The translations under genes were made by a program, and so were the position numbers. The notes beneath the pieces are model-generated. The model made no database searches and was not told where the DNA came from. It worked only from the letters and a program-made list of their open reading frames with translations. Source: Haloplanus vescus (GTDB lineage: Archaea > Halobacteriota > Halobacteria > Halobacteriales > Haloferacaceae). Taken from it: a stretch of 64,000 nt of DNA. Location of the stretch: NCBI RefSeq assembly GCF_900107665.1, contig NZ_FNQT01000001.1, forward strand, positions 846,398 through 910,397. The letters are read 5' to 3'. Below, piece by piece: positions 1 to 64,000 of the stretch; position 1 is the first letter of the stretch, and every line of letters begins with the position of its first letter.

Positions 1-1248
1 GACGGCAAGGTTCGCGTCTTCGAAGACGTCTCCACCGAACCCGGTCGCTACAACGACGACACGGCGTTCGGCGCGGAGATAATCCTCCCGCTGGGCGAGC
101 ACGGAGTGATGTACGTCGCTGCGACCGAACCCGGCGCGTTCGACGACGCGGACATCACGCTGGCACGGACGCTCGCCGCCAACGCCGAGGAGGCGCTCTC
201 GCGAATCGAGCGCGAGCGGACGCTCCGTGAGAGCCAGCGGTGGTATCGAACGCTCGTCGAAAACTTCCCCGACGGCGCCGTGTTCCTCTTCAATGAAGAC
301 CTCGAATACATACTCGCTGGCGGGACCGAACTGTCGTCGGTCGGCCCATCGTCGGCCGGCTTGGAGGGCGCCACACCGCACGACCTGTTCCCCGCCGATA
401 TCGCGGACGAACTCGCCGACAACTACCGGGCCGCCCTGCAGGGCGAGCGTCACACGTTCGAACAGGAGTATCAGAACAAGGAGTATCGCATCCAGACCCT
501 GCCGGTCCGAGACGGCGGCGACGAAATCACCACCGGCATCGCCGTCTCACAGAACGTCACGGAGCAGAAGCGCCGAGAGCGGGAGTTGGCGAGACAGAAC
601 GACCGCCTCGAAGAGTTCGCGAGCGTCGTGTCCCACGACCTTCGGAATCCGCTGAACGTGGCGGACGGCCACCTCGAAATCCTCCGTGACGATATCGACA
701 GCGAGCATCTGGACGCCGTCTCGGACGCACACGAGCGGATGAACGAGCTGATCGACGACTTGCTGTCGCTGGCGCGGAACGGCGAGGAAGTGGGGACACT
801 CGAACCGGTCGACCTCGCCCGCTGTGTCGAACAGTGCTGGAACACCGTCGAAACCGGCGACGCGAGAATCGAGATACAGACCGAGCAGACCATCCGGGTC
901 GACCGGAGTCGACTCCAGCAACTCGTCGAGAACCTCGTGCGAAACAGCGTGGAGCACGGAACCAGCGACGGGGCGGGACGGACGGGCGGTGAGAGCGAAG
1001 CCCCAGTCGTGGTCACCGTGGGCGACCTAGAGGATGGATTCTACGTCGCCGACGACGGGGTCGGCGTGCCCGAAGCCGACCGCGCGAGCGTGTTCGACGC
1101 CGGCTACACGACGTCCGAAGACGGGACGGGATTCGGACTCAGCATCGTCAAAGAGATTGCCGACGCGCACGGGTGGGCGGTTCGCCTGACCGACAGCGCG
1201 GACGGCGGGGCACGGTTCGAGTTCACCGGCGTCGAGACCGCGGACTGA
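1..1248 (+). CDS. Sensor histidine kinase (GAF-PAS-HisKA-HATPase), 5' truncated by window edge
   Basis: Reading frame 1 is open from base 1, so the true start lies upstream and at least 415 codons are present. The first ~70 codons look like the end of a GAF domain. A PAS domain follows at about codons 77-195, with the usual VTEQKRRE linker. The phospho-acceptor histidine is in SHDLRNPL (His near codon 212). The C-terminal ATPase domain shows an N box (ENLVRNSVEHG), a G1 box (DDGVGVP) and a G2 box (GTGFGLSIV). No membrane segment is visible in this part, so it may be a cytosolic sensor. The cognate regulator is not identifiable here. Family call is firm; the signal sensed is unknown. Confidence 0.93.
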   Translation, partial: DGKVRVFEDVSTEPGRYNDDTAFGAEIILPLGEHGVMYVAATEPGAFDDADITLARTLAANAEEALSRIERERTLRESQRWYRTLVENFPDGAVFLFNEDLEYILAGGTELSSVGPSSAGLEGATPHDLFPADIADELADNYRAALQGERHTFEQEYQNKEYRIQTLPVRDGGDEITTGIAVSQNVTEQKRRERELARQNDRLEEFASVVSHDLRNPLNVADGHLEILRDDIDSEHLDAVSDAHERMNELIDDLLSLARNGEEVGTLEPVDLARCVEQCWNTVETGDARIEIQTEQTIRVDRSRLQQLVENLVRNSVEHGTSDGAGRTGGESEAPVVVTVGDLEDGFYVADDGVGVPEADRASVFDAGYTTSEDGTGFGLSIVKEIADAHGWAVRLTDSADGGARFEFTGVETAD

Positions 1249-1317
1249 CGAGGGCAGACACGCCGACGAGAGCGCCGCGGTCGGTACGCTGATACGGGGG
1301 CCGCCCGACCCTCGGGT

Positions 1318-2616
1318 ATGGACGTGGACATCACCCGCTCACGGGTCGGGGGACGAGCGCGCGCGCCGCCGTCGAAGAGTTACACGCACCGAGCGATTCT
1401 CGCCGCGGGGTACAGTGACGGCGCCGTCGTCTCGGACCCACTCGTGAGCGCGGACACGCGAGCGACGATGCGGTCGGTCGAGGCCTTCGGCGGCCAGGTC
1501 GACCGCGCAGAGGACGACCGACGCCTCGATATCGACGGCTTTGGCGGGACGCCGAGCGTCCCAGCGGACGTCATCGACTGTGCGAACAGCGGGACGACGA
1601 CGCGCATCGTGACCGCGTGCGCGGCGCTCGCGGACGGGTTGACGGTGCTGACCGGCGACGCGTCGCTCCGCTCGCGACCGCAGGGGCCGCTCCTGGACGC
1701 CATCCGGCAACTCGGCGGGCGGGCGGAGAGCACCCGCGCCAACGGCCAAGCGCCGCTGGTCGTCGGCGGTCCCATCGACGGCGGGACGGTGTCGATTCCC
1801 GGCGACGTGTCCTCGCAGTACATCACGGCGCTGTTGATGGCGGGGGCGGTGACGGTCGACGGGGTCGAAATCGTCCTGGAGACGGAGTTGAAGTCGGCGC
1901 CGTACGTCGACATCACGCTCGAAGTGCTGGCCGACTTCGGTATCAACGCCGAGGAGACCGAGGCAGGCTACCGAGTGCCGGGCGGCCAGCGCTACGAGCG
2001 ACCGGACCCGTACGCAGTCCCTGGCGACTTCTCCTCGATGTCGTACCTACTCGCCGCGGGGGCGGTGGCCGGCGGCGACGAGGGCGTCGTCGTCGAGGGC
2101 GCGCGACCGAGCGCGCAGGGCGACAGCGCCATCGTCGACGTACTGGAGCAGATGGGCGCCGATATCTCGTGGGACCGCGAAGCGGGCGAAATCACGGTCC
2201 GAGAGAGCGCGCTGTCGGGCGTGGAGGTCGACGTGGGCGACACGCCGGACCTGCTTCCGACCATCGCGGTCCTCGGCGCCGTCGCGGACGGCGAGACGCG
2301 TATCGTCAACTGCGAGCACGTCCGGTACAAGGAGACGGACCGCGTGCGCGCGATGGCGACGGAGTTGGAGACGCTGGGCGCGTCGGTGACCGAGACACAG
2401 GACACGCTGACGATTCACGGCGGCGAGTCGACGCTGACGGGGGCGTCGGTCGCGGGCCACGACGACCACCGCATCGTGATGTCGCTGGCGATTGCGGGAC
2501 TCGTGGCCGAGGGGACGACCACCGTCGAGGGCGCCGACCACGTCGACGTCTCGTTCCCGGGATTCTTCGACGTACTTTATGACCTCGGGGCCGAACTGGA
2601 AGAACATGAACGGTAA
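1318..2616 (+). CDS. aroA: 3-phosphoshikimate 1-carboxyvinyltransferase (EPSP synthase)
   Basis: Transfers the enolpyruvyl group of PEP to shikimate 3-phosphate, the sixth step of the shikimate pathway. The 432 residues match the usual length. Visible motifs are the PEP/S3P-binding SKSYTHRA (Lys20), the NSGTTTR signature near residue 91, LRSRPQGPL near residue 120, DTPDLLPT near residue 305 and YKETDRV near residue 337. The start is ATG just after CTCGGGT. The end overlaps the start of aroC by 11 bp, so the two are surely cotranscribed and probably translationally coupled. They catalyse consecutive steps. Confidence 0.97.
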
Positions 2617-3763
2617 CCGATTCGGTCGTCTGTTTCAGGTGACGACCTACGGGGAGAGTCACGGCGACGCGATGGGCGTCGTCGTCTCTGGCTGTCCCGC
2701 CGGCCTCGAACTGTCCGAAGAGGATATTCAGCGTGACCTCGACCGACGCAAGCCCGGCCAGTCCATGATCACGACCAGCCGCGGCGAACCCGACGAGGTA
2801 CGCATCCACAGCGGCCTGCAGGACGGCTACACGACGGGGACGCCGCTGGGGATGGTCATTCAGAACAAGGACGCGCAGTCGGGGAAGTACGAACCGTTCA
2901 TCACGGCGCCGCGACCCTCCCACGGCGACCTCACGTACTCCGCGAAGTTCGGGACGCGCAACTGGGGCGGCGGCGGGCGCTCCTCGGCCCGTGAGACGGT
3001 GAACTGGGTCGCGGCGGGTGCGGTGGCGAAGAAGATTCTCGCCGCGAACGGCATCGAACTCAAAGCGCACGTCAACCAAATCGGCGACATCGAGGCGCCC
3101 GACGTGAGCTTCGAGGAGATGGTCGAACACAGCGAGGACAACGAGGTCCGGTGTGGCGACCCCGAGGTGGCCGAGGAGATGCTGGAGGCCATCAGCACGT
3201 ATCAGGAGGAGGGCGACTCCATCGGCGGCGCCATCGAGTTCGAGGCGCGGGGCGTCCCCCGCGGCCTCGGCGCACCGCGATTCGACTCGATGTCGGCCCG
3301 ACTGGGCCAGGCCATGATGTCGGTGCCCGCGGCCACCGCATTCGAGTTCGGACTCGGGCGCGAGGCGCGCGAGTACACCGGCTCCGAGCGCAACGAGGAC
3401 TGGGAGTTCGACGCGGACGACGACCCCGTGCCCGTCGGCAACGACCACGGCGGGATTCAGGGCGGCATCACGACCGGTCAGCCCATCCGCGGCGAGGTGA
3501 CGCTGCACGCGCCGACCTCGATTCCGAAGTCCCAGACGACGGTCGACTGGGAGACGGGCGAGGAGAAAGAGATTCAGGTCGTCGGGCGACACGACCCGGT
3601 GCTGCCGCCGCGTGGCGTCCCGGTCGTGGAGGCAATGCTGGCGCTGACGCTGGTGGACTACATGCTCCTCGGCGGGCGCATCAACCCCGACCGGATGGAC
3701 GACCAACCGGGGCAGTACGACACTGACTACCATCCCCGCAGTCCGGATAACATCGACTCCTGA
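2606..3763 (+). CDS. aroC: Chorismate synthase
   Basis: Converts EPSP to chorismate, the branch point to aromatic amino acids, using reduced FMN. The start [10 protein letters not shown] was chosen because it begins the conserved N-terminus and overlaps the aroA stop by 11 bp; longer upstream reading has no homology. Motifs seen: GESHG near residue 17, [11 protein letters not shown] near residue 125, and [13 protein letters not shown] near residue 330. The 385-residue length is normal for the family. It completes an aroA-aroC pair; the remaining shikimate genes are not in the window. Confidence 0.97.
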
Positions 3764-3794
3764 CGCGCTCTCACGGCTGATAATTGGCCCCAGT

Positions 3795-3802
3795 GATATA
3801 TA
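3795..3802 (+). promoter_or_regulatory. TATA box candidate for the DICT-domain gene
   Basis: GATATATA sits 27-34 bp ahead of the ATG at 3829. That spacing fits a leaderless haloarchaeal transcript. No experimental start is known. Confidence 0.45.
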
Positions 3803-3828
3803 CCGACGGGGGCCGCCTGAACGGATAG

Positions 3829-4590
3829 ATGGCTGTCGACGCCAGTCCATCCAGTATCCGCGAGTTTTTCGAGGACGTGGATGAGAGCGACGTGTCGCTA
3901 GTGACCATCAACCGCCAGCAGCCAGAGCAGATTCAGGCGTTGCTGGCCGACGCCTTCGACACGCAGTCGGTCGAACTGGCCGAGCGGTCGGTGCCGGACC
4001 GGGACGCGAACCTACTCGCGCTTCGCAAGGACGGCCGACTCAGCGCTGTCTCGCCGCTGACGGAGGTGATGGAGTCGTTCCTGCTCGTAAACAGCGACCG
4101 GTTCAGGACGCAGACGGGGTTCGACCGCGAGATTCCCGCCGTCCTCCAGGGGCTGGACGAGACGCTATTCGACCTTCGGGGGTATCCGCAGTCGAACAAG
4201 GAGAAACTCCTGCTGATTCTGCTGTCCAGACACATCGAGCGGCGAGCATACGAGGCCGGTGAGGGACGGCTCCGGTCGACATTCCAGCAGCTCTCGCGGC
4301 TCCAAGACGAGCACGGCACGCGAACGGCGTACGAGCGAATCGCAGAGCGGCCGGTCGACGTCCACGTCTACGGAGTTCCGGACCGTGTTCCGACTCGCCT
4401 CGATGTGACCGTCCACGGCGGCACCAGCGACGAGTACCGAAACGCATGGTGTGTCGTGTTCCGCTCGCCGAGAGAAAGCGGGGCGGCGCTGCTCGCCTAC
4501 CAGTACGAGCCGAACCACTGGCGCGGGTTCTGGACGTACGACGCGGAGATGGTAGCCCGCGTCGACGACTACCTCGAACGGGGATTTTGA
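3829..4590 (+). CDS. DICT sensory domain-containing protein
   Basis: A 253-residue soluble protein with no membrane segment or signal peptide. The middle (about 55-185: LRKDGRLSAVSPL, LLVNSDRFRT, then the helix SNKEKLLLILLSRHIE) and the tail (AWCVVFRSP, LLAYQYEPNHWRGFWTYD) resemble the DICT domain found with diguanylate cyclases and two-component systems. In haloarchaea such stand-alone proteins are thought to be signalling or regulatory partners; ligand and partner are unknown. The gene stands alone behind its own TATA-like box. The domain call is by eye and moderate. Confidence 0.6.
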   Translation: MAVDASPSSIREFFEDVDESDVSLVTINRQQPEQIQALLADAFDTQSVELAERSVPDRDANLLALRKDGRLSAVSPLTEVMESFLLVNSDRFRTQTGFDREIPAVLQGLDETLFDLRGYPQSNKEKLLLILLSRHIERRAYEAGEGRLRSTFQQLSRLQDEHGTRTAYERIAERPVDVHVYGVPDRVPTRLDVTVHGGTSDEYRNAWCVVFRSPRESGAALLAYQYEPNHWRGFWTYDAEMVARVDDYLERGF

Positions 4591-4735
4591 GTAGCGAGCG
4601 GCGACGGTGCGTGAAAGCGAGACCCCCGTGAGAGAGAGTCTTACATCATTTTTGCATGGTAACGTATAGCAAAGGCTTTAGTCGAGCCATAGCCAACCGT
4701 CTCAGTAGTGGCCCGCGGAGGGCCGTGATGTAAAT

Positions 4736-6622
4736 ATGACTGACCACGAGCTCATGTGGCGAATCGCTGGTGGCTCGGGCGACGGTATCGCGTCGACCAG
4801 CCAGAACTTCGCCAAGGCCCTGATGCGAGCGGGGCTACACGTCTTTACGCACCGACACTATCCGTCGCGGATTCGCGGCGGCCACACGTACACGGAGGTA
4901 CGCGCCGACACGGAGCCGGTACGCTCCCGCGGCGACGGGTTCAACTGTCTGCTGGCGCTCGGCGACTCCTTCGCCCGCAACCCACAGGAGGACGCCTACT
5001 ACGGCGACGAGGAGATCAAGCCGCTGGCCGAGAACCTCGACGAACTCAACGAGGGCGGCGTCATCGTCTACGACACCGGACTTCTGGACGCCGACGACAT
5101 CCCGAACTTCGAGGAGCGAGTCGAGGAGAACGACTGGCACGTCTACCCCCTCAACCTCCGAGAGATTGCACGCGAACACGGCCGCGAAGTGATGCGAAAC
5201 ACCGCCGGCGTCGGCGCGACGGCGGCGCTTCTCGGCATCGACCTCGAGTATTTCGAGGAGCTGATGGCCGAGTCGATGCCGGAGGAGATTCTCGAACCCA
5301 ACGTGGAGATTCTCCACTACACCCACGACATGGTGAAAGAGGAGTTCGAGTTCACCCACGACCTCCGCGTGCCGCAGGGGAGCCACGAGGAGGAACAGGT
5401 GCTGCTCTCGGGCAGCGACACCATCGCCTACGGCGCCATCGATGAGGGTTGTCGGTTCATCGCCGGCTACCCGATGACGCCGTGGACCGAAGTGTTCACC
5501 ATCATGTCTCAAGCCCTGCCCGAAATCGGCGGCATCTCCGAGCAGGTGGAAGACGAGATTGCGGCGGCGGCGCTCGCACTCGGCGCCTCTCACGCGGGCG
5601 TGAAGTCCATGTCCGGGTCCTCCGGCGGTGGCTTCGCGCTCATGTCCGAACCGCTCGGCCTCGCCGAGATGTCGGAGACGCCGGTCGTGCTGGTCGAGGC
5701 GATGCGGACCGGTCCCTCGACGGGCCTGCCGACCAAGCCCGAACAGGGCGACCTCGAACACGTCCTCTACACGAGTCAGGGTGACTCGAACCGCGTCGTG
5801 CTGGCGCCGGGGACAGTCGCCGAGGCGTACGAACAGTCCCGAATCGCGTTCGAACTCGCCTACGGCTACAACATCCCCGTCATCCTGCTCTACGACCAGA
5901 AGCTCGGCGGCGAACTGATGAACGTGCCCGCGAGTCACTTCGACCGCGAGCCGAACGCGGACCTCGGCGCCGTGATGACCGAGGAAGCGCTGGAGGACGC
6001 CCCCCACGGACCGGGTGGGAAGTTCCACCGCTACCGCTACGACGCCGAGGACGGCGCCAGTCCGCGCTCCATCCCCGGCCAGAAGGGCGGGCATTTCCTC
6101 GTCACCGGGAACGAGCACAATCAGGCGGGGCACATCGAGGAGAGTCCGACGAACCGCGTCACGCAGATGGAGCGTCGGATGTCGAAACTCGACGCCATCC
6201 GCGAGGAACTCGACGGGAAGTCGACTCAGACGTACATGGGGCCCGACGAGGCCGAGTACGGCCTCATCACCTTCGGGAGTCAGCAGGGCACCGTCGCGGA
6301 GGCGGTCGACCGCCTCAACGACGCCGGCCACTCCGTGAAGGGTATCGGCGTCAGCGACATGATGCCCTACCCCGAGGCAGAGATGACGGAGTTCCTCGAG
6401 AGCGTCGACGAGGCGCTGGTGGTCGAGATGAACGCCTCCGGGCAGTTCCGCGGCCTCACCCAGAAGGAGCTCGGTCGCTTCGGCGAGAAGCTGTCGAGCC
6501 TCCTGAAGTACAACGGCGAACCGTTCGAACCCGCCGAAATCGTCGCGGGCTTCGAAGCGAGCATCGAGGGGAAGGACGTCCCCGACCAGCAGACGACGTA
6601 CGTACCAGCGGCAGGTGACTAA
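4736..6622 (+). CDS. porA: 2-oxoacid:ferredoxin oxidoreductase alpha subunit, probably pyruvate type (PorA)
   Basis: Large subunit of the two-subunit haloarchaeal oxidoreductase that decarboxylates a 2-oxoacid to acyl-CoA and reduces ferredoxin. The first ~190 residues form the gamma-type domain (GGSGDGIASTSQNFAKAL, SRIRGGHTY). The alpha domain follows from about residue 220, with the pyrimidine-binding YPMTPWTE near 244 and a SGSSGGGF stretch near 297. The 628-residue length and the neighbouring Lrp gene fit my memory of the Halobacterium porA-porB-lrpA1 arrangement better than korA. A 2-oxoglutarate enzyme cannot be excluded. porB starts 3 bp after the stop. Confidence 0.85.
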   Translation: MTDHELMWRIAGGSGDGIASTSQNFAKALMRAGLHVFTHRHYPSRIRGGHTYTEVRADTEPVRSRGDGFNCLLALGDSFARNPQEDAYYGDEEIKPLAENLDELNEGGVIVYDTGLLDADDIPNFEERVEENDWHVYPLNLREIAREHGREVMRNTAGVGATAALLGIDLEYFEELMAESMPEEILEPNVEILHYTHDMVKEEFEFTHDLRVPQGSHEEEQVLLSGSDTIAYGAIDEGCRFIAGYPMTPWTEVFTIMSQALPEIGGISEQVEDEIAAAALALGASHAGVKSMSGSSGGGFALMSEPLGLAEMSETPVVLVEAMRTGPSTGLPTKPEQGDLEHVLYTSQGDSNRVVLAPGTVAEAYEQSRIAFELAYGYNIPVILLYDQKLGGELMNVPASHFDREPNADLGAVMTEEALEDAPHGPGGKFHRYRYDAEDGASPRSIPGQKGGHFLVTGNEHNQAGHIEESPTNRVTQMERRMSKLDAIREELDGKSTQTYMGPDEAEYGLITFGSQQGTVAEAVDRLNDAGHSVKGIGVSDMMPYPEAEMTEFLESVDEALVVEMNASGQFRGLTQKELGRFGEKLSSLLKYNGEPFEPAEIVAGFEASIEGKDVPDQQTTYVPAAGD

Positions 6623-6625
6623 CCA

Positions 6626-7564
6626 ATGAGTGCATTCTCAGCCATCGGCGAAGAGCGAGAGATAGACCGCGAAGAGTTCACGCCCACCCTCGAACCGCAG
6701 GCGACGTGGTGTCCGGGCTGTGGCGACTTCGGCGTCCTGAAGGCGCTGAAACAGGCCATGCCGGAAATCGGCCGCAACCCCGACGAGGTGTTGCTGGTCA
6801 CCGGCATCGGCTGTTCGGGCAAGCTCAACAGCTACTTCGAGTGTTACGGCTACCACTCGATTCACGGACGCTCGCTGCCCATCGCGCGCGCGGCCAAACT
6901 CGCCAACCCCGAACTCGAGGTCATCGCGGCCGGCGGCGACGGCGACGGCTACGGCATCGGCGGGAACCACTTCATGCACACCGCCCGCGAGAACCACGAC
7001 ATGACCTACATCGTCTTCGACAACGAAATCTTCGGCCTGACGAAAGGGCAGACCTCGCCCACGTCGCCGAAGGGCCACAAGTCGAAGACCCAACCCCACG
7101 GGAGCGCCAAGGACCCCATCCGACCCCTGTCGCTCGCCATCACCTCCGGCGCCTCCTACGTCGCCCGGACGGCGGCGGTCAACCCCAACCAGGCGAAGGA
7201 GATTCTCGTCGAGGCGATGCAACACGACGGCTTCGCCCACGTCGACTTCCTCACCCAGTGTCCGACCTGGAACAAGGACGCCCGACAGTACGTCCCCTAC
7301 ACCGACGTGAACGACTCCGACGACTACGACTTCGACCCGACCAACCGCGAAGAGGCGTCGAGAATGGCCACGGAGGCCGAACGGACGCTGTACGAGGGTG
7401 AAGTCCTCACCGGCCGGTTCTACGTCGACGAGGACCGACCGTCCTACTCCGAGGAGAAACAGGCCATCGGCGAGATGCCCGACGACCCCCTCGCAGAGCG
7501 CTACTTCGACGAGGACTACGAGTGGGAGCGCACCCACGACATGTTCCTCGACCGTCACAAGTAG
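6626..7564 (+). CDS. porB: 2-oxoacid:ferredoxin oxidoreductase beta subunit (PorB), TPP-binding
   Basis: Beta subunit carrying thiamine diphosphate and a 4Fe-4S cluster. Seen: WCPGCGDFG near residue 31 (two cluster Cys), GIGCSGK near residue 58, and the TPP/Mg signature GDGDGYGIGGNHF with a downstream NEIFGLTKGQ. The 312 residues agree with haloarchaeal PorB. It lies 3 bp behind porA in one operon. A hairpin followed by a T tract directly after the stop probably ends the transcript. Confidence 0.88.
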   Translation: MSAFSAIGEEREIDREEFTPTLEPQATWCPGCGDFGVLKALKQAMPEIGRNPDEVLLVTGIGCSGKLNSYFECYGYHSIHGRSLPIARAAKLANPELEVIAAGGDGDGYGIGGNHFMHTARENHDMTYIVFDNEIFGLTKGQTSPTSPKGHKSKTQPHGSAKDPIRPLSLAITSGASYVARTAAVNPNQAKEILVEAMQHDGFAHVDFLTQCPTWNKDARQYVPYTDVNDSDDYDFDPTNREEASRMATEAERTLYEGEVLTGRFYVDEDRPSYSEEKQAIGEMPDDPLAERYFDEDYEWERTHDMFLDRHK

Positions 7565-7603
7565 CCGAGACGAATCGATTTTCGTCTTCGGAACATATTT
7601 TTT
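7565..7603 (+). terminator. Hairpin and T tract ending porAB, overlapping the lrp promoter
   Basis: Arms CCGAGACGAA (7565-7574) and TTCGTCTTCGG (7581-7591) pair with one bulged base. A run of six T follows at 7598-7603. The same ATATTTTTT stretch lies 23-31 bp before the next ATG, so it could also serve as the TATA element of the Lrp gene. Confidence 0.5.
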
Positions 7604-7625
7604 CCGGGAACAGAAACGAAGAGGT

Positions 7626-8054
7626 ATGGGTACGCTCGATACGGAACGTCGCATTCTCTCTATCCTCGAGGAGGACGCACAGGCCTCCTACGGCGAGATT
7701 GCCGACCGGGCCGGGGTGTCGAAGCCGACGGTTCGAAAGTACATTCAACGCATGGAAGAAGACGGCATCATCGTCGGCTACTCCGCCGAAGTCGACCCGA
7801 AGAAACTCTCGGGGCAGTCGATTGCCATGGTCGGCATCGAAGTCGAGAGCGAACGCTACGTCGAAGTGACGCGCGCGCTCAAGGCGATGGACGCCGTGGA
7901 AGCACTCTACACGTCCTCCGGCGACCACATGCTGATGGCCGAAGTCCGGGCGCCGGACGGCGACGCTCTCGGCGACGTAATCAGCGACGACATTCGCGAC
8001 ATCGACGGCGTGACCGCGACGCATCCCTCTTTCCTCCAAGAGCGTCTGAAGTGA
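7626..8054 (+). CDS. lrpA1: Lrp/AsnC family transcriptional regulator
   Basis: 142 residues in the classic two-domain form. An N-terminal winged helix-turn-helix (about 1-60: RRILSILEEDAQASYGEI, GVSKPTVRKYI) is followed by a RAM effector-binding domain (about 68-140, with TSSGDHMLMAEV). Such proteins usually respond to amino acids and form octamers. The start ATG at 7626 gives the standard N-terminus. It follows porAB, the arrangement I remember for lrpA1 in Halobacterium salinarum, so control of central carbon or amino-acid metabolism is likely. The symbol rests on that synteny memory and is less certain than the family. Confidence 0.9.
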   Translation: MGTLDTERRILSILEEDAQASYGEIADRAGVSKPTVRKYIQRMEEDGIIVGYSAEVDPKKLSGQSIAMVGIEVESERYVEVTRALKAMDAVEALYTSSGDHMLMAEVRAPDGDALGDVISDDIRDIDGVTATHPSFLQERLK

Positions 8055-8091
8055 GCGGACTCTCGAGGGTCTGCGGCGCCGAAGCGTAGGT

Positions 8092-8163
8092 ATGGCTGGT
8101 GAGGGCGAGACGCTGCCTGGGGCTGACGATGTTGAAATTATGTTGCGGCCGTTCCCCGATTAG
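8092..8163 (+). other. Possible truncated reading frame at the left edge of the low-GC island
   Basis: An ATG preceded by TAGGT opens a 23-codon frame (MAGEGETLPG...LRPFPD) in high-GC, chromosome-like codon use. It stops within a few bases of the point where base composition falls. It could be the surviving start of a host gene interrupted by the island, or a chance frame. No family is recognisable from so few residues. Confidence 0.2.
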
Positions 8164-8597
8164 GACCTGTCATCGGTCGTCGTCTTATTCGCAATGGATG
8201 GACCAACTGCAGTATCGATATCAATCGAATCATCAGGGTCAGACTCACGAACGTTTTCGACATTACGAACGGTGTGACCCTTGTGGTTGAGTTCAAGGAC
8301 CTCCCCGATAGCCCATCTAGCGACTTTTCCATCGTATTCGTGGGCAAGTTCAGCAAGAATTGTACGAGGATCGACATAGATACACCATCCATCCTCACCG
8401 TATGATTCTCTGATACCAGTCTCGGTTTTTACCGTCCCGGTGAAGGCATCTGTATATTCAAGTATTTCCTCACCCAAATCGAATTTATCTGAATCTTCAG
8501 GAGCCTTTGAGCGGACAGCGTCATTCTCAATTGCGATGATAAGAGTAGTTTCAGCACCTACGGAGGCATATTCCTTGATCTCATCTATCATATCCAA
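8160..8597 (-). CDS. Hypothetical protein of the accessory island
   Basis: 145 residues (or 143 from the second Met), acidic, with no membrane segment or signal peptide. The N-terminal half (MIDEIKEYASVGAETTLIIAI) looks like an alternating alpha/beta fold. The middle has a WCIYVDPRTILAELAHEYDGK segment and the tail is disordered (DPDDSIDIDTA). I do not recognise a family. Its codon use is clearly more AT-rich than the flanking core genes, as in the two neighbouring island genes. It is transcribed in the same direction as the endonuclease gene, 150 bp downstream of it. Confidence 0.6.
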   Translation of the reverse strand: MDMIDEIKEYASVGAETTLIIAIENDAVRSKAPEDSDKFDLGEEILEYTDAFTGTVKTETGIRESYGEDGWCIYVDPRTILAELAHEYDGKVARWAIGEVLELNHKGHTVRNVENVRESDPDDSIDIDTAVGPSIANKTTTDDRS

Positions 8598-8729
8598 ATG
8601 TCATGCGAATATATAGAAGTAAAAATGCTAGGAATCAGGCACTATCAGAGGGGTATCTCACTAGTAGATTGAAATTTTTCTTTCTGTTGATTTGGTGAAT
8701 CAGGGCCATATAGAGACGAGCAAACTATG

Positions 8730-8745
8730 CCTCTGTCCGCAGAGG
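8730..8745 (-). terminator. Hairpin just after the endonuclease gene
   Basis: A perfect 6-bp inverted repeat, CCTCTG-TCCG-CAGAGG, lies 3 bp beyond the stop codon of the minus-strand gene at 8749. Its position suggests a transcription end signal or mRNA 3' structure. No clear T tract follows. Confidence 0.4.
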
Positions 8746-8748
8746 TCC

Positions 8749-9663
8749 CTATGAAATTTCGGAAGGCAGTTTGTCGTCGGGATTTTTGATTTCTGTTCTT
8801 AAAGATACACCAAAATTAACAGAATATATTTTTCCCTCGTTTCGGAGTATTCGCAACAATTTTTCCGCATAGGAAGTCTCCATTCCAAATTCGTTTTCGC
8901 ACTCTGAGATCACTTCCTTCCTTGGTGCCCCCTCTGGATCGGAGGAATCAACCTCGTCTTGTTTCTGACTCACAAGAGACAACATGGTTATTGCATTCTC
9001 AATGTCTGTCTCAGAAGCTACCCCGTCAAACTCCAAGTCTGGACTACTCGTATCGACCTTATCCTTAATGTTCCACCAATATTTCGTTGGTATCTCCGAT
9101 GGGCGTTCATTAGGTATACTACAATTCACCCAATGGCTCACGAACGCCACCTGATCTCCGTCTATCTTCTCGCCACACGTCGGACAGGTAATTGACGCTG
9201 TGAAGTCTCCATCAGAACTGTCATCCTCGTCATCTACAGGAGAGATACCAGCCTCCTCTTGATGATGTTGAATACGAGGGTCAGAGTGGAAATCTTTGTT
9301 TACCGAAGATGAATGCCTCTTGTTTCGGCTTTGAGAGTAGGTTGGAGAGTTGCCATCAATAGAGACAAGTTTGACCCCGCGATTTTCGGCGACTGCTTTC
9401 GCTTCAGAAGTGAATGAACTAGTAGTAATAACAATCGCACCGTGAATATCTGGCCGTGTCAAAAGACCAGATGTTTTCTGTACTGTAGGGCTACCAACGC
9501 GGTTTCCAGTAGCGTATGCCTTTGCCTGGACGGCATAATTTCTGCCATGCTTCTTGGCTATAATGTCCGCACCTCTATCATTTGTTGGTGGAGTGAGTTC
9601 AGTCCTAAAACCTTCTTTCTGCAGCCAACGGGCCACAGTCCTTTCAAATCGGTCGGCATCCAT
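8749..9663 (-). CDS. Mrr-like restriction endonuclease with C-terminal zinc finger
   Basis: 304 residues. Residues 1-105 carry the Mrr/PD-(D/E)xK nuclease core: FERTVARWLQKEGF, then D33 (RGADIIAKK) and the Q46-A-K48 pair (VQAKAY), followed by the hydrophobic IHGAIVITTSSF strand. Mrr enzymes are type IV restriction systems that cut modified foreign DNA; others of this fold serve in housekeeping. A linker of about 50 residues leads to a zinc finger, C160-x2-C163-x13-H177-x3-C181, and a helical C-terminal domain with EKLLRILRNEGKI that resembles a winged helix. Low GC and the adjoining dead integrase suggest acquisition by transfer. Nuclease fold is confident; the biological role is inferred. 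Confidence 0.78.
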   Translation of the reverse strand: MDADRFERTVARWLQKEGFRTELTPPTNDRGADIIAKKHGRNYAVQAKAYATGNRVGSPTVQKTSGLLTRPDIHGAIVITTSSFTSEAKAVAENRGVKLVSIDGNSPTYSQSRNKRHSSSVNKDFHSDPRIQHHQEEAGISPVDDEDDSSDGDFTASITCPTCGEKIDGDQVAFVSHWVNCSIPNERPSEIPTKYWWNIKDKVDTSSPDLEFDGVASETDIENAITMLSLVSQKQDEVDSSDPEGAPRKEVISECENEFGMETSYAEKLLRILRNEGKIYSVNFGVSLRTEIKNPDDKLPSEIS

Positions 9664-9761
9664 GTTACAGTGTTGACTCCTACGATTACTTGATATTTAT
9701 CTCAATTAGTAACAGATGAGCGATAGCGAACTCTTCACAGCGATTGCAGATCAGTCTATGA

Positions 9762-9781
9762 ATCTACGAACTATCGTAGAT
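9762..9781 (-). terminator. Perfect 8-bp hairpin over the stop of the 142-residue island gene
   Basis: ATCTACGA-ACTA-TCGTAGAT is a perfect palindrome with a 4-nt loop, spanning the minus-strand stop codon at 9771-9773. It may end the transcript or be a protein-binding site. It is short and not followed by a strong T tract. Confidence 0.35.
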
Positions 9782-10199
9782 TAAGGTTGAAATTAGGACT
9801 TGGGAGGGAATCAACCAGTCGAATAATCCACTCTCGTTTTCGCTCAGTTTGATCTCGTCCGACAATGCTCTCGGCTCGATCAAATCGGAGTCGTACTTTC
9901 TTTGCTTCATTCCTAATCATCTCTCTAGCACGCTCCCACTCTTCAGCAGTATACGGTGGTTTATCCACTACGTATGCTAAGGCGGGCCTGTTCGCTATCT
10001 GCTTACCTGGGTTATGTTTCGCCAGCAAAGTACCTACTTCACCTTCAAAATCCGCTCTCTGTAGATCCAACTTTGAAGGGGTCAAATCGGAGAGTGAGTC
10101 CACTGTGTATTCTTCATGCCACAGCTCAAACTGTTCCTTTATCGCCTGTGATGGAAGTTCGGGATCTTCCTGCTCCCGAACGTAACTTTGCACATCCAT
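9771..10199 (-). CDS. Hypothetical protein of the accessory island
   Basis: 142 residues from the ATG at 10199 (MDVQSYVREQ). An upstream ATG at 10286 would add 29 residues that look non-coding. It is helical and basic at the end (KKVRLRFDRAE, DQTERKREWIIRLVD), with no membrane segment. No known family is recognised. It has the same AT-rich codon use as the endonuclease gene that follows on the same strand, so the two may have arrived together. A role as an accessory or nucleic-acid-binding subunit would be speculation. Confidence 0.5.
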   Translation of the reverse strand: MDVQSYVREQEDPELPSQAIKEQFELWHEEYTVDSLSDLTPSKLDLQRADFEGEVGTLLAKHNPGKQIANRPALAYVVDKPPYTAEEWERAREMIRNEAKKVRLRFDRAESIVGRDQTERKREWIIRLVDSLPSPNFNLNLR

Positions 10200-10333
10200 A
10201 CGTGAAATATATGTCTTGTTGACAAAAATAGTGGCGACAGTATAGCCAGTGATGATATTTGTATGGTGATTTATTCCAAGCCGCACTCACTCCCTCTGCT
10301 TAGTACACTCAGAGATCAGCCAAGAAGATACAA

Positions 10334-10540
10334 TTACCGCAGCCACGTGTGGCGGCCGTCACTTACTACGTCGAGATTCTCAACTTATGTCTTATCAACA
10401 TCCTTGCCTTCACACTATCGGACAAAGAATCCGAGTTAGTATTCCTTCGCCTGGACTGAGTTGAGACTTAGATCCCCGTCAACGTCTTGGAGGTACATCT
10501 CCAAAGCGTCACGAGGAGTAATCGGCTCAAATTCGGTCAT
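10334..10540 (-). pseudogene. Degenerate N-terminus of a tyrosine recombinase (phage-type integrase)
   Basis: From ATG at 10540 the frame reads MTEFEPITPRDALEMYLQD, the typical opening of haloarchaeal XerC/D-like integrases (SAM-like N-terminal domain). It then meets a stop at 10436-10438. The same frame continues with LGFFVR, a second stop where a Trp is usual, CEGKDVDKT, a third stop, then VENLDVVSDGRHTWLR. These pieces line up in order with the family's YRLxxFVRWC...ID.LNDLxGR...RLWR pattern as I remember it. The catalytic domain is absent. This is a decayed relic marking the right edge of the island, 9 bp from dinB on the opposite strand. Confidence 0.72.
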
Positions 10541-10549
10541 AGTTGCCTT

Positions 10550-11827
10550 ATGAATCCCCCCGAATCAGAGCGGAATCTCGAAGATTGGTCTGACGAGAAT
10601 ACGCCCGGAGTGAGTCCAAACGCCGAAGACCGCATCGTCTGTCACGTCGATATGGACTGCTTCTACGCCTCCTGTGAGCGCCTGCGAGAGCCGTCGCTAC
10701 GGGGTGAGCCGGTCGTCGTCGGCATGGGCTACGAGAGCGGGGAGCCACACGGCGCCGTCGCCACCGCGAGTTACGAGGCGCGAGCGTACGGCGTCGAGAG
10801 CGCCCAGCCGATTTCGACGGCGCTCGACCGCCTGCCGCGAGTGACGACGGCCGAAGACGACCCGGACCTCGACCGCGCCGACGCCGGCCACTACCGCCCG
10901 GTCGACCTCGACTACTACCGCGAGGTGGCGGGGCAAATCAAGGAGATTCTCCACGACTGCGCGGACCGGGTGCGCGAGGTGAGCATCGACGAGGCGTATC
11001 TGGACGTGACCGAGCGGACGGCGTGGACCGTCGTCGACGGCCGCCCGCTGGCGGCGGGGTACGCCCGCCACGTCAAGGAGCGCATCGCCCGCGAGGTGGG
11101 CGTGCCCGCGAGCGTCGGCGTCGCGCCGACGATGAGCGCCGCGAAGGTGGCGAGCGACCACGACAAGCCCGACGGACTGGTGGTGGTCGAACCGGGCGCA
11201 GTCCGCGAGTTCTTCGCGCCGCTGCCGGTCGAGGCGGTCCACGGCGTCGGCCCGGTGACGGCGCGCGAACTGGGCGAGCTGGGCGTCGAGACGGCGGGTG
11301 ACCTCGCTGCTGCCGACCCCGGCGTGCTCCGGGAGCGGTTCGGCGAGCGCGGTCAGACCCTCTACGACCGGGCGCGGGGCGACGACGACCGGGAGGTGAC
11401 GCCGACGGGCCGGCCCAAGAGCCTCTCGCGAGAGTCGGCGTTCACGGAGGCGACGGACGACGCTGACCGACAGCGCGAGACGGTCGCGGGGCTAGCGGCG
11501 GACGTGGCCGAGCGAGCCGAGGGCGAGGACGCGCTCTACCGGACCATCGGCATCAAGGCCGTGACGCCGCCGTACGACGTGAACACGCGCGAGCGGTCGC
11601 TGCCGGGTCCCGTCGCCGACCCGGACCTCGTCCGCGAGGTGGCGCTCGACCTCCTCCAAGAGTTCGCGGGGACGGCGGTTCGCAAACTCGGCGTGCGCGT
11701 CTCGAACCTCCAGTTCGACGCGGCGTCGCAGGCACGGCTCGACGGGTGGGAGACGGAGGGCGAGGAGTCGGCCACCGAGTCACGGGAGCGTGACGGGCAG
11801 TCGTCGCTGACGGATTTCGAGGGGTAG
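10550..11827 (+). CDS. dinB: DNA polymerase IV (Y-family translesion polymerase)
   Basis: Bypasses template lesions. The ATG at 10550 gives 425 residues and the usual short variable leader before CHVDMDCFYASCE, whose D34 and D36 are metal-binding; upstream codons belong to the integrase relic. The second catalytic motif SIDEAYLDV supplies D147 and E148. A helix-hairpin-helix (VHGVGPVTARELGELGV) and a little-finger domain follow. The end, SLTDFEG, resembles a PCNA-interacting peptide (QSSLTDF), which fits recruitment to the replication clamp. Confidence 0.95.
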   Translation: MNPPESERNLEDWSDENTPGVSPNAEDRIVCHVDMDCFYASCERLREPSLRGEPVVVGMGYESGEPHGAVATASYEARAYGVESAQPISTALDRLPRVTTAEDDPDLDRADAGHYRPVDLDYYREVAGQIKEILHDCADRVREVSIDEAYLDVTERTAWTVVDGRPLAAGYARHVKERIAREVGVPASVGVAPTMSAAKVASDHDKPDGLVVVEPGAVREFFAPLPVEAVHGVGPVTARELGELGVETAGDLAAADPGVLRERFGERGQTLYDRARGDDDREVTPTGRPKSLSRESAFTEATDDADRQRETVAGLAADVAERAEGEDALYRTIGIKAVTPPYDVNTRERSLPGPVADPDLVREVALDLLQEFAGTAVRKLGVRVSNLQFDAASQARLDGWETEGEESATESRERDGQSSLTDFEG

Positions 11828-11882
11828 CATCGGACGCCCGTCTGACGCGGTACTATGGGGGCCGGGACCAACTCTCGGAGCG

Positions 11883-13877
11883 ATGACGGAGACGGACACG
11901 GAAACCATCACGGTCGCGGACGTGAGCGACGGACCCGGTGGCGACGCCGACGCCGACCCGGGAACGTCCGTCTCGCTCCCGGTCGTGGAACTACTCACTG
12001 GCCGCGGGTTCGTCACGGGGAAATCCGGTTCGGGCAAGTCGAACACCGCGTCGGTACTGGTGGAGAATCTACTCGCGAACAACTTTCCCGTCCTCGTGGT
12101 CGACACGGACGGCGAGTACTACGGCCTGAAAGAGGAGTTCGAACTCCTCCACGCCGGCGCCGACGACGAGTGCGACATCCAGGTCAGCCCGGAGCACGCC
12201 GAGAAAATCGCGAGTCTCGCGCTCGAGGGGAACGTCCCCATCATCCTCGACGTGTCCGGCTATCTCGACGAAGACGAGGCGAAAGAGCTCCTCCTCTCTG
12301 TCGCGCGCCACCTGTTCGCCAAGGAGAAGAAGCTGAAGAAGCCCTTCCTGATGCTCATCGAGGAGGTCCACGAGTACATCCCCGAGGGCGGCGGCCTCGA
12401 CGAGACGGGGAAGATGCTCATCAAAATCGGGAAGCGAGGCCGGAAACACGGCCTCGGCATCGTCGGCATCAGTCAGCGCCCGGCGGACGTGAAGAAAGAC
12501 TTCATCACGCAGTGTGACTGGCTGGTGTGGCACCGGCTCACGTGGAACAACGACACCAACGTGGTGAGCCGCATCATCGACGCCGAACACGCGAACGCAG
12601 TGGAAGACTTGGGCGACGGCGAGGCGTTCCTGATGACCGACTGGAGCGAATCGGTGCGGCGGGTGCAGTTCCACCGCAAGCGTACCTTCGACGCGGGCGC
12701 GACGCCCGGACTCGACGACTTCGAGCGCCCCGAACTCAAGTCCATCAGCGACGATTTGGTCTCCGACCTCCGCGAAATCAGCGACGAACAAGAGCGCCGC
12801 GAGAGCGAACTCGCGGACCTGCGCCAAGAGGTGGAGAAGAAGGAACAGCGCATCCGCGAACTCGAAGCGGAGTTAGAGGACGCCCGCGACCTGTCGCGGA
12901 TGGCCGACCGCTTCGCGCAGGCGATGCTCCAGAAGGCGGAGGCGCCGTACCGCGGCGGCGAGGGGCGGCCGACTGCGGCGGCGCCCGCGGACGACCAAGC
13001 CGAACTCCACGACTACGAAGAATCGAACGAGACGGAGGCCAACGAGACTGAAGAGAAAGCGGCGACGGAGGACGACCGGCCGGAAATCGAGCCAAACGAG
13101 TGGCCGACGCCCGACGTGATGGCAGAGGCCGCGGAGGAGAGAGCCGACGAGACGGAGTCGAACGCGGCCGACGAACAGGCCGACGTGACCTTCGGCGACA
13201 CGGCGACGGCCGACGAGGATGACGACGGACCGGCGGCCGACGCGGATGGCGACAGACCGACGGCCGACGCCACGCCCGCCACGCGTGGGGCAGTCGTCAC
13301 CCAACTCCGCACCGAAATCGAGGAGTTGCCGCGACTCTCCCGGGAGATGCTGGCCCACTACCGACGCGAGCGCACGTCGACCCCGGTGGACGCCCATGTC
13401 GCCGCGGGCGGGACCCCCGACCAGCCGATGGCGTACGGTCGGAACCGACCGCTCCGGACGGCCGGCTTCGTCGAACGCGTCGACGGCGACGAGTATCGGT
13501 ACGCGCTCCCCGACCGAGTCGCCCGCGCCTTCGAGGACCACCTCGACGCGGACGCTCTCGAGGACGCCGTGCGCGAGGTGGAACGGTCGTTCGTCGACGA
13601 AGCGACGCTCGATGCCGAGGCGACGGACCCGCGGGCGCCCGACGAACGCGACGAGGTGGCACTCGTCGACGAGGACGTACCCGGCGACGACGGGTTCGTG
13701 GACGAAGACGCGGAGTTCGTCGACGAGGACGTGGCTGGTGACGACGGCTTCGTGGCGGAAGACGCGGAGTTCGTCGACGAGAGCGACGGGGCGCCAGCGT
13801 CGGCGGACGACGCGACGCGCCAGCAGATGTCCTCGGAGTCAGAGGACGAAGCGCGGACCGACGCGGAGATTCTCTAG
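11883..13877 (+). CDS. HerA-like / DUF87 ATPase with long acidic tail
   Basis: 664 residues. The P-loop GKSGSGKS lies at about 46-53 and Walker B LMLIEE near 157-162. The following ISQRPADVKKDF and the arginine-rich GKRGRKHGLG segment are typical of the archaeal HerA/FtsK-like helicase superfamily. A coiled coil (about 295-345) comes after the ATPase core. Then a long Asp/Glu/Ala-rich linker leads to a small helical domain near 475-570 and a tail with two 18-residue acidic repeats. HerA proteins act in DNA end resection or translocation; this subgroup is uncharacterised. It lies 55 bp behind dinB on the same strand. Confidence 0.8.
   Translation: MTETDTETITVADVSDGPGGDADADPGTSVSLPVVELLTGRGFVTGKSGSGKSNTASVLVENLLANNFPVLVVDTDGEYYGLKEEFELLHAGADDECDIQVSPEHAEKIASLALEGNVPIILDVSGYLDEDEAKELLLSVARHLFAKEKKLKKPFLMLIEEVHEYIPEGGGLDETGKMLIKIGKRGRKHGLGIVGISQRPADVKKDFITQCDWLVWHRLTWNNDTNVVSRIIDAEHANAVEDLGDGEAFLMTDWSESVRRVQFHRKRTFDAGATPGLDDFERPELKSISDDLVSDLREISDEQERRESELADLRQEVEKKEQRIRELEAELEDARDLSRMADRFAQAMLQKAEAPYRGGEGRPTAAAPADDQAELHDYEESNETEANETEEKAATEDDRPEIEPNEWPTPDVMAEAAEERADETESNAADEQADVTFGDTATADEDDDGPAADADGDRPTADATPATRGAVVTQLRTEIEELPRLSREMLAHYRRERTSTPVDAHVAAGGTPDQPMAYGRNRPLRTAGFVERVDGDEYRYALPDRVARAFEDHLDADALEDAVREVERSFVDEATLDAEATDPRAPDERDEVALVDEDVPGDDGFVDEDAEFVDEDVAGDDGFVAEDAEFVDESDGAPASADDATRQQMSSESEDEARTDAEIL
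13668..13775 (+). repeat. Two tandem 54-bp repeats in the HerA-like ATPase tail
   Basis: Each copy encodes the 18-residue pattern DEDVxGDDGFVxEDAEFV. The copies differ at only two residues (Pro/Ala and Asp/Ala), which suggests recent duplication. A third partial start (DES) follows. Confidence 0.8.
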
Positions 13878-13894
13878 ACGGCCTTGCTATCCTT

Positions 13895-14539
13895 TCAGAC
13901 GCCGGAAACCAGGTCTTCGAGCGCCGCCCGCGGGTCGTCGGCCTTCGCGACGCCGCTGGCGAGGAGGACACCCTCGGCGCCGAGCGATCCGGCGGCGGCG
14001 AGGTCCTCGCCCGTCGAGACGCCGGCGCCGCAGTAGACGTCGACCGCGGGGTCGACCGCCTCGGCGGCAGCGACGGCCCCTTCGACGATGCCGGGGTCGG
14101 CGGTGCTGACCGACACGTCGCCGCCGATGAGTTCGGGGGGTTCGACGGCGACGGCGTCGGGGGCGAGTGCGGCCACTGCGCCCACCTGCTGAGGGTTGTT
14201 GGCGCAGACGACCGTCTCCAAGTCGGCGCGGTCGGCGGCGTCGAGGGCGCCGTCGATGTCCGCGAGCGTCAGGCGGTGCTCGGAGTGGTTGAGAAGCGTT
14301 CCCTCGGCGCCCGCGTCGGCGACGGCCTCGGCGAGCGTGTGGCCGGTATGACTGCCGTGCTCGACGGGGGCGACGTGCTGGGCCCACGTCTCGACGCCGG
14401 TGGCGGCGACGCGGTCGAGGTGTGCGGCCTGCGGGGCGACGGCGATGCGGACACCGCTTGCCTCGGCCACGTCGCGGGCCGCGGCGGCGACGGCGGCCGG
14501 GTCACAGGGATACGCCTTCAGGTTGACGAGAACGAACAT
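13895..14539 (-). CDS. tpiA: Triose-phosphate isomerase (archaeal short type)
   Basis: Interconverts dihydroxyacetone phosphate and glyceraldehyde 3-phosphate. The 214 residues fit the short archaeal form. Seen: N-terminal FVLVNLKAY with substrate Asn/Lys, the catalytic His in LLNHSEHRL near residue 88, the catalytic Glu in [10 protein letters not shown] near residue 136, and phosphate-binding loops [10 protein letters not shown] and [10 protein letters not shown]. It converges on the ATPase gene with a 17-bp gap, so it is separately transcribed. Confidence 0.96.
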
Positions 14540-14581
14540 ACCGGGGGAAGCAACGGGCAGGGGAAAAAACGTGGTTATCTG

Positions 14582-15112
14582 CTAGTCCTTGCGCTTGACC
14601 ACGTCGCCGAGCGTCGTCGTCGTGGAGGAACCGCCGGACCAGTCGGAGTCGTCGCCGCCGCCGCCCTCCGAGAGCGAGATGTCGAGTTCGCTCTCGAGTT
14701 TCGTCTGCACCTCGTCGCTGGGGAGGACGTCACCGCGTTCGAGTTTGCGGATGAGGCTCGCCTTCTCGTTGAGTTCGTTGGCGAGGTCCTCTTGGGTCCA
14801 GCCGCGGTCCTCGCGGGCCGTGCGGATGCGTTCGTCGTAGTCGGTGGCCACCTCGTCCATGTCGTCGAACATGTCCTGCCGGCGTCGCGTGCTACCGGAC
14901 GACCCCGACCCGCCCGACGTCGAGGACGAAGACGAGGAGGAAGAGTCCGAGGACGACGACGTAGAGTACTTCGTCGAGGACGACCCACTCGATTGGGTCC
15001 GAACCTCGGTGCCGAAGTCGGAACACTCGTCGCAGAGTTCCAGTTCGGCCCCCTCGACTTTCGTCGTGGTGAGCGACGAACTCTCGGCGCCACACATTTC
15101 ACACTGGGGCAT
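14582..15112 (-). CDS. MBF1-like multiprotein bridging factor (zinc ribbon plus HTH)
   Basis: 176 residues from MPQCEMCGAE; upstream codons are not conserved-looking. A zinc ribbon has C4-x2-C7 and a second CDEC pair near 34-37. A Ser-rich linker of about 35 residues follows, then an HTH_3 (Cro/C1-type) domain at about 95-155 (RGWTQEDLANELNEKASLI, IRKLERGDVLPS). The archaeal TIGR00270 family is the homologue of eukaryotic MBF1, which bridges regulators and TBP and also binds ribosomes. The poly-Ser linker is longer than average. Confidence 0.9.
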   Translation of the reverse strand: MPQCEMCGAESSSLTTTKVEGAELELCDECSDFGTEVRTQSSGSSSTKYSTSSSSDSSSSSSSSTSGGSGSSGSTRRRQDMFDDMDEVATDYDERIRTAREDRGWTQEDLANELNEKASLIRKLERGDVLPSDEVQTKLESELDISLSEGGGGDDSDWSGGSSTTTTLGDVVKRKD

Positions 15113-15158
15113 ACCCAGTCGTAGCGGGTCGCCGGGGATAAAAGGTACGCCCGGCCGG

Positions 15159-15761
15159 TCAGGAGAGGTCGTGCCACGCGCCCCAGAACCGCTGGAATGC
15201 GGTGAGGTGGCCGATGACTGTGAAGAACACGAGGAGCCACCCGACGGCCGAGAGCGGGCCAACCGGTTCGGGAACGACGGCGGCGACGACGGCGACGACC
15301 CCGATGAGCGCGAGGCGGTCCGCCCGCCCCACGAGGCCGCCGTACTCCCGGCCGAGGCCGACCGCCTGAATCTGCGTCCCGAGGTAGGAGGTCATGAGGA
15401 CGCCGGTGACGGCGAGGAGACCGAGGTCGTAGCGGCCGATGCCGGCGGCCAGTCCCACTACGAGGACGATGTCGGCGTAGCGGTCGAGGACGTGGTCGAG
15501 GAGGTCACCGCCCCGCGATTCGGCGTTCTGCGTGCGGGCGAGGGCGCCGTCAAGCAGGTCAAGCCACCCGTTTGCGAGCACGCAGAACGCACCGAGGACG
15601 TAGCTGACGGGTGTGGCGAGGTAGAACCCGCCCGCGGCGGCGACGGCGAAGCCGAAGGCGATGACGCTGACGCCGTCGGGGGTGAGGCCAACCCGGTCGG
15701 CGGCGGCGACCATCGGGTCGAGGGCGATTTCGGCGACGTGGCGCAGGCGGTCAAGCGTCAC
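15159..15761 (-). CDS. CDP-alcohol phosphatidyltransferase family membrane enzyme
   Basis: 200 residues with about five to six membrane segments. The catalytic signature D-x2-D-G-x2-A-R-x8-G-x3-D-x3-D is complete (DLLDGALART ... GGDLLDHVLD). The family makes phospholipid head groups; archaeal members produce archaetidylglycerol phosphate, archaetidylserine or archaetidylinositol phosphate. The substrate is not resolved by sequence alone. It overlaps the kinase gene upstream by 4 bp (15758-15761), giving one operon with AK6 and hisC. Confidence 0.9.
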   Translation of the reverse strand: MTLDRLRHVAEIALDPMVAAADRVGLTPDGVSVIAFGFAVAAAGGFYLATPVSYVLGAFCVLANGWLDLLDGALARTQNAESRGGDLLDHVLDRYADIVLVVGLAAGIGRYDLGLLAVTGVLMTSYLGTQIQAVGLGREYGGLVGRADRLALIGVVAVVAAVVPEPVGPLSAVGWLLVFFTVIGHLTAFQRFWGAWHDLS

Positions 15762-16273
15762 AGGTAGTCCGTGAAGTCGACGGTGCCGGCGCTCGGTTCG
15801 CGGTCCCCGTCGACGACCGCTTGGATGTCGGCGGCCACGTCGGCGGGCGTGCGCTCGGTCGTGTCGATTTCGTAGACGTTCTCGACGCCGTGGCGGTCGA
15901 CCGCTTCCGAGAGGATGACGTCGAGCGCCTCGCTCTCGGCGTTTTCGGCCGCCTTCGACTCGTCCGCGCCGCGGTCACGCAGGCGCTCTTCGAGCACGTC
16001 GGGCCGACAGCGGAGGACGACCACTCGGTCGGCGTCGAGGTGGTGGGCCAAGTGCGACTCCGCGACGCCCGACCAGTCGCCGAGTGCCTCCCGAACGGCG
16101 TCGAGGTCCGCGACAAGCGAGTCGCGGTCGGCGTCGCGCTCCGACCACAGGCCGGCCTCCCGAATCAGTTCGTTGACGTGGATGACCGGCGCGTCGAGGA
16201 GCGTCGTCGCGGTGGTCTTGCCGGTTCCGGGCGTGCCGGTGACGGCGACGCGGTAGTCGGCGTCGTCGCTCAT
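15758..16273 (-). CDS. AK6-type adenylate kinase (Fap7/hCINAP family)
   Basis: 171 residues. The P-loop GTPGTGKT is at 13-20. Asn34-Glu35 in VIHVNELI and the lid RCRPDVLEERLRDRG follow the AK6 pattern. Archaeal AK6/Fap7 acts as a broad-specificity NMP kinase and helps mature the small ribosomal subunit by binding uS11. The start ATG overlaps the stop of hisC by 4 bp and the stop overlaps the phosphatidyltransferase start by 4 bp. Confidence 0.9.
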   Translation of the reverse strand: MSDDADYRVAVTGTPGTGKTTATTLLDAPVIHVNELIREAGLWSERDADRDSLVADLDAVREALGDWSGVAESHLAHHLDADRVVVLRCRPDVLEERLRDRGADESKAAENAESEALDVILSEAVDRHGVENVYEIDTTERTPADVAADIQAVVDGDREPSAGTVDFTDYL

Positions 16274-17352
16274 GCGACCACCTCCGCGAGTACGTCGTTG
16301 ATAGTGTCGACGGCCGCGGGCGTCGTCTCGCGCGTGCCACAGGAGACGCGGATGCACTCGGGCAGGCCGAAACTGGAGCAGTCGCGGACGATGACGCCCT
16401 GCCGTTGGGTCGCCTCGGCGACGGCCGACGCGCCGCCAACCTCCGCGAGGACGAAGTTGCCGCCGCTCTCCCACGTCGGCGCGTCGAGGTTCTCGCGGAG
16501 ATACGACCGCGCCCAGCGGGCCGTCTCGACTGTCTTTTCGAGGTGGTCGTCGTCGTCGAGGGCGGCGATGGCGGCCCGACACCCGACTTCACTGGCGGCG
16601 AAGGGCGTGTTGACGCGGGCGTAGGCGTCCGCCCACGCCTCGGGCACGACGCCGTAGCCGACACGGAGGCCCGCCAGTCCGTACGCCTTCGAGAAGGTCC
16701 GCAGGACGGCGACGTTGTCGTAGGTGTCGAGCAAGTCGATGGTCGAGGGCGTGTCCGTGTACTCGGCGTACGCCTCGTCGACGACGAGGAGGGTGTGGTC
16801 GTCGACGGACTCCGCGAGGGTCCGGATGGCGTCGCGGGAGAACTCCGCTCCCGTGGGGTTGTGTGGCGTGGTGACGTACACCATCCGCTCGCCGTCGTAG
16901 GCGTCGAGGACGGTGTCGGGCGTCTGGGCGAAGTCGTCGGCCTTCGAGAGCGGGTAGGTCGTCACCGTGCCGTGGTGATAGCGGGCGCTCATCTGGTAGT
17001 AGGAGAAGCCGGGGTCGGGCGCGAGAATCCGATCGCCCGGTTCGAGGAAGGCCCGCGAGAGGTAGTCGATAGCGCCGTCGGCGCCGGGGGTCACCCACAC
17101 CTGTTCGGGCGCACAGTCCCAGTGGGCGGCGAGTTTCTCGCCGAGGTCGGTGTGAGAGGCCTTGGGGTAGACGCCGACGCGGGGCGCCGTCTCGCGAATC
17201 GCGTCGACGGCCGCCGGACTCGGGCCGTGCGGGTTCTCGTTCGACGAGAGTTTGGTGAGGTCGTCGGGGTCCATCCCCAAGTCGCGGGCCACCTCCTCGG
17301 CCCCGCGGCCGGGAACGTACGGCGAAAGGTCGGAGAGATCCCGTGGTTGCAT
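16270..17352 (-). CDS. hisC: Histidinol-phosphate aminotransferase
   Basis: A PLP-dependent fold-type I enzyme of histidine biosynthesis that converts imidazole-acetol phosphate to histidinol phosphate. 360 residues. Seen: KLSSNENPHGPSP near 34-46 (substrate entrance), TPHNPTGAEF near 162, VDEAYAEY near 191, and the Schiff-base Lys222 in FSKAYGLAGLRVGYG. It is the first gene of an overlapping cluster with the AK6-type kinase and the phosphatidyltransferase. Confidence 0.95.
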   Translation of the reverse strand: MQPRDLSDLSPYVPGRGAEEVARDLGMDPDDLTKLSSNENPHGPSPAAVDAIRETAPRVGVYPKASHTDLGEKLAAHWDCAPEQVWVTPGADGAIDYLSRAFLEPGDRILAPDPGFSYYQMSARYHHGTVTTYPLSKADDFAQTPDTVLDAYDGERMVYVTTPHNPTGAEFSRDAIRTLAESVDDHTLLVVDEAYAEYTDTPSTIDLLDTYDNVAVLRTFSKAYGLAGLRVGYGVVPEAWADAYARVNTPFAASEVGCRAAIAALDDDDHLEKTVETARWARSYLRENLDAPTWESGGNFVLAEVGGASAVAEATQRQGVIVRDCSSFGLPECIRVSCGTRETTPAAVDTINDVLAEVVA

Positions 17353-17409
17353 GGTGAGAGCATGCGGACGCCGACGCTTAAGCGTGATTACTCGGTCACT
17401 CGTCGCCGG

Positions 17410-18984
17410 TCACAGCCAACTGTCGAGGCGGTCGGCCAGCCGACAGGAGAGCGCCGCGATGGTGAGCGTCGGGTTCATCGCGCCGCCGGTGGGGAAGACG
17501 CTACTGCCGGCTATCCAGAGGTTGTCGCAGTCGTGGGCGCGACAGTCCGGGGCGACGACGCTCTCGGTCGGGTCGGTTCCCATGCGCGTCGTCCCCATGT
17601 GGTGGAAAGCGGGCCCCGTCGCGTCGGGGCCGACCACCCAGTCGATGTCCGCGCCGAGTTCGGTCAGGATGGCGCGTTGGACCTCGTTGACGCGTTTGAT
17701 GGCCTCGTGGGTCTCGGGGCCGACCGACCACCGAACGTCCGGGACGGGGTTGCCGTGGTCGTCGGTGGTGGAGTGGTCGAGGGTGATGCGGTTCTCCGCC
17801 CGCGGGAACTGCTCGACGAGGGCGCCGACGGCGAGGTGGGTGCCGTAGGACTCTCGCAGGTCGGCGAGGAGTGAGTCGCCCCAGTCGTCGCCGTTGAGCG
17901 CTTCGATGACCGGCGAGGGGCCGGCGTAGTTGAGGAATTCGAGTTTGACGCCGGGAAGCGGATCCTCGCCGTCGTAGAGGGCGTGGGATTCGGTGGTGTT
18001 GAAGCCGACGTGGTTCTGTCGCGTCTCGCGGTCGATGCGGCCGCCCGCGCCCGCGAAGCAGTGGTCCATGAAGTAGCGGCCGACGGCGCCGGAAGAGTTG
18101 GCGAGGCCGTCGGGATGGTCGTCCGAGGCGGAGAGGAGGAGGAGGCGGACGTTCTCGACGCCGCCGCAGGCGAGGACGACGGCGCGGGCCTCCTGTCGGT
18201 GTTCGGTGCCGTCGGGGGTGGCGTAGACGGCGGCGTCGACGCGCTCTCCGGAGTGGTCGAGACGCTGGACGGGCGCGCGGTCGATGACGCGGGCCCCTGC
18301 CGCTTCCGCGCGGGCGACGTGGCGCTCGGCGGTGTACTTCGCGCCCGAGGGGCAGACTGGCTTGCAGGTGCCGTAGCCGACACACGCGGAGGCGTCGTCG
18401 TAGGGTTCGGAGTTGCGCGCGTTCGGCACGGAGTGGGTTGGGAGGCCGAGCGATTCGCAGGCCTCGGCGAAGATGGCGTCGCTGTGCGAGGGCGGGAAGG
18501 CGGGGAGGGGATGGGGTTCCTCGCGGGGTGGGGCGAATGGGTTGTCGTCGGCGCCGGCGACGCCGAGTTCGCGTTCGGCCGCGGCGTAGTGGGGGCGCAG
18601 GTCGGCGTAGTCGATGGGCCAGTCCGCGCCGACGCCGTGCCGGGACTCCATCTCGAAGTCACGTTCGTGGAGGCGCATCACCATCCCCTGCCAGTGGAGC
18701 GTCGACCCGCCGACGCCCTTCACGCGGGCGGCGTTCAGGGGGTAGCCCTTCGGACCGCTGGAGGTGTAGGCGTCGCGCGGGCCGCCCATCCCCCAGAGCC
18801 CCTCGATTCCCGGTCGGAGGTGGGCGTCGAGTTGCTCGGTGCGGTCGTCGAGGTCGAAGCGCGGCCCGGCGTCGAGGACGACCACCTCGTGGCCCGCTTC
18901 AGCGAGGCGGGCGGCGACGATGGCGCCCGCGGGCCCGGCGCCGACGATGCAGACGTCGGCGTCGGGGACTGGCTCCCTAGCCAT
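17410..18984 (-). CDS. GMC-family FAD-dependent dehydrogenase (large subunit)
   Basis: 524 residues. An N-terminal FAD-binding GAGPAGAIVAARLAEAG at about 15-31 has no signal peptide before it. Cys-rich YGTCKPVCPSGAKY near 205 is typical of gluconate/sorbitol dehydrogenase-type GMC enzymes. The C-terminus has FHHMGTTRMG and WIAGSSVFPTGGAMNPTLT, with the catalytic His-Asn pair. It probably oxidises a sugar or sugar acid; the substrate is unknown. Its start overlaps by 8 bp the end of the small-subunit gene, which carries a Tat signal, so it may be exported as a complex. Confidence 0.88.
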   Translation of the reverse strand: MAREPVPDADVCIVGAGPAGAIVAARLAEAGHEVVVLDAGPRFDLDDRTEQLDAHLRPGIEGLWGMGGPRDAYTSSGPKGYPLNAARVKGVGGSTLHWQGMVMRLHERDFEMESRHGVGADWPIDYADLRPHYAAAERELGVAGADDNPFAPPREEPHPLPAFPPSHSDAIFAEACESLGLPTHSVPNARNSEPYDDASACVGYGTCKPVCPSGAKYTAERHVARAEAAGARVIDRAPVQRLDHSGERVDAAVYATPDGTEHRQEARAVVLACGGVENVRLLLLSASDDHPDGLANSSGAVGRYFMDHCFAGAGGRIDRETRQNHVGFNTTESHALYDGEDPLPGVKLEFLNYAGPSPVIEALNGDDWGDSLLADLRESYGTHLAVGALVEQFPRAENRITLDHSTTDDHGNPVPDVRWSVGPETHEAIKRVNEVQRAILTELGADIDWVVGPDATGPAFHHMGTTRMGTDPTESVVAPDCRAHDCDNLWIAGSSVFPTGGAMNPTLTIAALSCRLADRLDSWL

Positions 18985-19507
18985 CCGAGTCCTCCATCTG
19001 GGCGCGCTGGTAACTTTCGGTGCCGCCGGGGTAGCCGACGGGGTTCTCGATGCCGACCAGTCGCCCGCCGGTCGGCGACGCGTAGAAGGCGTAGAGCAGT
19101 TCGTTCACCAGATAGAAGCGAATCCGGTTGGGGACGGTGCCGTCGGGCGACGGGTCGGCGGTGTCGACGCCGAGGTCACGGAGCAACTGGTCGCGGGCCT
19201 GTCTGTCGAGGTCGGCGAAGGGGGCGTCGCGCCAGTCGCGCGCGGTGGCGTCGAGGTCGGCCGCGGCCTCGACGACGCCCTCGCGGCGGTCGGCGTCGTC
19301 GAGGCGGCCCTCGGCGTACGTCTCGACGAACGAGGCGACGCCCTCGGCCTCGGTCGGGTAGACCGTCTCGGCGACGGCGACGAGGACGGCGCGGGCGTCG
19401 TCGGAGAGGAAGTCAGAGGAGTCGTCGTCGAGGAGCGTCGCGCCCGCGGCGCCGGCGACGCCAGCGGCCGCGAGGGCGACGAGTGCGTCCCGTCGGCTCA
19501 GTTCCAT
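18977..19507 (-). CDS. Gluconate 2-dehydrogenase subunit 3-like protein with Tat signal
   Basis: 176 residues. The N-terminus MELSRRDALVALAAAGVAG is a twin-arginine signal (S-R-R-D-x-L) with a short hydrophobic region. The rest (DDARAVLVAVAETVYPTEAEG, ARDQLLRDLG, FYLVNELLYAFYASPTG, GYPG near the end) matches the gluconate 2-dehydrogenase subunit 3 family. This small subunit normally pairs with a GMC flavoprotein and guides it across the membrane. The partner follows immediately with an 8-bp overlap. Confidence 0.85.
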   Translation of the reverse strand: MELSRRDALVALAAAGVAGAAGATLLDDDSSDFLSDDARAVLVAVAETVYPTEAEGVASFVETYAEGRLDDADRREGVVEAAADLDATARDWRDAPFADLDRQARDQLLRDLGVDTADPSPDGTVPNRIRFYLVNELLYAFYASPTGGRLVGIENPVGYPGGTESYQRAQMEDSDG

Positions 19508-19561
19508 TGCGCCCGGATTAGGGTAGCCTAAATTTAGGGCTTGTCTTTGCGGCTCGGGCAG

Positions 19562-20293
19562 TCAGTCGCGTCGCGCCGTGAACTCGAGGGTTTCGACGCC
19601 CTCGATTTCGACGGCCACCTCGTCCCCGTCTTCGAGGCCGCCGACGCCCGAGGGCGTGCCCGTCGAGATGATATCGCCCGGTTCCAGCGTCATGTACGAG
19701 GAGATTTCCTCGACGAGTTCGGGGACGCCGAAGATGAGCTGTGAGATGTCGGAGGACTGTTTGGTCTCGCCGTTGACGCGGAGGGAGACCTCGGCGTCGT
19801 CGGGCAGGTGGTCGGGGTCGGCGACGACGGGGCCCATGGGTGCGGCGCCATCGAAGGCCTTGCCGCGCACCCAGTTCTGTTCCTCTCGCTGGTCATCGCG
19901 GTTCGAGAGGTCACAGACGACGGTGTAGCCGTCGATGACCGATTCGGCGTCCGCAGCGTCGACGTTGCGGCACTGCTCGCCGATGACAACGCCGAGTTCG
20001 GCCTCCCAGTCGACCTGCTCTTTGCCCTCGGGGAGTGTGACGGTGTCGCCGTGGGCGGCGACGGTGTTCGGCGTCTTGAGGAAGAGCATCGGCCGGTCGG
20101 GGACGGGGATGCCCGTCTCCTCGGCGTGGTCGGCGTAGTTGATGCCGATACAGATTATCTTCGAGGGGTCCGTGGGAGCGAGTACGTCGACCTCGCTGAG
20201 CTCGTAGGTCGAGTCGGCGAAACTGACGCTGTCGCCGTGCCATTCGCCCGTGCGGACCATGCCAGCAGGGTCGCGGAATCGGACGCGTCGCAT
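19562..20293 (-). CDS. Fumarylacetoacetate hydrolase family protein
   Basis: 243 residues. The FAH-fold catalytic domain shows KIICIGINYADHAEE (about 44-58), FLKTPNTV, the metal-binding VDWEAELGVVIG near 93, and the C-terminal LEPGDIISTGTPSGVGGLEDGD. Members hydrolyse or decarboxylate acylpyruvates and ring-cleavage products in aromatic or sugar catabolism. Substrate is not determined. It sits 54 bp upstream of the dehydrogenase pair on the same strand, so a shared sugar-acid route is possible but unproven. Confidence 0.9.
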   Translation of the reverse strand: MRRVRFRDPAGMVRTGEWHGDSVSFADSTYELSEVDVLAPTDPSKIICIGINYADHAEETGIPVPDRPMLFLKTPNTVAAHGDTVTLPEGKEQVDWEAELGVVIGEQCRNVDAADAESVIDGYTVVCDLSNRDDQREEQNWVRGKAFDGAAPMGPVVADPDHLPDDAEVSLRVNGETKQSSDISQLIFGVPELVEEISSYMTLEPGDIISTGTPSGVGGLEDGDEVAVEIEGVETLEFTARRD

Positions 20294-20379
20294 GCACGGG
20301 GCGTCAATCGCGGACGAGATAAGCCTTCCTCGTTCGGCACGGGGTAAGATTCACGTTCGTCTCGGGCGAAGGTTCGCAC

Positions 20380-21111
20380 ATGGAGCTCACTTGGCACGGC
20401 CACTCGACTTGGTACGTCACCGTGGACGACACGTCGCTGCTCATCGACCCCTTCTTCGACAACCCGTTCACGTCAGTCGACCCCGCGGAGCTCGACCCGG
20501 ACTACGTCCTCCTGACCCACGCCCACGCCGACCACGTCGGCGACGTGGGTGAGTTCACCGACGCGACAATCGTCGGCACGCCGGAGCTGACGGCGTGGGT
20601 AGCGGACGAACACGGCGCCGAGGACACCCTCGGGATGAACCTCGGCGGCACCGTCGAGTGTGGCGACGCGTACGTGACGATGCACCGCGCGGACCACACG
20701 AACGGCATCGGCACCGACTACGAGTACAGCGCCGGGCCGCCGGCGGGCTACGTCATCGGCGACACGGTGCCGACCCAAGAGACCGACGAGGACTCCTTCG
20801 CGTTCTACCACGCCGGCGACACGGCGCTGATGAGCGAGATGCGGGACGTGATCGGCCCGTTCCTCGAACCCGACGCCGCGGCGCTCCCGGTCGGCGACCA
20901 CTACACCATGGGCCCGGCGCAGGGCGCCATCGCCGCCGACTGGCTGGACGTCGACCACGTCTTCCCGATGCATTACGACACCTTCCCGCCAATCGAAATC
21001 GAGGTGGAGGACCTCGAACGAGAGGTGGCGGCGACGGGGTCGACCGCTGACGTCCACGTCCTCGACGGCGACGAGAGTTTCACCTTCGAGCGCCCGTACG
21101 GGGGCGAATAG
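20380..21111 (+). CDS. Metallo-beta-lactamase fold metal-dependent hydrolase (UPF0173 type)
   Basis: 243 residues. Metal ligands are visible: WHGHSTW at the N-terminus, [12 protein letters not shown] near 45-56, [20 protein letters not shown] near 142 and [10 protein letters not shown] near 170. This small UPF0173 subgroup (YtkL-like) has unknown substrate. The OsmC gene starts directly after the stop, so the two form an operon. Confidence 0.9.
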
Positions 21112-21510
21112 ATGAGCGACATCGAGACCAGCACCGTCAGCGAGGAGGGATTCGCCTCCGTCAACCAGGTCGGCGACTTCGAGTTCACCGTCGACGCCAC
21201 CGACGAGACGGGGCCGAACCCGAACGCGACGCTCGTCGCGACGTACGCCTCCTGTTTCCTGCCGGCGTTCCGCGTCGGCGGGCAACAGCGCGGCCACGAC
21301 GACCTCGGCAAGATTCAGATCGACGCGAGCGCCGAGGTGGACGAGGACGACGACCTCGAATCCATCCACTTCGCCGTCCACGTCGCCGCCGACCTCGACG
21401 ACGAGGCCGTCGACGACATCGTCGAACGTGCCGAGGATATCTGTCACGTGCACGCGGCGCTCCGCGAGGGCCTGCACGCGGCGGTCGACGTCTACCCCGA
21501 CGCGTTCTGA
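21112..21510 (+). CDS. OsmC family peroxide-detoxifying protein
   Basis: 132 residues. The two reactive cysteines are present: the first in ATYASCFLPAF near 46 and the second in EDICHVHAALREG near 108. OsmC/Ohr proteins reduce organic hydroperoxides with thiol cofactors. The ATG immediately follows the stop of the MBL-fold hydrolase with no gap, so the two are cotranscribed. It is slightly shorter than bacterial OsmC. Confidence 0.85.
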   Translation: MSDIETSTVSEEGFASVNQVGDFEFTVDATDETGPNPNATLVATYASCFLPAFRVGGQQRGHDDLGKIQIDASAEVDEDDDLESIHFAVHVAADLDDEAVDDIVERAEDICHVHAALREGLHAAVDVYPDAF

Positions 21511-21665
21511 CTGGGGCACGCGGCCGTGAATCTGCGAGTTACCGACCGCTGATAGTCAGGCCGTACTTTCTTGTGCGGTGTCGCTCTCGTGTGGGATACC
21601 CTGATGGATCGCAGTAAATCGGGCGACTGCGTCGACAGTCTCGACGGGACAGGACGGGGGAACCC

Positions 21666-23105
21666 GTGAGCAGTCACGGTGAGCGCGCCCCGGAGGCCAA
21701 CCTCGGCCTCCTCGACGCGACCATGATCGGCATGGGAGCGATGATCGGGGCGGGCATCTTCGTCCTGACGGGGTTAGCCGCCGAGCTCGCGGGGCCGGCG
21801 GCCATCCTCGTGTTCGCGCTCAACGGCGTCGTCACGGCGTTTACTGGGCTGTCCTACGCGGAACTCGCGGCGTCGATTCCCAAGAGTGGCGGCGGGTACG
21901 CGTTCGTTCGCGAGGTGTTCGCGGACCTCCCCTCGTTCGTCATGGGGTGGATGCTCTGGTTCGCGTACATGATCGCCGGGGGGCTGTACGCCCTCGGGTT
22001 CGCGCCCAACTTCCTCGAACTCCTGCACGTCTACGACGTGACGCCGGCGCCGGGGCAGGTGGGCGCCGTTTCCCTCCCCCTCGTCGGCATCGACGTGCCG
22101 GTGGCCGTCGGCCTCGCGTTCGTCGCCGTCCTCGGACTGGTGGCGCTGAACGCCGTCTCGACGGCCGCGAGCGGGAGCGTCGAGACGATATTCACGCTCG
22201 TCAAAGTGGGCATCCTGGTCGTCTTCGTCGCCTTCGGCGCGACGGCGCCCATGTTCTCGACGGCGGAGTTCCAACCCCTGTTCCCGGGAGACGGCGGCGC
22301 GTTCAGCATCCTCCCCGCGATGGGGTTGACGTTCATCGCGTTCGAGGGGTACGACCTCATCACGACGGTGACGGAGGAGGTGAAGAACCCGCGGGAGAAC
22401 ATCCCCAAAGCCATCTTCCTGAGTCTGGCCGTGACCGTCGTCGTCTACCTCGCCGTGGTGAGCGTCGCGGTGGGAACGCTCGGCGCAGAGGGACTGGCCG
22501 AGGCGGGCGAGGCGGGCATCGCGCAGGCGGCGACGGAATTCATGCCCACGGGGCTGCCGGTGATTCAGAACGGCGGCGCGATAATCGTCTTCGGCGCCGT
22601 CTTCTCGACGCTGACGGCGCTGAACGCGGTGGTCATCGCCTCCTCGCGCGTCGCGTTCTCGATGGGGCGAGAAGACCAACTTCTCCCCTCGTTCGGCCAG
22701 CTGCATCACCGCTACGGGACGCCCTTCGTCGCCATCCTCGCCAGCGGTGTGGTGATGCTCGGCTCCGTCGTCCTCCCAACCCAGAGCGCGGGCAACATGT
22801 CCAGTCTCTTCTTCCTGCTCTCTTTCATCGTCGTCAACGGCTCGGTCATCAAACTCCGGCGCGAGCGCCCGGACATGAACCGACCGTACGAAATCCCCTA
22901 CTACCCGATTCCGCCGATTCTCGGTATCCTGCTCAACCTCGTACTGACCGGCGTGTTGGTTCGGTACCTGCTCCGGACGGACGTGCTGGCGCTCGTGTTG
23001 AGCGGCGGGTGGATTCTGCTCGGCGTGGCCGCCTACGGCGTCTACACCGTCTTCTCGGACGGCGACGAGACGGGCGGGGAAACGACCACGGTCGCGGACG
23101 ACTAA
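21666..23105 (+). CDS. APC superfamily amino acid/cation permease
   Basis: 479 residues, about 12 membrane segments. The first begins with GMGAMIGAGIFVLTG near 20-34, the family's substrate-binding broken helix. The conserved FIAFEGYDLITTVTEEVKNPRENIP lies near 225. The start is GTG at 21666. Substrate is not clear: most relatives carry amino acids, some carry potassium. A TrkA-type NAD-binding protein follows 9 bp later, which suggests gating or regulation by that protein. Confidence 0.88.
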   Translation: MSSHGERAPEANLGLLDATMIGMGAMIGAGIFVLTGLAAELAGPAAILVFALNGVVTAFTGLSYAELAASIPKSGGGYAFVREVFADLPSFVMGWMLWFAYMIAGGLYALGFAPNFLELLHVYDVTPAPGQVGAVSLPLVGIDVPVAVGLAFVAVLGLVALNAVSTAASGSVETIFTLVKVGILVVFVAFGATAPMFSTAEFQPLFPGDGGAFSILPAMGLTFIAFEGYDLITTVTEEVKNPRENIPKAIFLSLAVTVVVYLAVVSVAVGTLGAEGLAEAGEAGIAQAATEFMPTGLPVIQNGGAIIVFGAVFSTLTALNAVVIASSRVAFSMGREDQLLPSFGQLHHRYGTPFVAILASGVVMLGSVVLPTQSAGNMSSLFFLLSFIVVNGSVIKLRRERPDMNRPYEIPYYPIPPILGILLNLVLTGVLVRYLLRTDVLALVLSGGWILLGVAAYGVYTVFSDGDETGGETTTVADD

Positions 23106-23114
23106 CTCACGACC

Positions 23115-23762
23115 ATGACACTCGACATCATCATCGCGGGCGGCGGGCGCGTCGGCTTCGAAGCAGCGACCCTCCTCGGTGACCGCGGGCACGACATCAC
23201 CGTCGTCGAATCCGACGCCGAGCGATGCGACGAGATAGCCGACGAATACGTCGCGACGGTCATCCGCGGCGACGCCGCCAACCCGGACATCCTCCGGCAG
23301 GCGGACGTGACGGGGAGCGACGTAATCGCCGGCCTGACCGGCGAACCGGGACTGAACCTCGCGATCTGTATGGCGGCCGCCGAGATGAATCCAGAGATAC
23401 GGACCGTCGCGCGCATTGCCGAACGCGACCAAGAAGAGTACGCGCAGTTCGTCGACGAGACAGTGTTTCCGGAGGGAGCCGGCGCCCGAATCGCCGTCAA
23501 CGAAATCGAGGGACTGGCGGTGCGGACGCTCTCGGACGTGACGGGGACGCTCGACATCATGGAGGTGGAAGTGCAGGAAGGCGCCTCCGCCGCGGGCAAG
23601 AAACTCGAATCGGTGCGGTTCCCGGCGGGGACGCTCGTCATCTCGGACGACGACGGCGAGCGAGTCGCGCGCCCGGAGACGACGCTCACGCCGGGGAAAC
23701 GCTACGTCATCGCCGTCGAACCCGACGTGGTCGACGAGGTGCTGAACCTGTTGCGCGGTTAG
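23115..23762 (+). CDS. TrkA family potassium uptake regulator (RCK domains)
   Basis: 215 residues. The TrkA-N Rossmann domain (1-125) shows IIAGGGRVGFEAA and an acidic end to strand 2 (VVESDAERCDE). A TrkA-C domain follows (about 135-215). Such cytosolic proteins bind NAD(H) or nucleotides and gate a membrane transporter. Here the only nearby transporter is the APC permease just upstream in the same operon; there is no TrkH. The gene converges on the HAD gene with a 4-bp overlap. Confidence 0.9.
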   Translation: MTLDIIIAGGGRVGFEAATLLGDRGHDITVVESDAERCDEIADEYVATVIRGDAANPDILRQADVTGSDVIAGLTGEPGLNLAICMAAAEMNPEIRTVARIAERDQEEYAQFVDETVFPEGAGARIAVNEIEGLAVRTLSDVTGTLDIMEVEVQEGASAAGKKLESVRFPAGTLVISDDDGERVARPETTLTPGKRYVIAVEPDVVDEVLNLLRG

Positions 23763-24538
23763 AGGACCGCCCCGATGTCGGCCAACGAGTCGACGACGTG
23801 GTCGGGCGTCACCTCGCTCCGCGCCAAATCGCGGTCGTCCGTGACGCCGGTCTTGACGAGTACCGTGGTCATCCCCGCTCGCTCGCCGAGTGCGATGTCG
23901 GTGTCGAGGCGGTCGCCGACGACCAGACAGTCACTCGCCGGGAGACCGAGTCGCTCGTCGACGACTCGCCGCGCCGGTTTCGAGGGTTTCCCGAGGACGA
24001 CATCGGGGTCGCGCCCGACGACGCCCGAGACGGCGTTGATGATGGCGCCGGACCCGGGGACGTTGCCCTCGGCGGCCGGAATCACCATGTCGGGGTCGGT
24101 GCCGACGATGGTGACGTCGTCGTCGGCACAAGCCCGGAGCGCGGCACAGAGGCGGTCGTAGTCGAACGAACGGTCGATGGAGACGACGACGGTGTCGGCG
24201 TCTGTCCCCTCGGTGGCGACCGTCAGCCCAACGTCGGTGAGTTGCTCGACGAGCGACGGTTCGCCGACGACGAAGAGCGTGTCGTCGGCGTGTCGTTCGG
24301 CGAGATACGACGCCGTGATGGTCCCCGCGGTGACGATTTCGGAGGGGTGGGCGTCGAAACCGGCGCGGCGGAGTCGCTCGGCGTAGGCGGGCGGGCGCTT
24401 GGTCGGATTGTTCGAGACGAAGAGTCGGTCGAGACCCGCGTCCGCCAGTCGGTCGAGTCCCTCGGCGGCGCCGGGTATCGGCTCGTCGCCCCGGACGACG
24501 GTTCCGTCCACGTCGAGGACGACGCCTCGGTAAGGCAT
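23759..24538 (-). CDS. HAD superfamily phosphatase (NagD/4-nitrophenylphosphatase type)
   Basis: 259 residues from MPYRGVVLDVDGTV; the nucleophile is in DVDGT near 9-13. Motif II is in FVSNNPTKRPPAYAERL near 45, the cap domain carries VVVSIDRSF, and the last motifs are CLVVGDRLDTDIALGERAG near 205. HAD-IIA members dephosphorylate small metabolites such as phosphoglycolate or glycerol phosphate. The exact substrate is not known. Confidence 0.9.
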   Translation of the reverse strand: MPYRGVVLDVDGTVVRGDEPIPGAAEGLDRLADAGLDRLFVSNNPTKRPPAYAERLRRAGFDAHPSEIVTAGTITASYLAERHADDTLFVVGEPSLVEQLTDVGLTVATEGTDADTVVVSIDRSFDYDRLCAALRACADDDVTIVGTDPDMVIPAAEGNVPGSGAIINAVSGVVGRDPDVVLGKPSKPARRVVDERLGLPASDCLVVGDRLDTDIALGERAGMTTVLVKTGVTDDRDLARSEVTPDHVVDSLADIGAVL

Positions 24539-24630
24539 TGGCGGCGATAGGGGGGCGACCCGCATGAATCCCGCGCTCCGCCGGCACAGAACCAAAGAGA
24601 AATGGGTGGGCCGACCCTGACTCCGATACC

Positions 24631-25395
24631 GTGACGAACACGCAGCTGACGCTCGTTCAGATAGACAACTACGGGCCGTGGACGGTGACGCCGGAGCCGC
24701 GCCGCGAGATGGACCTCCAGACGCTCCAGTCGCGACTCTTCGCCGACATCGCGCAGTTCGTCGGCCACCGCGGCGGCTACGCCTTCTTCACCCGCTTCGA
24801 CAACATGGTCGCCGTGACCAACGGCCTCGACGCGGACGACCACCGACTGCTCCAAGAGTCGACGGGGAACCGCTACCCCGTCACCGTCAGCCTCGGCATC
24901 GCCGTCGACGCCAACCCGGTCGTGGCGCTGGAGCAAGCGACCGAACACCTCCAACACGCCGGCAGCGCGCAAGACCGCGAGCGACGCGAGGTGCTGGCCG
25001 GAACGCCCGTCGAGGCGTCGGCGGACGACGACGTGGCCATCGCTCACTTCGACGTCAACGACGCGACGGAGAAGTACACGGACCGACTCAATGAGTTCGA
25101 TTCGTTCATCCAGATTGAACAGGGGTACGCGACGCTGATGCGACACCTGCGCGAAGAACACGGCGGCCTCTCGTTTTTCGTCGGCGGCGACAACATCATC
25201 GCCGTCACGCCCGACCTAGACGCCGACGCCTACCGCTCCGCCATCGACCACGTCGAGGAGACGGTCGGCGTGGACCTGAAGGTCGGTGTCGGGCAGGGTG
25301 AGACGGCACACGACGCCGGCATGGCGGCGAAACACGCACTCGAAGAGTGCCGGCACCGCGGGACGGTCGTCGAAATGAACGAGTCGGAGTCTTAG
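24631..25395 (+). CDS. gch3: GTP cyclohydrolase III
   Basis: 254 residues starting at GTG. MTNTQLTLVQIDNYGPWTV and the repeated GGYAFFTRFDNMVAVTNG / GGLSFFVGGDNIIAVTPDL halves are hallmarks of the archaeal GTP cyclohydrolase III, related to nucleotidyl cyclases. It hydrolyses GTP to the formamidopyrimidine FAPy, the first step of archaeal riboflavin and F420 deazaflavin synthesis. The gene is alone; it overlaps the convergent aminotransferase by 4 bp. Confidence 0.93.
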   Translation: MTNTQLTLVQIDNYGPWTVTPEPRREMDLQTLQSRLFADIAQFVGHRGGYAFFTRFDNMVAVTNGLDADDHRLLQESTGNRYPVTVSLGIAVDANPVVALEQATEHLQHAGSAQDRERREVLAGTPVEASADDDVAIAHFDVNDATEKYTDRLNEFDSFIQIEQGYATLMRHLREEHGGLSFFVGGDNIIAVTPDLDADAYRSAIDHVEETVGVDLKVGVGQGETAHDAGMAAKHALEECRHRGTVVEMNESES

Positions 25396-26555
25396 GCTTC
25401 GATAGCCGCCTCTTCCACGTCGAAGTCCTGCGCTTCGAGCGCGTCCTCCATCGCCGTCAGGAGGCACGCGACGTTCTGTCGACGAGCGGAGTACCCCATG
25501 CAGCCGATGCGCCAGATGTCGCCTTCGAGCGCACCGAGGCCGCTGGCGATTTCGATGTCGTACTCGTCCATCAGGTAGTCGATGACGGCGGTGTCGTCGA
25601 CGCCGTCGGGCACCTCGATGGAGTTGAGGCTGGGGAGCCAGTACTCCTTCTCGGCGGCGGGTTCAAGGCCGAGTTCCTGCAGGCCCGAACGGAGTTCGCC
25701 AGCAACTTCGAGGTGGCGCTCCCAACGGTTTTCGAGGCCTTCCTCGGCGACGAGGCGGAGCGCCTCGCGGAGGCCGTAGAAGTTCGTCGTCGGCGCAGTG
25801 TGGTGGTAGTTGCGCTCGTCGCCCCAGTACTCCATGACGAGGTCGAGGTCGAGATACCACGACCCGGTGTCGGTGTCGCGGTTCTCGATTTTCTGACGGG
25901 CGCGCTCGCCGATGGTCAGGGGCGTCGCTCCCGGCGTACAGGAGAGACACTTCTGCGGGCTCCCGTAGGCGGCGTCGATGCCCCAGTCGTCGATACGGAG
26001 TTCGACACCGGAGAGCGACGTGACACAGTCCGCGATGGTGATAGCGTCGTGTTCGTGGGCGATGTCGGTGAGCTCCGGCACGTCGGGCTGGCAGACGCCC
26101 GTGCTTGTCTCGGCGTGGATGAAGCCGAACACGTCGGGTTGGTGCTCGTCGAAGGCGTCGGCCACGTCCGCCGGGTCGAGGGGTTCGCCCCACGGCGCGT
26201 CGACGGTCACCACGTCGCCGCCGGCGCGCTTGGCGAGTTTCCCCATCCGGTTGCCGAAGTAGCCGTTGGTGGGCACCAGCATCGTGTCGCCGGGTTCGAC
26301 GATGTTGCCGATGGCCGTCTCCATCGCTGCCGTCCCCGTGCCACTCGTCGCGAGTGTCCACTCGTTGTCGGTCTGGAACGTGTAGCGAAGCAGTTCCTGG
26401 ATGTCGTCCATGATCTCCAGGAAGGACGGGTCCATGTACCCGAGCGCCTGCGTCGACATCGCGCGGAGCACGCGCGGGTCGATCATGCTCGGGCCGGGAC
26501 CCATCAGAATTCGTGACGGTGTGTCGAGCTCGCTCGTCTCGGGTGGGCTCCTCAT
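25392..26555 (-). CDS. Alanine-glyoxylate/serine-pyruvate type aminotransferase
   Basis: 387 residues from MRSPPETSEL; upstream codons to 26669 run into a TATA-like AATAAAAA region and are unlikely to be translated. RILMGPGPSMIDPRVLRAM near 15-33 is the typical N-terminus. The PLP lysine is Lys202 in YGSPQKCLSC, and SGTGTAAMETAI near 71 binds phosphate. Class V aminotransferases of this type move amino groups between alanine or serine and glyoxylate or pyruvate. Confidence 0.9.
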   Translation of the reverse strand: MRSPPETSELDTPSRILMGPGPSMIDPRVLRAMSTQALGYMDPSFLEIMDDIQELLRYTFQTDNEWTLATSGTGTAAMETAIGNIVEPGDTMLVPTNGYFGNRMGKLAKRAGGDVVTVDAPWGEPLDPADVADAFDEHQPDVFGFIHAETSTGVCQPDVPELTDIAHEHDAITIADCVTSLSGVELRIDDWGIDAAYGSPQKCLSCTPGATPLTIGERARQKIENRDTDTGSWYLDLDLVMEYWGDERNYHHTAPTTNFYGLREALRLVAEEGLENRWERHLEVAGELRSGLQELGLEPAAEKEYWLPSLNSIEVPDGVDDTAVIDYLMDEYDIEIASGLGALEGDIWRIGCMGYSARRQNVACLLTAMEDALEAQDFDVEEAAIEA

Positions 26556-26675
26556 ATCTCGGATGACGGCCGAACGGAATAAAAACCTGCGTGTTGGTGG
26601 CAATATATTGTCGAAGAGGTGGTTCGACGAGCGTCGTGTGTTACCGCGTAATGCGTGACCGAGTAACACGCCTCG

Positions 26676-26903
26676 TCAGAGGAATCGCGGGACGACGCGG
26701 CGCCAAACGAACGTCAAGAGGACGACGACGATGTACGCGCCCAGCAGCGAGCCAACGAATTCGACCGCGAGGCGGTCAAGTGGCGCCGGGGAAGCCGAGA
26801 CGGCCGCGCTGACGCTGTAGGCGAACGCGACGGCGTGGTGATACCAAGTCAGTCCGAGTAGAGACGAGTCGTCGGCGGTGGAGATCGGCGTGTCAGTCGT
26901 CAT
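26676..26903 (-). CDS. Small membrane protein, unknown function
   Basis: 75 residues from ATG at 26903 (MTTDTPISTADDSSLL). Two likely membrane segments: WYHHAVAFAYSVSAAVSA and VEFVGSLLGAYIVVVLLTF, ending in a positively charged tail WRRVVPRFL. No recognised family. It is one of two similar-sized minus-strand membrane genes in a row. Confidence 0.6.
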   Translation of the reverse strand: MTTDTPISTADDSSLLGLTWYHHAVAFAYSVSAAVSASPAPLDRLAVEFVGSLLGAYIVVVLLTFVWRRVVPRFL

Positions 26904-26961
26904 ACGTCGCGTGGGGTCGCCGGTCCCAAAAGGGCGGGGACGACCGCCCGAAATGTCGCCA

Positions 26962-27162
26962 TCACGACTGGGGCCTGTCTCCGTCCGCGACGTAGCGGTC
27001 GAACAGCCAGATTCCGAGGGCAGTTGACCCGAGCAGAATAGCAAGCGCCTGCGCCACGAACGCGGCGAAGGAAGCAGGAATCCCGAGAATCGGAGTCATC
27101 ACGGCGAACGCGACGACGCCACAGCCCCCGCCGATAAAATATCGGACTGGAAACTCAGTCAT
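26962..27162 (-). CDS. Small membrane protein, unknown function
   Basis: 66 residues from ATG at 27162 (MTEFPVRYFIGGGCG). Two hydrophobic segments, GGCGVVAFAVMTPILGI and FVAQALAILLGSTALGIWLF, then an acidic end. No known family. It lies 58 bp upstream of the other small membrane gene on the same strand, so the two may be cotranscribed. Confidence 0.6.
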   Translation of the reverse strand: MTEFPVRYFIGGGCGVVAFAVMTPILGIPASFAAFVAQALAILLGSTALGIWLFDRYVADGDRPQS

Positions 27163-27330
27163 TGTCGGGTCGTCACCGATTCCGCGGGGTAAGCCCGGGG
27201 GGTAATTACTTAGGCTCGCGGTGGGCGCCGCGAGCGAGCGCGCGATTCTCAGCCCTTTTTGACCACAGAGACGGCCGACACCATTATCTATCGACAGTTC
27301 TGGATGCGAGACGGGCCAGCGTGGCCCGGA

Positions 27331-27374
27331 CTCCGATAGCGTCCCCCCTCGAGGCACCCCCTCCGCTATCGGAG
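27331..27374. repeat. Long perfect inverted repeat upstream of the PGF-CTERM gene
   Basis: CTCCGATAGCG (27331-27341) and CGCTATCGGAG (27364-27374) are perfect reverse complements separated by 22 bases. It lies 88 bp before the ATG at 27462, in a non-coding gap of about 300 bp. It could form a stem-loop or hold a dimeric regulator. Confidence 0.7.
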
Positions 27375-27461
27375 TATCGCCGATACTGCCGCTGCGTGGC
27401 AGTGACACCCAGTATTGAGAGGGTTTATCCCCGAGCCACCCGGCTATCAGACGTTCACAAC

Positions 27462-28280
27462 ATGCAGCGAAATCAGCGGAGTTTGCGGAAGATCGGAACG
27501 GTCGTCGGGGTCGTCTTCCTCGCGCTCGCAGTCCTGAGCGGGTCGACACTCGCCGTGAGCGGTCTGTCGGTCACCTCGCTCACGAACGCAGAGGTCGAGA
27601 GCGGACAGACGACGACGCACACGCTCGAATATCAGGCGGACGGCATCAGCGCCGACGGCACGACCGACGTGCTGTTCGTCCGCTTCCCCGACACGTACGC
27701 CGGGAACATCTCCGTCTCGGGCGCCGAGTTCGTCAACCGGACGAGCGGGGCGACCGTCTCGGTCAGTTCCAGTACGAGCATCGTCGACGGTCCCGACGGT
27801 GACGGCGTGCAGGAGACGCTCCGTACCGGCATCAGCAACGACGCCGACTACGACACCGACGACATTCGAGCGACCTACGAGTTCAGCCTGACCCATCCCA
27901 CGGTCGAGGAGGACACCTCCTACGACGTGACGGTCATCGCGCAGGACTCGTCGACGAGTGAAGCCCGAACCACGGCCACGGACGCCATCACCGTCGTCGC
28001 CGGCAGTACGTCGAGCACGGCCACCGCGACGAGTACGTCCACGGCGACTGCGACGAGTACCAGTACGTCGACGGCTACCGCGACGACCACCGCCACGAGC
28101 GAATCGACGGCAACGCCGACCGAGAGTTCCATGGACGAAGGCACGGCGACCCCCACCGAGAGCTCGATGGGTGAAGACACCGCGACGCCTACCGAAACCA
28201 GCGGGAGCGGTCCCGGCTTCGGAACCGTCACGGCGCTACTCGCCGTCGTCGCAGTGACGCTCCTGCTCCGCCGAGACTGA
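27462..28280 (+). CDS. Secreted surface protein with PGF-CTERM sorting signal
   Basis: 272 residues. An N-terminal signal peptide (IGTVVGVVFLALAVLSGSTLAVS, positions 11-33) is followed by a beta-rich domain of about 140 residues. A long Thr/Ser/Ala-rich region (about 185-245, likely O-glycosylated) precedes GPGFG and a hydrophobic segment ending RRD. This tripartite end is the PGF-CTERM signal processed and lipid-anchored by archaeosortase ArtA. A TTTATC element about 33 bp before the ATG is a plausible TATA box. The folded domain is not recognised. Confidence 0.82.
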   Translation: MQRNQRSLRKIGTVVGVVFLALAVLSGSTLAVSGLSVTSLTNAEVESGQTTTHTLEYQADGISADGTTDVLFVRFPDTYAGNISVSGAEFVNRTSGATVSVSSSTSIVDGPDGDGVQETLRTGISNDADYDTDDIRATYEFSLTHPTVEEDTSYDVTVIAQDSSTSEARTTATDAITVVAGSTSSTATATSTSTATATSTSTSTATATTTATSESTATPTESSMDEGTATPTESSMGEDTATPTETSGSGPGFGTVTALLAVVAVTLLLRRD

Positions 28281-28339
28281 TACAGGTAGAGTTCGTCGGG
28301 ACGCCCTGACGACTATCCCTCCACAGCTGAAATTCTTCT

Positions 28340-28367
28340 CGCGGCATCGCCGCGTCAGGTCATTTTT
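28340..28367 (+). terminator. Hairpin plus T run after the PGF-CTERM gene
   Basis: CGCGGC-ATC-GCCGCG (28340-28354) forms a perfect 6-bp stem. A T-rich stretch (CATTTTTCTG) follows within 10 bp. It begins 60 bp beyond the stop at 28280. Confidence 0.45.
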
Positions 28368-28764
28368 CTGCCCATCCGAATCGACCAAGAGAGTTGTATC
28401 GTCGACCGTTCGGATGGCGCGTCGGCGCCGTCGCTCTTCTTGGGGTGGAATCAGCGAGACGATAGCCGTCGCTCAGGAATGTTAGAGAGACGGTGTAGGT
28501 CAGTCAGTGCGAAACTACACGTGGAATACACGTGAGCGAAAGGTGACTGCTGACCGTGCCGCCTATTCTATAGGTATCGTCGGTGGTATAAAACGGCTCC
28601 GGTGTTCGGCTCAGGCGAATTATATCCACAGAGATCTGCGTGAATAATTAGTAAATTTGATTATATAATTGTCATATCCTATCGGAGAAAGAAGGAAATG
28701 GCAGCACTGGTGGACAACTCCAGGAGGGCGAGAGATTTACCCAGTCAATAATGCCGATTGATTT
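28368..28764. other. Gene-free stretch, falling into AT-rich sequence
   Basis: No coding frame with haloarchaeal codon bias is seen. Two CACGTG palindromes lie 11 bp apart (28518-28523 and 28529-28534), one helical turn. A TATAAAA element is at 28587-28593. From about 28600 the composition falls sharply in GC. No transposon end or known RNA was recognised. Confidence 0.5.
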
Positions 28765-29082
28765 TTGTCACCCGAATGTATATTAATATACAGGTTGACT
28801 GAATCCGAGAGCGCCTTGTTCAAAGCAAGTAGCGATGTTATTGGCGGCGCATTTGCTGGATTTGTCACGGCGCTAGTTTTACAGGGAATCCCAGAATTAG
28901 CCGTTCAAATCCTAGCATTGATCCTCATAATTATGCTAGCATTTCTTTATAAAGCGCATGAAAAGGCCACTCAAATACCACCCAAGCTATCTGAAAAGAT
29001 TCGAAACCTCCGGAATCAGGAGTATGATTCTATTCAGCCAGATCGAGTTGAAACGGACTGGCCCCCCAATCGGGGTTCGTAA
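28765..29082 (+). CDS. Hypothetical small membrane protein in an AT-rich patch
   Basis: 105 residues if it begins at TTG 28765; no ATG fits the N-terminus. Two membrane segments (VIGGAFAGFVTALVLQGI and AVQILALILIIMLAFLY) precede a charged cytosolic tail with KAHEKATQIPPKLSEKIRNL. No family is recognised. Codon use is AT-rich compared with neighbours, which suggests recent gain. The predicted start is weak. Confidence 0.4.
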   Translation: MSPECILIYRLTESESALFKASSDVIGGAFAGFVTALVLQGIPELAVQILALILIIMLAFLYKAHEKATQIPPKLSEKIRNLRNQEYDSIQPDRVETDWPPNRGS

Positions 29083-29223
29083 TTAGAAATTATTTGACCG
29101 ATGAACCTTGCGGAAGGTATTGAATCTTTACTTGAACATGGGTCCCAAAATGCGAAATTGGACGATCGGCTACTCCACACGAGTTATTTACCAGTCTCAA
29201 GTTGAGTAAGGTCCATCATCACA

Positions 29224-30075
29224 TCATTTGACATCCCGCAGTATCTCCTTGTTCTTGAAGAAGCCCACTCTGCTGAGTAGTCCTATGATTATCCCCCACA
29301 CAAACCCCGCCGCGTGAGCAAAGACGTTCGTAAACGTCCCACCCTCCACAAGCGCCTCGGAGTCGGGAAACAGCCCCAGAATCAACACGCCGAGGACGAC
29401 GCCCACCAACCCCACCGCGCCCGCCGTAATCACGGCCTCGCGTCGCGCCGCGCCGTCGGGAATCTCGACGCCGTTCCGAACGTACGGGACGAACACCAGT
29501 AGTCCGCCGAGAACGACGAGGCCCGTCACGGAGGACCGGAATCCGCCCGCGTAGCGCAGGTCGATCAACTGCATCAGGAGGAGGAAGACGACCAATCCGA
29601 TGGCGTAGGCAAGTTCGCCGTCGTGGCGCTCTTTCACGAACACGTAGAGAGCGACGAGGAGGAAGCCACCGAGGCCGCCGACGACGCCGGAGAACCCGCG
29701 GGAGACGGGGTCCGCCTCGGGGTACTGGAACTGGAAGATGGCGTAACTGGTGAGGTTGACGAGGATTGGGAGGGCGATGAGGTGAAGCGGGAGCGTACGA
29801 CGGAACCACGGGAGTTCGTCGACGTCGAGACAGAGGGCGTAGGTGTAGGTGGCGGTGAGGCCGTAGCCGAGGAGATTGCTGTAGAGGTGGAGGTTGGAGG
29901 CGTGGACGTAAGCGGCGGTGAGGAGGGTGTAGATATTGAAGCGGGTGTGGTCGAAGACTAGTAGGTTCTGGAGGGTGGTAGGAGTGAGGAAGTGGATTGC
30001 GATGAGGAGGAGGGGAATCGAAAGAAGAGCGGTAGCGTCCAACGTGATGGATCGGCGGACCGCCGTATCGGTCAT
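29224..30075 (-). CDS. Rhomboid-family intramembrane serine protease (putative)
   Basis: 283 residues with about seven membrane segments. The rhomboid elements appear in order: YVHASNLHLYSNLLGY near 56-71 (the H...H...N motif), RGFSGVVGGLGG near 126-137 (GxSG, catalytic Ser), and NVFAHAAGFVWG near 255 (catalytic His). Rhomboids cut within membrane helices of other proteins. Substrates in haloarchaea are little known. The arrangement supports an active enzyme, although the family call is by motif only. Confidence 0.75.
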   Translation of the reverse strand: MTDTAVRRSITLDATALLSIPLLLIAIHFLTPTTLQNLLVFDHTRFNIYTLLTAAYVHASNLHLYSNLLGYGLTATYTYALCLDVDELPWFRRTLPLHLIALPILVNLTSYAIFQFQYPEADPVSRGFSGVVGGLGGFLLVALYVFVKERHDGELAYAIGLVVFLLLMQLIDLRYAGGFRSSVTGLVVLGGLLVFVPYVRNGVEIPDGAARREAVITAGAVGLVGVVLGVLILGLFPDSEALVEGGTFTNVFAHAAGFVWGIIIGLLSRVGFFKNKEILRDVK

Positions 30076-30195
30076 TACAGACTACTTTTCTCGCAGGCTA
30101 CTAATTCCCAGCCCTCTCCGCTGACGAGAGCTTCTCTACGGCTATTCATCGTACAGAGACGAGACTCTCCAAGATGTGAGTGAGGAGATTAAGAA

Positions 30196-30372
30196 TGGGG
30201 TCGGAGGGATTTGAACCCCCGATCGACTGATATCTCCGGTTCCGCCTCGGTACTCCAGTGGGTCGTCATCGCGCGACGATGATCAGTCGCGCGCTCGGAA
30301 TATCAGTCTGGAGTGTCGTCACCGAGCGTTGCCTCTGGAGTCAGTCGCCATGCCGGGCTTGGCCACGACCCC
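30196..30372 (-). tRNA. tRNA-Trp (CCA anticodon) with 103-nt intron
   Basis: Exon 1 is 30372-30335 and exon 2 is 30231-30196. The acceptor stem pairs GGGGUCG with CGACCCC, followed by discriminator A; CCA is not encoded. The D arm, a 5-bp anticodon stem (ACUGA/UCAGU), loop CUCCAGA and a T arm with GGUUCAAAUC are all present. The intron follows position 37. A bulge-helix-bulge splice motif is visible: central helix CUCC/GGAG with bulges AGA and AUA. This is the known haloarchaeal tRNA-Trp arrangement. Confidence 0.97.
30232..30334 (-). ncRNA. C/D box guide RNA inside the tRNA-Trp intron
   Basis: Reading the minus strand: box C GUGACGA (30316-30322), D' CCGA (30295-30298), C' AUGACGA (30263-30269), D CCGA (30247-30250). 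The guide before D contains CUGGAGU, complementary to the anticodon loop; the fifth base upstream of D pairs with C34. The guide before D' contains GACUGAUAU, complementary to exon 2; its fifth base pairs with U39. This agrees with the known 2'-O-methylation of C34 and U39 in haloarchaeal tRNA-Trp. Both D boxes depart from the CUGA consensus. Confidence 0.85.
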
Positions 30373-30396
30373 TCGATAGCCCGTTATCCAAAGGAC

Positions 30397-30403
30397 GGTA
30401 AAG
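30397..30403 (-). promoter_or_regulatory. TATA-like element for tRNA-Trp
   Basis: On the minus strand CTTTACC lies 25-31 bp upstream of the first tRNA base. The spacing is right for an archaeal promoter; the sequence match is moderate. Confidence 0.4.
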
Positions 30404-30417
30404 GGATTTCGATTCGG

Positions 30418-30639
30418 CTATCGGTCCGTCGTCGACCAGTCACAGTCTTGGCACTTGTAGCCCGTCACCAGTTCCGTCACGGACGGCATGTAGTCGACGG
30501 TGATGACGTCGCCACCGCACTCGGGACAGTCGCGGTCGGCGTCCTCGATGCCGTCGGCTTCCATCGGCGACTCGCCCTCTATCAGTTCGGCCAAGCGCTC
30601 GGCGGTCACCATCCGCCCCTGAACGACGCGATTTGACAT
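30418..30639 (-). CDS. Small zinc-ribbon protein (DUF5795-like)
   Basis: 73 residues. MSNRVVQGRMVTAERLAELIEGE is a helical N-terminus; a four-Cys zinc ribbon follows (CPEC near 38-41, CQDC near 63-66). It matches my memory of the haloarchaeal DUF5795 family, of unknown function. Small CPxC proteins are abundant in haloarchaea. It is divergent from the next zinc-ribbon gene and separated from it by 85 bp. Confidence 0.75.
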   Translation of the reverse strand: MSNRVVQGRMVTAERLAELIEGESPMEADGIEDADRDCPECGGDVITVDYMPSVTELVTGYKCQDCDWSTTDR

Positions 30640-30724
30640 GGTCCGACGCTAGTTGCGCATGCAGGTAAGCCCTGTGTACCGCGCCGCGAGCGACGGGGTT
30701 CGCCGACCGATACCTTTTGGTACT

Positions 30725-30964
30725 ATGGAGGAGTATGGAGGGATACAGACCAATCACTATGTACGGTGGCGTAAGCGGCCGAAACGGTGGCGAGGTGTGG
30801 CGACGGTGACCGCACCGTATAGCTACGATGGGATGTTGGGACCGGAAGACGGAACGGAGTACGTCTGTTCTCGCTGTGACTCGACGTTCGACGACGACCA
30901 GTATCTCTGTCCAGTCTGTGGGACGCTGACCGTCGAGCGTCGGCCACCTTCCGCAGAGTCCTGA
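30725..30964 (+). CDS. Small zinc-ribbon protein, start uncertain
   Basis: 79 residues from ATG 30725. The C-terminal half has a zinc ribbon, YVCSRC near 46-51 and LCPVCG near 61-66, with the STFDDDQY spacer usual for haloarchaeal rubrerythrin-like ribbons. The N-terminal ~36 residues look poorly conserved; an ATG at 30833 (MLGPEDGTEYVC) would give a 43-residue protein that is mostly ribbon. Function unknown. Confidence 0.55.
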   Translation: MEEYGGIQTNHYVRWRKRPKRWRGVATVTAPYSYDGMLGPEDGTEYVCSRCDSTFDDDQYLCPVCGTLTVERRPPSAES

Positions 30965-31035
30965 ACAATTAGGCGAACACAGTTATATCACCCTGCCGTG
31001 ACAAGGGGACGTAGCCGGCTGGACTCGGCGTTGCT

Positions 31036-31611
31036 ATGACCTCGTCTCCACCCAGTGTCCTCGTCGTTGAGGACGAGACCGAACTGGCCGAACTGTTCGC
31101 GGAGTGGCTGAACGCGGAGTACGACGTGCGGATTGCGACGACGGGTGAGGAAGCGCTCGCCGAAATCGACGCCGACGTCGACGTGGTGTTGCTCGACCGC
31201 CTGATGCCCGGTATCTCCGGCGACGAAGTCCTCGAAACCATCCGTGACCAAGAGTATGACTGCCGGGTCGCGATGGTGACGGCCGTCGAACCCGACTTCG
31301 ACGTGCTCGGGATGGGGTTCGACGACTACGTCGTCAAACCGGTCTTTCGCGAGGACGTCCGCCGCCTCGTCGACGGCCTCGTTGAGCGACACGCGTACGA
31401 CAAGCGACTCTCCGAACTCTTCGCCTCCGCGTCGAAACTCGCCGCACTCGAAGCGCACAAACGCCCCGAGGAACTCGAAGACAGCGAGGAGTATCGGCAC
31501 GCCCGGGAGGCGTTCGAACGCGCGAAAGACCGCGTGAAAGCCCTCGAAGCGGAGATGAGCGAATCTGACTTCGATGCGGTGTTTTACGACTTCGACCAGA
31601 TCGACCTGTAA
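31036..31611 (+). CDS. HalX domain response regulator
   Basis: 191 residues. The receiver domain (about 7-118) has the acidic pocket EDE at 12-14, phospho-acceptor Asp54 in VVLLDRLMPG and Lys101 in VVKPVF. The C-terminus (about 120-185) is helical with SKLAALEAHK and a DRVKALEAEM coiled coil, matching the HalX domain unique to haloarchaea. Output is unknown; no DNA-binding domain is visible. No kinase gene is adjacent. Confidence 0.92.
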   Translation: MTSSPPSVLVVEDETELAELFAEWLNAEYDVRIATTGEEALAEIDADVDVVLLDRLMPGISGDEVLETIRDQEYDCRVAMVTAVEPDFDVLGMGFDDYVVKPVFREDVRRLVDGLVERHAYDKRLSELFASASKLAALEAHKRPEELEDSEEYRHAREAFERAKDRVKALEAEMSESDFDAVFYDFDQIDL

Positions 31612-31681
31612 TCAGCGCCCGGGTCGGGTTTCGAGAATCGTACCAATCGACATTTATTTCGCGGCGGTGACATACTTGGGT

Positions 31682-32107
31682 ATGGCACGCGCCGACAGCG
31701 GTACGGCAGGGGGTAGCGCGAACTCAGTTGTGAGTCTTCCCACGAATCTGCTGGGTATCATCGCGAACGACTTGGCGGTAATCACGGGCGTGATACACCT
31801 GCTTCTGGCACCGCAGGTCATCGGCTTCAGTTCGACGCTCGGGATTCTCTTCGCCCTCAATGGACTGGGTTTCATCGGCGGCGTCGCGGTCTATATGACC
31901 AGTTACTGGCGCCGAGAGCTCTACCTCGTCGCCGCCGGCTACGCTCTCGTGACGTTCGTCGCCTTCTTCGTGTACGGCGGGTTCGAGGGCGTCGTCTCGG
32001 CGTTCTACATGCAGGGGAGCCTCAACTGGAACGCGGTCGGCGCGAAAGCCGCGGAACTGCTGCTGGTCGTCTGCTCGCTCGCCCTGTTCACGAATTCGGA
32101 GAGCTGA
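31682..32107 (+). CDS. Four-helix membrane protein, unknown function
   Basis: 141 residues from MARADSGTAGGS. Four membrane segments are evident (LAVITGVIHLLLAPQVIGF, LGILFALNGLGFIGGVAVY, LYLVAAGYALVTFVAFFVYG, AAELLLVVCSLALF). The pattern is common in haloarchaeal conserved membrane proteins. No motif reveals function. A TATA-like TTTATTT lies about 30 bp before the ATG. Confidence 0.75.
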   Translation: MARADSGTAGGSANSVVSLPTNLLGIIANDLAVITGVIHLLLAPQVIGFSSTLGILFALNGLGFIGGVAVYMTSYWRRELYLVAAGYALVTFVAFFVYGGFEGVVSAFYMQGSLNWNAVGAKAAELLLVVCSLALFTNSES

Positions 32108-32198
32108 ACCGCCGTAGACGCCTCGCTCTTGGCCGTGAGGCTCTCAGCCCCGAGAATCGGCCAGTCGTCTTTTACGTCTCGCAACCCTCTGTAGAGCA

Positions 32199-33656
32199 AT
32201 GACGCGGTCACGTATCCCCTGGCGGCCCGGATTCGAGCGCGACCGGCGCTCACAGGCCGCCCCCGTGGGCGTGATTCTCGTGCTCGGTCTCGTCATCGTC
32301 TCGACGACGGCCGTCCTCACGTTCGGGTCGGCGGCCATCGGCGATGTGCAGTCGCAGTCGGAACTCGACCGTGCCGAAAACGGGATGACGCTCCTCGACT
32401 CCCGTCTCTCAACGGTGGCGCTCGGTGAGTCCGAGAGCCAGCAGGTCGACCTCCCGACGACGAGCGGTGGCTACACCGTCGACCCGGACGCGGGCACCAT
32501 CCGCATCGTTCACCGAAACGCCAGCGGCGAGGGTACTAGCGACAAGGACATCGTCTCGAACACCTCGCTCGGCGCCATCGTCTACCGACAGGGCGGCCAG
32601 TCCATCGCGTATCAGGGCGGTGGCGTCTGGCGGGCACACGAAGGCGGTTCGAGCCAGATGGTCTCACCGCCCGAGTTCCACTACCGGCAGGGGACGCTCA
32701 CGTTCCCGCTGGTCCGGATTCAGGGCTCCGGGAGCGCGACCGGTCAGGCGACGATAAGTGCGCGCTCGACCGGCGACGGCACGCAGATATATCCCAACGC
32801 CACCAACAGCAATCCCGTCGAGAACGGGACGGTCGAGGTCATCATCCAGAGCGAGTACGCGTCGGCGTGGGGGTCGTACTTCGAGACGCGGACCGACGGC
32901 AACGTCTCGTACCCCGGTCCGAACACGGTGGCCGTCGAACTCGTCAGTATCGGGACGCTCGGCAACTTCCAGATGCCACCGGAGACGCAGGGACTCACCA
33001 TCCGCGGGATGGACAGCGGTCACTCGCTAAACGACTTCTCCTTCACCATCCGCCCGCAGGACACCGAATCGTCCTCGTTCTCGAATCTCGATTGGTCGCT
33101 GTACGCGGAACAGGGGCAGCAACAGTTCGAGATTCACATCGGCGGCAACGGCGTCAACTCGTGTGGCGAGGACGTGGCACTCGCCATCTACTACAGCGAC
33201 GACGGGGGCGCGACCCACCACGGCTGGTACTCCGACGACTACCTCCAGACCGAGTGTGGCGAGGTGAACGGCAAGCCGGCCGACGGCGACGAAATCTGGG
33301 TCGACGTCGACCTGACCAACGAATCGGCCGACCTGACCTACCAGGACGTGAAAAACGATATGACGCAGTTCAAATCTGGGTCGACGTCGCTCGCCACCGA
33401 CGCACGGTTCAACGAGACCGGCCACGCGGACGACCCGGACGAAGCCTACAGCGACGGTGAGACCGAGGAACTGGCGCTCGTCACTCGACACTACTTCGCG
33501 ATGATGGGCCCCGGCTTCGACCTCGTCGTCGCGGACGGTAACAACGCCGGCGTCGGCGAGTCCGGGTCGGCGGGCTACATCGACTACGAGGGGAGTGGGA
33601 AGGTCGTCACGTATCTCCACATCAGCGAGCACAACGTGACCGCGACGGTCGACTGA
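32199..33656 (+). CDS. Large pilin-like surface protein (DUF7289-type)
   Basis: 485 residues. The N-terminus RRSQAAPVGVILVLGLVIVSTTAVLTFG resembles a class III (archaellin/pilin) signal with a hydrophobic assembly helix, and the rest is extracellular, with many NxS/T sites and few Lys. It ends without a second membrane segment. It converges on the pilus operon, whose last gene encodes a shorter protein of the same style; both contain an AWxxYFET segment (residue ~225 here). It may be a minor pilin or pilus-associated adhesin. The family number is from memory. Confidence 0.7.
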   Translation: MTRSRIPWRPGFERDRRSQAAPVGVILVLGLVIVSTTAVLTFGSAAIGDVQSQSELDRAENGMTLLDSRLSTVALGESESQQVDLPTTSGGYTVDPDAGTIRIVHRNASGEGTSDKDIVSNTSLGAIVYRQGGQSIAYQGGGVWRAHEGGSSQMVSPPEFHYRQGTLTFPLVRIQGSGSATGQATISARSTGDGTQIYPNATNSNPVENGTVEVIIQSEYASAWGSYFETRTDGNVSYPGPNTVAVELVSIGTLGNFQMPPETQGLTIRGMDSGHSLNDFSFTIRPQDTESSSFSNLDWSLYAEQGQQQFEIHIGGNGVNSCGEDVALAIYYSDDGGATHHGWYSDDYLQTECGEVNGKPADGDEIWVDVDLTNESADLTYQDVKNDMTQFKSGSTSLATDARFNETGHADDPDEAYSDGETEELALVTRHYFAMMGPGFDLVVADGNNAGVGESGSAGYIDYEGSGKVVTYLHISEHNVTATVD

Positions 33657-33721
33657 CGGTGATTGGGGGTGCCGGTGTGTCGTCACCATTCTGACTTCCA
33701 GCAAACGCCACGAGCCAGCGG

Positions 33722-34489
33722 TCAGTCAATCTGGACGCGGATGGTCGTCCGCGTGATGCGGATGTCCTCCGTCTCGAACGAACACGTGACGGTCCCCGAG
33801 CCATCGAGTGGCTGACAGGGCGTGCCGTCCGACATCCCGTCGAGTTCGGTTTCGAAGTATCGCTTCCACGCTTCCGCCCGTCGTGGCTCCGTGTCGACGG
33901 TGATTGTCACTTCGTCCGACGGTTCGTGGTGGGCAAGCAGCGTCGTCGTCCCGTGCACGGACCGGACGAGCACCGTCGTCGACCCGCTTCGGCGCTGGAC
34001 CGTGCCCGTCTGCGATTCGAGCGTCAGGTAGTGAATCACGGTCCGATTCTCGTCGAATCTGAACGGGGGCGTCCGCTGCATCACGGCGCCGCCCTGGTCG
34101 ACGCGCAGGACGGCGCCCATCTCGTAGACGACACCCCGCGAGAGGTTCCCGCTATCGCCTGCCTGCCCGAACACGACCGGCCTGGACTCCGTTCTTCCGA
34201 GCGACGTCCCGTCCGAGAGCGTCACCTCTGAATCCAGTGAGTCGGCAAGCGTGAGCGTCGTCTCCGCGAGTTTGATCTCCGTGGCGCGCGACGGCGCCCC
34301 ACCGTGGGCGATGTCGAGCTGGTTGTCCGCCAGCACGTCGAAGGCGCGTTCGCCGTTGTCGATGCGTTCGAGATTGCGGGTGTCTTGGAGGCTCGAGAGG
34401 CCGAACACCGACACCGTCCCGACGGAAAGGGTGATCAGAGAGAACACGAGGACGAAGCTCAACACCTCGCTGACGGCTCGGTCAGGCAT
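33722..34489 (-). CDS. Pilin-like minor subunit (DUF7289-type), last gene of the pilB3 operon
   Basis: 255 residues. MPDRAVSEVLSFVLVFSLITLSVGTV has a short charged start and a hydrophobic helix with VSEVLSFVLVFSL, as in haloarchaeal pilin-like proteins. The remaining extracellular part includes RAEAWKRYFET near 210. It overlaps the gene upstream by 8 bp. It shares layout with the large protein facing it from the other strand. Confidence 0.75.
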   Translation of the reverse strand: MPDRAVSEVLSFVLVFSLITLSVGTVSVFGLSSLQDTRNLERIDNGERAFDVLADNQLDIAHGGAPSRATEIKLAETTLTLADSLDSEVTLSDGTSLGRTESRPVVFGQAGDSGNLSRGVVYEMGAVLRVDQGGAVMQRTPPFRFDENRTVIHYLTLESQTGTVQRRSGSTTVLVRSVHGTTTLLAHHEPSDEVTITVDTEPRRAEAWKRYFETELDGMSDGTPCQPLDGSGTVTCSFETEDIRITRTTIRVQID

Positions 34490-34955
34490 TTCGCACCTCC
34501 AACTGCCCCGCCCCCGAATCGTAGTCGACGACGAGCGACCCGCCGGCGAGACTCGTCTCCGCGACGGGCAGTCGGGTCCGAACCATCACGGAGTCGGTGA
34601 CACCGGAGCGACCGGTCTCCAGGTCGAGTCGGTAGATGTACTCGGGGTACGCCGGGTTGGCTTCGACTTCGACGATGTCGATCAAATACGATTCGCCGGC
34701 GACGCGGTCGGGGACGGAAATCCGCAGGGAGAGTTCACAGGAGTCACAGTCCGCGAGTCTGCTGGCGCTCGCCAAGTCGTCGGCGATGGTCTGTCCGATC
34801 ACCTCGAGTTCGGTGTGGGCGGACTGCTCGCGCTGATTCTGCACCAACTCGCCGCCGGCGACGAGCAGTCCCGTGATGAGGATGGCGGCGATGCCGAGCG
34901 ACAGGACGTAACCAAGCGCCGTCGACGTGGCCCGGCGGTCGAGAGAGAGCGTCAC
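34482..34955 (-). CDS. Pilus-operon membrane-anchored protein (DUF7266-type)
   Basis: 157 residues from GTG 34955, chosen because it overlaps the preceding stop as GTGA; an ATG at 34964 would add three residues. LGYVLSLGIAAILITGLLVAGGEL is a pilin-like hydrophobic N-terminus near 14-37. The outer domain contains a CDSC pair near 64-67. It is one of the small subunits encoded after pilC3. Confidence 0.75.
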   Translation of the reverse strand: MTLSLDRRATSTALGYVLSLGIAAILITGLLVAGGELVQNQREQSAHTELEVIGQTIADDLASASRLADCDSCELSLRISVPDRVAGESYLIDIVEVEANPAYPEYIYRLDLETGRSGVTDSVMVRTRLPVAETSLAGGSLVVDYDSGAGQLEVRNA

Positions 34956-36220
34956 GGCGAGCACCCCCCGGTGTCGTGTCGCTCCGTCACCTGACGGAGC
35001 GAGGCCCCGTCTGACACGCTCCCGTTGACGTACACCGCCGTGTCGTTGGGCACGCCCGTAAAGGTCGTCGTCTGGTCCGTATCACCGTTGTAGGTCTGGT
35101 CGGCGATGCCCGTCCCGTTGGAGGCGTACGCCATACTGATGTTGACGGTCCCGACGTCACTGCTGCCGTCCGGATCGGCCACTTTCCAGTCGATGGTGGA
35201 CGTCTCGCCGGCCGTGACGTTGAACGTCGTGAACGTCGGCCCCGTCGCGGCTGGACCGACCTCGTCCGGCGCGAGTCGGAGGGTCCGCTGGTAGTCGAGG
35301 TCCGTCGTCCCGGCGTCGAGGTACGTCGTCGCGGCGTAGATGGCGGGTGTCGTGTACGGGTCGTCGCCGCTCGCCGTGCCGTAGGTCGGCGGACTCGGGG
35401 GCGAACAGCTCCCGGGGTAGTTGTCGGCGTCGACGGCGGTGCGAAGCCCCGTCTGGTGGCGGTCGACGACGAGCGAGTATGTGGCCCGAATCTGGTCACC
35501 GTTCGTGACCGAGACGTTGACCGGCTCGTCCAAGGGAGCGTCGGTACTCAGGTCCGCCAGTCCGCGACAGTACTCGCCGTCGACGCTCCCGGCAGTGACG
35601 TCTATCTGCCCCGCTTCCAACGCGCACGTCGACGTGTCACCCGGGCGCTCGATACGGACGTGCGCGCCGCCGCCGCCGTCGGGTTCGACGATGACTTCGT
35701 GAGTCGTGCCGTTGTCGAGTTGGATGTGGACCTCGTCACCGGATTCGACCGAGGAGACGTTGACTTGGAGGCGGAACGCGCGGACGCGTGAATCGTTCAC
35801 CATAGTCCAGTCCGACTCGTTGGCGCGGTTTGTCAGTCCGGTCGACCGGTTGGCGTCGACGATACGGGTCCCCTGGTAGACGCCGTCTCGCTCGATACCC
35901 GCGGCCACGCCGTCGGTCGCGGAGTAGTTGGCGAGGGTGGGTATCAGCGCGTTCGTCACGTCGTAGTAGGTGTCGTTCCGGTCGGCGAAACTGGTCGTAT
36001 CGCGACGGTTGGCGTGTTCGATAGCGCCGCCGACCCCCTCGACGACGGCCGATTCGAGGCTACTCACCTTCTCGGCGTCGGCGTGAGTCTGTCGCGTCGC
36101 CAGGTTCTCCGTGAAGATGACGGAGTTGAGTAGCATACTGAGCGAGAGCAGGATGACTGCGAGGGCGAGCGCACCCACGAGGAGGAGTTGCGCCCGGTCG
36201 TGACGCCTCACATCCGCCAT
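34952..36220 (-). CDS. Pilus-operon membrane-anchored protein (DUF7261-type)
   Basis: 422 residues from ATG 36220 (MADVRRHDRAQLLLVG). A single N-terminal hydrophobic helix (LLLVGALALAVILLSLSMLL) is followed by a large extracellular part with many Asn-linked glycosylation sites and scattered Cys. It overlaps the gene before it by 13 bp and the next by 4 bp. No enzyme motif. Likely part of the pilus or its assembly complex. Confidence 0.78.
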   Translation of the reverse strand: MADVRRHDRAQLLLVGALALAVILLSLSMLLNSVIFTENLATRQTHADAEKVSSLESAVVEGVGGAIEHANRRDTTSFADRNDTYYDVTNALIPTLANYSATDGVAAGIERDGVYQGTRIVDANRSTGLTNRANESDWTMVNDSRVRAFRLQVNVSSVESGDEVHIQLDNGTTHEVIVEPDGGGGAHVRIERPGDTSTCALEAGQIDVTAGSVDGEYCRGLADLSTDAPLDEPVNVSVTNGDQIRATYSLVVDRHQTGLRTAVDADNYPGSCSPPSPPTYGTASGDDPYTTPAIYAATTYLDAGTTDLDYQRTLRLAPDEVGPAATGPTFTTFNVTAGETSTIDWKVADPDGSSDVGTVNISMAYASNGTGIADQTYNGDTDQTTTFTGVPNDTAVYVNGSVSDGASLRQVTERHDTGGCSP

Positions 36221-36801
36221 ACCACCACCTCCACGCGGACGACGTTGTACAGCCCAGTCGTCGAATCCGGTGGGATGTACGTCCGATACGACGCCGACTC
36301 GTTGACCGTCGTGTCGGTCGGGTGACCGTCGGCGTCGTAGAGCGGGTGGTCGTCGTAGAGCGACAGCGTTGCCGACGCCGTCGCCGCGTTGTCGCTGGGT
36401 TCGCCGCGGTAGATGAACTGCTTGCTGACGAACGTCTGCGTGTCCGTCGTGTACGTGAAGTAGACGTTGAAGGCGACGCCACGCGACTCGAAGGTGTTGA
36501 GGAGCATCGCGCCGAACCGCGTCTGGTTGACCTCCGCGTCCGTCGTGTACGCACCCGCCGTGACGCCGTGGAGCGTCCCGTTCGTGTCGTCCCAGTAGGT
36601 GACGGCGGCGTCGAGGGCGCCGTTCTCGCGGGCGGCGTCGAGGACGCCCTCCGCCGACGCTTGCTGCTGGTTCTCGATGTGCTGGCTGGCCGTACTGGCC
36701 GACAGCGGCGTGACTGCCGTCACCTGCAGGGCGAACACGACGCTCGCGAGGACGATGAGGCTCGCCGCGATTGCCTCCAGCGTGTGGGCTTGTGCGCGCA
36801 C
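36208..36801 (-). CDS. Pilus-operon membrane-anchored protein (DUF7288-type)
   Basis: 197 residues. MRAQAHTLEAIAASLIVLASVVFALQVTAV is a pilin-like signal and helix (QAHTLEAI before the hydrophobic stretch). A mostly polar outer domain follows, ending VVRVEVVVWRM. The similar ending VVVRMW in the upstream gene hints at a common fold. It lies 3 bp after that gene. Confidence 0.78.
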   Translation of the reverse strand: MRAQAHTLEAIAASLIVLASVVFALQVTAVTPLSASTASQHIENQQQASAEGVLDAARENGALDAAVTYWDDTNGTLHGVTAGAYTTDAEVNQTRFGAMLLNTFESRGVAFNVYFTYTTDTQTFVSKQFIYRGEPSDNAATASATLSLYDDHPLYDADGHPTDTTVNESASYRTYIPPDSTTGLYNVVRVEVVVWRM

Positions 36802-36804
36802 GAG

Positions 36805-37347
36805 TTACCACATCCTGACGACGACTGTCGCCGTAATCCCGTCGACGGAGACGACGCGTCGGCCGATGACCGACGCGCCGTTCGGCGGGAGCGGTTCGCC
36901 GGCGTCGAGCGCGACCCCACTCGAACACGTATCGGTGTCGCTGACCGTGATTTGGCCGCCGTCGGCACAGACGGGGTACTGACTGCCGCCAGCGGTGTCC
37001 GGGTCGCCCGCGACGACGGTCACGTTCGCGTGGTGGCCGCTCGTGAGCGCCACCTGTTCGGAAAGCGGTTCGCTGTCGTCGAAGGCACACCCTGTGTCGG
37101 TCCCGTCATCGTCGAAGAAGGCAATCGTACACCGACGGTCGAGCGTCGCGCGGTTCCCGTCACCGTCGCCGTCGAGGAGGTCGTAGACGACCGTATCGGC
37201 GACGCGGTCGATGCCCGCAAGCTCTTCCTGTGGCCCGCCGGTGAACGGCTGAAAGATGCCGGGGATGAACGCGACGACGAACGCGACCACGAGAAGGAAG
37301 ACGCTCGTCCCGATGGCGAAGTCGATGGTCGTCTGGCCGCGACTCAT
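36805..37347 (-). CDS. Pilus-operon pilin-like protein (DUF7287-type)
   Basis: 180 residues from MSRGQTTIDFAIGTSVFLLVVAFVVAFI. RGQTTIDFAIG before the hydrophobic helix is a classic haloarchaeal class III-like N-terminus (TIDFAIG). The start overlaps the pilC3 stop by 4 bp. Four cysteines in the outer domain may form disulfides (CTIAFF, CAFDD, VCADGG, CSSG). Confidence 0.8.
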   Translation of the reverse strand: MSRGQTTIDFAIGTSVFLLVVAFVVAFIPGIFQPFTGGPQEELAGIDRVADTVVYDLLDGDGDGNRATLDRRCTIAFFDDDGTDTGCAFDDSEPLSEQVALTSGHHANVTVVAGDPDTAGGSQYPVCADGGQITVSDTDTCSSGVALDAGEPLPPNGASVIGRRVVSVDGITATVVVRMW

Positions 37348-39377
37348 CCAACCACCAACCACACGGCGAGTGCGATTGTCTGCAGGATGACGACGAACTT
37401 GACTCCGGACATCAGCCGAGCGGTCCGGATGTAGCCACTGATGATACCCGAGAGGATGGCCTGGAGGGTCACGGCGTGGAAGAACAGAAGAGAGAGTAGC
37501 TGCGTGTCGATGTTGCCACCGAACTGCGAGGAGCCACCACCGCCACCGCCGCCGCTTCCCGCCTGCTGAGTCAGCCCTGCCATCACGTCGAGGAACTGCG
37601 TCTTCAGGATGGCCATGACTCCGAGCAGGGTGAGATACGTCATCAGGATGATGGCAACCTGCATCCGGGTCCGGGACCGGCGTTCGCGCTCGATGTCGTC
37701 TTGGTTCTCACTCGCCTGCGCGGCCGTCGTCAGCACCTGCGTGATCTGACTCGACGCCTCCTGTGCCTTCCCGATGAGTTTGACCGTCCGCGCCAGTCGC
37801 GGCACGTGGTACTTGTTGTTGAACTCGATGAGCGCGTTCCGCAGACTCATGCCGTAGTTCACCTTCGCGTAAATCACGTCGAACTCGTCTGCGAGCTTCC
37901 CGGAGGACGTGTCGGCGACGGTCTGAATCGACTCCAAGAGGGTCTGGCCCGTGTCGTTGGCGCTCGACAGTTTCCGGAGGTTGTCGGAGAGCTTGCCGGT
38001 GATGGCGGCGCGAGCACGGACGTTCCACTCGTGGAAGACGCCGAGGGGAATGAGGGTGAGATAGAGCGGGACGTACAGCCAGACGAACGTCCCCCAGACG
38101 GGTGCCTGCACCAGACCGTCCCACGTCGTCGGCGCCGCGCCACTCACCGCGGCGAACCCGACCAACACGAGCGCAGCGGGCACGGTCAACGCGAGCGTGA
38201 ACCCGGGATGGTTGCGGAAGAAGAGGTGTGGCTTCTGGAGCAGCTGCTTGGTCTGGAAGGTTCCCTCGCGGAATTTGATGCGGTCGAAGATGCCGAACTC
38301 GCCCACGTAGTTCTCGATGAGGCCGAGGCTGAACAGGCCGTCGTTGGACGCTCGTTGCGTGCGGTCGTTCCCACCTGGCGTTTCGAGGTAGCCGTCACCG
38401 GGTTCGTCGCGTTTCACCGTCGACACCAACACCATGAACATCACGCCGGTGATGGGAATCAGGCCGTAGACCGTCGCGAACAGCATGAACGACTGGGCCT
38501 CGCCCAGCATGCTCATGATGACGAGGATGATTATCAGCAGCAGCGGGAACAGCGAGAGCGTCATGTACATCTCGCCGAACAGTTCCAGCGTGTCGAGGGT
38601 GACCTCCTGTTGCTGCTTGGCGGTCCGCATGTGCTTGTCCTTCTTGTCGGAGAGGAACGCCTGCATGTTCCCGCCGGAGTTGACGATAGACAGCATGTCC
38701 GTCAGGAACTGCGAGAGGTCGTCGCTCGGCGTCTCGACGGCCTGTTGCTGGATGGCGTTGCGGTAGTCCGTCCCGAAGTACTCCGTCTCTTGGACGATGC
38801 TCTGGAACTCCCGTGCGACTTCGCCGTAGGTGTCGTCGGCGCGCGCCATCGCCTCCAGAATCTCAAGTTGATTGAGTCCCCCGACCGACAGCGCGTACAT
38901 GAACGAAATCGAGTCCGAGAGCAGCATGTTGATTTCGCGCTCCCGGGAGGAGGCTTTCGAGTAGGGGATGGCGATGAGCGTCCCGAACCCCGTCGTGAAT
39001 CCGATGGAGCCGGCGAGGATACCGACGATACCGATGGCGAGGGGGACTTTGAGACGTTCGAAGATGGCGACGACCGTCTCGTTGGGGATGCGCGCACCCG
39101 TCGAGAACGTCTCCGGGGTGACGATGCCGAACGCGAAGAGGCTGTAGCCGAGGAGCGTGCCAACTATCCAGAGGACGCCGCCGAGGAGGACGCCGACCGC
39201 GAGCGCTCGCGACAGGTAGAGTTCGACCGTCGTCGCCATCCGCGCCTGCACGAGCTTCGTCTCGACCTCGCTCACGAAGTCACCATCGTCGTCGAATATC
39301 AGCTGGTACAGCGGGTAGAACAGGTCACCGAGGCTGTCGACGCTGCGGTCCAGTCCCCCGGCAGAGTCCAGACTCAC
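37344..39377 (-). CDS. pilC3: Type IV pilus membrane platform protein (T2SS F family)
   Basis: 677 residues starting at GTG. Two copies of the T2SSF domain, each ending in membrane helices; about eight to nine membrane segments in total. Seen: LLSDSISFMYALSVGGLNQLEILEA (near 150-175) and, in the second half, KLADEFDVIYAKVNYGMSLRNAL. It forms the membrane base on which the ATPase acts. It follows pilB3 with 1 bp between stop and start. The order ATPase, platform, then small pilin-like genes matches the Haloferax pilB3-C3 locus as I remember it. Confidence 0.9.
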   Translation of the reverse strand: MSLDSAGGLDRSVDSLGDLFYPLYQLIFDDDGDFVSEVETKLVQARMATTVELYLSRALAVGVLLGGVLWIVGTLLGYSLFAFGIVTPETFSTGARIPNETVVAIFERLKVPLAIGIVGILAGSIGFTTGFGTLIAIPYSKASSREREINMLLSDSISFMYALSVGGLNQLEILEAMARADDTYGEVAREFQSIVQETEYFGTDYRNAIQQQAVETPSDDLSQFLTDMLSIVNSGGNMQAFLSDKKDKHMRTAKQQQEVTLDTLELFGEMYMTLSLFPLLLIIILVIMSMLGEAQSFMLFATVYGLIPITGVMFMVLVSTVKRDEPGDGYLETPGGNDRTQRASNDGLFSLGLIENYVGEFGIFDRIKFREGTFQTKQLLQKPHLFFRNHPGFTLALTVPAALVLVGFAAVSGAAPTTWDGLVQAPVWGTFVWLYVPLYLTLIPLGVFHEWNVRARAAITGKLSDNLRKLSSANDTGQTLLESIQTVADTSSGKLADEFDVIYAKVNYGMSLRNALIEFNNKYHVPRLARTVKLIGKAQEASSQITQVLTTAAQASENQDDIERERRSRTRMQVAIILMTYLTLLGVMAILKTQFLDVMAGLTQQAGSGGGGGGGSSQFGGNIDTQLLSLLFFHAVTLQAILSGIISGYIRTARLMSGVKFVVILQTIALAVWLVVG

Positions 39378-39378
39378 G

Positions 39379-42339
39379 TTAGCCCTCCGTGTCCGCGTCA
39401 GCGTCGGTCACGTCACCGAACCCCCACTCGTCTACGTCCGCCGTGTCCGCCGCCTCGGCGGCCGAGTCGTCCGTTTTCTCGTCCTCGTCGGATTCGTCCT
39501 CGTCCGAGTCGTCGGTCGCGCTGGTGTCGAACTCGCCTGAATCGTCGGTCGCGCTGGTGTCGAACTCGCCTGAATCGTCGGTCGCACCGGTGTCGAACTC
39601 GCCTGAATCGTCGGTCGCACCGGTGTCGAACCCGTCCACCGACTCGTTGCCCTCGGTCGACTCCCCGACCGACGCGGCACCGTCGTCGAAGGAGATGCCG
39701 TAGTCATCCTCGCCAGCGCCCGTTTCGCCACCGAACGAAATCTCCTCGTCAAGGTCGGCCGAGCCACCGGTGGCCCCCATCTCCGTTCCCGTCTCCGTCT
39801 CTGGGACGGGGTCTGGATCAGCCGATTGCTCGCCCGCCGGTGATTCGTCGGGTGACGTGTCGGGGGACGCCTCGTCTGGAGACGTATCGGTCGATTCCTC
39901 GTCCGCGGGGGCGTCCTCGCCCACGTCGGGCGTCGACGACGGCGTCGGGTCGGGCGTCACGTCCGGTTCGGGAGACACGTCCGAGAGCGCCGTCTCGATA
40001 CCGGGCACGGCCTCGCCGCGGTACTCCTCGAGCAGTTCCGTCTCCGCGCGTTCGAGGATGTCCGCACACCGACCCAGTTCCTCCTCCGCCGGGTCCGGGC
40101 GCGGGACCATCGCCTCCTTCTCGGGGTCGATGTCGATGAGGACAGATTCCATCTCGCGGAGGTCCTCCAGGCTCCGTTCGAGGTGGTCGTTGGCCATCAG
40201 CGCGAGGATGGTCTCCTCGTCGTTGATGAACGCCTGCACCGTCGCCGCCACTTGGGTGTAGGTGTTGAGTCCGTTCTCGATGAGGTACGCGAGGACGACC
40301 TGCCGTTTGAACAGTTCCTCCTCCAACGTAGCTCGAGTCCACCCGCGGTCGAACCGAATCTCTTCCAGGGTGTTGGAGTTGCTCATCCGGAGGAACTCGT
40401 CCGTTTCGGCCTGCCACTGGTAGACGTCCTGAACGTTGATTTCGTCGTTCTCGGCGTCGTAGAAGTTGATTTCGGTGAGGTTCTTGTTCCGGCGCACCTT
40501 CCGCCCGCCCACGCGAGTCTGGGTCTGAATCGACACCAGGTCCAGCGCGGAGAACATGGTCTTCGAGACGTTGATGGGTTCGGTCGTGAATCGCTTCAGC
40601 ACCTCACCAACGGAGTCGGCGTGGAAGGTGGTGAGCGTGGTGTGCCCGGTCGACATGACCTGGAAGAGGGTCCGCCCCTCTTCGCCTCGAATCTCGCCCA
40701 TGACGATGTACTCGGGTCGCTGGCGGAGGGCGGCCTCCAGCAGGTCGAACTCGTCGACTTCGCCCTGTTCGTCGTCGGAGAAGGAGGGCCGCGTGACCGA
40801 CGCCACCCAGTTGCGCTGGGGGAGTTCGACCTCGCGAGTGTCCTCGATGGAGACGATTTTGGAGTTCGAGGGGATAAAGAGGGAGACGGCGTTCAGGCTG
40901 GTCGTCTTCCCCGACGCCGTCCCGCCCGCGAAGATGAGCGACTTGTTGTTCTCGATGGCGAGCCACAGGTACGCCATCTCCTCCAGCGAGAACGTCTTCC
41001 AGTTGATGAGGTCGACTGGCGTGAACGGCACGTCCTTGAACTGCCGGATGGTGTAGTTGGTGCCGTGGTCCGACACTTCCTTCCCGAGAGTGAGCTGGGC
41101 ACGCGAGCCGTCGGGGAGGGTGGCGTCCACCTGCGGGCGACGCTTGCTGATGCCCTTCCCCGACCGCTGGGCGAGTTTGACGACGAAATCGTCGAGTTCG
41201 TCGTCGCCGTGGTAGATGTTCGAGATGATCTGCTCGTAGTCGCTGTGGTAGACGAAGACGGGCGAGTGGTAGCCGTCACACGAGATGTCCTCGACGTTGA
41301 TGTCGTGTTTGATGCCGTCGATGCGCTCGTAGCCGATGAAGTCCCGCTTGAGGAAGTAGAGCAGCTTCTCGACTTGGTACTCCGAGAGGTCGTCGGGGTC
41401 TTCCTCGATAATAGCGGGTTCGGGGCGGACGCTCAGGCCGGACAGTTCCTCGTCCACCTCCGTCGTCGCCGGCCGCCAGCCGAGTCGCGAGAGGAGCCGT
41501 CCGACCGTCCCCTCGGCATCCTCGACGCCCGCACGGCGGGCGATGGTGTCGAGGAGGCTCGTCCCATCGGTCCGAGCGTAGAGGTCGTACCGTTCGAGCA
41601 GGTCGTACGTCTCGTCTTGGATGACGCGCTCTCGCTCGTCGAGGCCGCTCGCCACCTCCACGTCGGCGTATTTGATGGCGTTCTGGAGTTTGGTCGTGAG
41701 GAACTCAAGGAGGTCGTCCTCGATGGGCGTCGTGTGGGGCTGGATAACGTAGTACTTCTTCTCGTTTTCCTTGCTCGACTGGAAGATGACCACGAACGCG
41801 TAGGGTTTGTTCACCCAGTAGCGGTCTATCTCCCGGAAGTGGAGTTTCTTCTCCAGCGGGACGGTTTTCTCCAAGTCGTAGCGGTTGGTGACCGTCGTGG
41901 TGCCGAACTCGGTGGTGAAGAAGGCGTCTTCGTCGAGGTTCTCGTCCACGTCGACCGTCCGCTCGTCGACGACGTCGTCGAGTTGGGCGCCGAGATTCTG
42001 GGCGTACGACAGCACGTTTTCGGTCTTCTCGGGGTCGAATCCGAGGGCGTCGCTCGGGTCGAACGGCACCGGCTCCCCTTCGCTGTTGGTCGGCGGCGTC
42101 CCGTCGTCGTCGTAGTAGAACTCGGCTTTGTAATCCTCCCACGTCCAGAGGTCCTTGACGACGGGCGTCCCGGCCTCGAGTTCTTGGGAGACGACGGCGT
42201 TGAGTCGGGTCGCCGCCGCCTCGCCGGCTGCGAGTAGTGACGCGAGGTCGGTGTCGTCGTTCCCGGGATGACCCTCGCTGTCGGCGACTGCGCCGTCGAA
42301 CTCCGAACTGACGGAGCTCTCGGCGTCGTCGATAGCCAT
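39379..42339 (-). CDS. pilB3: Type IV pilus assembly ATPase (T2SS E family) with acidic repeat tail
   Basis: 986 residues from MAIDDAESS; an upstream ATG at 42360 would lie close to the TATA box and is less likely. A long N-terminal region precedes the core. Walker A GGTASGKTT lies near 470-478, the Asp box IVSIEDTREVELP near 495, Walker B EYIVMGEIRGEE near 540, and the His box TGHTTLTTFHAD near 560. The last ~170 residues are a low-complexity Asp/Ser/Thr tail with a tandem repeat. It energises pilus assembly, is first in its operon, and is divergent from the copper protein. Confidence 0.92.
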   Translation of the reverse strand: MAIDDAESSVSSEFDGAVADSEGHPGNDDTDLASLLAAGEAAATRLNAVVSQELEAGTPVVKDLWTWEDYKAEFYYDDDGTPPTNSEGEPVPFDPSDALGFDPEKTENVLSYAQNLGAQLDDVVDERTVDVDENLDEDAFFTTEFGTTTVTNRYDLEKTVPLEKKLHFREIDRYWVNKPYAFVVIFQSSKENEKKYYVIQPHTTPIEDDLLEFLTTKLQNAIKYADVEVASGLDERERVIQDETYDLLERYDLYARTDGTSLLDTIARRAGVEDAEGTVGRLLSRLGWRPATTEVDEELSGLSVRPEPAIIEEDPDDLSEYQVEKLLYFLKRDFIGYERIDGIKHDINVEDISCDGYHSPVFVYHSDYEQIISNIYHGDDELDDFVVKLAQRSGKGISKRRPQVDATLPDGSRAQLTLGKEVSDHGTNYTIRQFKDVPFTPVDLINWKTFSLEEMAYLWLAIENNKSLIFAGGTASGKTTSLNAVSLFIPSNSKIVSIEDTREVELPQRNWVASVTRPSFSDDEQGEVDEFDLLEAALRQRPEYIVMGEIRGEEGRTLFQVMSTGHTTLTTFHADSVGEVLKRFTTEPINVSKTMFSALDLVSIQTQTRVGGRKVRRNKNLTEINFYDAENDEINVQDVYQWQAETDEFLRMSNSNTLEEIRFDRGWTRATLEEELFKRQVVLAYLIENGLNTYTQVAATVQAFINDEETILALMANDHLERSLEDLREMESVLIDIDPEKEAMVPRPDPAEEELGRCADILERAETELLEEYRGEAVPGIETALSDVSPEPDVTPDPTPSSTPDVGEDAPADEESTDTSPDEASPDTSPDESPAGEQSADPDPVPETETGTEMGATGGSADLDEEISFGGETGAGEDDYGISFDDGAASVGESTEGNESVDGFDTGATDDSGEFDTGATDDSGEFDTSATDDSGEFDTSATDDSDEDESDEDEKTDDSAAEAADTADVDEWGFGDVTDADADTEG
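39511..39633 (-). repeat. Tandem 33-bp repeat, 3.7 copies, in the tail of pilB3
   Basis: Copies at 39511-39543, 39544-39576, 39577-39609 and a partial copy to 39633. Each encodes the 11-residue pattern DSGEFDT(G/S)ATD. The copies are nearly identical at DNA level, differing by GCGCT/GCACC, so copy number may vary between strains. Confidence 0.9.
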
Positions 42340-42362
42340 TGTGCGAATGACGGCGTTCACGA

Positions 42363-42370
42363 ATATAAAC
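42363..42370 (-). promoter_or_regulatory. TATA box for the pilB3 operon
   Basis: On the minus strand GTTTATAT lies 24-31 bp before the ATG at 42339. This spacing predicts a leaderless transcript and supports that start over 42360. Confidence 0.55.
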
Positions 42371-42472
42371 TCTGTTGGCCGATCTAGGTGGTTGATAATC
42401 GAACAGACGTGCGCCGATTAACCTCGAATGTTTTTTGAAGGGGTATCGCTAAGCGCCTTGCACGACCGAACC

Positions 42473-42994
42473 ATGACATATAGTCGCAGGAAGATTGTGG
42501 CGGCGGCAGCTGGACTCGTCGGATCACTCGCTGGTTGTTCGAGCGGTGGAAACGGTGGCGAGGGCACGGCAACGTCGACGGCGACGGCGACGGAGGAACC
42601 CACGGCGACTGCGACGGCGACGCCCTCCGGCCCGCCGGAAGACGCGCCCACGTTCACGGTCACCAACGAGAACAAGACGTTCATCCCCATGGTCGCGGAG
42701 GTGGACCCGGGCACCGTCGTCGAGTGGACGACCGAGAGCCTGAGTTCCCACAGCGTCACGTCGATGTACCCGTCGGCCTCGGAGAGCGGGCGGAGGGCAT
42801 GGAACCCCGAGGTTGCGTCGGAATGGGAGATGAACGAGGACATGGGCGGCGAGCCAGTCACCCACTACTTCCCCGAACCGGGCGTCTACGAGTACAAGTG
42901 TAACTACGACTTCGGTCACATCGGCGGCTGTGCGGCCGTCGTGGTCGGCGACCAGGACTACGACCAAGAGATGCTGCCCTGCGAACCGCAGTAA
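42473..42994 (+). CDS. Halocyanin-like blue copper lipoprotein
   Basis: 173 residues from MTYSRRKIVAAAAGLVG. A Tat motif (SRRKIV) and lipobox LAGC22 mark export and lipid anchoring. A Thr/Ala-rich linker leads to a cupredoxin domain: PGTVVEW, His93 in SSHSV, Cys143 in EYKCNY, His149 in FGHIGG. Halocyanins shuttle electrons in the outer leaflet. The usual C-x2-H-x4-M ending is replaced by C143-x5-H149-x3-C153, with no Met in the axial place. It is transcribed away from pilB3. Confidence 0.8.
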   Translation: MTYSRRKIVAAAAGLVGSLAGCSSGGNGGEGTATSTATATEEPTATATATPSGPPEDAPTFTVTNENKTFIPMVAEVDPGTVVEWTTESLSSHSVTSMYPSASESGRRAWNPEVASEWEMNEDMGGEPVTHYFPEPGVYEYKCNYDFGHIGGCAAVVVGDQDYDQEMLPCEPQ

Positions 42995-43026
42995 CGGTCC
43001 TTGGGGTCGGTCACCCCGTCGACTTC

Positions 43027-43389
43027 TCACCCGACTAGTGCAAACGCCAGCCAGACGCTCCCGAGAGCGCCGGCAAGCGTGCTCGCGGCGTACCACGTGG
43101 CGAGGCGTCGCGCACCCGTCTCCCACAGCTGCACCACGTCGACCGAGAACGACGAGAACGTCGTGTACGCGCCACAGGCACCCGTCCCGACCAGATACTG
43201 CACGCTATCGGGCGCACCGAGCGCGGTGACGAGGCCGAGGACGAACGCGCCGACGACGTTGACCGTGGCGGTGGCGTACGGGAAGCGACGGTCGTCGAAC
43301 ACGCGCAGGCCGCCGACCCACTGTCCCGTGAGATGGCGCAAGACAGCACCGACGGCCGCGCCGGTGCCGATCAGATACGCCGGATTCAT
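43027..43389 (-). CDS. crcB: CrcB fluoride channel homologue, second of a pair
   Basis: 120 residues, four membrane segments. GTGAAVGAVLRH near 8-19, ATATVNVVGAF near 40-50 (pore Asn), and TTFSSFSVD near 75 are CrcB/Fluc hallmarks. These channels expel toxic fluoride as antiparallel dimers. The start ATG overlaps the stop of the first crcB by 4 bp; the two probably form a heterodimer of opposite topology. Confidence 0.92.
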   Translation of the reverse strand: MNPAYLIGTGAAVGAVLRHLTGQWVGGLRVFDDRRFPYATATVNVVGAFVLGLVTALGAPDSVQYLVGTGACGAYTTFSSFSVDVVQLWETGARRLATWYAASTLAGALGSVWLAFALVG

Positions 43390-43772
43390 CCCGCCACCCC
43401 CGCCAGAATGCGGGCCAATCGCCGACCGAGGAGGACCGCGGCGAATCCGAGTGCGTACGTCGCGCCGACGTAGGTGAGACCGGCCGGCGTCGGCGACTGG
43501 ATGACTTCGAGCGCGAACGTGCTGTAGGTCGTGAACGAGGCAAGAAATCCCGTCGCAACGGCGTAGCGAGTCTCGCGAGCGAGCACGCCCGCGAGTTCCG
43601 CCTCGTAGACCACGACGCCGAGGGCGAGACAACCGAGGACGTTGGCGGCGAGTGTGCCACCGAGGCCGGGAATCGCGAGCGCGAAGGCGTGTCTGAGATT
43701 GGCGCCCGCGAAGCCACCGAGGGCGACGAGACAGAGTACCTCCAGCGTCTGGAGGGGTGCGGATTCACTCAT
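43386..43772 (-). CDS. crcB: CrcB fluoride channel homologue, first of a pair
   Basis: 128 residues, four membrane segments. GGFAGANLRHAF near 19-30, LAANVLGCLALG near 41-52 and TTYSTFALEV near 80-89 are the family motifs. It is the upstream member of the overlapping crcB pair. No fluoride riboswitch-like sequence was recognised upstream, as expected in archaea where control is uncertain. Confidence 0.92.
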   Translation of the reverse strand: MSESAPLQTLEVLCLVALGGFAGANLRHAFALAIPGLGGTLAANVLGCLALGVVVYEAELAGVLARETRYAVATGFLASFTTYSTFALEVIQSPTPAGLTYVGATYALGFAAVLLGRRLARILAGVAG

Positions 43773-43930
43773 CGTGGGGGACGGCGGACGGATGCCGGCG
43801 ACCGAGCGGTGTGCGGAGGAGAGCGAGCGCGATGCATACCCATCGACGGTGGAGCGAGCGTACAGTCGTTACGGTTCAGAGCGATGCCGCTGGGCGGTGA
43901 AAAACGGAGAAAGGGAGAGAGGCCGTGGAA

Positions 43931-44206
43931 TCAGCTCGACTTCTCGGCGTCGGCGGTCGACTCTGTGGACGACTCCGTGCTCGACACGTCGCTGTCGGCG
44001 TCGGCGCTGGACTCCTCGGCGCCCTCCTGCAGTTCCTCCTCGATCTCCTCGCGGCCGCGTCTGAACTCACCCATCGCCTGCCCGGTCGAACGGGCGAGCT
44101 TGGGGATTTTGTTCGCCCCGAACAGCAAGACGAGGACGAAGAGCACGATGAGCAACTCCGGCCCGCCGGGCAACCCGGGGAACAGTGGCACGATTGCGTT
44201 TTGCAT
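43931..44206 (-). CDS. tatA: Twin-arginine translocase TatA-type subunit
   Basis: 91 residues from the ATG at 44206 (MQNAIVPLFPG); ATG 44215 would add three residues. PGGPELLIVLFVLVLLFGANKIPKLARSTGQ is the conserved membrane helix, FG hinge and amphipathic helix of TatA. An acidic Ser/Glu tail follows, typical of haloarchaea. The Tat pathway exports most haloarchaeal secreted proteins, including the copper protein and the dehydrogenase subunit in this window. Confidence 0.93.
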   Translation of the reverse strand: MQNAIVPLFPGLPGGPELLIVLFVLVLLFGANKIPKLARSTGQAMGEFRRGREEIEEELQEGAEESSADADSDVSSTESSTESTADAEKSS

Positions 44207-44380
44207 CACTACCACCTGCTAGCCAGTTCGCAATTATAGGCTTTTTGCTGTCCTGACTCTCGCAAAACGGGGGCGACCCGAGTCGCCACTCACGAGCCGA
44301 CCGACCGACACGCTCCCCGCGTAGCACGTACGAATCGCCGGCAGCCGAGGGTATATACAGCGGTCGACCAACGGATAGCT

Positions 44381-44854
44381 ATGCTCGACACTGGCGACGA
44401 GGCACCCGATTTCACCGCTCCGCTCGCGAACAGCGACGTCGAGACGTTCACCCTCTCGGACCACCTGGAGGAAGCGCCAATCGTCCTCGCCTTTTTCCCC
44501 GCGGCGTTCACCGGTACCTGCACTACCGAGATGTGTACGTTCCGGGACCAGTTGTCGAACTTCGAGGATGTCGGCGCGACGGTGTACGGAATCAGCGTCG
44601 ACCTCCCGTTCACGCTCAACGAGTTCCGGCGACAGAACGACCTCAACTTCGGCCTCATCAGCGACGAGCGACGCGAACTGATCGACGCGTACGACGTGGA
44701 GACGACGTTCTCGCCGCTGGATATGCGCGTCGCACAGCGGTCCGTGTTCGTCGTCGACGGCAACGGGACGGTGACGTACGTCTGGCGCGGGAGCGCGAAA
44801 GACGAACCGGACTACGACGCGGTGCGAGAGGCGGCCGCCGAGGCACGGCGCTGA
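44381..44854 (+). CDS. Peroxiredoxin (AhpC/Bcp type)
   Basis: 157 residues. The peroxidatic Cys47 and a probable resolving Cys52 lie in FTGTCTTEMCTF, the Bcp/PrxQ arrangement of two cysteines five apart. The N-terminus LDTGDEAPDFTAPL and a late catalytic Arg (VAQRSVFVVDGNG) are also typical. Reduces hydrogen peroxide and organic peroxides using thioredoxin. Single gene with its own promoter region. Confidence 0.93.
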   Translation: MLDTGDEAPDFTAPLANSDVETFTLSDHLEEAPIVLAFFPAAFTGTCTTEMCTFRDQLSNFEDVGATVYGISVDLPFTLNEFRRQNDLNFGLISDERRELIDAYDVETTFSPLDMRVAQRSVFVVDGNGTVTYVWRGSAKDEPDYDAVREAAAEARR

Positions 44855-44893
44855 AGCCAGCGCACTTTTTTCCGCCGACGCGAAACGACCCGT

Positions 44894-45697
44894 ATGAGCA
44901 CGGACGATGACGGCCGCTACACCTATGACCCCGACGCCGACCACGCCTTCCCCGACGAGCGACTGAATCGCGTCCTGTCGACGCTGCTCGACGACGACGA
45001 GGTGACGGCGTATCTCGAAGCCCAGAACGTCAACGCTGTCACGCGAAAGGAGTACAACGACCACGGCCCGAAACACATCGACATCGTCCGCAACCGTGCG
45101 CTCCGCCTGTACGAACTGCTGAAGCGCGCGGACGTGCCGTTCAACGGCGCGAGCGACCAGGGCCTCGACGAAGCCGACGAACCCGTCATCGTCGCCCTCG
45201 CGGCCACGCTCCACGACGTGGGCCACGTCGTCCACCGTGACCGCCACGCCTACTACTCCATCCCGCTGGCGGCGGACCTCCTCGACCGACTCCTCCCCGA
45301 GTTCTACGACACGGCCGACGCGGTGCGGGTGAAAGCCGAGACGCTCCACGCCATCCTCTGTCACCACACGGAGGAGGACCCGCTGACCCGCGAGGCCGGC
45401 GTCATCCGCGTCGCCGACGCCCTCGATATGGAGCGCGGGCGGTCACGCATCCCCTACGAGAAGGGCGGGCGTGGCATCAACACGCTCTCGAGTCAGGCGA
45501 TTCGCAACGTCACGCTCGCCGAAGGCGAGGACGCGCCGGTGCTGGTCGAAATCGAGATGGTGAACGCCGCGGGCGTCTACCAGGTCGACAACCTGCTGAA
45601 AGAGAAACTCGAAGACTCGATGCTTGAGGAGTACGTCCGCATCGTCGCGATAAACACGAAAGAGGAGAGCGGGCTGGTCGAGCGAATCGAACTCTAG
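44894..45697 (+). CDS. HD-domain phosphohydrolase
   Basis: 267 residues. The metal-binding HD pattern is present: His57 or His61 in YNDHGPKHID, His107-Asp108 in ATLHDVGHVVH, His113, and a later Asp in RVADALDME. The family hydrolyses nucleotides or other phosphomonoesters. Substrate is unknown. The gene is acidic and converges on the MscS gene with a 4-bp overlap. Confidence 0.85.
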   Translation: MSTDDDGRYTYDPDADHAFPDERLNRVLSTLLDDDEVTAYLEAQNVNAVTRKEYNDHGPKHIDIVRNRALRLYELLKRADVPFNGASDQGLDEADEPVIVALAATLHDVGHVVHRDRHAYYSIPLAADLLDRLLPEFYDTADAVRVKAETLHAILCHHTEEDPLTREAGVIRVADALDMERGRSRIPYEKGGRGINTLSSQAIRNVTLAEGEDAPVLVEIEMVNAAGVYQVDNLLKEKLEDSMLEEYVRIVAINTKEESGLVERIEL

Positions 45698-46596
45698 TCG
45701 TCGACGACGCGTTCTTCGGTGACGCCGTCGAGTTCGAGGGAGCCACCGAGCGTCCGGTTGGGGTAGGGGATGTTGATTCCCTCCGCGTCGAAGCGCTCTT
45801 TCACCGTGGTGACGTACTCGCCGCGAGTCTTCACGAAGTCCGCACGGCTCGGCTCGTCGATCCAGATACGAGACTTGAGGACGACCGAGGAGTCACCGAG
45901 TTCGGTCAGTCGGACCGTCGGCGCGGGGTCGTCGAGAATCTCCGGGTGGGCCTCTGCCTCCTCCAGAATTATCTCGTTCGCCAGTTCGATGTCGTCGTCG
46001 TAGCCGATGCCGAAGGGCACCTGCAGGCGAAGCTGTTTCTTCGCGACGGGATTCTTGATGACGCCGTCGGTGAGGTGGGAATTGGGCACCGTCAACAGTT
46101 CGTTGTCGAAGGTTCGGACCCGCGTGACGCGGAAGCTGATGTCCTCAACGATGCCGGAGTTGCCGTCCCACTCGATCCAGTCGCCGATGCGGAACGGCTT
46201 GTCGGTGAAGATGAAGATGCCGGCGACGAAGTTGGCGATGACGTCCTGCATGGCGAAGCCGATGGCGAGCGTCGCCGCCGCGGCAATCGTCGCCAGCGAC
46301 TGCAGGAAGTTGCCGTAGCCCGCGAACCCGAACGCGATGGCGATGCCGGCGAAGACGACGATGACGAGGAGGAGCTTCCGAAGCGGTCGGCGAGCGTGCA
46401 CCTCCAGTCCCCGCGAGTTCATCACTCGGTCCGCGAGGGGGATGACGACGACGCGGCCGATGAGGTAGACGATGGCGAGGGCGACGACGAAGGCGATGGC
46501 CGCCCCGAGGGTGTCGGCGTACGGAACGCCGCTGTCGGCGAGTAGCTCCGAGATGATGCCGCCCCCGTTACCGGCCTGGAGGGGCGTGGCGCTCAT
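45694..46596 (-). CDS. MscS-family mechanosensitive ion channel
   Basis: 300 residues from MSATPLQAGNGG. Three membrane segments (about 25-50, 70-92 and 98-118) precede the beta domain with DWIEWDGNSGIVEDISFRVT near 150 and VPNSHLTDGVIKN near 178. The third helix AATLAIGFAMQDVIANFVAG is the pore. It protects cells from osmotic down-shock, relevant to salt lakes. The start overlaps the CRM-domain gene by 4 bp. Confidence 0.93.
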   Translation of the reverse strand: MSATPLQAGNGGGIISELLADSGVPYADTLGAAIAFVVALAIVYLIGRVVVIPLADRVMNSRGLEVHARRPLRKLLLVIVVFAGIAIAFGFAGYGNFLQSLATIAAAATLAIGFAMQDVIANFVAGIFIFTDKPFRIGDWIEWDGNSGIVEDISFRVTRVRTFDNELLTVPNSHLTDGVIKNPVAKKQLRLQVPFGIGYDDDIELANEIILEEAEAHPEILDDPAPTVRLTELGDSSVVLKSRIWIDEPSRADFVKTRGEYVTTVKERFDAEGINIPYPNRTLGGSLELDGVTEERVVDD

Positions 46597-46841
46597 CGAT
46601 ACAGCACCGCGGTGTTGCCCCGCGTCTCGACGACCGACGAGTCGGTCCGCTCGGCCAACTCGTCGGCCAGCGACGGCACGTCCGTGCCACCGCGGGCCGA
46701 CCGCAGGAACTTCACCTTCACCAGCTCTCGGTCGGTCAGTTGGTCGTCGCACTCGTCGACGACCGCGTCCAGCCCGCTCTTGCCGACCCACACCGTCACG
46801 TCGAGGTCGTGGGCCTGCTTGCGCAGCGCTTGCGTATCCAT
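46593..46841 (-). CDS. YhbY/CRM-domain RNA-binding protein
   Basis: 82 residues. VWVGKSGLDAVVDECDDQL near 17-35 and VKVKFLRSARGG near 41-52 carry the CRM domain GxxG-like loop and basic patch. Archaeal relatives associate with ribosome precursors. It lies between rnp4 and the MscS gene; the rnp4-YhbY neighbourhood is common in archaea. Confidence 0.88.
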   Translation of the reverse strand: MDTQALRKQAHDLDVTVWVGKSGLDAVVDECDDQLTDRELVKVKFLRSARGGTDVPSLADELAERTDSSVVETRGNTAVLYR

Positions 46842-46919
46842 AGGCCGAACCTGGTGCCGAATCGGTTTGAAACTTTATACTACCGTCCTCGGGGAGAGTG
46901 TCGGCATGAGTCGGCGGTA

Positions 46920-47195
46920 TCAGTCGTACGGATACCGGGCCGTCTCCCCGCAGTCACATCGGACGACGACGTGACCGTCCTGCAGGCGGACGCGAGCGTT
47001 CCGCCCCGGGAGCAGGTAGGTGTCACAGGCATCGCAGGTGAACCGCCGGAACGAGCGCGGGAGGGTGAGGCGGTTGCGCTCGGCGATGCGACGGGCGAGG
47101 CGGACGTACTCGCGGGCGCGGTCCTCGTGGCCCTCGGCGACGGCGTCGCGGGCGAGCGCCGCCAGTCGGTCCACGCGCTCCTCGGGAATGCCCAT
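46920..47195 (-). CDS. rnp4: Ribonuclease P protein component 4 (Rpp21/Rpr2)
   Basis: 91 residues. A two-helix N-terminus (ERVDRLAALARDAVAEG, YVRLARRIAERN) is followed by a zinc ribbon with Cys54, Cys57, Cys80 and Cys82 and the basic RSFRRFTC. It is a protein subunit of archaeal RNase P, which matures tRNA 5' ends. The length fits the family. Confidence 0.93.
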   Translation of the reverse strand: MGIPEERVDRLAALARDAVAEGHEDRAREYVRLARRIAERNRLTLPRSFRRFTCDACDTYLLPGRNARVRLQDGHVVVRCDCGETARYPYD

Positions 47196-47290
47196 ACACG
47201 GCGCGGGGCGCCGGGTGGCAAAGGCCTTCCGACCACGGCCGCGCTCGCGCTATCGGTAGCGTCAAGAGCGTCACCGCGCAATCGCCGCCC

Positions 47291-48358
47291 GTGCGGGTGT
47301 TGAACTACCTCGAACTGGCGGAGCGACTCGACCGGAGCGGCATCGGCACCGCCGCCGACCAGCAACGGGCCGCGCTCGCGACGACCGACGTGTCGGTCGT
47401 CACGTCGCCGTGGCGGGGCGAGTCACCCGTCGGGACCGCCGCCGCGGCCCTTCGTGGCCGGGGCGCGTTCCGCGACTACGACGTCGCCCACTGCAACATG
47501 ATCGGACCGGGAACCGTCGCCGTCGCTCGCCACGCCGCCCGGACGGACACGCCACTCGTCCTCCACGCCCACGTCACCGCCGAGGACTTCGCCGAGAGCT
47601 TCCGCGGGTCGACGTATCTCGCCGGGCCGCTGGGTCGCTATCTCCGCTGGTTCTACTCGCAGGCCGACCTCGTGCTCTGTCCGAGCGCGTACACGAAGCG
47701 CATCCTCGAAGCCTACCCCATCGACGCGCCGATTCAGCCGATAACCAACGGCGTCGACACCGCGTCGCTGGCCGGGTTCGAGGACCTGCGCGAGGAGTAT
47801 CGCGAGCGGTTCGACCTCGACGGCCTCGTCGTTTTCTCCGTCGGCAACGTCTTCGAGCGCAAGGGGCTGACGACGTTCTGCCGTCTCGCCGAGGAGACGG
47901 AGTACGAGTTTGCGTGGTTCGGCCCCTACGACTCGGGGCCGCAGGCCTCCGAGACGGTCCGGCGCTGGACGAAGAATCCGCCGGCAAACGTCACCTTCAC
48001 CGGCTGGGTCGACGACAAGCGCGGCGCCTTCGCCGCCGGCGACGTCTACTGCTTCCCGACCAAGGCGGAGAATCAGGGCATCGCCGTCCTCGAAGCGATG
48101 GCGTGTGGCAAGCCGGTCGTCCTCCGGGACATCCCCGTCTTCGAGGAGTTCTACACTCACGGTCACGACTGCCTGAAATGCGAGACGCGAGCGGAGTTCC
48201 GCGAGGCGCTCGACCGCCTCGCCGACGACCCGGACCTGCGCGAGCGACTCGGGGCGAACGCGAAGGAGACGGCGGCGGAACACTCGCTGGAGCGAGTGGG
48301 CGAGAAACTCGTCGACACGTATGAGCGCGTGCTGGACGAGGAAGTCACAAACGATTAA
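47291..48358 (+). CDS. Glycosyltransferase family 4, retaining
   Basis: 355 residues, GTG start. N-terminal domain VLNYLELAERLDRSGIGTA, then a GT-B C-terminal domain with FSVGNVFERKGL near 181, FTGWVDDKRGAFAAGD near 238 and the donor-binding EN(Q)GIAVLEAMACGKPVV near 261. It transfers a sugar from a nucleotide donor; acceptor is unknown. A second GT4 gene follows 24 bp later. Confidence 0.9.
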   Translation: MRVLNYLELAERLDRSGIGTAADQQRAALATTDVSVVTSPWRGESPVGTAAAALRGRGAFRDYDVAHCNMIGPGTVAVARHAARTDTPLVLHAHVTAEDFAESFRGSTYLAGPLGRYLRWFYSQADLVLCPSAYTKRILEAYPIDAPIQPITNGVDTASLAGFEDLREEYRERFDLDGLVVFSVGNVFERKGLTTFCRLAEETEYEFAWFGPYDSGPQASETVRRWTKNPPANVTFTGWVDDKRGAFAAGDVYCFPTKAENQGIAVLEAMACGKPVVLRDIPVFEEFYTHGHDCLKCETRAEFREALDRLADDPDLRERLGANAKETAAEHSLERVGEKLVDTYERVLDEEVTND

Positions 48359-48382
48359 CGGCTGCTCGCCGAAACGGAGCCA

Positions 48383-49486
48383 ATGCGTTCGGTCGCCGTC
48401 TTCACCGACACCTACCTGCCGACGGTCAACGGCGTCACCTACGCCGTCAAAGCGTGGCGCGATTGCTGGGCGGAGCGCGGTGGCCGGATGGACATCGTCT
48501 ACCCCCGGACCGGCGGCTACGCCGCCCGCGCGGGCGAGTATCCCGTCTCCAGCCTCCCCTTTCCCTTCTACCCCGGCTTTCGACTCGGCACGCCCGTGAT
48601 TCCGCGCCGGGTGCGCGACGTCGACATCGTCCACGCGCACACGCCGTTCGCCGTCGGCCTCGCGGGGCTTCGACTCGCGCGAAAGCGTGACCGCCCGCTC
48701 GTCGCCTCCTATCACACGCCGACGGCGGAGTACGCGGACTACGTGGCGCCGACCGAGGCCATCGAAACCGGCATCGAGCGGATTAGCGAGCGCTACGAGC
48801 GCTGGTTCCTCGACCACGCCGACGCCGTCCTCACGCCGAGCGAGGCGACGGCGACCCACCTCACCGACGAGGTGGGTGTCTCGACGCCCGTGACCGTCAT
48901 CCCGAACGGCATCGACCTGACGCAGTTTCAGCCCGTCGACGGCGCGGCATTCCGGGCGCGCCACGGCCTCGACGACGCCGACACGCTCGTCGGCTACACG
49001 GGGCGGCACGGCTACGAGAAGCGCCTCCAAGACGTCATCGACGCCGCCGCCGAGCTCGACGTGACCGTCGTCTTCGGCGGCGACGGGCCAGCGCGAGACG
49101 ACCTCGAACGGCAGGCGACCGAGCGCGGTGTCGACGCTCGCTTCCTCGGCTTCCTCGACCGCGCGGACCTCCCCGCCTTCTACAGCGCACTCGACGCCTT
49201 CGTCTTCCCCAGTCCCGTCGAGACGCAGGGCCTCGTGGCGCTGGAGGCGAACGCCTGCGGCACGCCCGTCGTCGGCGCCGACGAAGGCGCACTCGCTGAT
49301 ACCGTCGAAGACGGCGTGACGGGGTATCACTTCGAGACGGGCGACGTAGCGTCGTTCCGCGACGCGATTCAGCGGACGCTGGCGGAGCGGGAGGCACTCG
49401 GAGAACGGTGTCTCGAACGGCGCGAGCACCACGGGGTCGACCGCTCGGTCGACCGCCTCGTGGACGTGTACGACCGCGTGAGTTAG
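48383..49486 (+). CDS. Glycosyltransferase family 4, glycolipid-synthase-like
   Basis: 367 residues. MRSVAVFTDTYLPTVNGVTYAV, HAHTPFAVGLAGL near 94 and SYHTPTAEYADYV near 114 resemble diacylglycerol glucosyltransferases. The donor site is ETQGLVALEANACGTPVVGAD near 275. A role in glycolipid headgroup or surface glycan synthesis is plausible; the acceptor is unproven. It probably shares a transcript with the GT4 gene before it. Confidence 0.9.
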   Translation: MRSVAVFTDTYLPTVNGVTYAVKAWRDCWAERGGRMDIVYPRTGGYAARAGEYPVSSLPFPFYPGFRLGTPVIPRRVRDVDIVHAHTPFAVGLAGLRLARKRDRPLVASYHTPTAEYADYVAPTEAIETGIERISERYERWFLDHADAVLTPSEATATHLTDEVGVSTPVTVIPNGIDLTQFQPVDGAAFRARHGLDDADTLVGYTGRHGYEKRLQDVIDAAAELDVTVVFGGDGPARDDLERQATERGVDARFLGFLDRADLPAFYSALDAFVFPSPVETQGLVALEANACGTPVVGADEGALADTVEDGVTGYHFETGDVASFRDAIQRTLAEREALGERCLERREHHGVDRSVDRLVDVYDRVS

Positions 49487-49899
49487 TCGTCTTCGATGGC
49501 CTGCGCGATGCGCTGCAGCTGCCGCGTGGCGTCACGGACTTCGTCGCGGAGCTGACGCACTTCGCGGACGAGTTCTTCGTTGCCGACCGAGTCCTCCTCG
49601 GCGCCGCCACGGCCGCCACCCATGCCCGGCGGGCCGCCACCGCCGCCCATTCCGGGGGGACCGCCGCCCATGCCGCCGGGGCCGCCACCGCCCATCATGC
49701 CACTCATCATCTGTGCGAAGGGGTTGCCGCCGGGGCCGCCCTCGCCACCCATCATCTCTTCGGGGTCGGGGCGCTCGCCCTCTTCGCGCTCTTCGGCGCG
49801 GCGCTCGCGAATCTCCTCGACGCGCTCGCGGAACGACTTCTCCTCGCCGTCGGCCTCGCCACCCTCTGCACCGTCGTCGTTGGGTTCGTCGTCTGCCAT
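49483..49899 (-). CDS. Low-complexity Gly/Met/Pro-rich protein with coiled-coil end
   Basis: 138 residues from MADDEPNDDG. A charged helix (FRERVEEIRERRAEEREEG, 26-44) precedes about 55 residues of Gly, Met and Pro repeats (MMGGGGPGG, GGGPPGMGG). A C-terminal heptad-like helix (LVREVRQLRDEVRDATRQLQ) follows. No enzyme family. Such proteins could be scaffolds. It overlaps the convergent glycosyltransferase by 4 bp. Confidence 0.75.
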   Translation of the reverse strand: MADDEPNDDGAEGGEADGEEKSFRERVEEIRERRAEEREEGERPDPEEMMGGEGGPGGNPFAQMMSGMMGGGGPGGMGGGPPGMGGGGGPPGMGGGRGGAEEDSVGNEELVREVRQLRDEVRDATRQLQRIAQAIEDD

Positions 49900-49998
49900 G
49901 CCAGCGAGTTCGCAAGCCACGCCGAAAAGGGTTGTCGTCTCCCGAGTCGCGCGCGACCGAACCGGTTGCGTTTTTATCGACGGACGGTGAGGCGTGGT

Positions 49999-50313
49999 AT
50001 GGCCACACGCAACGATAGCGACGGCGGAGCATGCCTCCCACCCGCCGTCCCCCTCGACCTCTCCTGTCTGAGCCGGCTGAGTTGGAAACTCGGCTCTCGG
50101 GTGGTCGACGACGACGAAGCGACCCGCCTCGGGCGCTGGACGCACGTCGAGTCGACGCGGTCGCTCGCCGTCTTTCGCGTGACGGGCGAGACGGTCGTGG
50201 TGCGCGTCCGAACCCCGACCGGCCGCGAGCGGTTCTACGGCGCCGCGTTGATGGACATCGGCGACGCCCTCCCGCGACTCGACGACGCGCCGTCGTGGGA
50301 GCGGATTGGATGA
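49999..50313 (+). CDS. Hypothetical haloarchaeal protein
   Basis: 104 residues from MATRNDSDGG. Beta-rich with RVVDDDEATRLGRWTHVES and VVVRVRTPTGRERFYG. No membrane segment, no known family. It sits between divergent and convergent neighbours. Codon use matches the core genome. Confidence 0.65.
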   Translation: MATRNDSDGGACLPPAVPLDLSCLSRLSWKLGSRVVDDDEATRLGRWTHVESTRSLAVFRVTGETVVVRVRTPTGRERFYGAALMDIGDALPRLDDAPSWERIG

Positions 50314-50314
50314 G

Positions 50315-51061
50315 TCATCCGAACGCACCCAGACTGGACTGGAGCCGTCGGTCGGTTTCGCCCTCGCGCACCTCGTAGCCGACGAGGTCACGCATATCGA
50401 CGGCGTAGGTGCTGCCGGCGTGGTCGAGAACGAGCAAGCGCCCCTTCGTCCCGCGAACCGTCCCCGTCGCCAGCGTCTCCGCCACCGGGCGTTCCGAGAG
50501 GTCCAGCCCGTAGTCGAACGCGAACGTCTCTATCGGGTCGAAGTCGTCACTGAGGGCCTGCCACGCCGCCTCGTCGACCGACTGGCCGAGGCCGGCCCGT
50601 TTCGTCGGGACGCGAACCCGGTCGGGAATTTCCGCCGCCAGTTCCGCCTCGATTTCGCGGGCGATGCGTCCATTTTCCACCGTGCGGATGTGCGCGCCGC
50701 GGTCCGCCCCCTGCTCGCGGAGACGCGTCTCCAGTCGCCACGCCTTCGTGACGCCGACCTTGAACGTGTCCGGTGCGAAGGCGGCGAGGTAGATGGCGTG
50801 GTCGTCGAAACAGTCCATCTCGTCTTTGAGGCAGGTGCCCGTACACCGCGCACAGACCCACGTCGAGGTGTGTTGGGGGCAGTGGGGGGCGGCGTCGGCG
50901 TCGCAAGCGTGGTGGCCGTCGTCGGCGACGACGCCCGCGCAGTGCCGGTCACCGAGACGGTAGGAGAGCGTCGCCCCGGGGTCGAGCGAGACGAAGTCAA
51001 CGCCGGCGTCGTCGCTCACGACGAGGCGGCCGTCGCTCGCGTCGTAGCCGACGATTTGCAC
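50315..51061 (-). CDS. DUF2797 family zinc-binding protein
   Basis: 248 residues. Several Cys/His are clustered near 40-80 (HCAGV, CDAD, HCPQH, CARCTGTC), followed by YLAAFAPDTFKVGVTKAWRLETRLREQGA, which looks like a GIY-YIG-type core (YLA...KVGVT). This matches the DUF2797 family. Function is unknown; a nucleic-acid-related role is suggested by the GIY-YIG resemblance. Confidence 0.82.
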   Translation of the reverse strand: MQIVGYDASDGRLVVSDDAGVDFVSLDPGATLSYRLGDRHCAGVVADDGHHACDADAAPHCPQHTSTWVCARCTGTCLKDEMDCFDDHAIYLAAFAPDTFKVGVTKAWRLETRLREQGADRGAHIRTVENGRIAREIEAELAAEIPDRVRVPTKRAGLGQSVDEAAWQALSDDFDPIETFAFDYGLDLSERPVAETLATGTVRGTKGRLLVLDHAGSTYAVDMRDLVGYEVREGETDRRLQSSLGAFG

Positions 51062-51096
51062 GCCCGGAGCCTAGCGAGCGACGAGTAAAGGGGTGT

Positions 51097-52026
51097 CTAT
51101 GCGAGTTCGTCGAGGAGTTGGCGGGCCGCCCGGCGGACGGCGTCGTCGCTCGACTCCGGCGGCTCCCACCCGAGCGCCGAGAGCTTCTCGATGGAGAGGC
51201 GCATCTTCGGCACGTCGCCCGTCCACCCGCGGTCACCGCCCGTGTACTCGTAGTCTGGGTCGATTCCCATCTCCTCGCTCACGATGTCGGCGATGCGGTT
51301 GACGGAGGTGGTCGTCCGCGACCCGAGGTTGTACGTGTTGAGGGGAGCGTCGGCGTGGGTGACGACGTGACAGATGGCGTCGACGCAGTCCTCGACGTGG
51401 AGATACGACTTCTCCTGTCGGCCGTCGCCGAGGATGGTGAGCGTCTCGGGGTCGTCGAGCAGTTTCTCGATGAAGTCGGGGATGACGTTCCCGCGCTGGT
51501 GGGGGCCGACGATGTTGGCAAAGCGGAACGTCCACGCCTGCAGGTCGTAGGAGTGGGCATACGTCGAGACGAGACCCTCGTCGGCGAGTTTGCTCGCGCC
51601 GTACTCGCTGATGGGTTCGAGAGGCGCGTAGTCCTCCGGCGTGGGGCGGGGCGCCTCGCCGTAGACCGTCGAAGAGGAGGTGAAGACGAAGCCGTCGACA
51701 CCCACCTCGTCGGCGCGTTCGAGGAGGGTATAGGTCATCTCGGTGTTCTCCTCGAACAGCTGCCGGGGGTCGGCGTAGTTCGTGTCGGTGTAGGCCGCGA
51801 GGTGGAAGACGATGTCCACGTCCTCGGTGACGACGTCGGCCACGTCGTCGGGGTCGGTCACGTCGGCGACGACGAGGCGGGCGTCGTCCGGGAGACGGTC
51901 CGCGTCGCCTTTCGACAGGTCGTCGGCGACGATAACCTCGTTGTCGGGGGCGAGACGGGCGGCGAGGTGGGAGCCGATGAGGCCCGCGCCGCCGGTTATC
52001 ACGACCGTTTGGTCGGTGAGGTCCAT
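51097..52026 (-). CDS. NAD-dependent sugar epimerase/dehydratase (UDP-glucose 4-epimerase-like)
   Basis: 309 residues. The Rossmann motif GGAGLIGSHLA near 12-22, the SSSTVYGE near 117 and catalytic Tyr-x3-Lys in YGASKLADE near 143 identify an extended SDR. Substrate is probably a UDP-sugar. Its closeness to two glycosyltransferases suggests supply of sugar donors for glycolipids or glycoproteins. Confidence 0.9.
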   Translation of the reverse strand: MDLTDQTVVITGGAGLIGSHLAARLAPDNEVIVADDLSKGDADRLPDDARLVVADVTDPDDVADVVTEDVDIVFHLAAYTDTNYADPRQLFEENTEMTYTLLERADEVGVDGFVFTSSSTVYGEAPRPTPEDYAPLEPISEYGASKLADEGLVSTYAHSYDLQAWTFRFANIVGPHQRGNVIPDFIEKLLDDPETLTILGDGRQEKSYLHVEDCVDAICHVVTHADAPLNTYNLGSRTTTSVNRIADIVSEEMGIDPDYEYTGGDRGWTGDVPKMRLSIEKLSALGWEPPESSDDAVRRAARQLLDELA

Positions 52027-52111
52027 AGCGACGCATGCCCCGGCCGGCGCAAGTGCCTTCCGATACGGCGGATTCGAAAGCCGTTACCACCTCCGCGCCC
52101 ATCGCTCTGCC

Positions 52112-52651
52112 ATGCAAGACTCACCGGAGGTCGTCGTGTTGCGACTGGGGCATCGCCCCGGCCGCGACGACCGGATGACCACGCACGTCGCTCTGACGGC
52201 GCGGGCCCTCGGCGCCGACCGGGCGGTCCTCGTCGGCGAGACGACACAGGCCGCGGAGACGGTCGAAGACATCACCGACCGCTTCGGCGGGCCGTTCGAG
52301 GTGACGGTGACCGACTCCTACCGCCCGACACTCGAAGACTGGGAGGGGCCCGTCGTCCACCTCACGATGTACGGCGAACCCGTCGAGGAGGTCACGCCGG
52401 AGATTCGAGCGGACCACGTCGAGGCGCCGGTCCTAGTCGTCGTCGGCGCGGGGAAAGTGGACTTCGAGGTGTACGACCGCGCCGACTGGAACGTGGGCGT
52501 GACGAACCAACCCCACTCCGAGGTGGCGGCGCTGGCGGTGTTTCTGGACCGCCTGTTCGAGGGCGAGGAACTCGACCGCGAGTGGGAGAACGCGGACCGC
52601 CGAGTCGTCCCGAAGGCGACGGGCAAACGCGTCGAAGAAGTCGACGACTAG
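52112..52651 (+). CDS. trm56: tRNA (cytidine-56-2'-O)-methyltransferase Trm56
   Basis: 179 residues. LRLGHRPGRDDRMTTHVALTARALGA near 10-35 and the SPOUT knot with VVVGAGKVDFEVYDRADWNVGVTNQPHSEVAALA near 108-141 are specific to the archaeal aTrm56. It methylates C56 in the T loop of tRNA using S-adenosylmethionine. The start MQDSPEV is well placed. Confidence 0.93.
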   Translation: MQDSPEVVVLRLGHRPGRDDRMTTHVALTARALGADRAVLVGETTQAAETVEDITDRFGGPFEVTVTDSYRPTLEDWEGPVVHLTMYGEPVEEVTPEIRADHVEAPVLVVVGAGKVDFEVYDRADWNVGVTNQPHSEVAALAVFLDRLFEGEELDREWENADRRVVPKATGKRVEEVDD

Positions 52652-52696
52652 GGCGAAATCGCAATCCGGGCGAACGCTTTTGATGGCCAGCGCCTA

Positions 52697-53878
52697 ATGC
52701 CCACCATGGCCCCCGTTATCTTACAACTCGGTCTGGGTGTCGGGTCGCTGGTGGTCGGCATCCTCGTACTGATTCTCGCCATCGTGACCGTCTACCAGAT
52801 GGTCGAAATCGTCAACGCATACGAGAAGAAGGCGCTGACGGTGTTCGGTGAGTACCGCCGCCTGCTCGAACCGGGCATCACGTTCATCCCCCCGTTCGTC
52901 TCCCGGACGTACGCCTTCGACATGCGGACACAGACCCTCGACGTGCCGCGACAGGAGGCAATCACGCGCGACAACTCGCCGGTGACGGCCGACGCCGTCG
53001 TCTATATCAAGGTGATGGACGCCCGGAAGGCGTTCCTCGAGGTGGACAACTACAAGATGGCCGTCTCGAACCTCGCCCAGACCACGCTCCGCGCCGTGCT
53101 GGGCGACATGGAACTCGACGACACGCTGAACAAGCGCCAAGAGATCAACGCGCGCATCCGGAAGGAACTCGACGAACCCACCGACGAGTGGGGCGTCCGC
53201 GTCGAGTCCGTCGAGGTCCGTGAGGTCAACCCCTCGAAGGACGTCCAGCAGGCGATGGAGCAACAGACCTCCGCGGAGCGTCGCCGGCGGGCGATGATTC
53301 TCGAAGCGCAGGGTGAGCGACGGAGCGCCGTCGAGACGGCACAGGGTGAGAAGCAGTCGAACATCATCCGCGCGCAGGGTGAAAAGCAGAGCCAGATTCT
53401 CGAAGCGCAGGGTGACGCCATCTCGACGGTTCTCCGCGCGAAGTCGGCGGAGTCGATGGGTGAACGCGCGGTCATCGACAAGGGGATGGAGACGCTCGAA
53501 CGCATGGGACAGGGCGAGTCGACGACGTTCGTCCTCCCGCAGGAACTCACGTCACTGGTCGGTCGCTACGGCAAGCAGTTGAGCGGAAGCGACGTCCAAG
53601 AGATGGACGGACTGGACTCGCTGGAGTTCGACGACGAGACGCGAGAACTGATCGGTCTCGACGACATCGAGGAGATTCTCGGACAGATCGACGAAGCAGC
53701 CGAGATGGACATCGAAGAGCTCGAACAGGAGGCCGAAGCCATCAAGTCCGGGTCGGGGACGAGCATCAAGAGCGCGGACGAAGTGATGCAAGACGCCCAA
53801 GAACCACCGGAGATGGATGGAGAAGGTCCTGCAGAGACGCCCGACGGCGAGACGGACCCCGAGACGGAACCGGAGTAA
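52697..53878 (+). CDS. SPFH-domain (stomatin/prohibitin-like) membrane protein
   Basis: 393 residues. One N-terminal membrane segment (LVVGILVLILAIVTVYQMV), then the SPFH domain (about 40-200: YEKKALTVFGEYRRLLEPGI, TLDVPRQEAITRDN). A coiled-coil region follows with repeated AQGE(K/R)-type units (QGERRSA, QGEKQSN, QGEKQSQ, QGDAIST). The acidic tail has 100 residues without structure. It likely forms membrane microdomain scaffolds. Start may be ATG 52697 or 52706. Confidence 0.9.
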   Translation: MPTMAPVILQLGLGVGSLVVGILVLILAIVTVYQMVEIVNAYEKKALTVFGEYRRLLEPGITFIPPFVSRTYAFDMRTQTLDVPRQEAITRDNSPVTADAVVYIKVMDARKAFLEVDNYKMAVSNLAQTTLRAVLGDMELDDTLNKRQEINARIRKELDEPTDEWGVRVESVEVREVNPSKDVQQAMEQQTSAERRRRAMILEAQGERRSAVETAQGEKQSNIIRAQGEKQSQILEAQGDAISTVLRAKSAESMGERAVIDKGMETLERMGQGESTTFVLPQELTSLVGRYGKQLSGSDVQEMDGLDSLEFDDETRELIGLDDIEEILGQIDEAAEMDIEELEQEAEAIKSGSGTSIKSADEVMQDAQEPPEMDGEGPAETPDGETDPETEPE

Positions 53879-53931
53879 GCGAACGGTCGGCGACACCCTT
53901 TTGCCGGCCCGACGCAACCGTGTAGGTGTCT

Positions 53932-54561
53932 ATGCCGGATGGGGACCGGGAACGGGGGGTCGACGCCGAGAAACGAGCGACGCTACGGCGCTTCGCTGCA
54001 CTCGGAGCCGCTGCGCCGTTCGCTGGATTGAGCACGGGCGACGCACGGGCGGCGACCGACGGGAGCGACGCCCGCGACGCCATCCTCGGCTACGTGAACA
54101 CGACGCCCGGCGCTCACTTCTCGAAGCTCCGCGACGACCTGAAACTCGGGACGGGAGAGACCCAACACCACCTCCGGCGACTCCTCGACGACGACATTCT
54201 CGTCTCCCGACGCGACGGCGACTACCGTCGCTTCTTCGTCGCCGACCGCTTCTCGACGTTCGAACAGGTCGCGCTCGGCTACCTCCGGCGCGAGACGCCG
54301 CGAGGGATGATACTGGCGCTTCTGCGCCACCCGACTGCGTCGGGGAGCGACGTCGCTCGGGCGCTCGACGTGTCGCGAGCGACGGTGAGCACGTACGCCT
54401 CACAGCTGGAGGAGGCCGGACTGCTGGACCGGACGGACGGCTACGAAATCGCTCGCCCCGAGACGGTCATCACGCTGCTGGTGCGATACGCGGACTCCTT
54501 CGACGACGAGACGCGGGACTTCGCCGCCGACGCCGACACCCTCCTGCGTTACGAACCCTGA
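53932..54561 (+). CDS. Winged-helix regulator with Tat-like hydrophobic N-terminus
   Basis: 209 residues from ATG 53932. The N-terminus (KRATLRRFAALGAAAPFAG, about 14-32) resembles a twin-arginine or membrane signal. Two winged-helix units follow: FSKLRDDLKLGTGETQHHLRRLLDD near 62 and SGSDVARALDVSRATVSTYASQLEEAGL near 136. Regulators of this double type are found in haloarchaea. The export-like start is unusual for a DNA-binding protein; it may be a membrane anchor. Confidence 0.8.
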   Translation: MPDGDRERGVDAEKRATLRRFAALGAAAPFAGLSTGDARAATDGSDARDAILGYVNTTPGAHFSKLRDDLKLGTGETQHHLRRLLDDDILVSRRDGDYRRFFVADRFSTFEQVALGYLRRETPRGMILALLRHPTASGSDVARALDVSRATVSTYASQLEEAGLLDRTDGYEIARPETVITLLVRYADSFDDETRDFAADADTLLRYEP

Positions 54562-54794
54562 ACGTCGACTTTCCACGTCGTCCCCGAGGAGTAGCCCCAC
54601 TTCTCCACGTCGACGTCGAACTCGCCGGTCCGAATAGCGGTCATATTTGCACCTACCTCTTTGGCGGTCATCCCGAGTTCCTGGGCGATGAGTCGCGATT
54701 TGAAATACGTCTTCGTCGGCGCCTCTTCGCGCAGGTAGCCGAGGATGCGTCGCTGTTTCTCGTTCAGGTCGCTTCCCGCGGCAGTCGTGCTCAT
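54549..54794 (-). CDS. Small helix-turn-helix-like protein (DUF7123-type)
   Basis: 81 residues from MSTTAAGSDLNEKQ. LNEKQRRILGYLREEAP, KSRLIAQELGMTAKEVGANM suggest a winged-helix fold, followed by a WGYSSGTTWKVDV beta hairpin. Matches a small haloarchaeal family I recall as DUF7123. It overlaps the convergent regulator by 13 bp. Confidence 0.78.
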   Translation of the reverse strand: MSTTAAGSDLNEKQRRILGYLREEAPTKTYFKSRLIAQELGMTAKEVGANMTAIRTGEFDVDVEKWGYSSGTTWKVDVQGS

Positions 54795-54978
54795 GGCACT
54801 ACCGATGGCCGAGACGATAATAGGGGGTTTGGTACGCGCGGTTAACACGCTCCAGTCTGTCGATTATCGCGCTTCGGTGGTGGCTGACGGGGGTGCCAAC
54901 CGGACCACGAGGTACGGTTCCCTAACAGTTGGCGGCCGCGTCGTCGCTCGCGTCCGTATCCGTCGGGAAACGAAGATA

Positions 54979-54986
54979 CTTATTTG
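54979..54986 (+). promoter_or_regulatory. TATA box for the phosphodiesterase gene
   Basis: CTTATTTG lies 21-28 bp before the ATG at 55007 in an otherwise gene-free 212-bp gap. The close spacing suggests a leaderless or near-leaderless mRNA. Confidence 0.45.
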
Positions 54987-55006
54987 TGACATAGGTATAC
55001 GGTGAT

Positions 55007-56359
55007 ATGGGCCTGTTCGATCGATTGCGCGGCGAGGACCATCCGCGCGTCGCGTTTATCGGCATCGACGGGGTGCCGTTCAGTCTTCTCGAGAATCATC
55101 CCGAAGAATTTCCGAATTTCGCGGCACTCGCCGACGAGGGCAGCGCTGGCGCTATCGACAGCATCGTCCCGCCGGAATCGAGCGCCTGTTGGCCGTCGCT
55201 GACGACGGGCGTCAATCCTGGCGAAACCGGGGTCTACGGCTTCCAGGACCGCGAAGTCGGCTCCTACGACACGTACGTCCCGATGGGGCAGGACGTGCAG
55301 GCGCCGCGTCTCTGGGACCGGGTCGACGAGGCCGACCGAGACGCGACGGTGATGAACGTCCCCGTCACGTTCCCGCCGCAGCGAAACGTCTCCCGCATGG
55401 TCTCCGGGTTCCTCTCGCCCGGCGTCGACAAGGCGGCCACCCCGGACGAGCTCCGGGACTACCTCCAGTCCATCGACTACGCCATCGACGTGAACGCTAA
55501 GCTCGGGCACAAAGACGACAAGAGCGACTTCATCGAGGACGCACACGAGACGCTCGATACGCGCTTCGAGGCCTTCTCGAAGTACCTCCAGCAGGACGAC
55601 TGGGACCTGTTTTTCGGCGTCTTCATGACGACCGACCGCGTCAACCACTTCCTGTTCGAGGACTACGAGCGCGACGGTCCGAACAAGGAGGCGTTCATGG
55701 AGTTCTACCGCGCCGTCGACGACTACATCGGCCAGATTCGGGACCTCCTCGCGGACGACGTGACGCTCGTCGTCGCCAGCGACCACGGGTTCACCACGCT
55801 CGACCACGAGGTCCACTGCAACGCGTGGCTCGAACAGGAGGGCTGGCTCTCCTACGAGGACGACGACCACGAGGACCTGACCGACATCGCCGAGGAGTCG
55901 CGCGCATACTCGCTCATCCCCGGTCGCTTCTATATCAATCTCGAAGGCCGCGAGCCGCGTGGATCCGTCCCCCAGGAGGAGTACGAGGCGACCCGCGACG
56001 AACTGAAGGTGGCCCTCGAAGCGCTCGAAGGCCCGAACGGCGAGAAGGTGTGTGAACGCGTCGTCGAGAAGGAGGACGCCTTCCGCGGCGACCACGACGA
56101 CATCGCGCCCGACCTGGTCGCCATCCCGAACCACGGGTTCGACCTCAAGTCCGGCTTCAGGGGCCACGACGAAGTGTTCGGCATCGGCCCGCGCAACGGG
56201 ATGCACAGCTTCGACAACGCGACGCTGTTCGTCGACGACCCCAACGTCTCGATTACGGACGCGGACCTGTTCGACATCGCGCCGACCATCCTCGACCTGA
56301 TGGACGTCGACTACGGCCGCACCGACTTCGACGGCGGCAGCCTCGTCACGTCGAAGTAA
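55007..56359 (+). CDS. Alkaline phosphatase superfamily (type I phosphodiesterase/nucleotide pyrophosphatase)
   Basis: 450 residues. FIGIDGVPFSLL near 18, the PNFAALADEGSAGAI start, and SACWPSLTTGVNPGETGVYGF near 62-82 set out the metal site and nucleophile region. TTDRVNHFLFEDY near 206, VVASDHGF near 257 and GRNGMHS-like (RNGMHSF) near 400 complete the metal ligands. Family members cut phosphodiester or transfer phospho groups; the substrate is not known. No signal peptide, so cytosolic. Confidence 0.88.
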   Translation: MGLFDRLRGEDHPRVAFIGIDGVPFSLLENHPEEFPNFAALADEGSAGAIDSIVPPESSACWPSLTTGVNPGETGVYGFQDREVGSYDTYVPMGQDVQAPRLWDRVDEADRDATVMNVPVTFPPQRNVSRMVSGFLSPGVDKAATPDELRDYLQSIDYAIDVNAKLGHKDDKSDFIEDAHETLDTRFEAFSKYLQQDDWDLFFGVFMTTDRVNHFLFEDYERDGPNKEAFMEFYRAVDDYIGQIRDLLADDVTLVVASDHGFTTLDHEVHCNAWLEQEGWLSYEDDDHEDLTDIAEESRAYSLIPGRFYINLEGREPRGSVPQEEYEATRDELKVALEALEGPNGEKVCERVVEKEDAFRGDHDDIAPDLVAIPNHGFDLKSGFRGHDEVFGIGPRNGMHSFDNATLFVDDPNVSITDADLFDIAPTILDLMDVDYGRTDFDGGSLVTSK

Positions 56360-56378
56360 CGCCGTTCGGCCGTCGGCC

Positions 56379-57452
56379 TCAGAGCAACCCGTCGATTCGG
56401 TCGTCGACGAGCGACGATTCGTCGTCGTCATCTTCTTTCTCTCGCGCCGCCTCTCTGGCTCGCTCGAGGAAGTCGTCGAGGCGGTCGGAGTCGGCGACGC
56501 CGCCGAGCAACACGAGCGACGCGAGGCGGTCCTGTCGAAGCGGGAAGTCACCGCCGCGAACCTCCATCGTCTCCAACTCCGTCTCCAGCCACGAGCGCGC
56601 TTTCTCGACACCCTTCCGGGAGATGGCGTCTGGGCGGCCGGCGACGACGAGGAGTCCGCGCTCCGCCCGCGTCGTGTCCGGGAGGCTCAACCCCGAGCGC
56701 ACCGCTCGGCGGGTCGTGCTCGTGACGACGTTGACGTTGGCGGCGGTGTCTGAGGAGGCGTCGGCGGCGGCGAACCCGAGCGTCGCCACCCCGACACCGC
56801 GGAGGGTGTTGATGACTTCGGAGCTGTCGACCACGGATTCGCCGACGCCGTCGACGGCCTCGCCCGACGCGACGAGGAGGCCGACGCGTCGGGCGATGCG
56901 CTCGTTGATGGCCTCGTAGCCGGATTCGAGGCTCTCGCCTGACGACCGCCACGCGTCGTTGTCTATCAGGAGCGTCGCGTCGGCCTCGCGGATGAGCGTC
57001 TTCAGCGAGCGCCCGGCGTTCACCTGATACAGTGACCCTTCGTCGCGGCCGGGGAGGATACCCAAGCCGTAGACGGGGATGTCGTAGATTCGCTGGAGTT
57101 CTTCGACGAGGACGGGCGCGCCGCCGCTCCCGGTGCCGCCGCCGAGGCCGGCGACGACGAAGATGGCCTCGGCTTCGGCCGTCGTTCGGCCGTCGATGGC
57201 GCCGAGTACCTCTTGGATGTCGTCGCGCATCACCTCGGCGCCGAGTTCGTTGTCGCCGCCGACGCCGTGACCGTTCACCGTCGCGCCGCCGATGAGGACG
57301 GTGTCGAGTGGGAGGGACTGGAGATCGGACCGTGCGCTGTTTATCGCGAGCGACCCGGTGACCGCGTCGAAGCCGTGCCGCGCGTCGAAGTCGGACAGCG
57401 CGGCGGTCACCTTGCCGCCGGCCTGTCCGACACCAATCAGGACGGACTTCAT
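56379..57452 (-). CDS. cetZ: CetZ tubulin-superfamily protein
   Basis: 357 residues. The GTP-binding start LIGVGQAGGKV near 5-15 and the tubulin signature GGGTGSG at 104-110 are complete. A T7-like region is SRKGVEKARS. The N-terminus and the QAGGKV form fit CetZ rather than FtsZ. CetZ proteins control cell shape and motility in haloarchaea. The end is acidic and disordered. It is transcribed away from a pilus-like operon 87 bp to the right. Confidence 0.88.
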   Translation of the reverse strand: MKSVLIGVGQAGGKVTAALSDFDARHGFDAVTGSLAINSARSDLQSLPLDTVLIGGATVNGHGVGGDNELGAEVMRDDIQEVLGAIDGRTTAEAEAIFVVAGLGGGTGSGGAPVLVEELQRIYDIPVYGLGILPGRDEGSLYQVNAGRSLKTLIREADATLLIDNDAWRSSGESLESGYEAINERIARRVGLLVASGEAVDGVGESVVDSSEVINTLRGVGVATLGFAAADASSDTAANVNVVTSTTRRAVRSGLSLPDTTRAERGLLVVAGRPDAISRKGVEKARSWLETELETMEVRGGDFPLRQDRLASLVLLGGVADSDRLDDFLERAREAAREKEDDDDESSLVDDRIDGLL

Positions 57453-57539
57453 ACGTCTGACGTGTGTCGTGCGTCCCCTTCAACGCACCGCCGCCACGAC
57501 GCCGAACCTTTAGGTACGATAGCGGGACCACCGGCCGGT

Positions 57540-58157
57540 ATGGTCGAGGATACACTGGCAGACCGCGTCGCCGCACTCGAACGCGCAGTCACCGACGGAC
57601 ACGCCGACGACGGCCTGCCCGACGCCGCCCGAACCTCGGCTCGTCTCGACGAAGTCGAAGAACGGGCGTCGGCGCTCGACGACCGAGTTTCCGAACTGGA
57701 AGCGACAGTCCAAGCACTTCGCGGCTTCGCGGGCGGCGTCCGCGCCGTCGACGAAGCGGTCGAGCGCCGGGCGAACGACGCCGTCGCCCGGGCCGAGCGC
57801 CTCGAAACCGAACTGCGAGCGGTCGAGGAGCGACTTGACCGCGCCGAGCAGAGCAGCACGCTAGACGCCACTCACGAGGGCAATACCAGTCCCGCCACCG
57901 AGTCAGGAGGGTTCGAATCCCCGGACTCGACGGCGACAGACGAAGACCGAACGACGGCGATGGACCAGCGCGCCACGGAGACGAACCCGCGTGCGACGAC
58001 GGTCGGCCCACAGGACGCGACCGACGGGTTACAGGAACGAGTCCGAACCGAAACCGATGCGACGCTCGCGGCGACAGCCGCGGCGGCCGACCAGCCGACT
58101 GAGGACGACGACTCCGAAGCGGCGTCGCTGGGCGAGCGACTCCGGCGACTCCTGTGA
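57540..58157 (+). CDS. Coiled-coil protein (DUF7310-type), first gene of the second pilus-like operon
   Basis: 205 residues from MVEDTLADRVAALERAV. A coiled coil (about 5-110: LADRVAALERAV, LDEVEERASALDDRVSELEATVQAL, ERLETELRAVEERLDRAEQ) is followed by a disordered Thr/Glu region and a short SLGERLRRLL end. No membrane segment. It overlaps the next gene as GTGA, so it is the first gene of the operon. Possible cytosolic partner of the ATPase. Confidence 0.75.
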   Translation: MVEDTLADRVAALERAVTDGHADDGLPDAARTSARLDEVEERASALDDRVSELEATVQALRGFAGGVRAVDEAVERRANDAVARAERLETELRAVEERLDRAEQSSTLDATHEGNTSPATESGGFESPDSTATDEDRTTAMDQRATETNPRATTVGPQDATDGLQERVRTETDATLAATAAAADQPTEDDDSEAASLGERLRRLL

Positions 58158-58588
58158 TTCGCGTCGTCCTCGCGGTGCTCCTGACGGTCGCTCTCTTGGC
58201 GGCAGTCACGCCCGCCATCGACGAGAGCCGAACGTCGCGGACGGCTATCCATCTCAACCGCGTGACGGAGCGAGTGGCGCGAGCGGCGAACTCCCTCGTC
58301 GCCCACGAAGACCCGACTGCGCCGGGCGTGCCCGGTGCGCGCCGCCTCGTCCGACTTCGGCTCCTCGAACGGTCGTGGACCGCCGTCGACGCGAGCCTGT
58401 GGGTCGACGGCGAGGACGACCAGATCGGCTACCGTCTCGCGGGCGAGCGACCCCATCGGACGACGCTTCGGGAAATTGACCTCCGAACACCCAACGGGCC
58501 GATTCGGTTCGACGCTGCGGGTCGCTACCGGCTCGAACTCTCGCTCGTGCGCGCTGACGGGGTCGGCGTCGTTGTCACTCGGGGCTGA
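58154..58588 (+). CDS. Small anchored protein (DUF7311-type)
   Basis: 144 residues, GTG start. One N-terminal hydrophobic helix (VVLAVLLTVALLAAVTPA) then a beta-rich outer domain. It resembles minor pilin-like components without the class III motif. It overlaps its upstream gene by 4 bp and lies 31 bp before the ATPase gene. Confidence 0.75.
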   Translation: MIRVVLAVLLTVALLAAVTPAIDESRTSRTAIHLNRVTERVARAANSLVAHEDPTAPGVPGARRLVRLRLLERSWTAVDASLWVDGEDDQIGYRLAGERPHRTTLREIDLRTPNGPIRFDAAGRYRLELSLVRADGVGVVVTRG

Positions 58589-58619
58589 GGTTCAAGAGCG
58601 ATAGCGCGGCACCCGCCGT

Positions 58620-60518
58620 ATGCGACTGCTCGATAGACTACGCGAGCGGCGGAACGACGGACCGCTGGAGTCGTCGTGTGACTGCGACCCCTCGTTTCGC
58701 GACGCGGGTGGGTCGGACGGAACGCTCGTCGTCGACGCCAACGACTGCGGAGGCGACGGTGACCTCGCGACCAATCCCGACTGCCGAGCGACGGTCGTCG
58801 GCACGCTCGCAGAACGCGAGGCCGACGCCGTCCACGTCGAACGGTCGGGGCGCGAACGCGTCTACGACGACGATGCGGTCGGACTGCTGGTCGCCGCCGG
58901 ACGCTTCGCGGCGCGCGTGGCCGTCCACGACGAGCGACTCGCCGAGCGAGCTCGCCGCGACCCGTTGGGCGCCGCTCGCGAGGCGACCGGTCGCGCCGGA
59001 CCGGTCGAGCGACTGGCGGCGACGACGGGGCTGGCCGCAGGGGCAGGTCGCGTCGACGGCTACGCGGACGCCCTCGGGGCGACGGTTGGGCCGACGGTGG
59101 CGAACGCGCGACTCGTCGAGCGGCCGCCCGCGGGCGCGACGTTGGTCGATACGTGGAATATCGACACCGGCGCGACGGTGCGGCGATACCGGACGGAGCG
59201 AGGCGACCAGTACGCTCTCAACCCGCTCGGTTGGCGGCTGGACGACGAGGCGCTACGCGCGCTCTCGGCCGCGTACGCTCGCCTCTCGGAGAGCGACGGC
59301 GCGAACGACGGCCGAGCGCTCACCCGCGCTGTCGGAGCCGTCGATATCGACGCTGCGTCCGCCGCGGCGGTCGAACGCGTCCTGCGGAAGCACACGGCGG
59401 GCCACGGCGTCCTCGACGACCTCTTCGCCGACCCAAAGGTGGCCGAAGTGACCGTCACCGCGCCGGTGAGCGACGGCCCAGTTCGGGTGGCCATCGACGG
59501 CGAGCGCGTGCCGACGAACGTCCACCTGACGCCAGAGGGCGTGGCCGCGCTCGCGGCGCGGTTCCGGCGCGAGAGCGGCCGCGGGTTCTCGCGAGCGGCG
59601 CCGACGCTGGACGCGACGACGACGGGACCGTTCGGCGAACGCGTCCGCGTCGCCGGCGTCACAGACCCCGCCAGCACCGGCACGGGGTTCGTCTTCCGGT
59701 GTCACGGGACGTCGGCGTGGACCTTGCCAGCGCTCGTTGCCAACGGCACGCTCTCGGTCGAAGCGGCGGCGCTCTGCTCGCTCGCCGTCGAGCGCGCCGC
59801 GGCGGGGCTCATCGCCGGACCGCGTGGCGCAGGCAAGACGACGTTTCTCTCCGCGCTCCTCTGGGAGCTCCCGCCGGCGACGCGGACCGTCGTCGTCGAA
59901 GACACGCCGGAACTCCCGGTGTCGACGCTCCGGGACGCCGACCGCGACGTGCAGGCGATTCGGACCGAGGCCGACGACGGGCCGGAACTCTCGGCGACGG
60001 ACGCGCTGCGAACGGCGCTCCGACTGGGCGACGGTGCTCTCGTCGTCGGCGAGGTGCGCGGCGAGGAGGCAGCGACGCTCTACGAGGCGATGCGCGTCGG
60101 CGCGGCGTCGAGCGCCGTCCTCGGGACGATTCACGGCGACGGCGCCGACGCAGTGGTCGAACGCGTCGTCACCGACCTCGGCGTGCCGGCATCGTCGTTC
60201 GCCGCGACGGACCTCCTCGTGACGCTCGCCGGCGACGAGCGTCGGCGCGTGGCGAGCATCGAGGAGGTCCGCACCACCGAGGACGGCGTCACGTTCGAGA
60301 CGCTGTTCGAACTCGGCGACGACGGGATAGCCACGACTGGCGTCGTCCGGCGCGGGAACAGTCACCTCGTGGCGTCGCTCGCCGGCCCGACGGAGTCGTA
60401 CGCGGACGTACTGGAGGCACTCGACGAGCGAGAATCGACGCTGGAGCGTCTCGTCACCGCCAACCGAACGGCACCCGGAGAGGTGGACGCGGCCCACCGT
60501 CAGCGGGTGGACGAATGA
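58620..60518 (+). CDS. Secretion/pilus ATPase (T2SS/T4P/T4SS family), distinct from pilB3
   Basis: 632 residues. A divergent N-terminal region (1-250) with a CDCDP and DCGGDGD start precedes the core. Walker A GPRGAGKTT lies near 400-408, the Asp box VVVEDTPELPVSTL near 425, Walker B ALVVGEVRGEEAATLYEAMR near 475, and the His box GTIHGDGADAVVERV near 503. It is shorter than pilB3 and lacks the acidic tail. It overlaps the platform gene by 4 bp (ATGA). Confidence 0.9.
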   Translation: MRLLDRLRERRNDGPLESSCDCDPSFRDAGGSDGTLVVDANDCGGDGDLATNPDCRATVVGTLAEREADAVHVERSGRERVYDDDAVGLLVAAGRFAARVAVHDERLAERARRDPLGAAREATGRAGPVERLAATTGLAAGAGRVDGYADALGATVGPTVANARLVERPPAGATLVDTWNIDTGATVRRYRTERGDQYALNPLGWRLDDEALRALSAAYARLSESDGANDGRALTRAVGAVDIDAASAAAVERVLRKHTAGHGVLDDLFADPKVAEVTVTAPVSDGPVRVAIDGERVPTNVHLTPEGVAALAARFRRESGRGFSRAAPTLDATTTGPFGERVRVAGVTDPASTGTGFVFRCHGTSAWTLPALVANGTLSVEAAALCSLAVERAAAGLIAGPRGAGKTTFLSALLWELPPATRTVVVEDTPELPVSTLRDADRDVQAIRTEADDGPELSATDALRTALRLGDGALVVGEVRGEEAATLYEAMRVGAASSAVLGTIHGDGADAVVERVVTDLGVPASSFAATDLLVTLAGDERRRVASIEEVRTTEDGVTFETLFELGDDGIATTGVVRRGNSHLVASLAGPTESYADVLEALDERESTLERLVTANRTAPGEVDAAHRQRVDE

Positions 60519-62227
60519 GTGACGATTGGATGGCTCGGGTGGCCTCGTGGTGGCCGTGGCGTGTCGACCCGGACCCGAACCTCGACCGAGCGCTCACGTA
60601 TCTCGACGCGGGCGTCGACGGCGAGACGCTGGTTCGAGCGGCGTATGTCGTCGCGACGGCCGTGTTCGTCCTCGGCGTCGCAGTCGGGACGGTGCTCGCA
60701 ACCGAAACGACAGTTCGGGTGGGCATCGGCGTGGGTGCAGGTATCGGTGCGGTCGGTCTCGCAGTCCCAGTCGCCGCGCGCCACGGCCCGCCGTTTCTGG
60801 CGACGATGGCGCGGACGCGGGCGCTGGGGGCGGCGGCGTCGCTCATCGGCCGGGCCGCGCTTCGGCTTCGAATCGACCCGACGGTCGAGCGTGCCGCGGC
60901 GTTCGCCGCCGATTCGGGGACTGGCGCGCTCGCTGCGAGTCTCGAGGCACACGTTACCCGCGCGGCCGGAACGCCACGGAGTGGGTTCGAGCGGTTCGCA
61001 CGGGAATGGCAGGAGGACTTCCCGGCGCTGGAGCGGTCGGTCGCCCGACTCGGCGCCGCCGCGTCCGCGCCGCCTGCGGAGCGGGAGCGACAGCTGGACC
61101 GCGCCGTCGAGGCGTCGCTCGATGGCGTCCGGGACGAACTGGCGTCGTTCACGAGCGACATCAGGGGCGCCGTGACCGGGCTGTACGCGTTCGGCGTCCT
61201 CCTCCCGCTCGCGCTGGTCGGCGTGCTCCCCGCCGCCCGAGCGACGGGAGTCAGGCTCTCAATCCCCGTTCTCACGGTCCTATACGACGGTCTGCTCCCC
61301 GTCGGAGTGACGGTGGCGGGAGCGTGGCTGCTGGCTCGTCGCCCCGTCGCCTTCCCGCCGCCGCGAATCACGCGCGACCACCCCGACGTACCGAGTAGTC
61401 GGGTGGTCCCCGTCGCTGGCGGCGCAGTCGCGGCCGTCGGCAGCGGGGGCGTCGCCCTCCACGCCCTCGACCCGTGGACGGCGCCTATCGCTGCGGTCGG
61501 ACTCGGATGCGGAGTCGCACTCGTCCTCGACGCTCGCGAAGCAAAGCAGGTGGCCGAGCACGTCGAAGCGGTCGAAGCCGAGTTACACGATGCCTGCTAT
61601 CTCGTGGGGCGTCGGGTCGCCGCGGGCGACGCCGTCGAAACGGCACTCACCGACGCCGCCGAACGGGTTCCCGGTGCGACCGGGACGCTCTTCGACGAGG
61701 TCGCCCGCCGCCAACGACGACTCGGCGTGCCGGTCGGCGAGGCGTGCGCGGACGCAGTCGAGACGGTCCCGAGCCAGCGACTGCGAGAGGTGGCGTCGCT
61801 GTTCGACCTTGCAGCAGTCGAGGGGCAGCCGGCCGGTGACGCGTTGGTGTCGACCGCCGAGCACATCGAGGAGCTCGGCCGGGTCGAGCGTGCGGCGCGG
61901 CGCGACCTCTCGCGACTGACCGATACCCTCTCGAACACGGCGGCGGTCTTCGGGCCGGTCGTGGGGGGAACGACCGTCGCGCTGTCCGCCCGGGTCGCCC
62001 GAGAGGGGACGGCGGCGCAGTTCGGCGCCAGCGCGCTCCCGACGGCCCACCTCGGCCTCGTCGTCGGCGCGTACGTCCTCTGGCTAGCCGTCGCGCTCAC
62101 CGTCCTCTCGGTCGGGTTGACGCGCGGCCTCGACCGGACGCTCGTCGGGCACCGCGTCGGCGTCGCGCTGTCGCTCGCCACGCTCTGTTACCTCGCGGCG
62201 TACGTCGGCGCGGGACTCTTCCTCTGA
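60515..62227 (+). CDS. Secretion/pilus membrane platform protein (T2SS F family)
   Basis: 570 residues from ATG 60515. About eight membrane segments in two T2SSF-like halves: FVLGVAVGTVLATE to VAARH, then GLYAFGVLLPLALVGVL; second half DACYLVGRRVAAGDAVETAL near 362-381, and the last helices VGAYVLWLAVALTVLSVGL and LCYLAAYVGAGLFL. Shorter than PilC3 and less like it than expected for a close paralogue. Partners the ATPase before it. Confidence 0.88.
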   Translation: MSDDWMARVASWWPWRVDPDPNLDRALTYLDAGVDGETLVRAAYVVATAVFVLGVAVGTVLATETTVRVGIGVGAGIGAVGLAVPVAARHGPPFLATMARTRALGAAASLIGRAALRLRIDPTVERAAAFAADSGTGALAASLEAHVTRAAGTPRSGFERFAREWQEDFPALERSVARLGAAASAPPAERERQLDRAVEASLDGVRDELASFTSDIRGAVTGLYAFGVLLPLALVGVLPAARATGVRLSIPVLTVLYDGLLPVGVTVAGAWLLARRPVAFPPPRITRDHPDVPSSRVVPVAGGAVAAVGSGGVALHALDPWTAPIAAVGLGCGVALVLDAREAKQVAEHVEAVEAELHDACYLVGRRVAAGDAVETALTDAAERVPGATGTLFDEVARRQRRLGVPVGEACADAVETVPSQRLREVASLFDLAAVEGQPAGDALVSTAEHIEELGRVERAARRDLSRLTDTLSNTAAVFGPVVGGTTVALSARVAREGTAAQFGASALPTAHLGLVVGAYVLWLAVALTVLSVGLTRGLDRTLVGHRVGVALSLATLCYLAAYVGAGLFL

Positions 62228-62265
62228 CCCCGACTTCAAGTAGGGTGACGGGGCCACGCCGGCCC

Positions 62266-62733
62266 ATGCTCGGACCTCCAGTCGACGCGTGGCACGTCTG
62301 GCTCGGCCTGTCGCTCGCGGGCGTCGTCCTCGTGGGCGTCGGCGCGACGCTGCCGACGGCGCCGCCGCCCGCCGCAGCGTCGGCCGCCGACACGGTCGAC
62401 CGACTAGCGGCGACGGAGCGGTCGGCCACAGCCGAACACCCGCTGGACGCGACGGCGATTCGAATCGGAGCGAGCCGCATCGGCCTGCGAAACGATGCCG
62501 GAACGACGCACGCGGCGTTCGCGTTCGGCCCCGTGACACCAGCGACGGGGTCGCAGGCGCTCCGTGCCGTCCTCCGGGGCGCACCGCCGGAGTCGCGGTT
62601 CGAAACGGGCGACGCACTCTGCGAGGCCAGCGCCGAGGCCCGCGCGCAGACGCCGCGCTGGCGTCCCGCCGAGGGCCCGCTAATCGTCCGCCACGTCGTC
62701 TGGGAGGAGTGTGATGTCACACTCGTCGGCTAG
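62266..62733 (+). CDS. Small anchored protein of the pilus-like operon (DUF7283-type)
   Basis: 155 residues. An N-terminal hydrophobic helix (WLGLSLAGVVLVGVGATL) is followed by an outer domain with one CDV and a CEAS cysteine. No class III motif. It overlaps the next gene by about 20 bp. Function unknown; position suggests a structural or assembly subunit. Confidence 0.72.
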   Translation: MLGPPVDAWHVWLGLSLAGVVLVGVGATLPTAPPPAAASAADTVDRLAATERSATAEHPLDATAIRIGASRIGLRNDAGTTHAAFAFGPVTPATGSQALRAVLRGAPPESRFETGDALCEASAEARAQTPRWRPAEGPLIVRHVVWEECDVTLVG

Positions 62734-63112
62734 GGGACAGGTCGAGCCGACCGCCGCGCTCGTCGTCCTCCTCGCGGTGTGTAGCGCCGTGTCGACGTAC
62801 GCGGTCGCACTCGACGGCGCAGGGATGGCAGAACGTCGGAATCTCGCGTCGCCGACGCTCGACCGCGTGACCGACCGACTCGTCACGGGTGGGGTCGCGC
62901 ACACGGAGCGACTGGACCGCGCGCAGGACGCGGGACCGAGCGGCTATCGCTGTCGGGTCACGATTGCGGCGGCGGGCGAGCGCTGGAGCGCGGGACCGAC
63001 GCCGCCCAGTCGGCGGAGAGAGGTGGTCGACACGGCGGTCCGTCGGCTCGGCGTTCGGTTGGCTCCGGGACGGGTCCGTCCGGGTCGCGTCCGGGTGGTG
63101 GTGTGGACGTGA
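62714..63112 (+). CDS. Small pilin-like protein (DUF7285-type)
   Basis: 132 residues from ATG 62714, or a GTG one codon earlier. ARGQVEPTAALVVLLAVCSAVSTYAVAL is a pilin-like N-terminus (RGQVEP before the helix). The outer part is Arg-rich and short. It overlaps its neighbours on both sides. Confidence 0.72.
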   Translation: MSHSSARGQVEPTAALVVLLAVCSAVSTYAVALDGAGMAERRNLASPTLDRVTDRLVTGGVAHTERLDRAQDAGPSGYRCRVTIAAAGERWSAGPTPPSRRREVVDTAVRRLGVRLAPGRVRPGRVRVVVWT

Positions 63113-63966
63113 CGAGTACCGTCCTCGACGGCGTGCTCTGTCTCCTCCTCGTTAGCGCCGCGGTGGTGACCGTCACGACGGCGACGCCGCGTGCGCCAGC
63201 GGGCGAGGGGAACGCACCCGCCACGGCTTCGACGCTCGCGACGACGACGGCGTCGGTGAACTACTCTCTCACGCCGAGAACGGAGACGACGAGCGTCGAC
63301 GTGCCGGACGAAGCGAGCGCGTCCGAGCGCACGGCCCACGGGACGCTCGCCGGACTGCTGGCGCGAGCCGCTGTGAGTCGAACGACGGTCGGCGGCGAAC
63401 GCCTGTGGCACGTGGAGGAGGGGTTCGAGCGCGCTGTCGTCCGTGCCGTCCGGGGCGCGATTCGGACCAACCACACCCAAATCACCGCGACGTGGCGTCT
63501 CCATCGCGGCTCGTCGGTGCGTGGCCGAGTTGTAATCGGCGACCCGCCGCCGCGGGGGCGCACGGTCCACGCGGCGACGCTGGAGGCGCCGAGTGGCCTG
63601 CCACCGACGCGAGCCGCTGCCGTGAACGCTGCTCGCGCACGCGGCGCGAACGGGACGGCGGCCGTCGTCGCACGAAGCGTCGTCGACGGCTGGTTCCCAC
63701 CGACCCGAACCCGAATCGCTGCGGGCGAGTCCTCGGCGTCCGCGTCGCTGGTCCGTCACCGCTACCGTCGCGCCGAACAGGTGCTCGGCGTCACGCACTC
63801 GTCCACGCTCGTCGACGGCGGCGTCGACACCGCCAACGACCGACTCGCCACGGCGCTCGCTGGACGGGTCGAACAGGACCTTCGCTCTCGAAACGCATCG
63901 ACGGTCGAGACGGCCGAGACGGTGCGCGTCGGTCACGTGCGAATCGTCGTGAGGACGTGGCCGTGA
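63109..63966 (+). CDS. Anchored protein of the pilus-like operon (DUF7284-type)
   Basis: 285 residues from GTG 63109, overlapping the previous stop as GTGA; GTG 63103 is a possible earlier start. One N-terminal helix (VLCLLLVSAAVVTVTTA) then an extended extracellular region with NYS, NHT, NGT and NAS glycosylation sites. The last 15 residues are a beta strand RVGHVRIVVRTWP. Role unknown. Confidence 0.72.
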   Translation: MTSTVLDGVLCLLLVSAAVVTVTTATPRAPAGEGNAPATASTLATTTASVNYSLTPRTETTSVDVPDEASASERTAHGTLAGLLARAAVSRTTVGGERLWHVEEGFERAVVRAVRGAIRTNHTQITATWRLHRGSSVRGRVVIGDPPPRGRTVHAATLEAPSGLPPTRAAAVNAARARGANGTAAVVARSVVDGWFPPTRTRIAAGESSASASLVRHRYRRAEQVLGVTHSSTLVDGGVDTANDRLATALAGRVEQDLRSRNASTVETAETVRVGHVRIVVRTWP

Positions 63967-64000
63967 CTCGCCTCGCCGACGACCGGCGGGCGCGGGTGCC
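63963..64000 (+). CDS. Next gene of the pilus-like operon, cut by the window end
   Basis: A GTG at 63963 overlaps the previous stop as GTGA and opens a frame (MTRLADDRRARV) that continues beyond 64000. The overlap style matches the rest of the operon. Only 12 codons are seen, so no family can be named from sequence; by analogy with similar loci a large DUF7286-type protein is expected. Confidence 0.5.
   Translation, partial: MTRLADDRRARV

Follow-up and report, generated by a model that had tools for sequence, protein, structure and literature searches.

At the border between a low-G+C island and G+C-rich sequence in the genome of Haloplanus vescus, adjoining the DNA polymerase IV gene dinB, lies a short stretch that resembles the beginning of a haloarchaeal tyrosine recombinase gene but is interrupted by stop codons. 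This locus raises the questions of what kind of mobile element left the remnant behind, whether the neighboring genes arrived with it, and what the insertion meant for dinB. The window analyzed here is a stretch of 64,000 nucleotides (contig NZ_FNQT01000001.1, positions 846,398 to 910,397), to which all coordinates refer; its relevant features are collected in Table 1. The gene that flanks the island on the left (7626..8054), named from its sequence, is presumably that of an Lrp/AsnC-like regulator and is called lrp in the following.

Table 1. Features of the island in the window and of its two flanks.
Feature	Position	Strand	Remarks
Lrp/AsnC-like regulator gene (presumed)	7626..8054	+	Left flank; dinB follows in 11/11 sister species
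Copy of dinB-upstream motif	8053..8066	+	At the old dinB start; motif present in 10/11 sisters
Orphan old dinB start	8092..8131	+	ATG and ~13 codons (MAGEGETLPGADD)
Left island junction	near 8131		Directly after the orphan dinB start
ORF1	8160..8597	-	145 aa, function unknown; homolog in 1/169 other family genomes
Mrr-type restriction endonuclease gene (predicted)	8749..9663	-	PF04471 (Mrr_cat), 85.6 bits, cut-off 21
ORF2	9771..10199	-	142 aa, function unknown; homologs on mobile-looking loci and plasmids
Integrase relic	10361..10540	-	First 60 residues, three stops, catalytic domain missing
dinB, DNA polymerase IV	10550..11827	+	PF00817, PF11799; NF002677 above cut-off; open frame
New dinB start (judged element-supplied)	10550..10627	+	ATG 10550 or possibly GTG 10610
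Right attachment core	10628..10659	+	32 bp shared by eight related elements; encodes DRIVCHVDMD and part of C

The Integrase Relic

Read on the minus strand, positions 10540-10361 encode an integrase N-terminus of 60 residues with in-frame stops at residues 35 (TAA), 42 (TAG), and 52 (TAA), where intact relatives have Q or R, W, and R, respectively. Against a profile of eight close relatives the relic scored 86.1 bits with residues 1-60 aligned, whereas the best of the shuffled relic sequences (1,793 scored of 2,000 made) reached 9.8 bits, which confirms the reading through three stops that the initial annotation of this DNA had proposed. That annotation had also named the lack of a profile match beyond the first 34 residues as a refuting result. 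Since the alignment to the eight-relative profile runs to residue 60, homology extends well past residue 34 and stops near position 10361; the annotation had let the relic continue to 10334, and for these last nine residues (10334-10360) integrase homology was not supported by the profile alignment. With X in place of the stops the relic had integrase-frame matches in each of the 11 sister genomes (best E 6.5e-9), and an order-wide search retrieved a group of near relatives sharing 52-67% identity with it (best E 8.9e-22), with matches at E <= 1e-6 in 81 of the 392 genomes of the order, its own genome counted. In general databases, searches yielded no match in Pfam at E <= 1, none in NCBIfam at 0.01, none among phage records by tblastn, and one weak match in PHROGs (E 0.0083) to a family of unknown function. 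The relic is missed by general models because it is too short and too divergent, and the profile search that had been suggested would therefore have failed had it relied on Pfam or NCBIfam.

The absence of the catalytic domain, likewise claimed at the outset, was borne out: a search through every frame of 8041-10700 failed to find one and returned weak matches only. One of these (E 0.003), located inside ORF2, was not counted because the homolog of ORF2 shares that stretch. The three-stop reading could in principle represent a working gene that is expressed by stop-codon readthrough or recoding, as the homologous frame is kept over 60 codons, but two kinds of stop are involved, one of them stands at an otherwise invariant tryptophan, and a catalytic domain is lacking in every frame; the probability of this explanation is practically negligible.

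The intact relatives indicate the family from which the fragment derives. An intact integrase of the clade described below shares 41.4% identity, over 98%, with that of Saline Natrinema sp. J7-1 virus 2, and in two intact members the Phage_integrase domain (PF00589) scored above the cut-off in both and Phage_int_SAM (PF02899) above it in one and just below it in the other. SNJ2-type integrases are characterized by the combination of these two domains, and family membership by an identity of 30% or more across 60% of the protein, according to the available part of a review (PMC8371274). Sequence identity and predicted domains place the intact relatives among the SNJ2-type integrases. The relic itself lacks the catalytic domain and is a pseudogene fragment, not a working SNJ2-type integrase.

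Position of the Island Relative to dinB

In all 11 sister species, each represented by one genome as in all comparisons, lrp is followed by dinB without the island of the window between them, so that the comparison of relatives recommended in the initial annotation did reveal sites free of it. The gap between the aligned ends of the two genes ranges in the sisters from 2 bases to ~1.5 kb. The longer gaps, found in four sisters, contained no match to cargo or integrase that exceeded chance, and the short DNA matches in them represent dinB's own upstream region. In the window, left of the island, positions 8055-8131 correspond to the old dinB upstream region and approximately the first 13 codons of the gene, a match that none of 1,000 shuffles equaled against each of five sisters. 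On the right, dinB is open and has its full domains. The island sits inside the first codons of dinB, whose start has been replaced. The initial annotation had taken the relic to mark an island boundary at dinB, and the low-G+C border beside the gene agrees with this; the boundary itself lies within dinB's first codons, and the splitting of dinB by the island was absent from that annotation.

The new stretch at the beginning of dinB (10550..10627) is judged to be element-supplied by analogy with the relatives described below. Its first ATG (10550) is separated from the integrase ATG (10540) by nine bases. A second copy of the dinB-upstream motif occurs inside this stretch at 10568-10581, ~40 bases before the possible GTG start at 10610, and was unusual by shuffling (8 of 5,000), yet 2 of 245 host segments match equally well. 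At the left end of the island an attachment core was not recognizable, even as a decayed copy, and the window contains no direct repeat.

Other deviations were seen at the same site in the sister species and elsewhere in the window. In one sister (G003) the lrp-dinB gap contains a 1.5 kb insert with a TnpB-like frame (L051, ~6979-8470 in dinB orientation), which by eye resembles the TnpB of an IS200/IS605-type element; the lrp-dinB region therefore takes other inserts too. Another species (G008; L050) is the sole sister without the conserved upstream motif; its dinB start is different, and the gene is preceded by a 0.4 kb gap of lower G+C content, which might be another old relic although it yielded no integrase. 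In the window, a second dip in G+C content (0.49-0.54) occurs at 28001-29500, with no ORF of at least 120 aa between ~28280 and 29219.

A Clade of dinB-Linked Integrases

Six loci with open integrase frames were set apart from all others by their identity of 52-67% to the relic (G240, G267, G130, G257, G223, and G142). In all six the integrase gene adjoins dinB directly and divergently, with low-G+C sequence beyond the integrase. A further locus at 48% identity to the relic (G421) is likewise divergent beside dinB, its integrase gene being frameshifted. Genomes in which dinB adjoins the integrase include those of Halorubrum salipaludis WN019 (G130), Natrinema pallidum DSM 3751 (G240), and Halomicroarcula sp. 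SYNS111 (G421). The search among relatives that had been advised thus also showed that other genera have intact integrases of this clade at dinB. A profile built from the six close loci (A1) was run over three families comprising 125, 146, and 170 genomes and identified further members in G131 (571 bits) and G144 (568 bits), neither of which had been part of the profile, followed by next-best matches of at most 414 bits. Both were found before their neighbors were examined, and both proved to adjoin dinB. Clade members are located at dinB in nine of nine cases, the window being the tenth.

Among the other integrase loci that scored best in the searches, dinB was present within a flank of ~1.5 kb in none of 72 and none of 11. 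The former number derives from a set of 82 loci, 10 with dinB, of which L165-L167 repeat L088, L090, and L091, leaving seven to be counted; the latter derives from a second set of 15, four with dinB, in which G130 and G142 are repeats of earlier ones. At least one locus (G082: L108 = L209) is present in both sets. A tree calculated from 38 integrases placed the eight full-length dinB-linked sequences in one group with a support of 100/100.

SNJ2-type integrases are very common in haloarchaea, and the clade profile, at the thresholds applied, matched 111 of 125, 115 of 146, and 101 of 170 genomes in the three families; a fragment of unrelated integrase DNA might thus have landed beside dinB by chance. 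This is very improbable, however, as the nearest relatives of the relic are those of the dinB-linked clade, with the identities of 52-67% given above versus at most 48% for integrases located elsewhere, and as the relic keeps the distance and orientation of the clade to the attachment core. In the window 103 bases lie between the integrase ATG and the H codon of the core, compared with 81-179 bases in six relatives, whose layout, with the integrase gene read away from dinB, is retained.

A tRNA gene was also considered as target and ruled out, since scans of the window and of six element loci detected no tRNA gene. Neither a single clade integrase nor the clade alignment, used as queries, retrieved anything from viral contigs. 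Of the 381 genomes with a match to the dinB start, eight show two such matches, and five of these are known elements (G142, G223, G240, G257, and G267), a count that misses elements with short repeats, for example those of G130 and G421. Two dinB-start matches each were also observed in G216, G369, and G284, representing either further occupied sites or dinB paralogs.

Anatomy of Related Elements and Reconstruction of the Island

A direct repeat around the HVDMDC codons of dinB was found in all eight relatives with both ends in view, its copies being 95-100% identical; G240 was left out of this set, its contig ending before the far end of the element. The lengths of repeat and element, the latter by coordinate subtraction, are 113 bp and ~15.7 kb in G267, 44 bp and ~8.0 kb in G130, 50 bp and ~15.6 kb in G257, 65 bp and ~14.4 kb in G223, 118 bp and ~7.1 kb in G142, 39 bp and ~7.1 kb in G421, 111 bp and ~10.9 kb in G131, and 152 bp and ~8.6 kb in G144. 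Common to all eight is a core of 32 bp. Relative to the first base of the H codon, it starts 15 bases upstream and ends 16 bases downstream. In the six pairs of copies examined, the far copy is preceded by a sister-type dinB start, usually with an LPG motif, and the sequence departs from dinB after the repeat, whereas the near copy has a different start before it and the full dinB after it. The old start has therefore been orphaned, and the element supplies a new one. Behind the element-supplied start the dinB frame is open, and the sequence upstream of the core differs between the old and the new start. Insertion into the 5' coding region with a direct repeat (8/8), together with a new in-frame start codon, identifies these relatives as gene-start-replacing elements. 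A plasmid- or virus-like nature of the clade elements is suggested by predicted domains of the Rep type (DUF1424) in that of G257 and of the NrS-1-polymerase type in that of G421.

On the basis of these results we consider it highly probable (approximately 0.9) that the relic is the integrase remnant of an element belonging to a haloarchaeal clade whose integration site is the HVDMDC codons near the start of dinB. The island would then, by analogy with the relatives, be the remnant of a dinB element. As the sequences of the eight relatives show, integration at these codons cuts off the old dinB start of the host, which stays behind as a short orphan beyond the other end of the element, and the element's own copy of the core, placed behind a new start codon, restores an open dinB frame. 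In the window, the catalytic domain of the integrase and the left core are missing, with the orphan start, the right core, the new start, and the N-terminus of the integrase remaining. The element in the window is probably no longer able to leave, because both parts needed for leaving, the integrase and the left core, are gone. The missing catalytic domain and the unrecognizable left attachment core support the earlier suggestion that the element lost its integrase and became fixed. Such a decayed element presumably cannot excise by itself, and dinB would now be dependent on the upstream sequence that the element supplied.

Comparison with Known Integration Sites

As a target of such elements dinB appears to be unreported in the literature searched: no report of haloarchaeal or other archaeal integration at dinB was found in the full texts searched, a collection with few subscription journals. 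The members of the SNJ2-type integrases and pleolipoviruses described in the accessible sections of the cited works use tRNA genes, whereas the clade found here uses dinB. Specifically, tRNA genes serve haloarchaeal pleolipovirus-type proviruses (PMC7911831, PMC5867852) and are the target of most haloarchaeal tailed proviruses (PMC8651126), again as stated in the portions available. Similar insertions are found in bacteria. As far as the accessible text of the report describes them, the mutS elements of Vibrio splendidus 12B01 and other bacteria resemble the dinB elements in occupying conserved-motif codons near the start of the gene and in supplying a new start; they differ in that their excision and phenotype were measured, whereas the dinB elements are known from sequence alone (PMC5296598). 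The SpyCI islands of Streptococcus pyogenes, in the sections available, likewise occupy the 5' end of a gene for DNA repair, in this case mutL, but are bacterial phage-like islands (PMC3430984). In one of them, SpyCIM5, int has been lost through a deletion and mutL is driven by a promoter within the int pseudogene; the loss of the integrase is shared with the element in the window (PMC3430984). Within the Archaea, thaumarchaeal elements share with the dinB elements an attachment site inside a protein gene that was recognized via empty sites, but the 14 protein-gene elements given in the available part of that study are in 3'-distal regions, whereas the dinB elements replace the 5' end (PMC6563490).

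With these elements, dinB would join mutS and mutL, in another domain of life, as a mutation-control gene whose start is replaced by an element. The clade further represents archaeal integrases with a target that can be read from the sequence, namely the codons of a conserved motif and not a tRNA gene, and this makes the expression of occupied versus empty dinB directly testable. The window would represent the last stage, in which the element has decayed but continues to supply the beginning of dinB. A more speculative and rather doubtful idea is that the clade elements act as a switch on translesion synthesis that tunes the mutation rate of the host and that has been frozen by decay in the window. 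If so, integration would put the gene of the error-prone polymerase under the start and promoter of the element, and excision would return it to those of the host.

Origin of the Island Genes

The product of the central island gene (8749..9663) is, by its domain match, predicted to be an Mrr-type restriction endonuclease. Homologs of ORF2 were found in 3 of 169 other genomes of the family and in 2 of 72,556 plasmid records, and one of them adjoins an ORF resembling a tyrosine recombinase. According to the initial annotation, the element that left the relic also brought the endonuclease. The position of the gene and the presence of Mrr-domain genes in two of the eight related elements (G257 and G421) speak for this view, short of proof, and the Mrr endonuclease likely arrived with the dinB element; ORF1, the Mrr gene, and ORF2 would then be what remains of its cargo.

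Alternatively, the relic and the split dinB could derive from a dinB element, and the Mrr gene, ORF1, and ORF2 could have entered later or separately. The eight related elements contain no homolog of ORF1 or ORF2, the Mrr genes of the two elements mentioned are only 32-35% identical to that of the window over ~100 residues, and the TnpB-like frame in the lrp-dinB gap of another sister shows that other inserts are taken up in this region. On the other hand, the orphan start and the relic enclose all three genes, in equally low G+C, and the occurrence of Mrr-domain genes in related elements also speaks against separate entry, which we regard as the less probable course of events, albeit one of appreciable weight.

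The two plasmid-borne homologs of ORF2, from Halosimplex aquaticum and Natrinema caseinilyticum (L076, L077), lie in one shared neighborhood that contains a sliding clamp, an AAA ATPase, TIGR02391, an M48 protease, and a VWA protein. In the 15.7 kb dinB element of G267 (L119, L111), an ATPase-like frame of 841 aa and a methylase-like frame of 894 aa were observed, which by eye resemble a defence operon.
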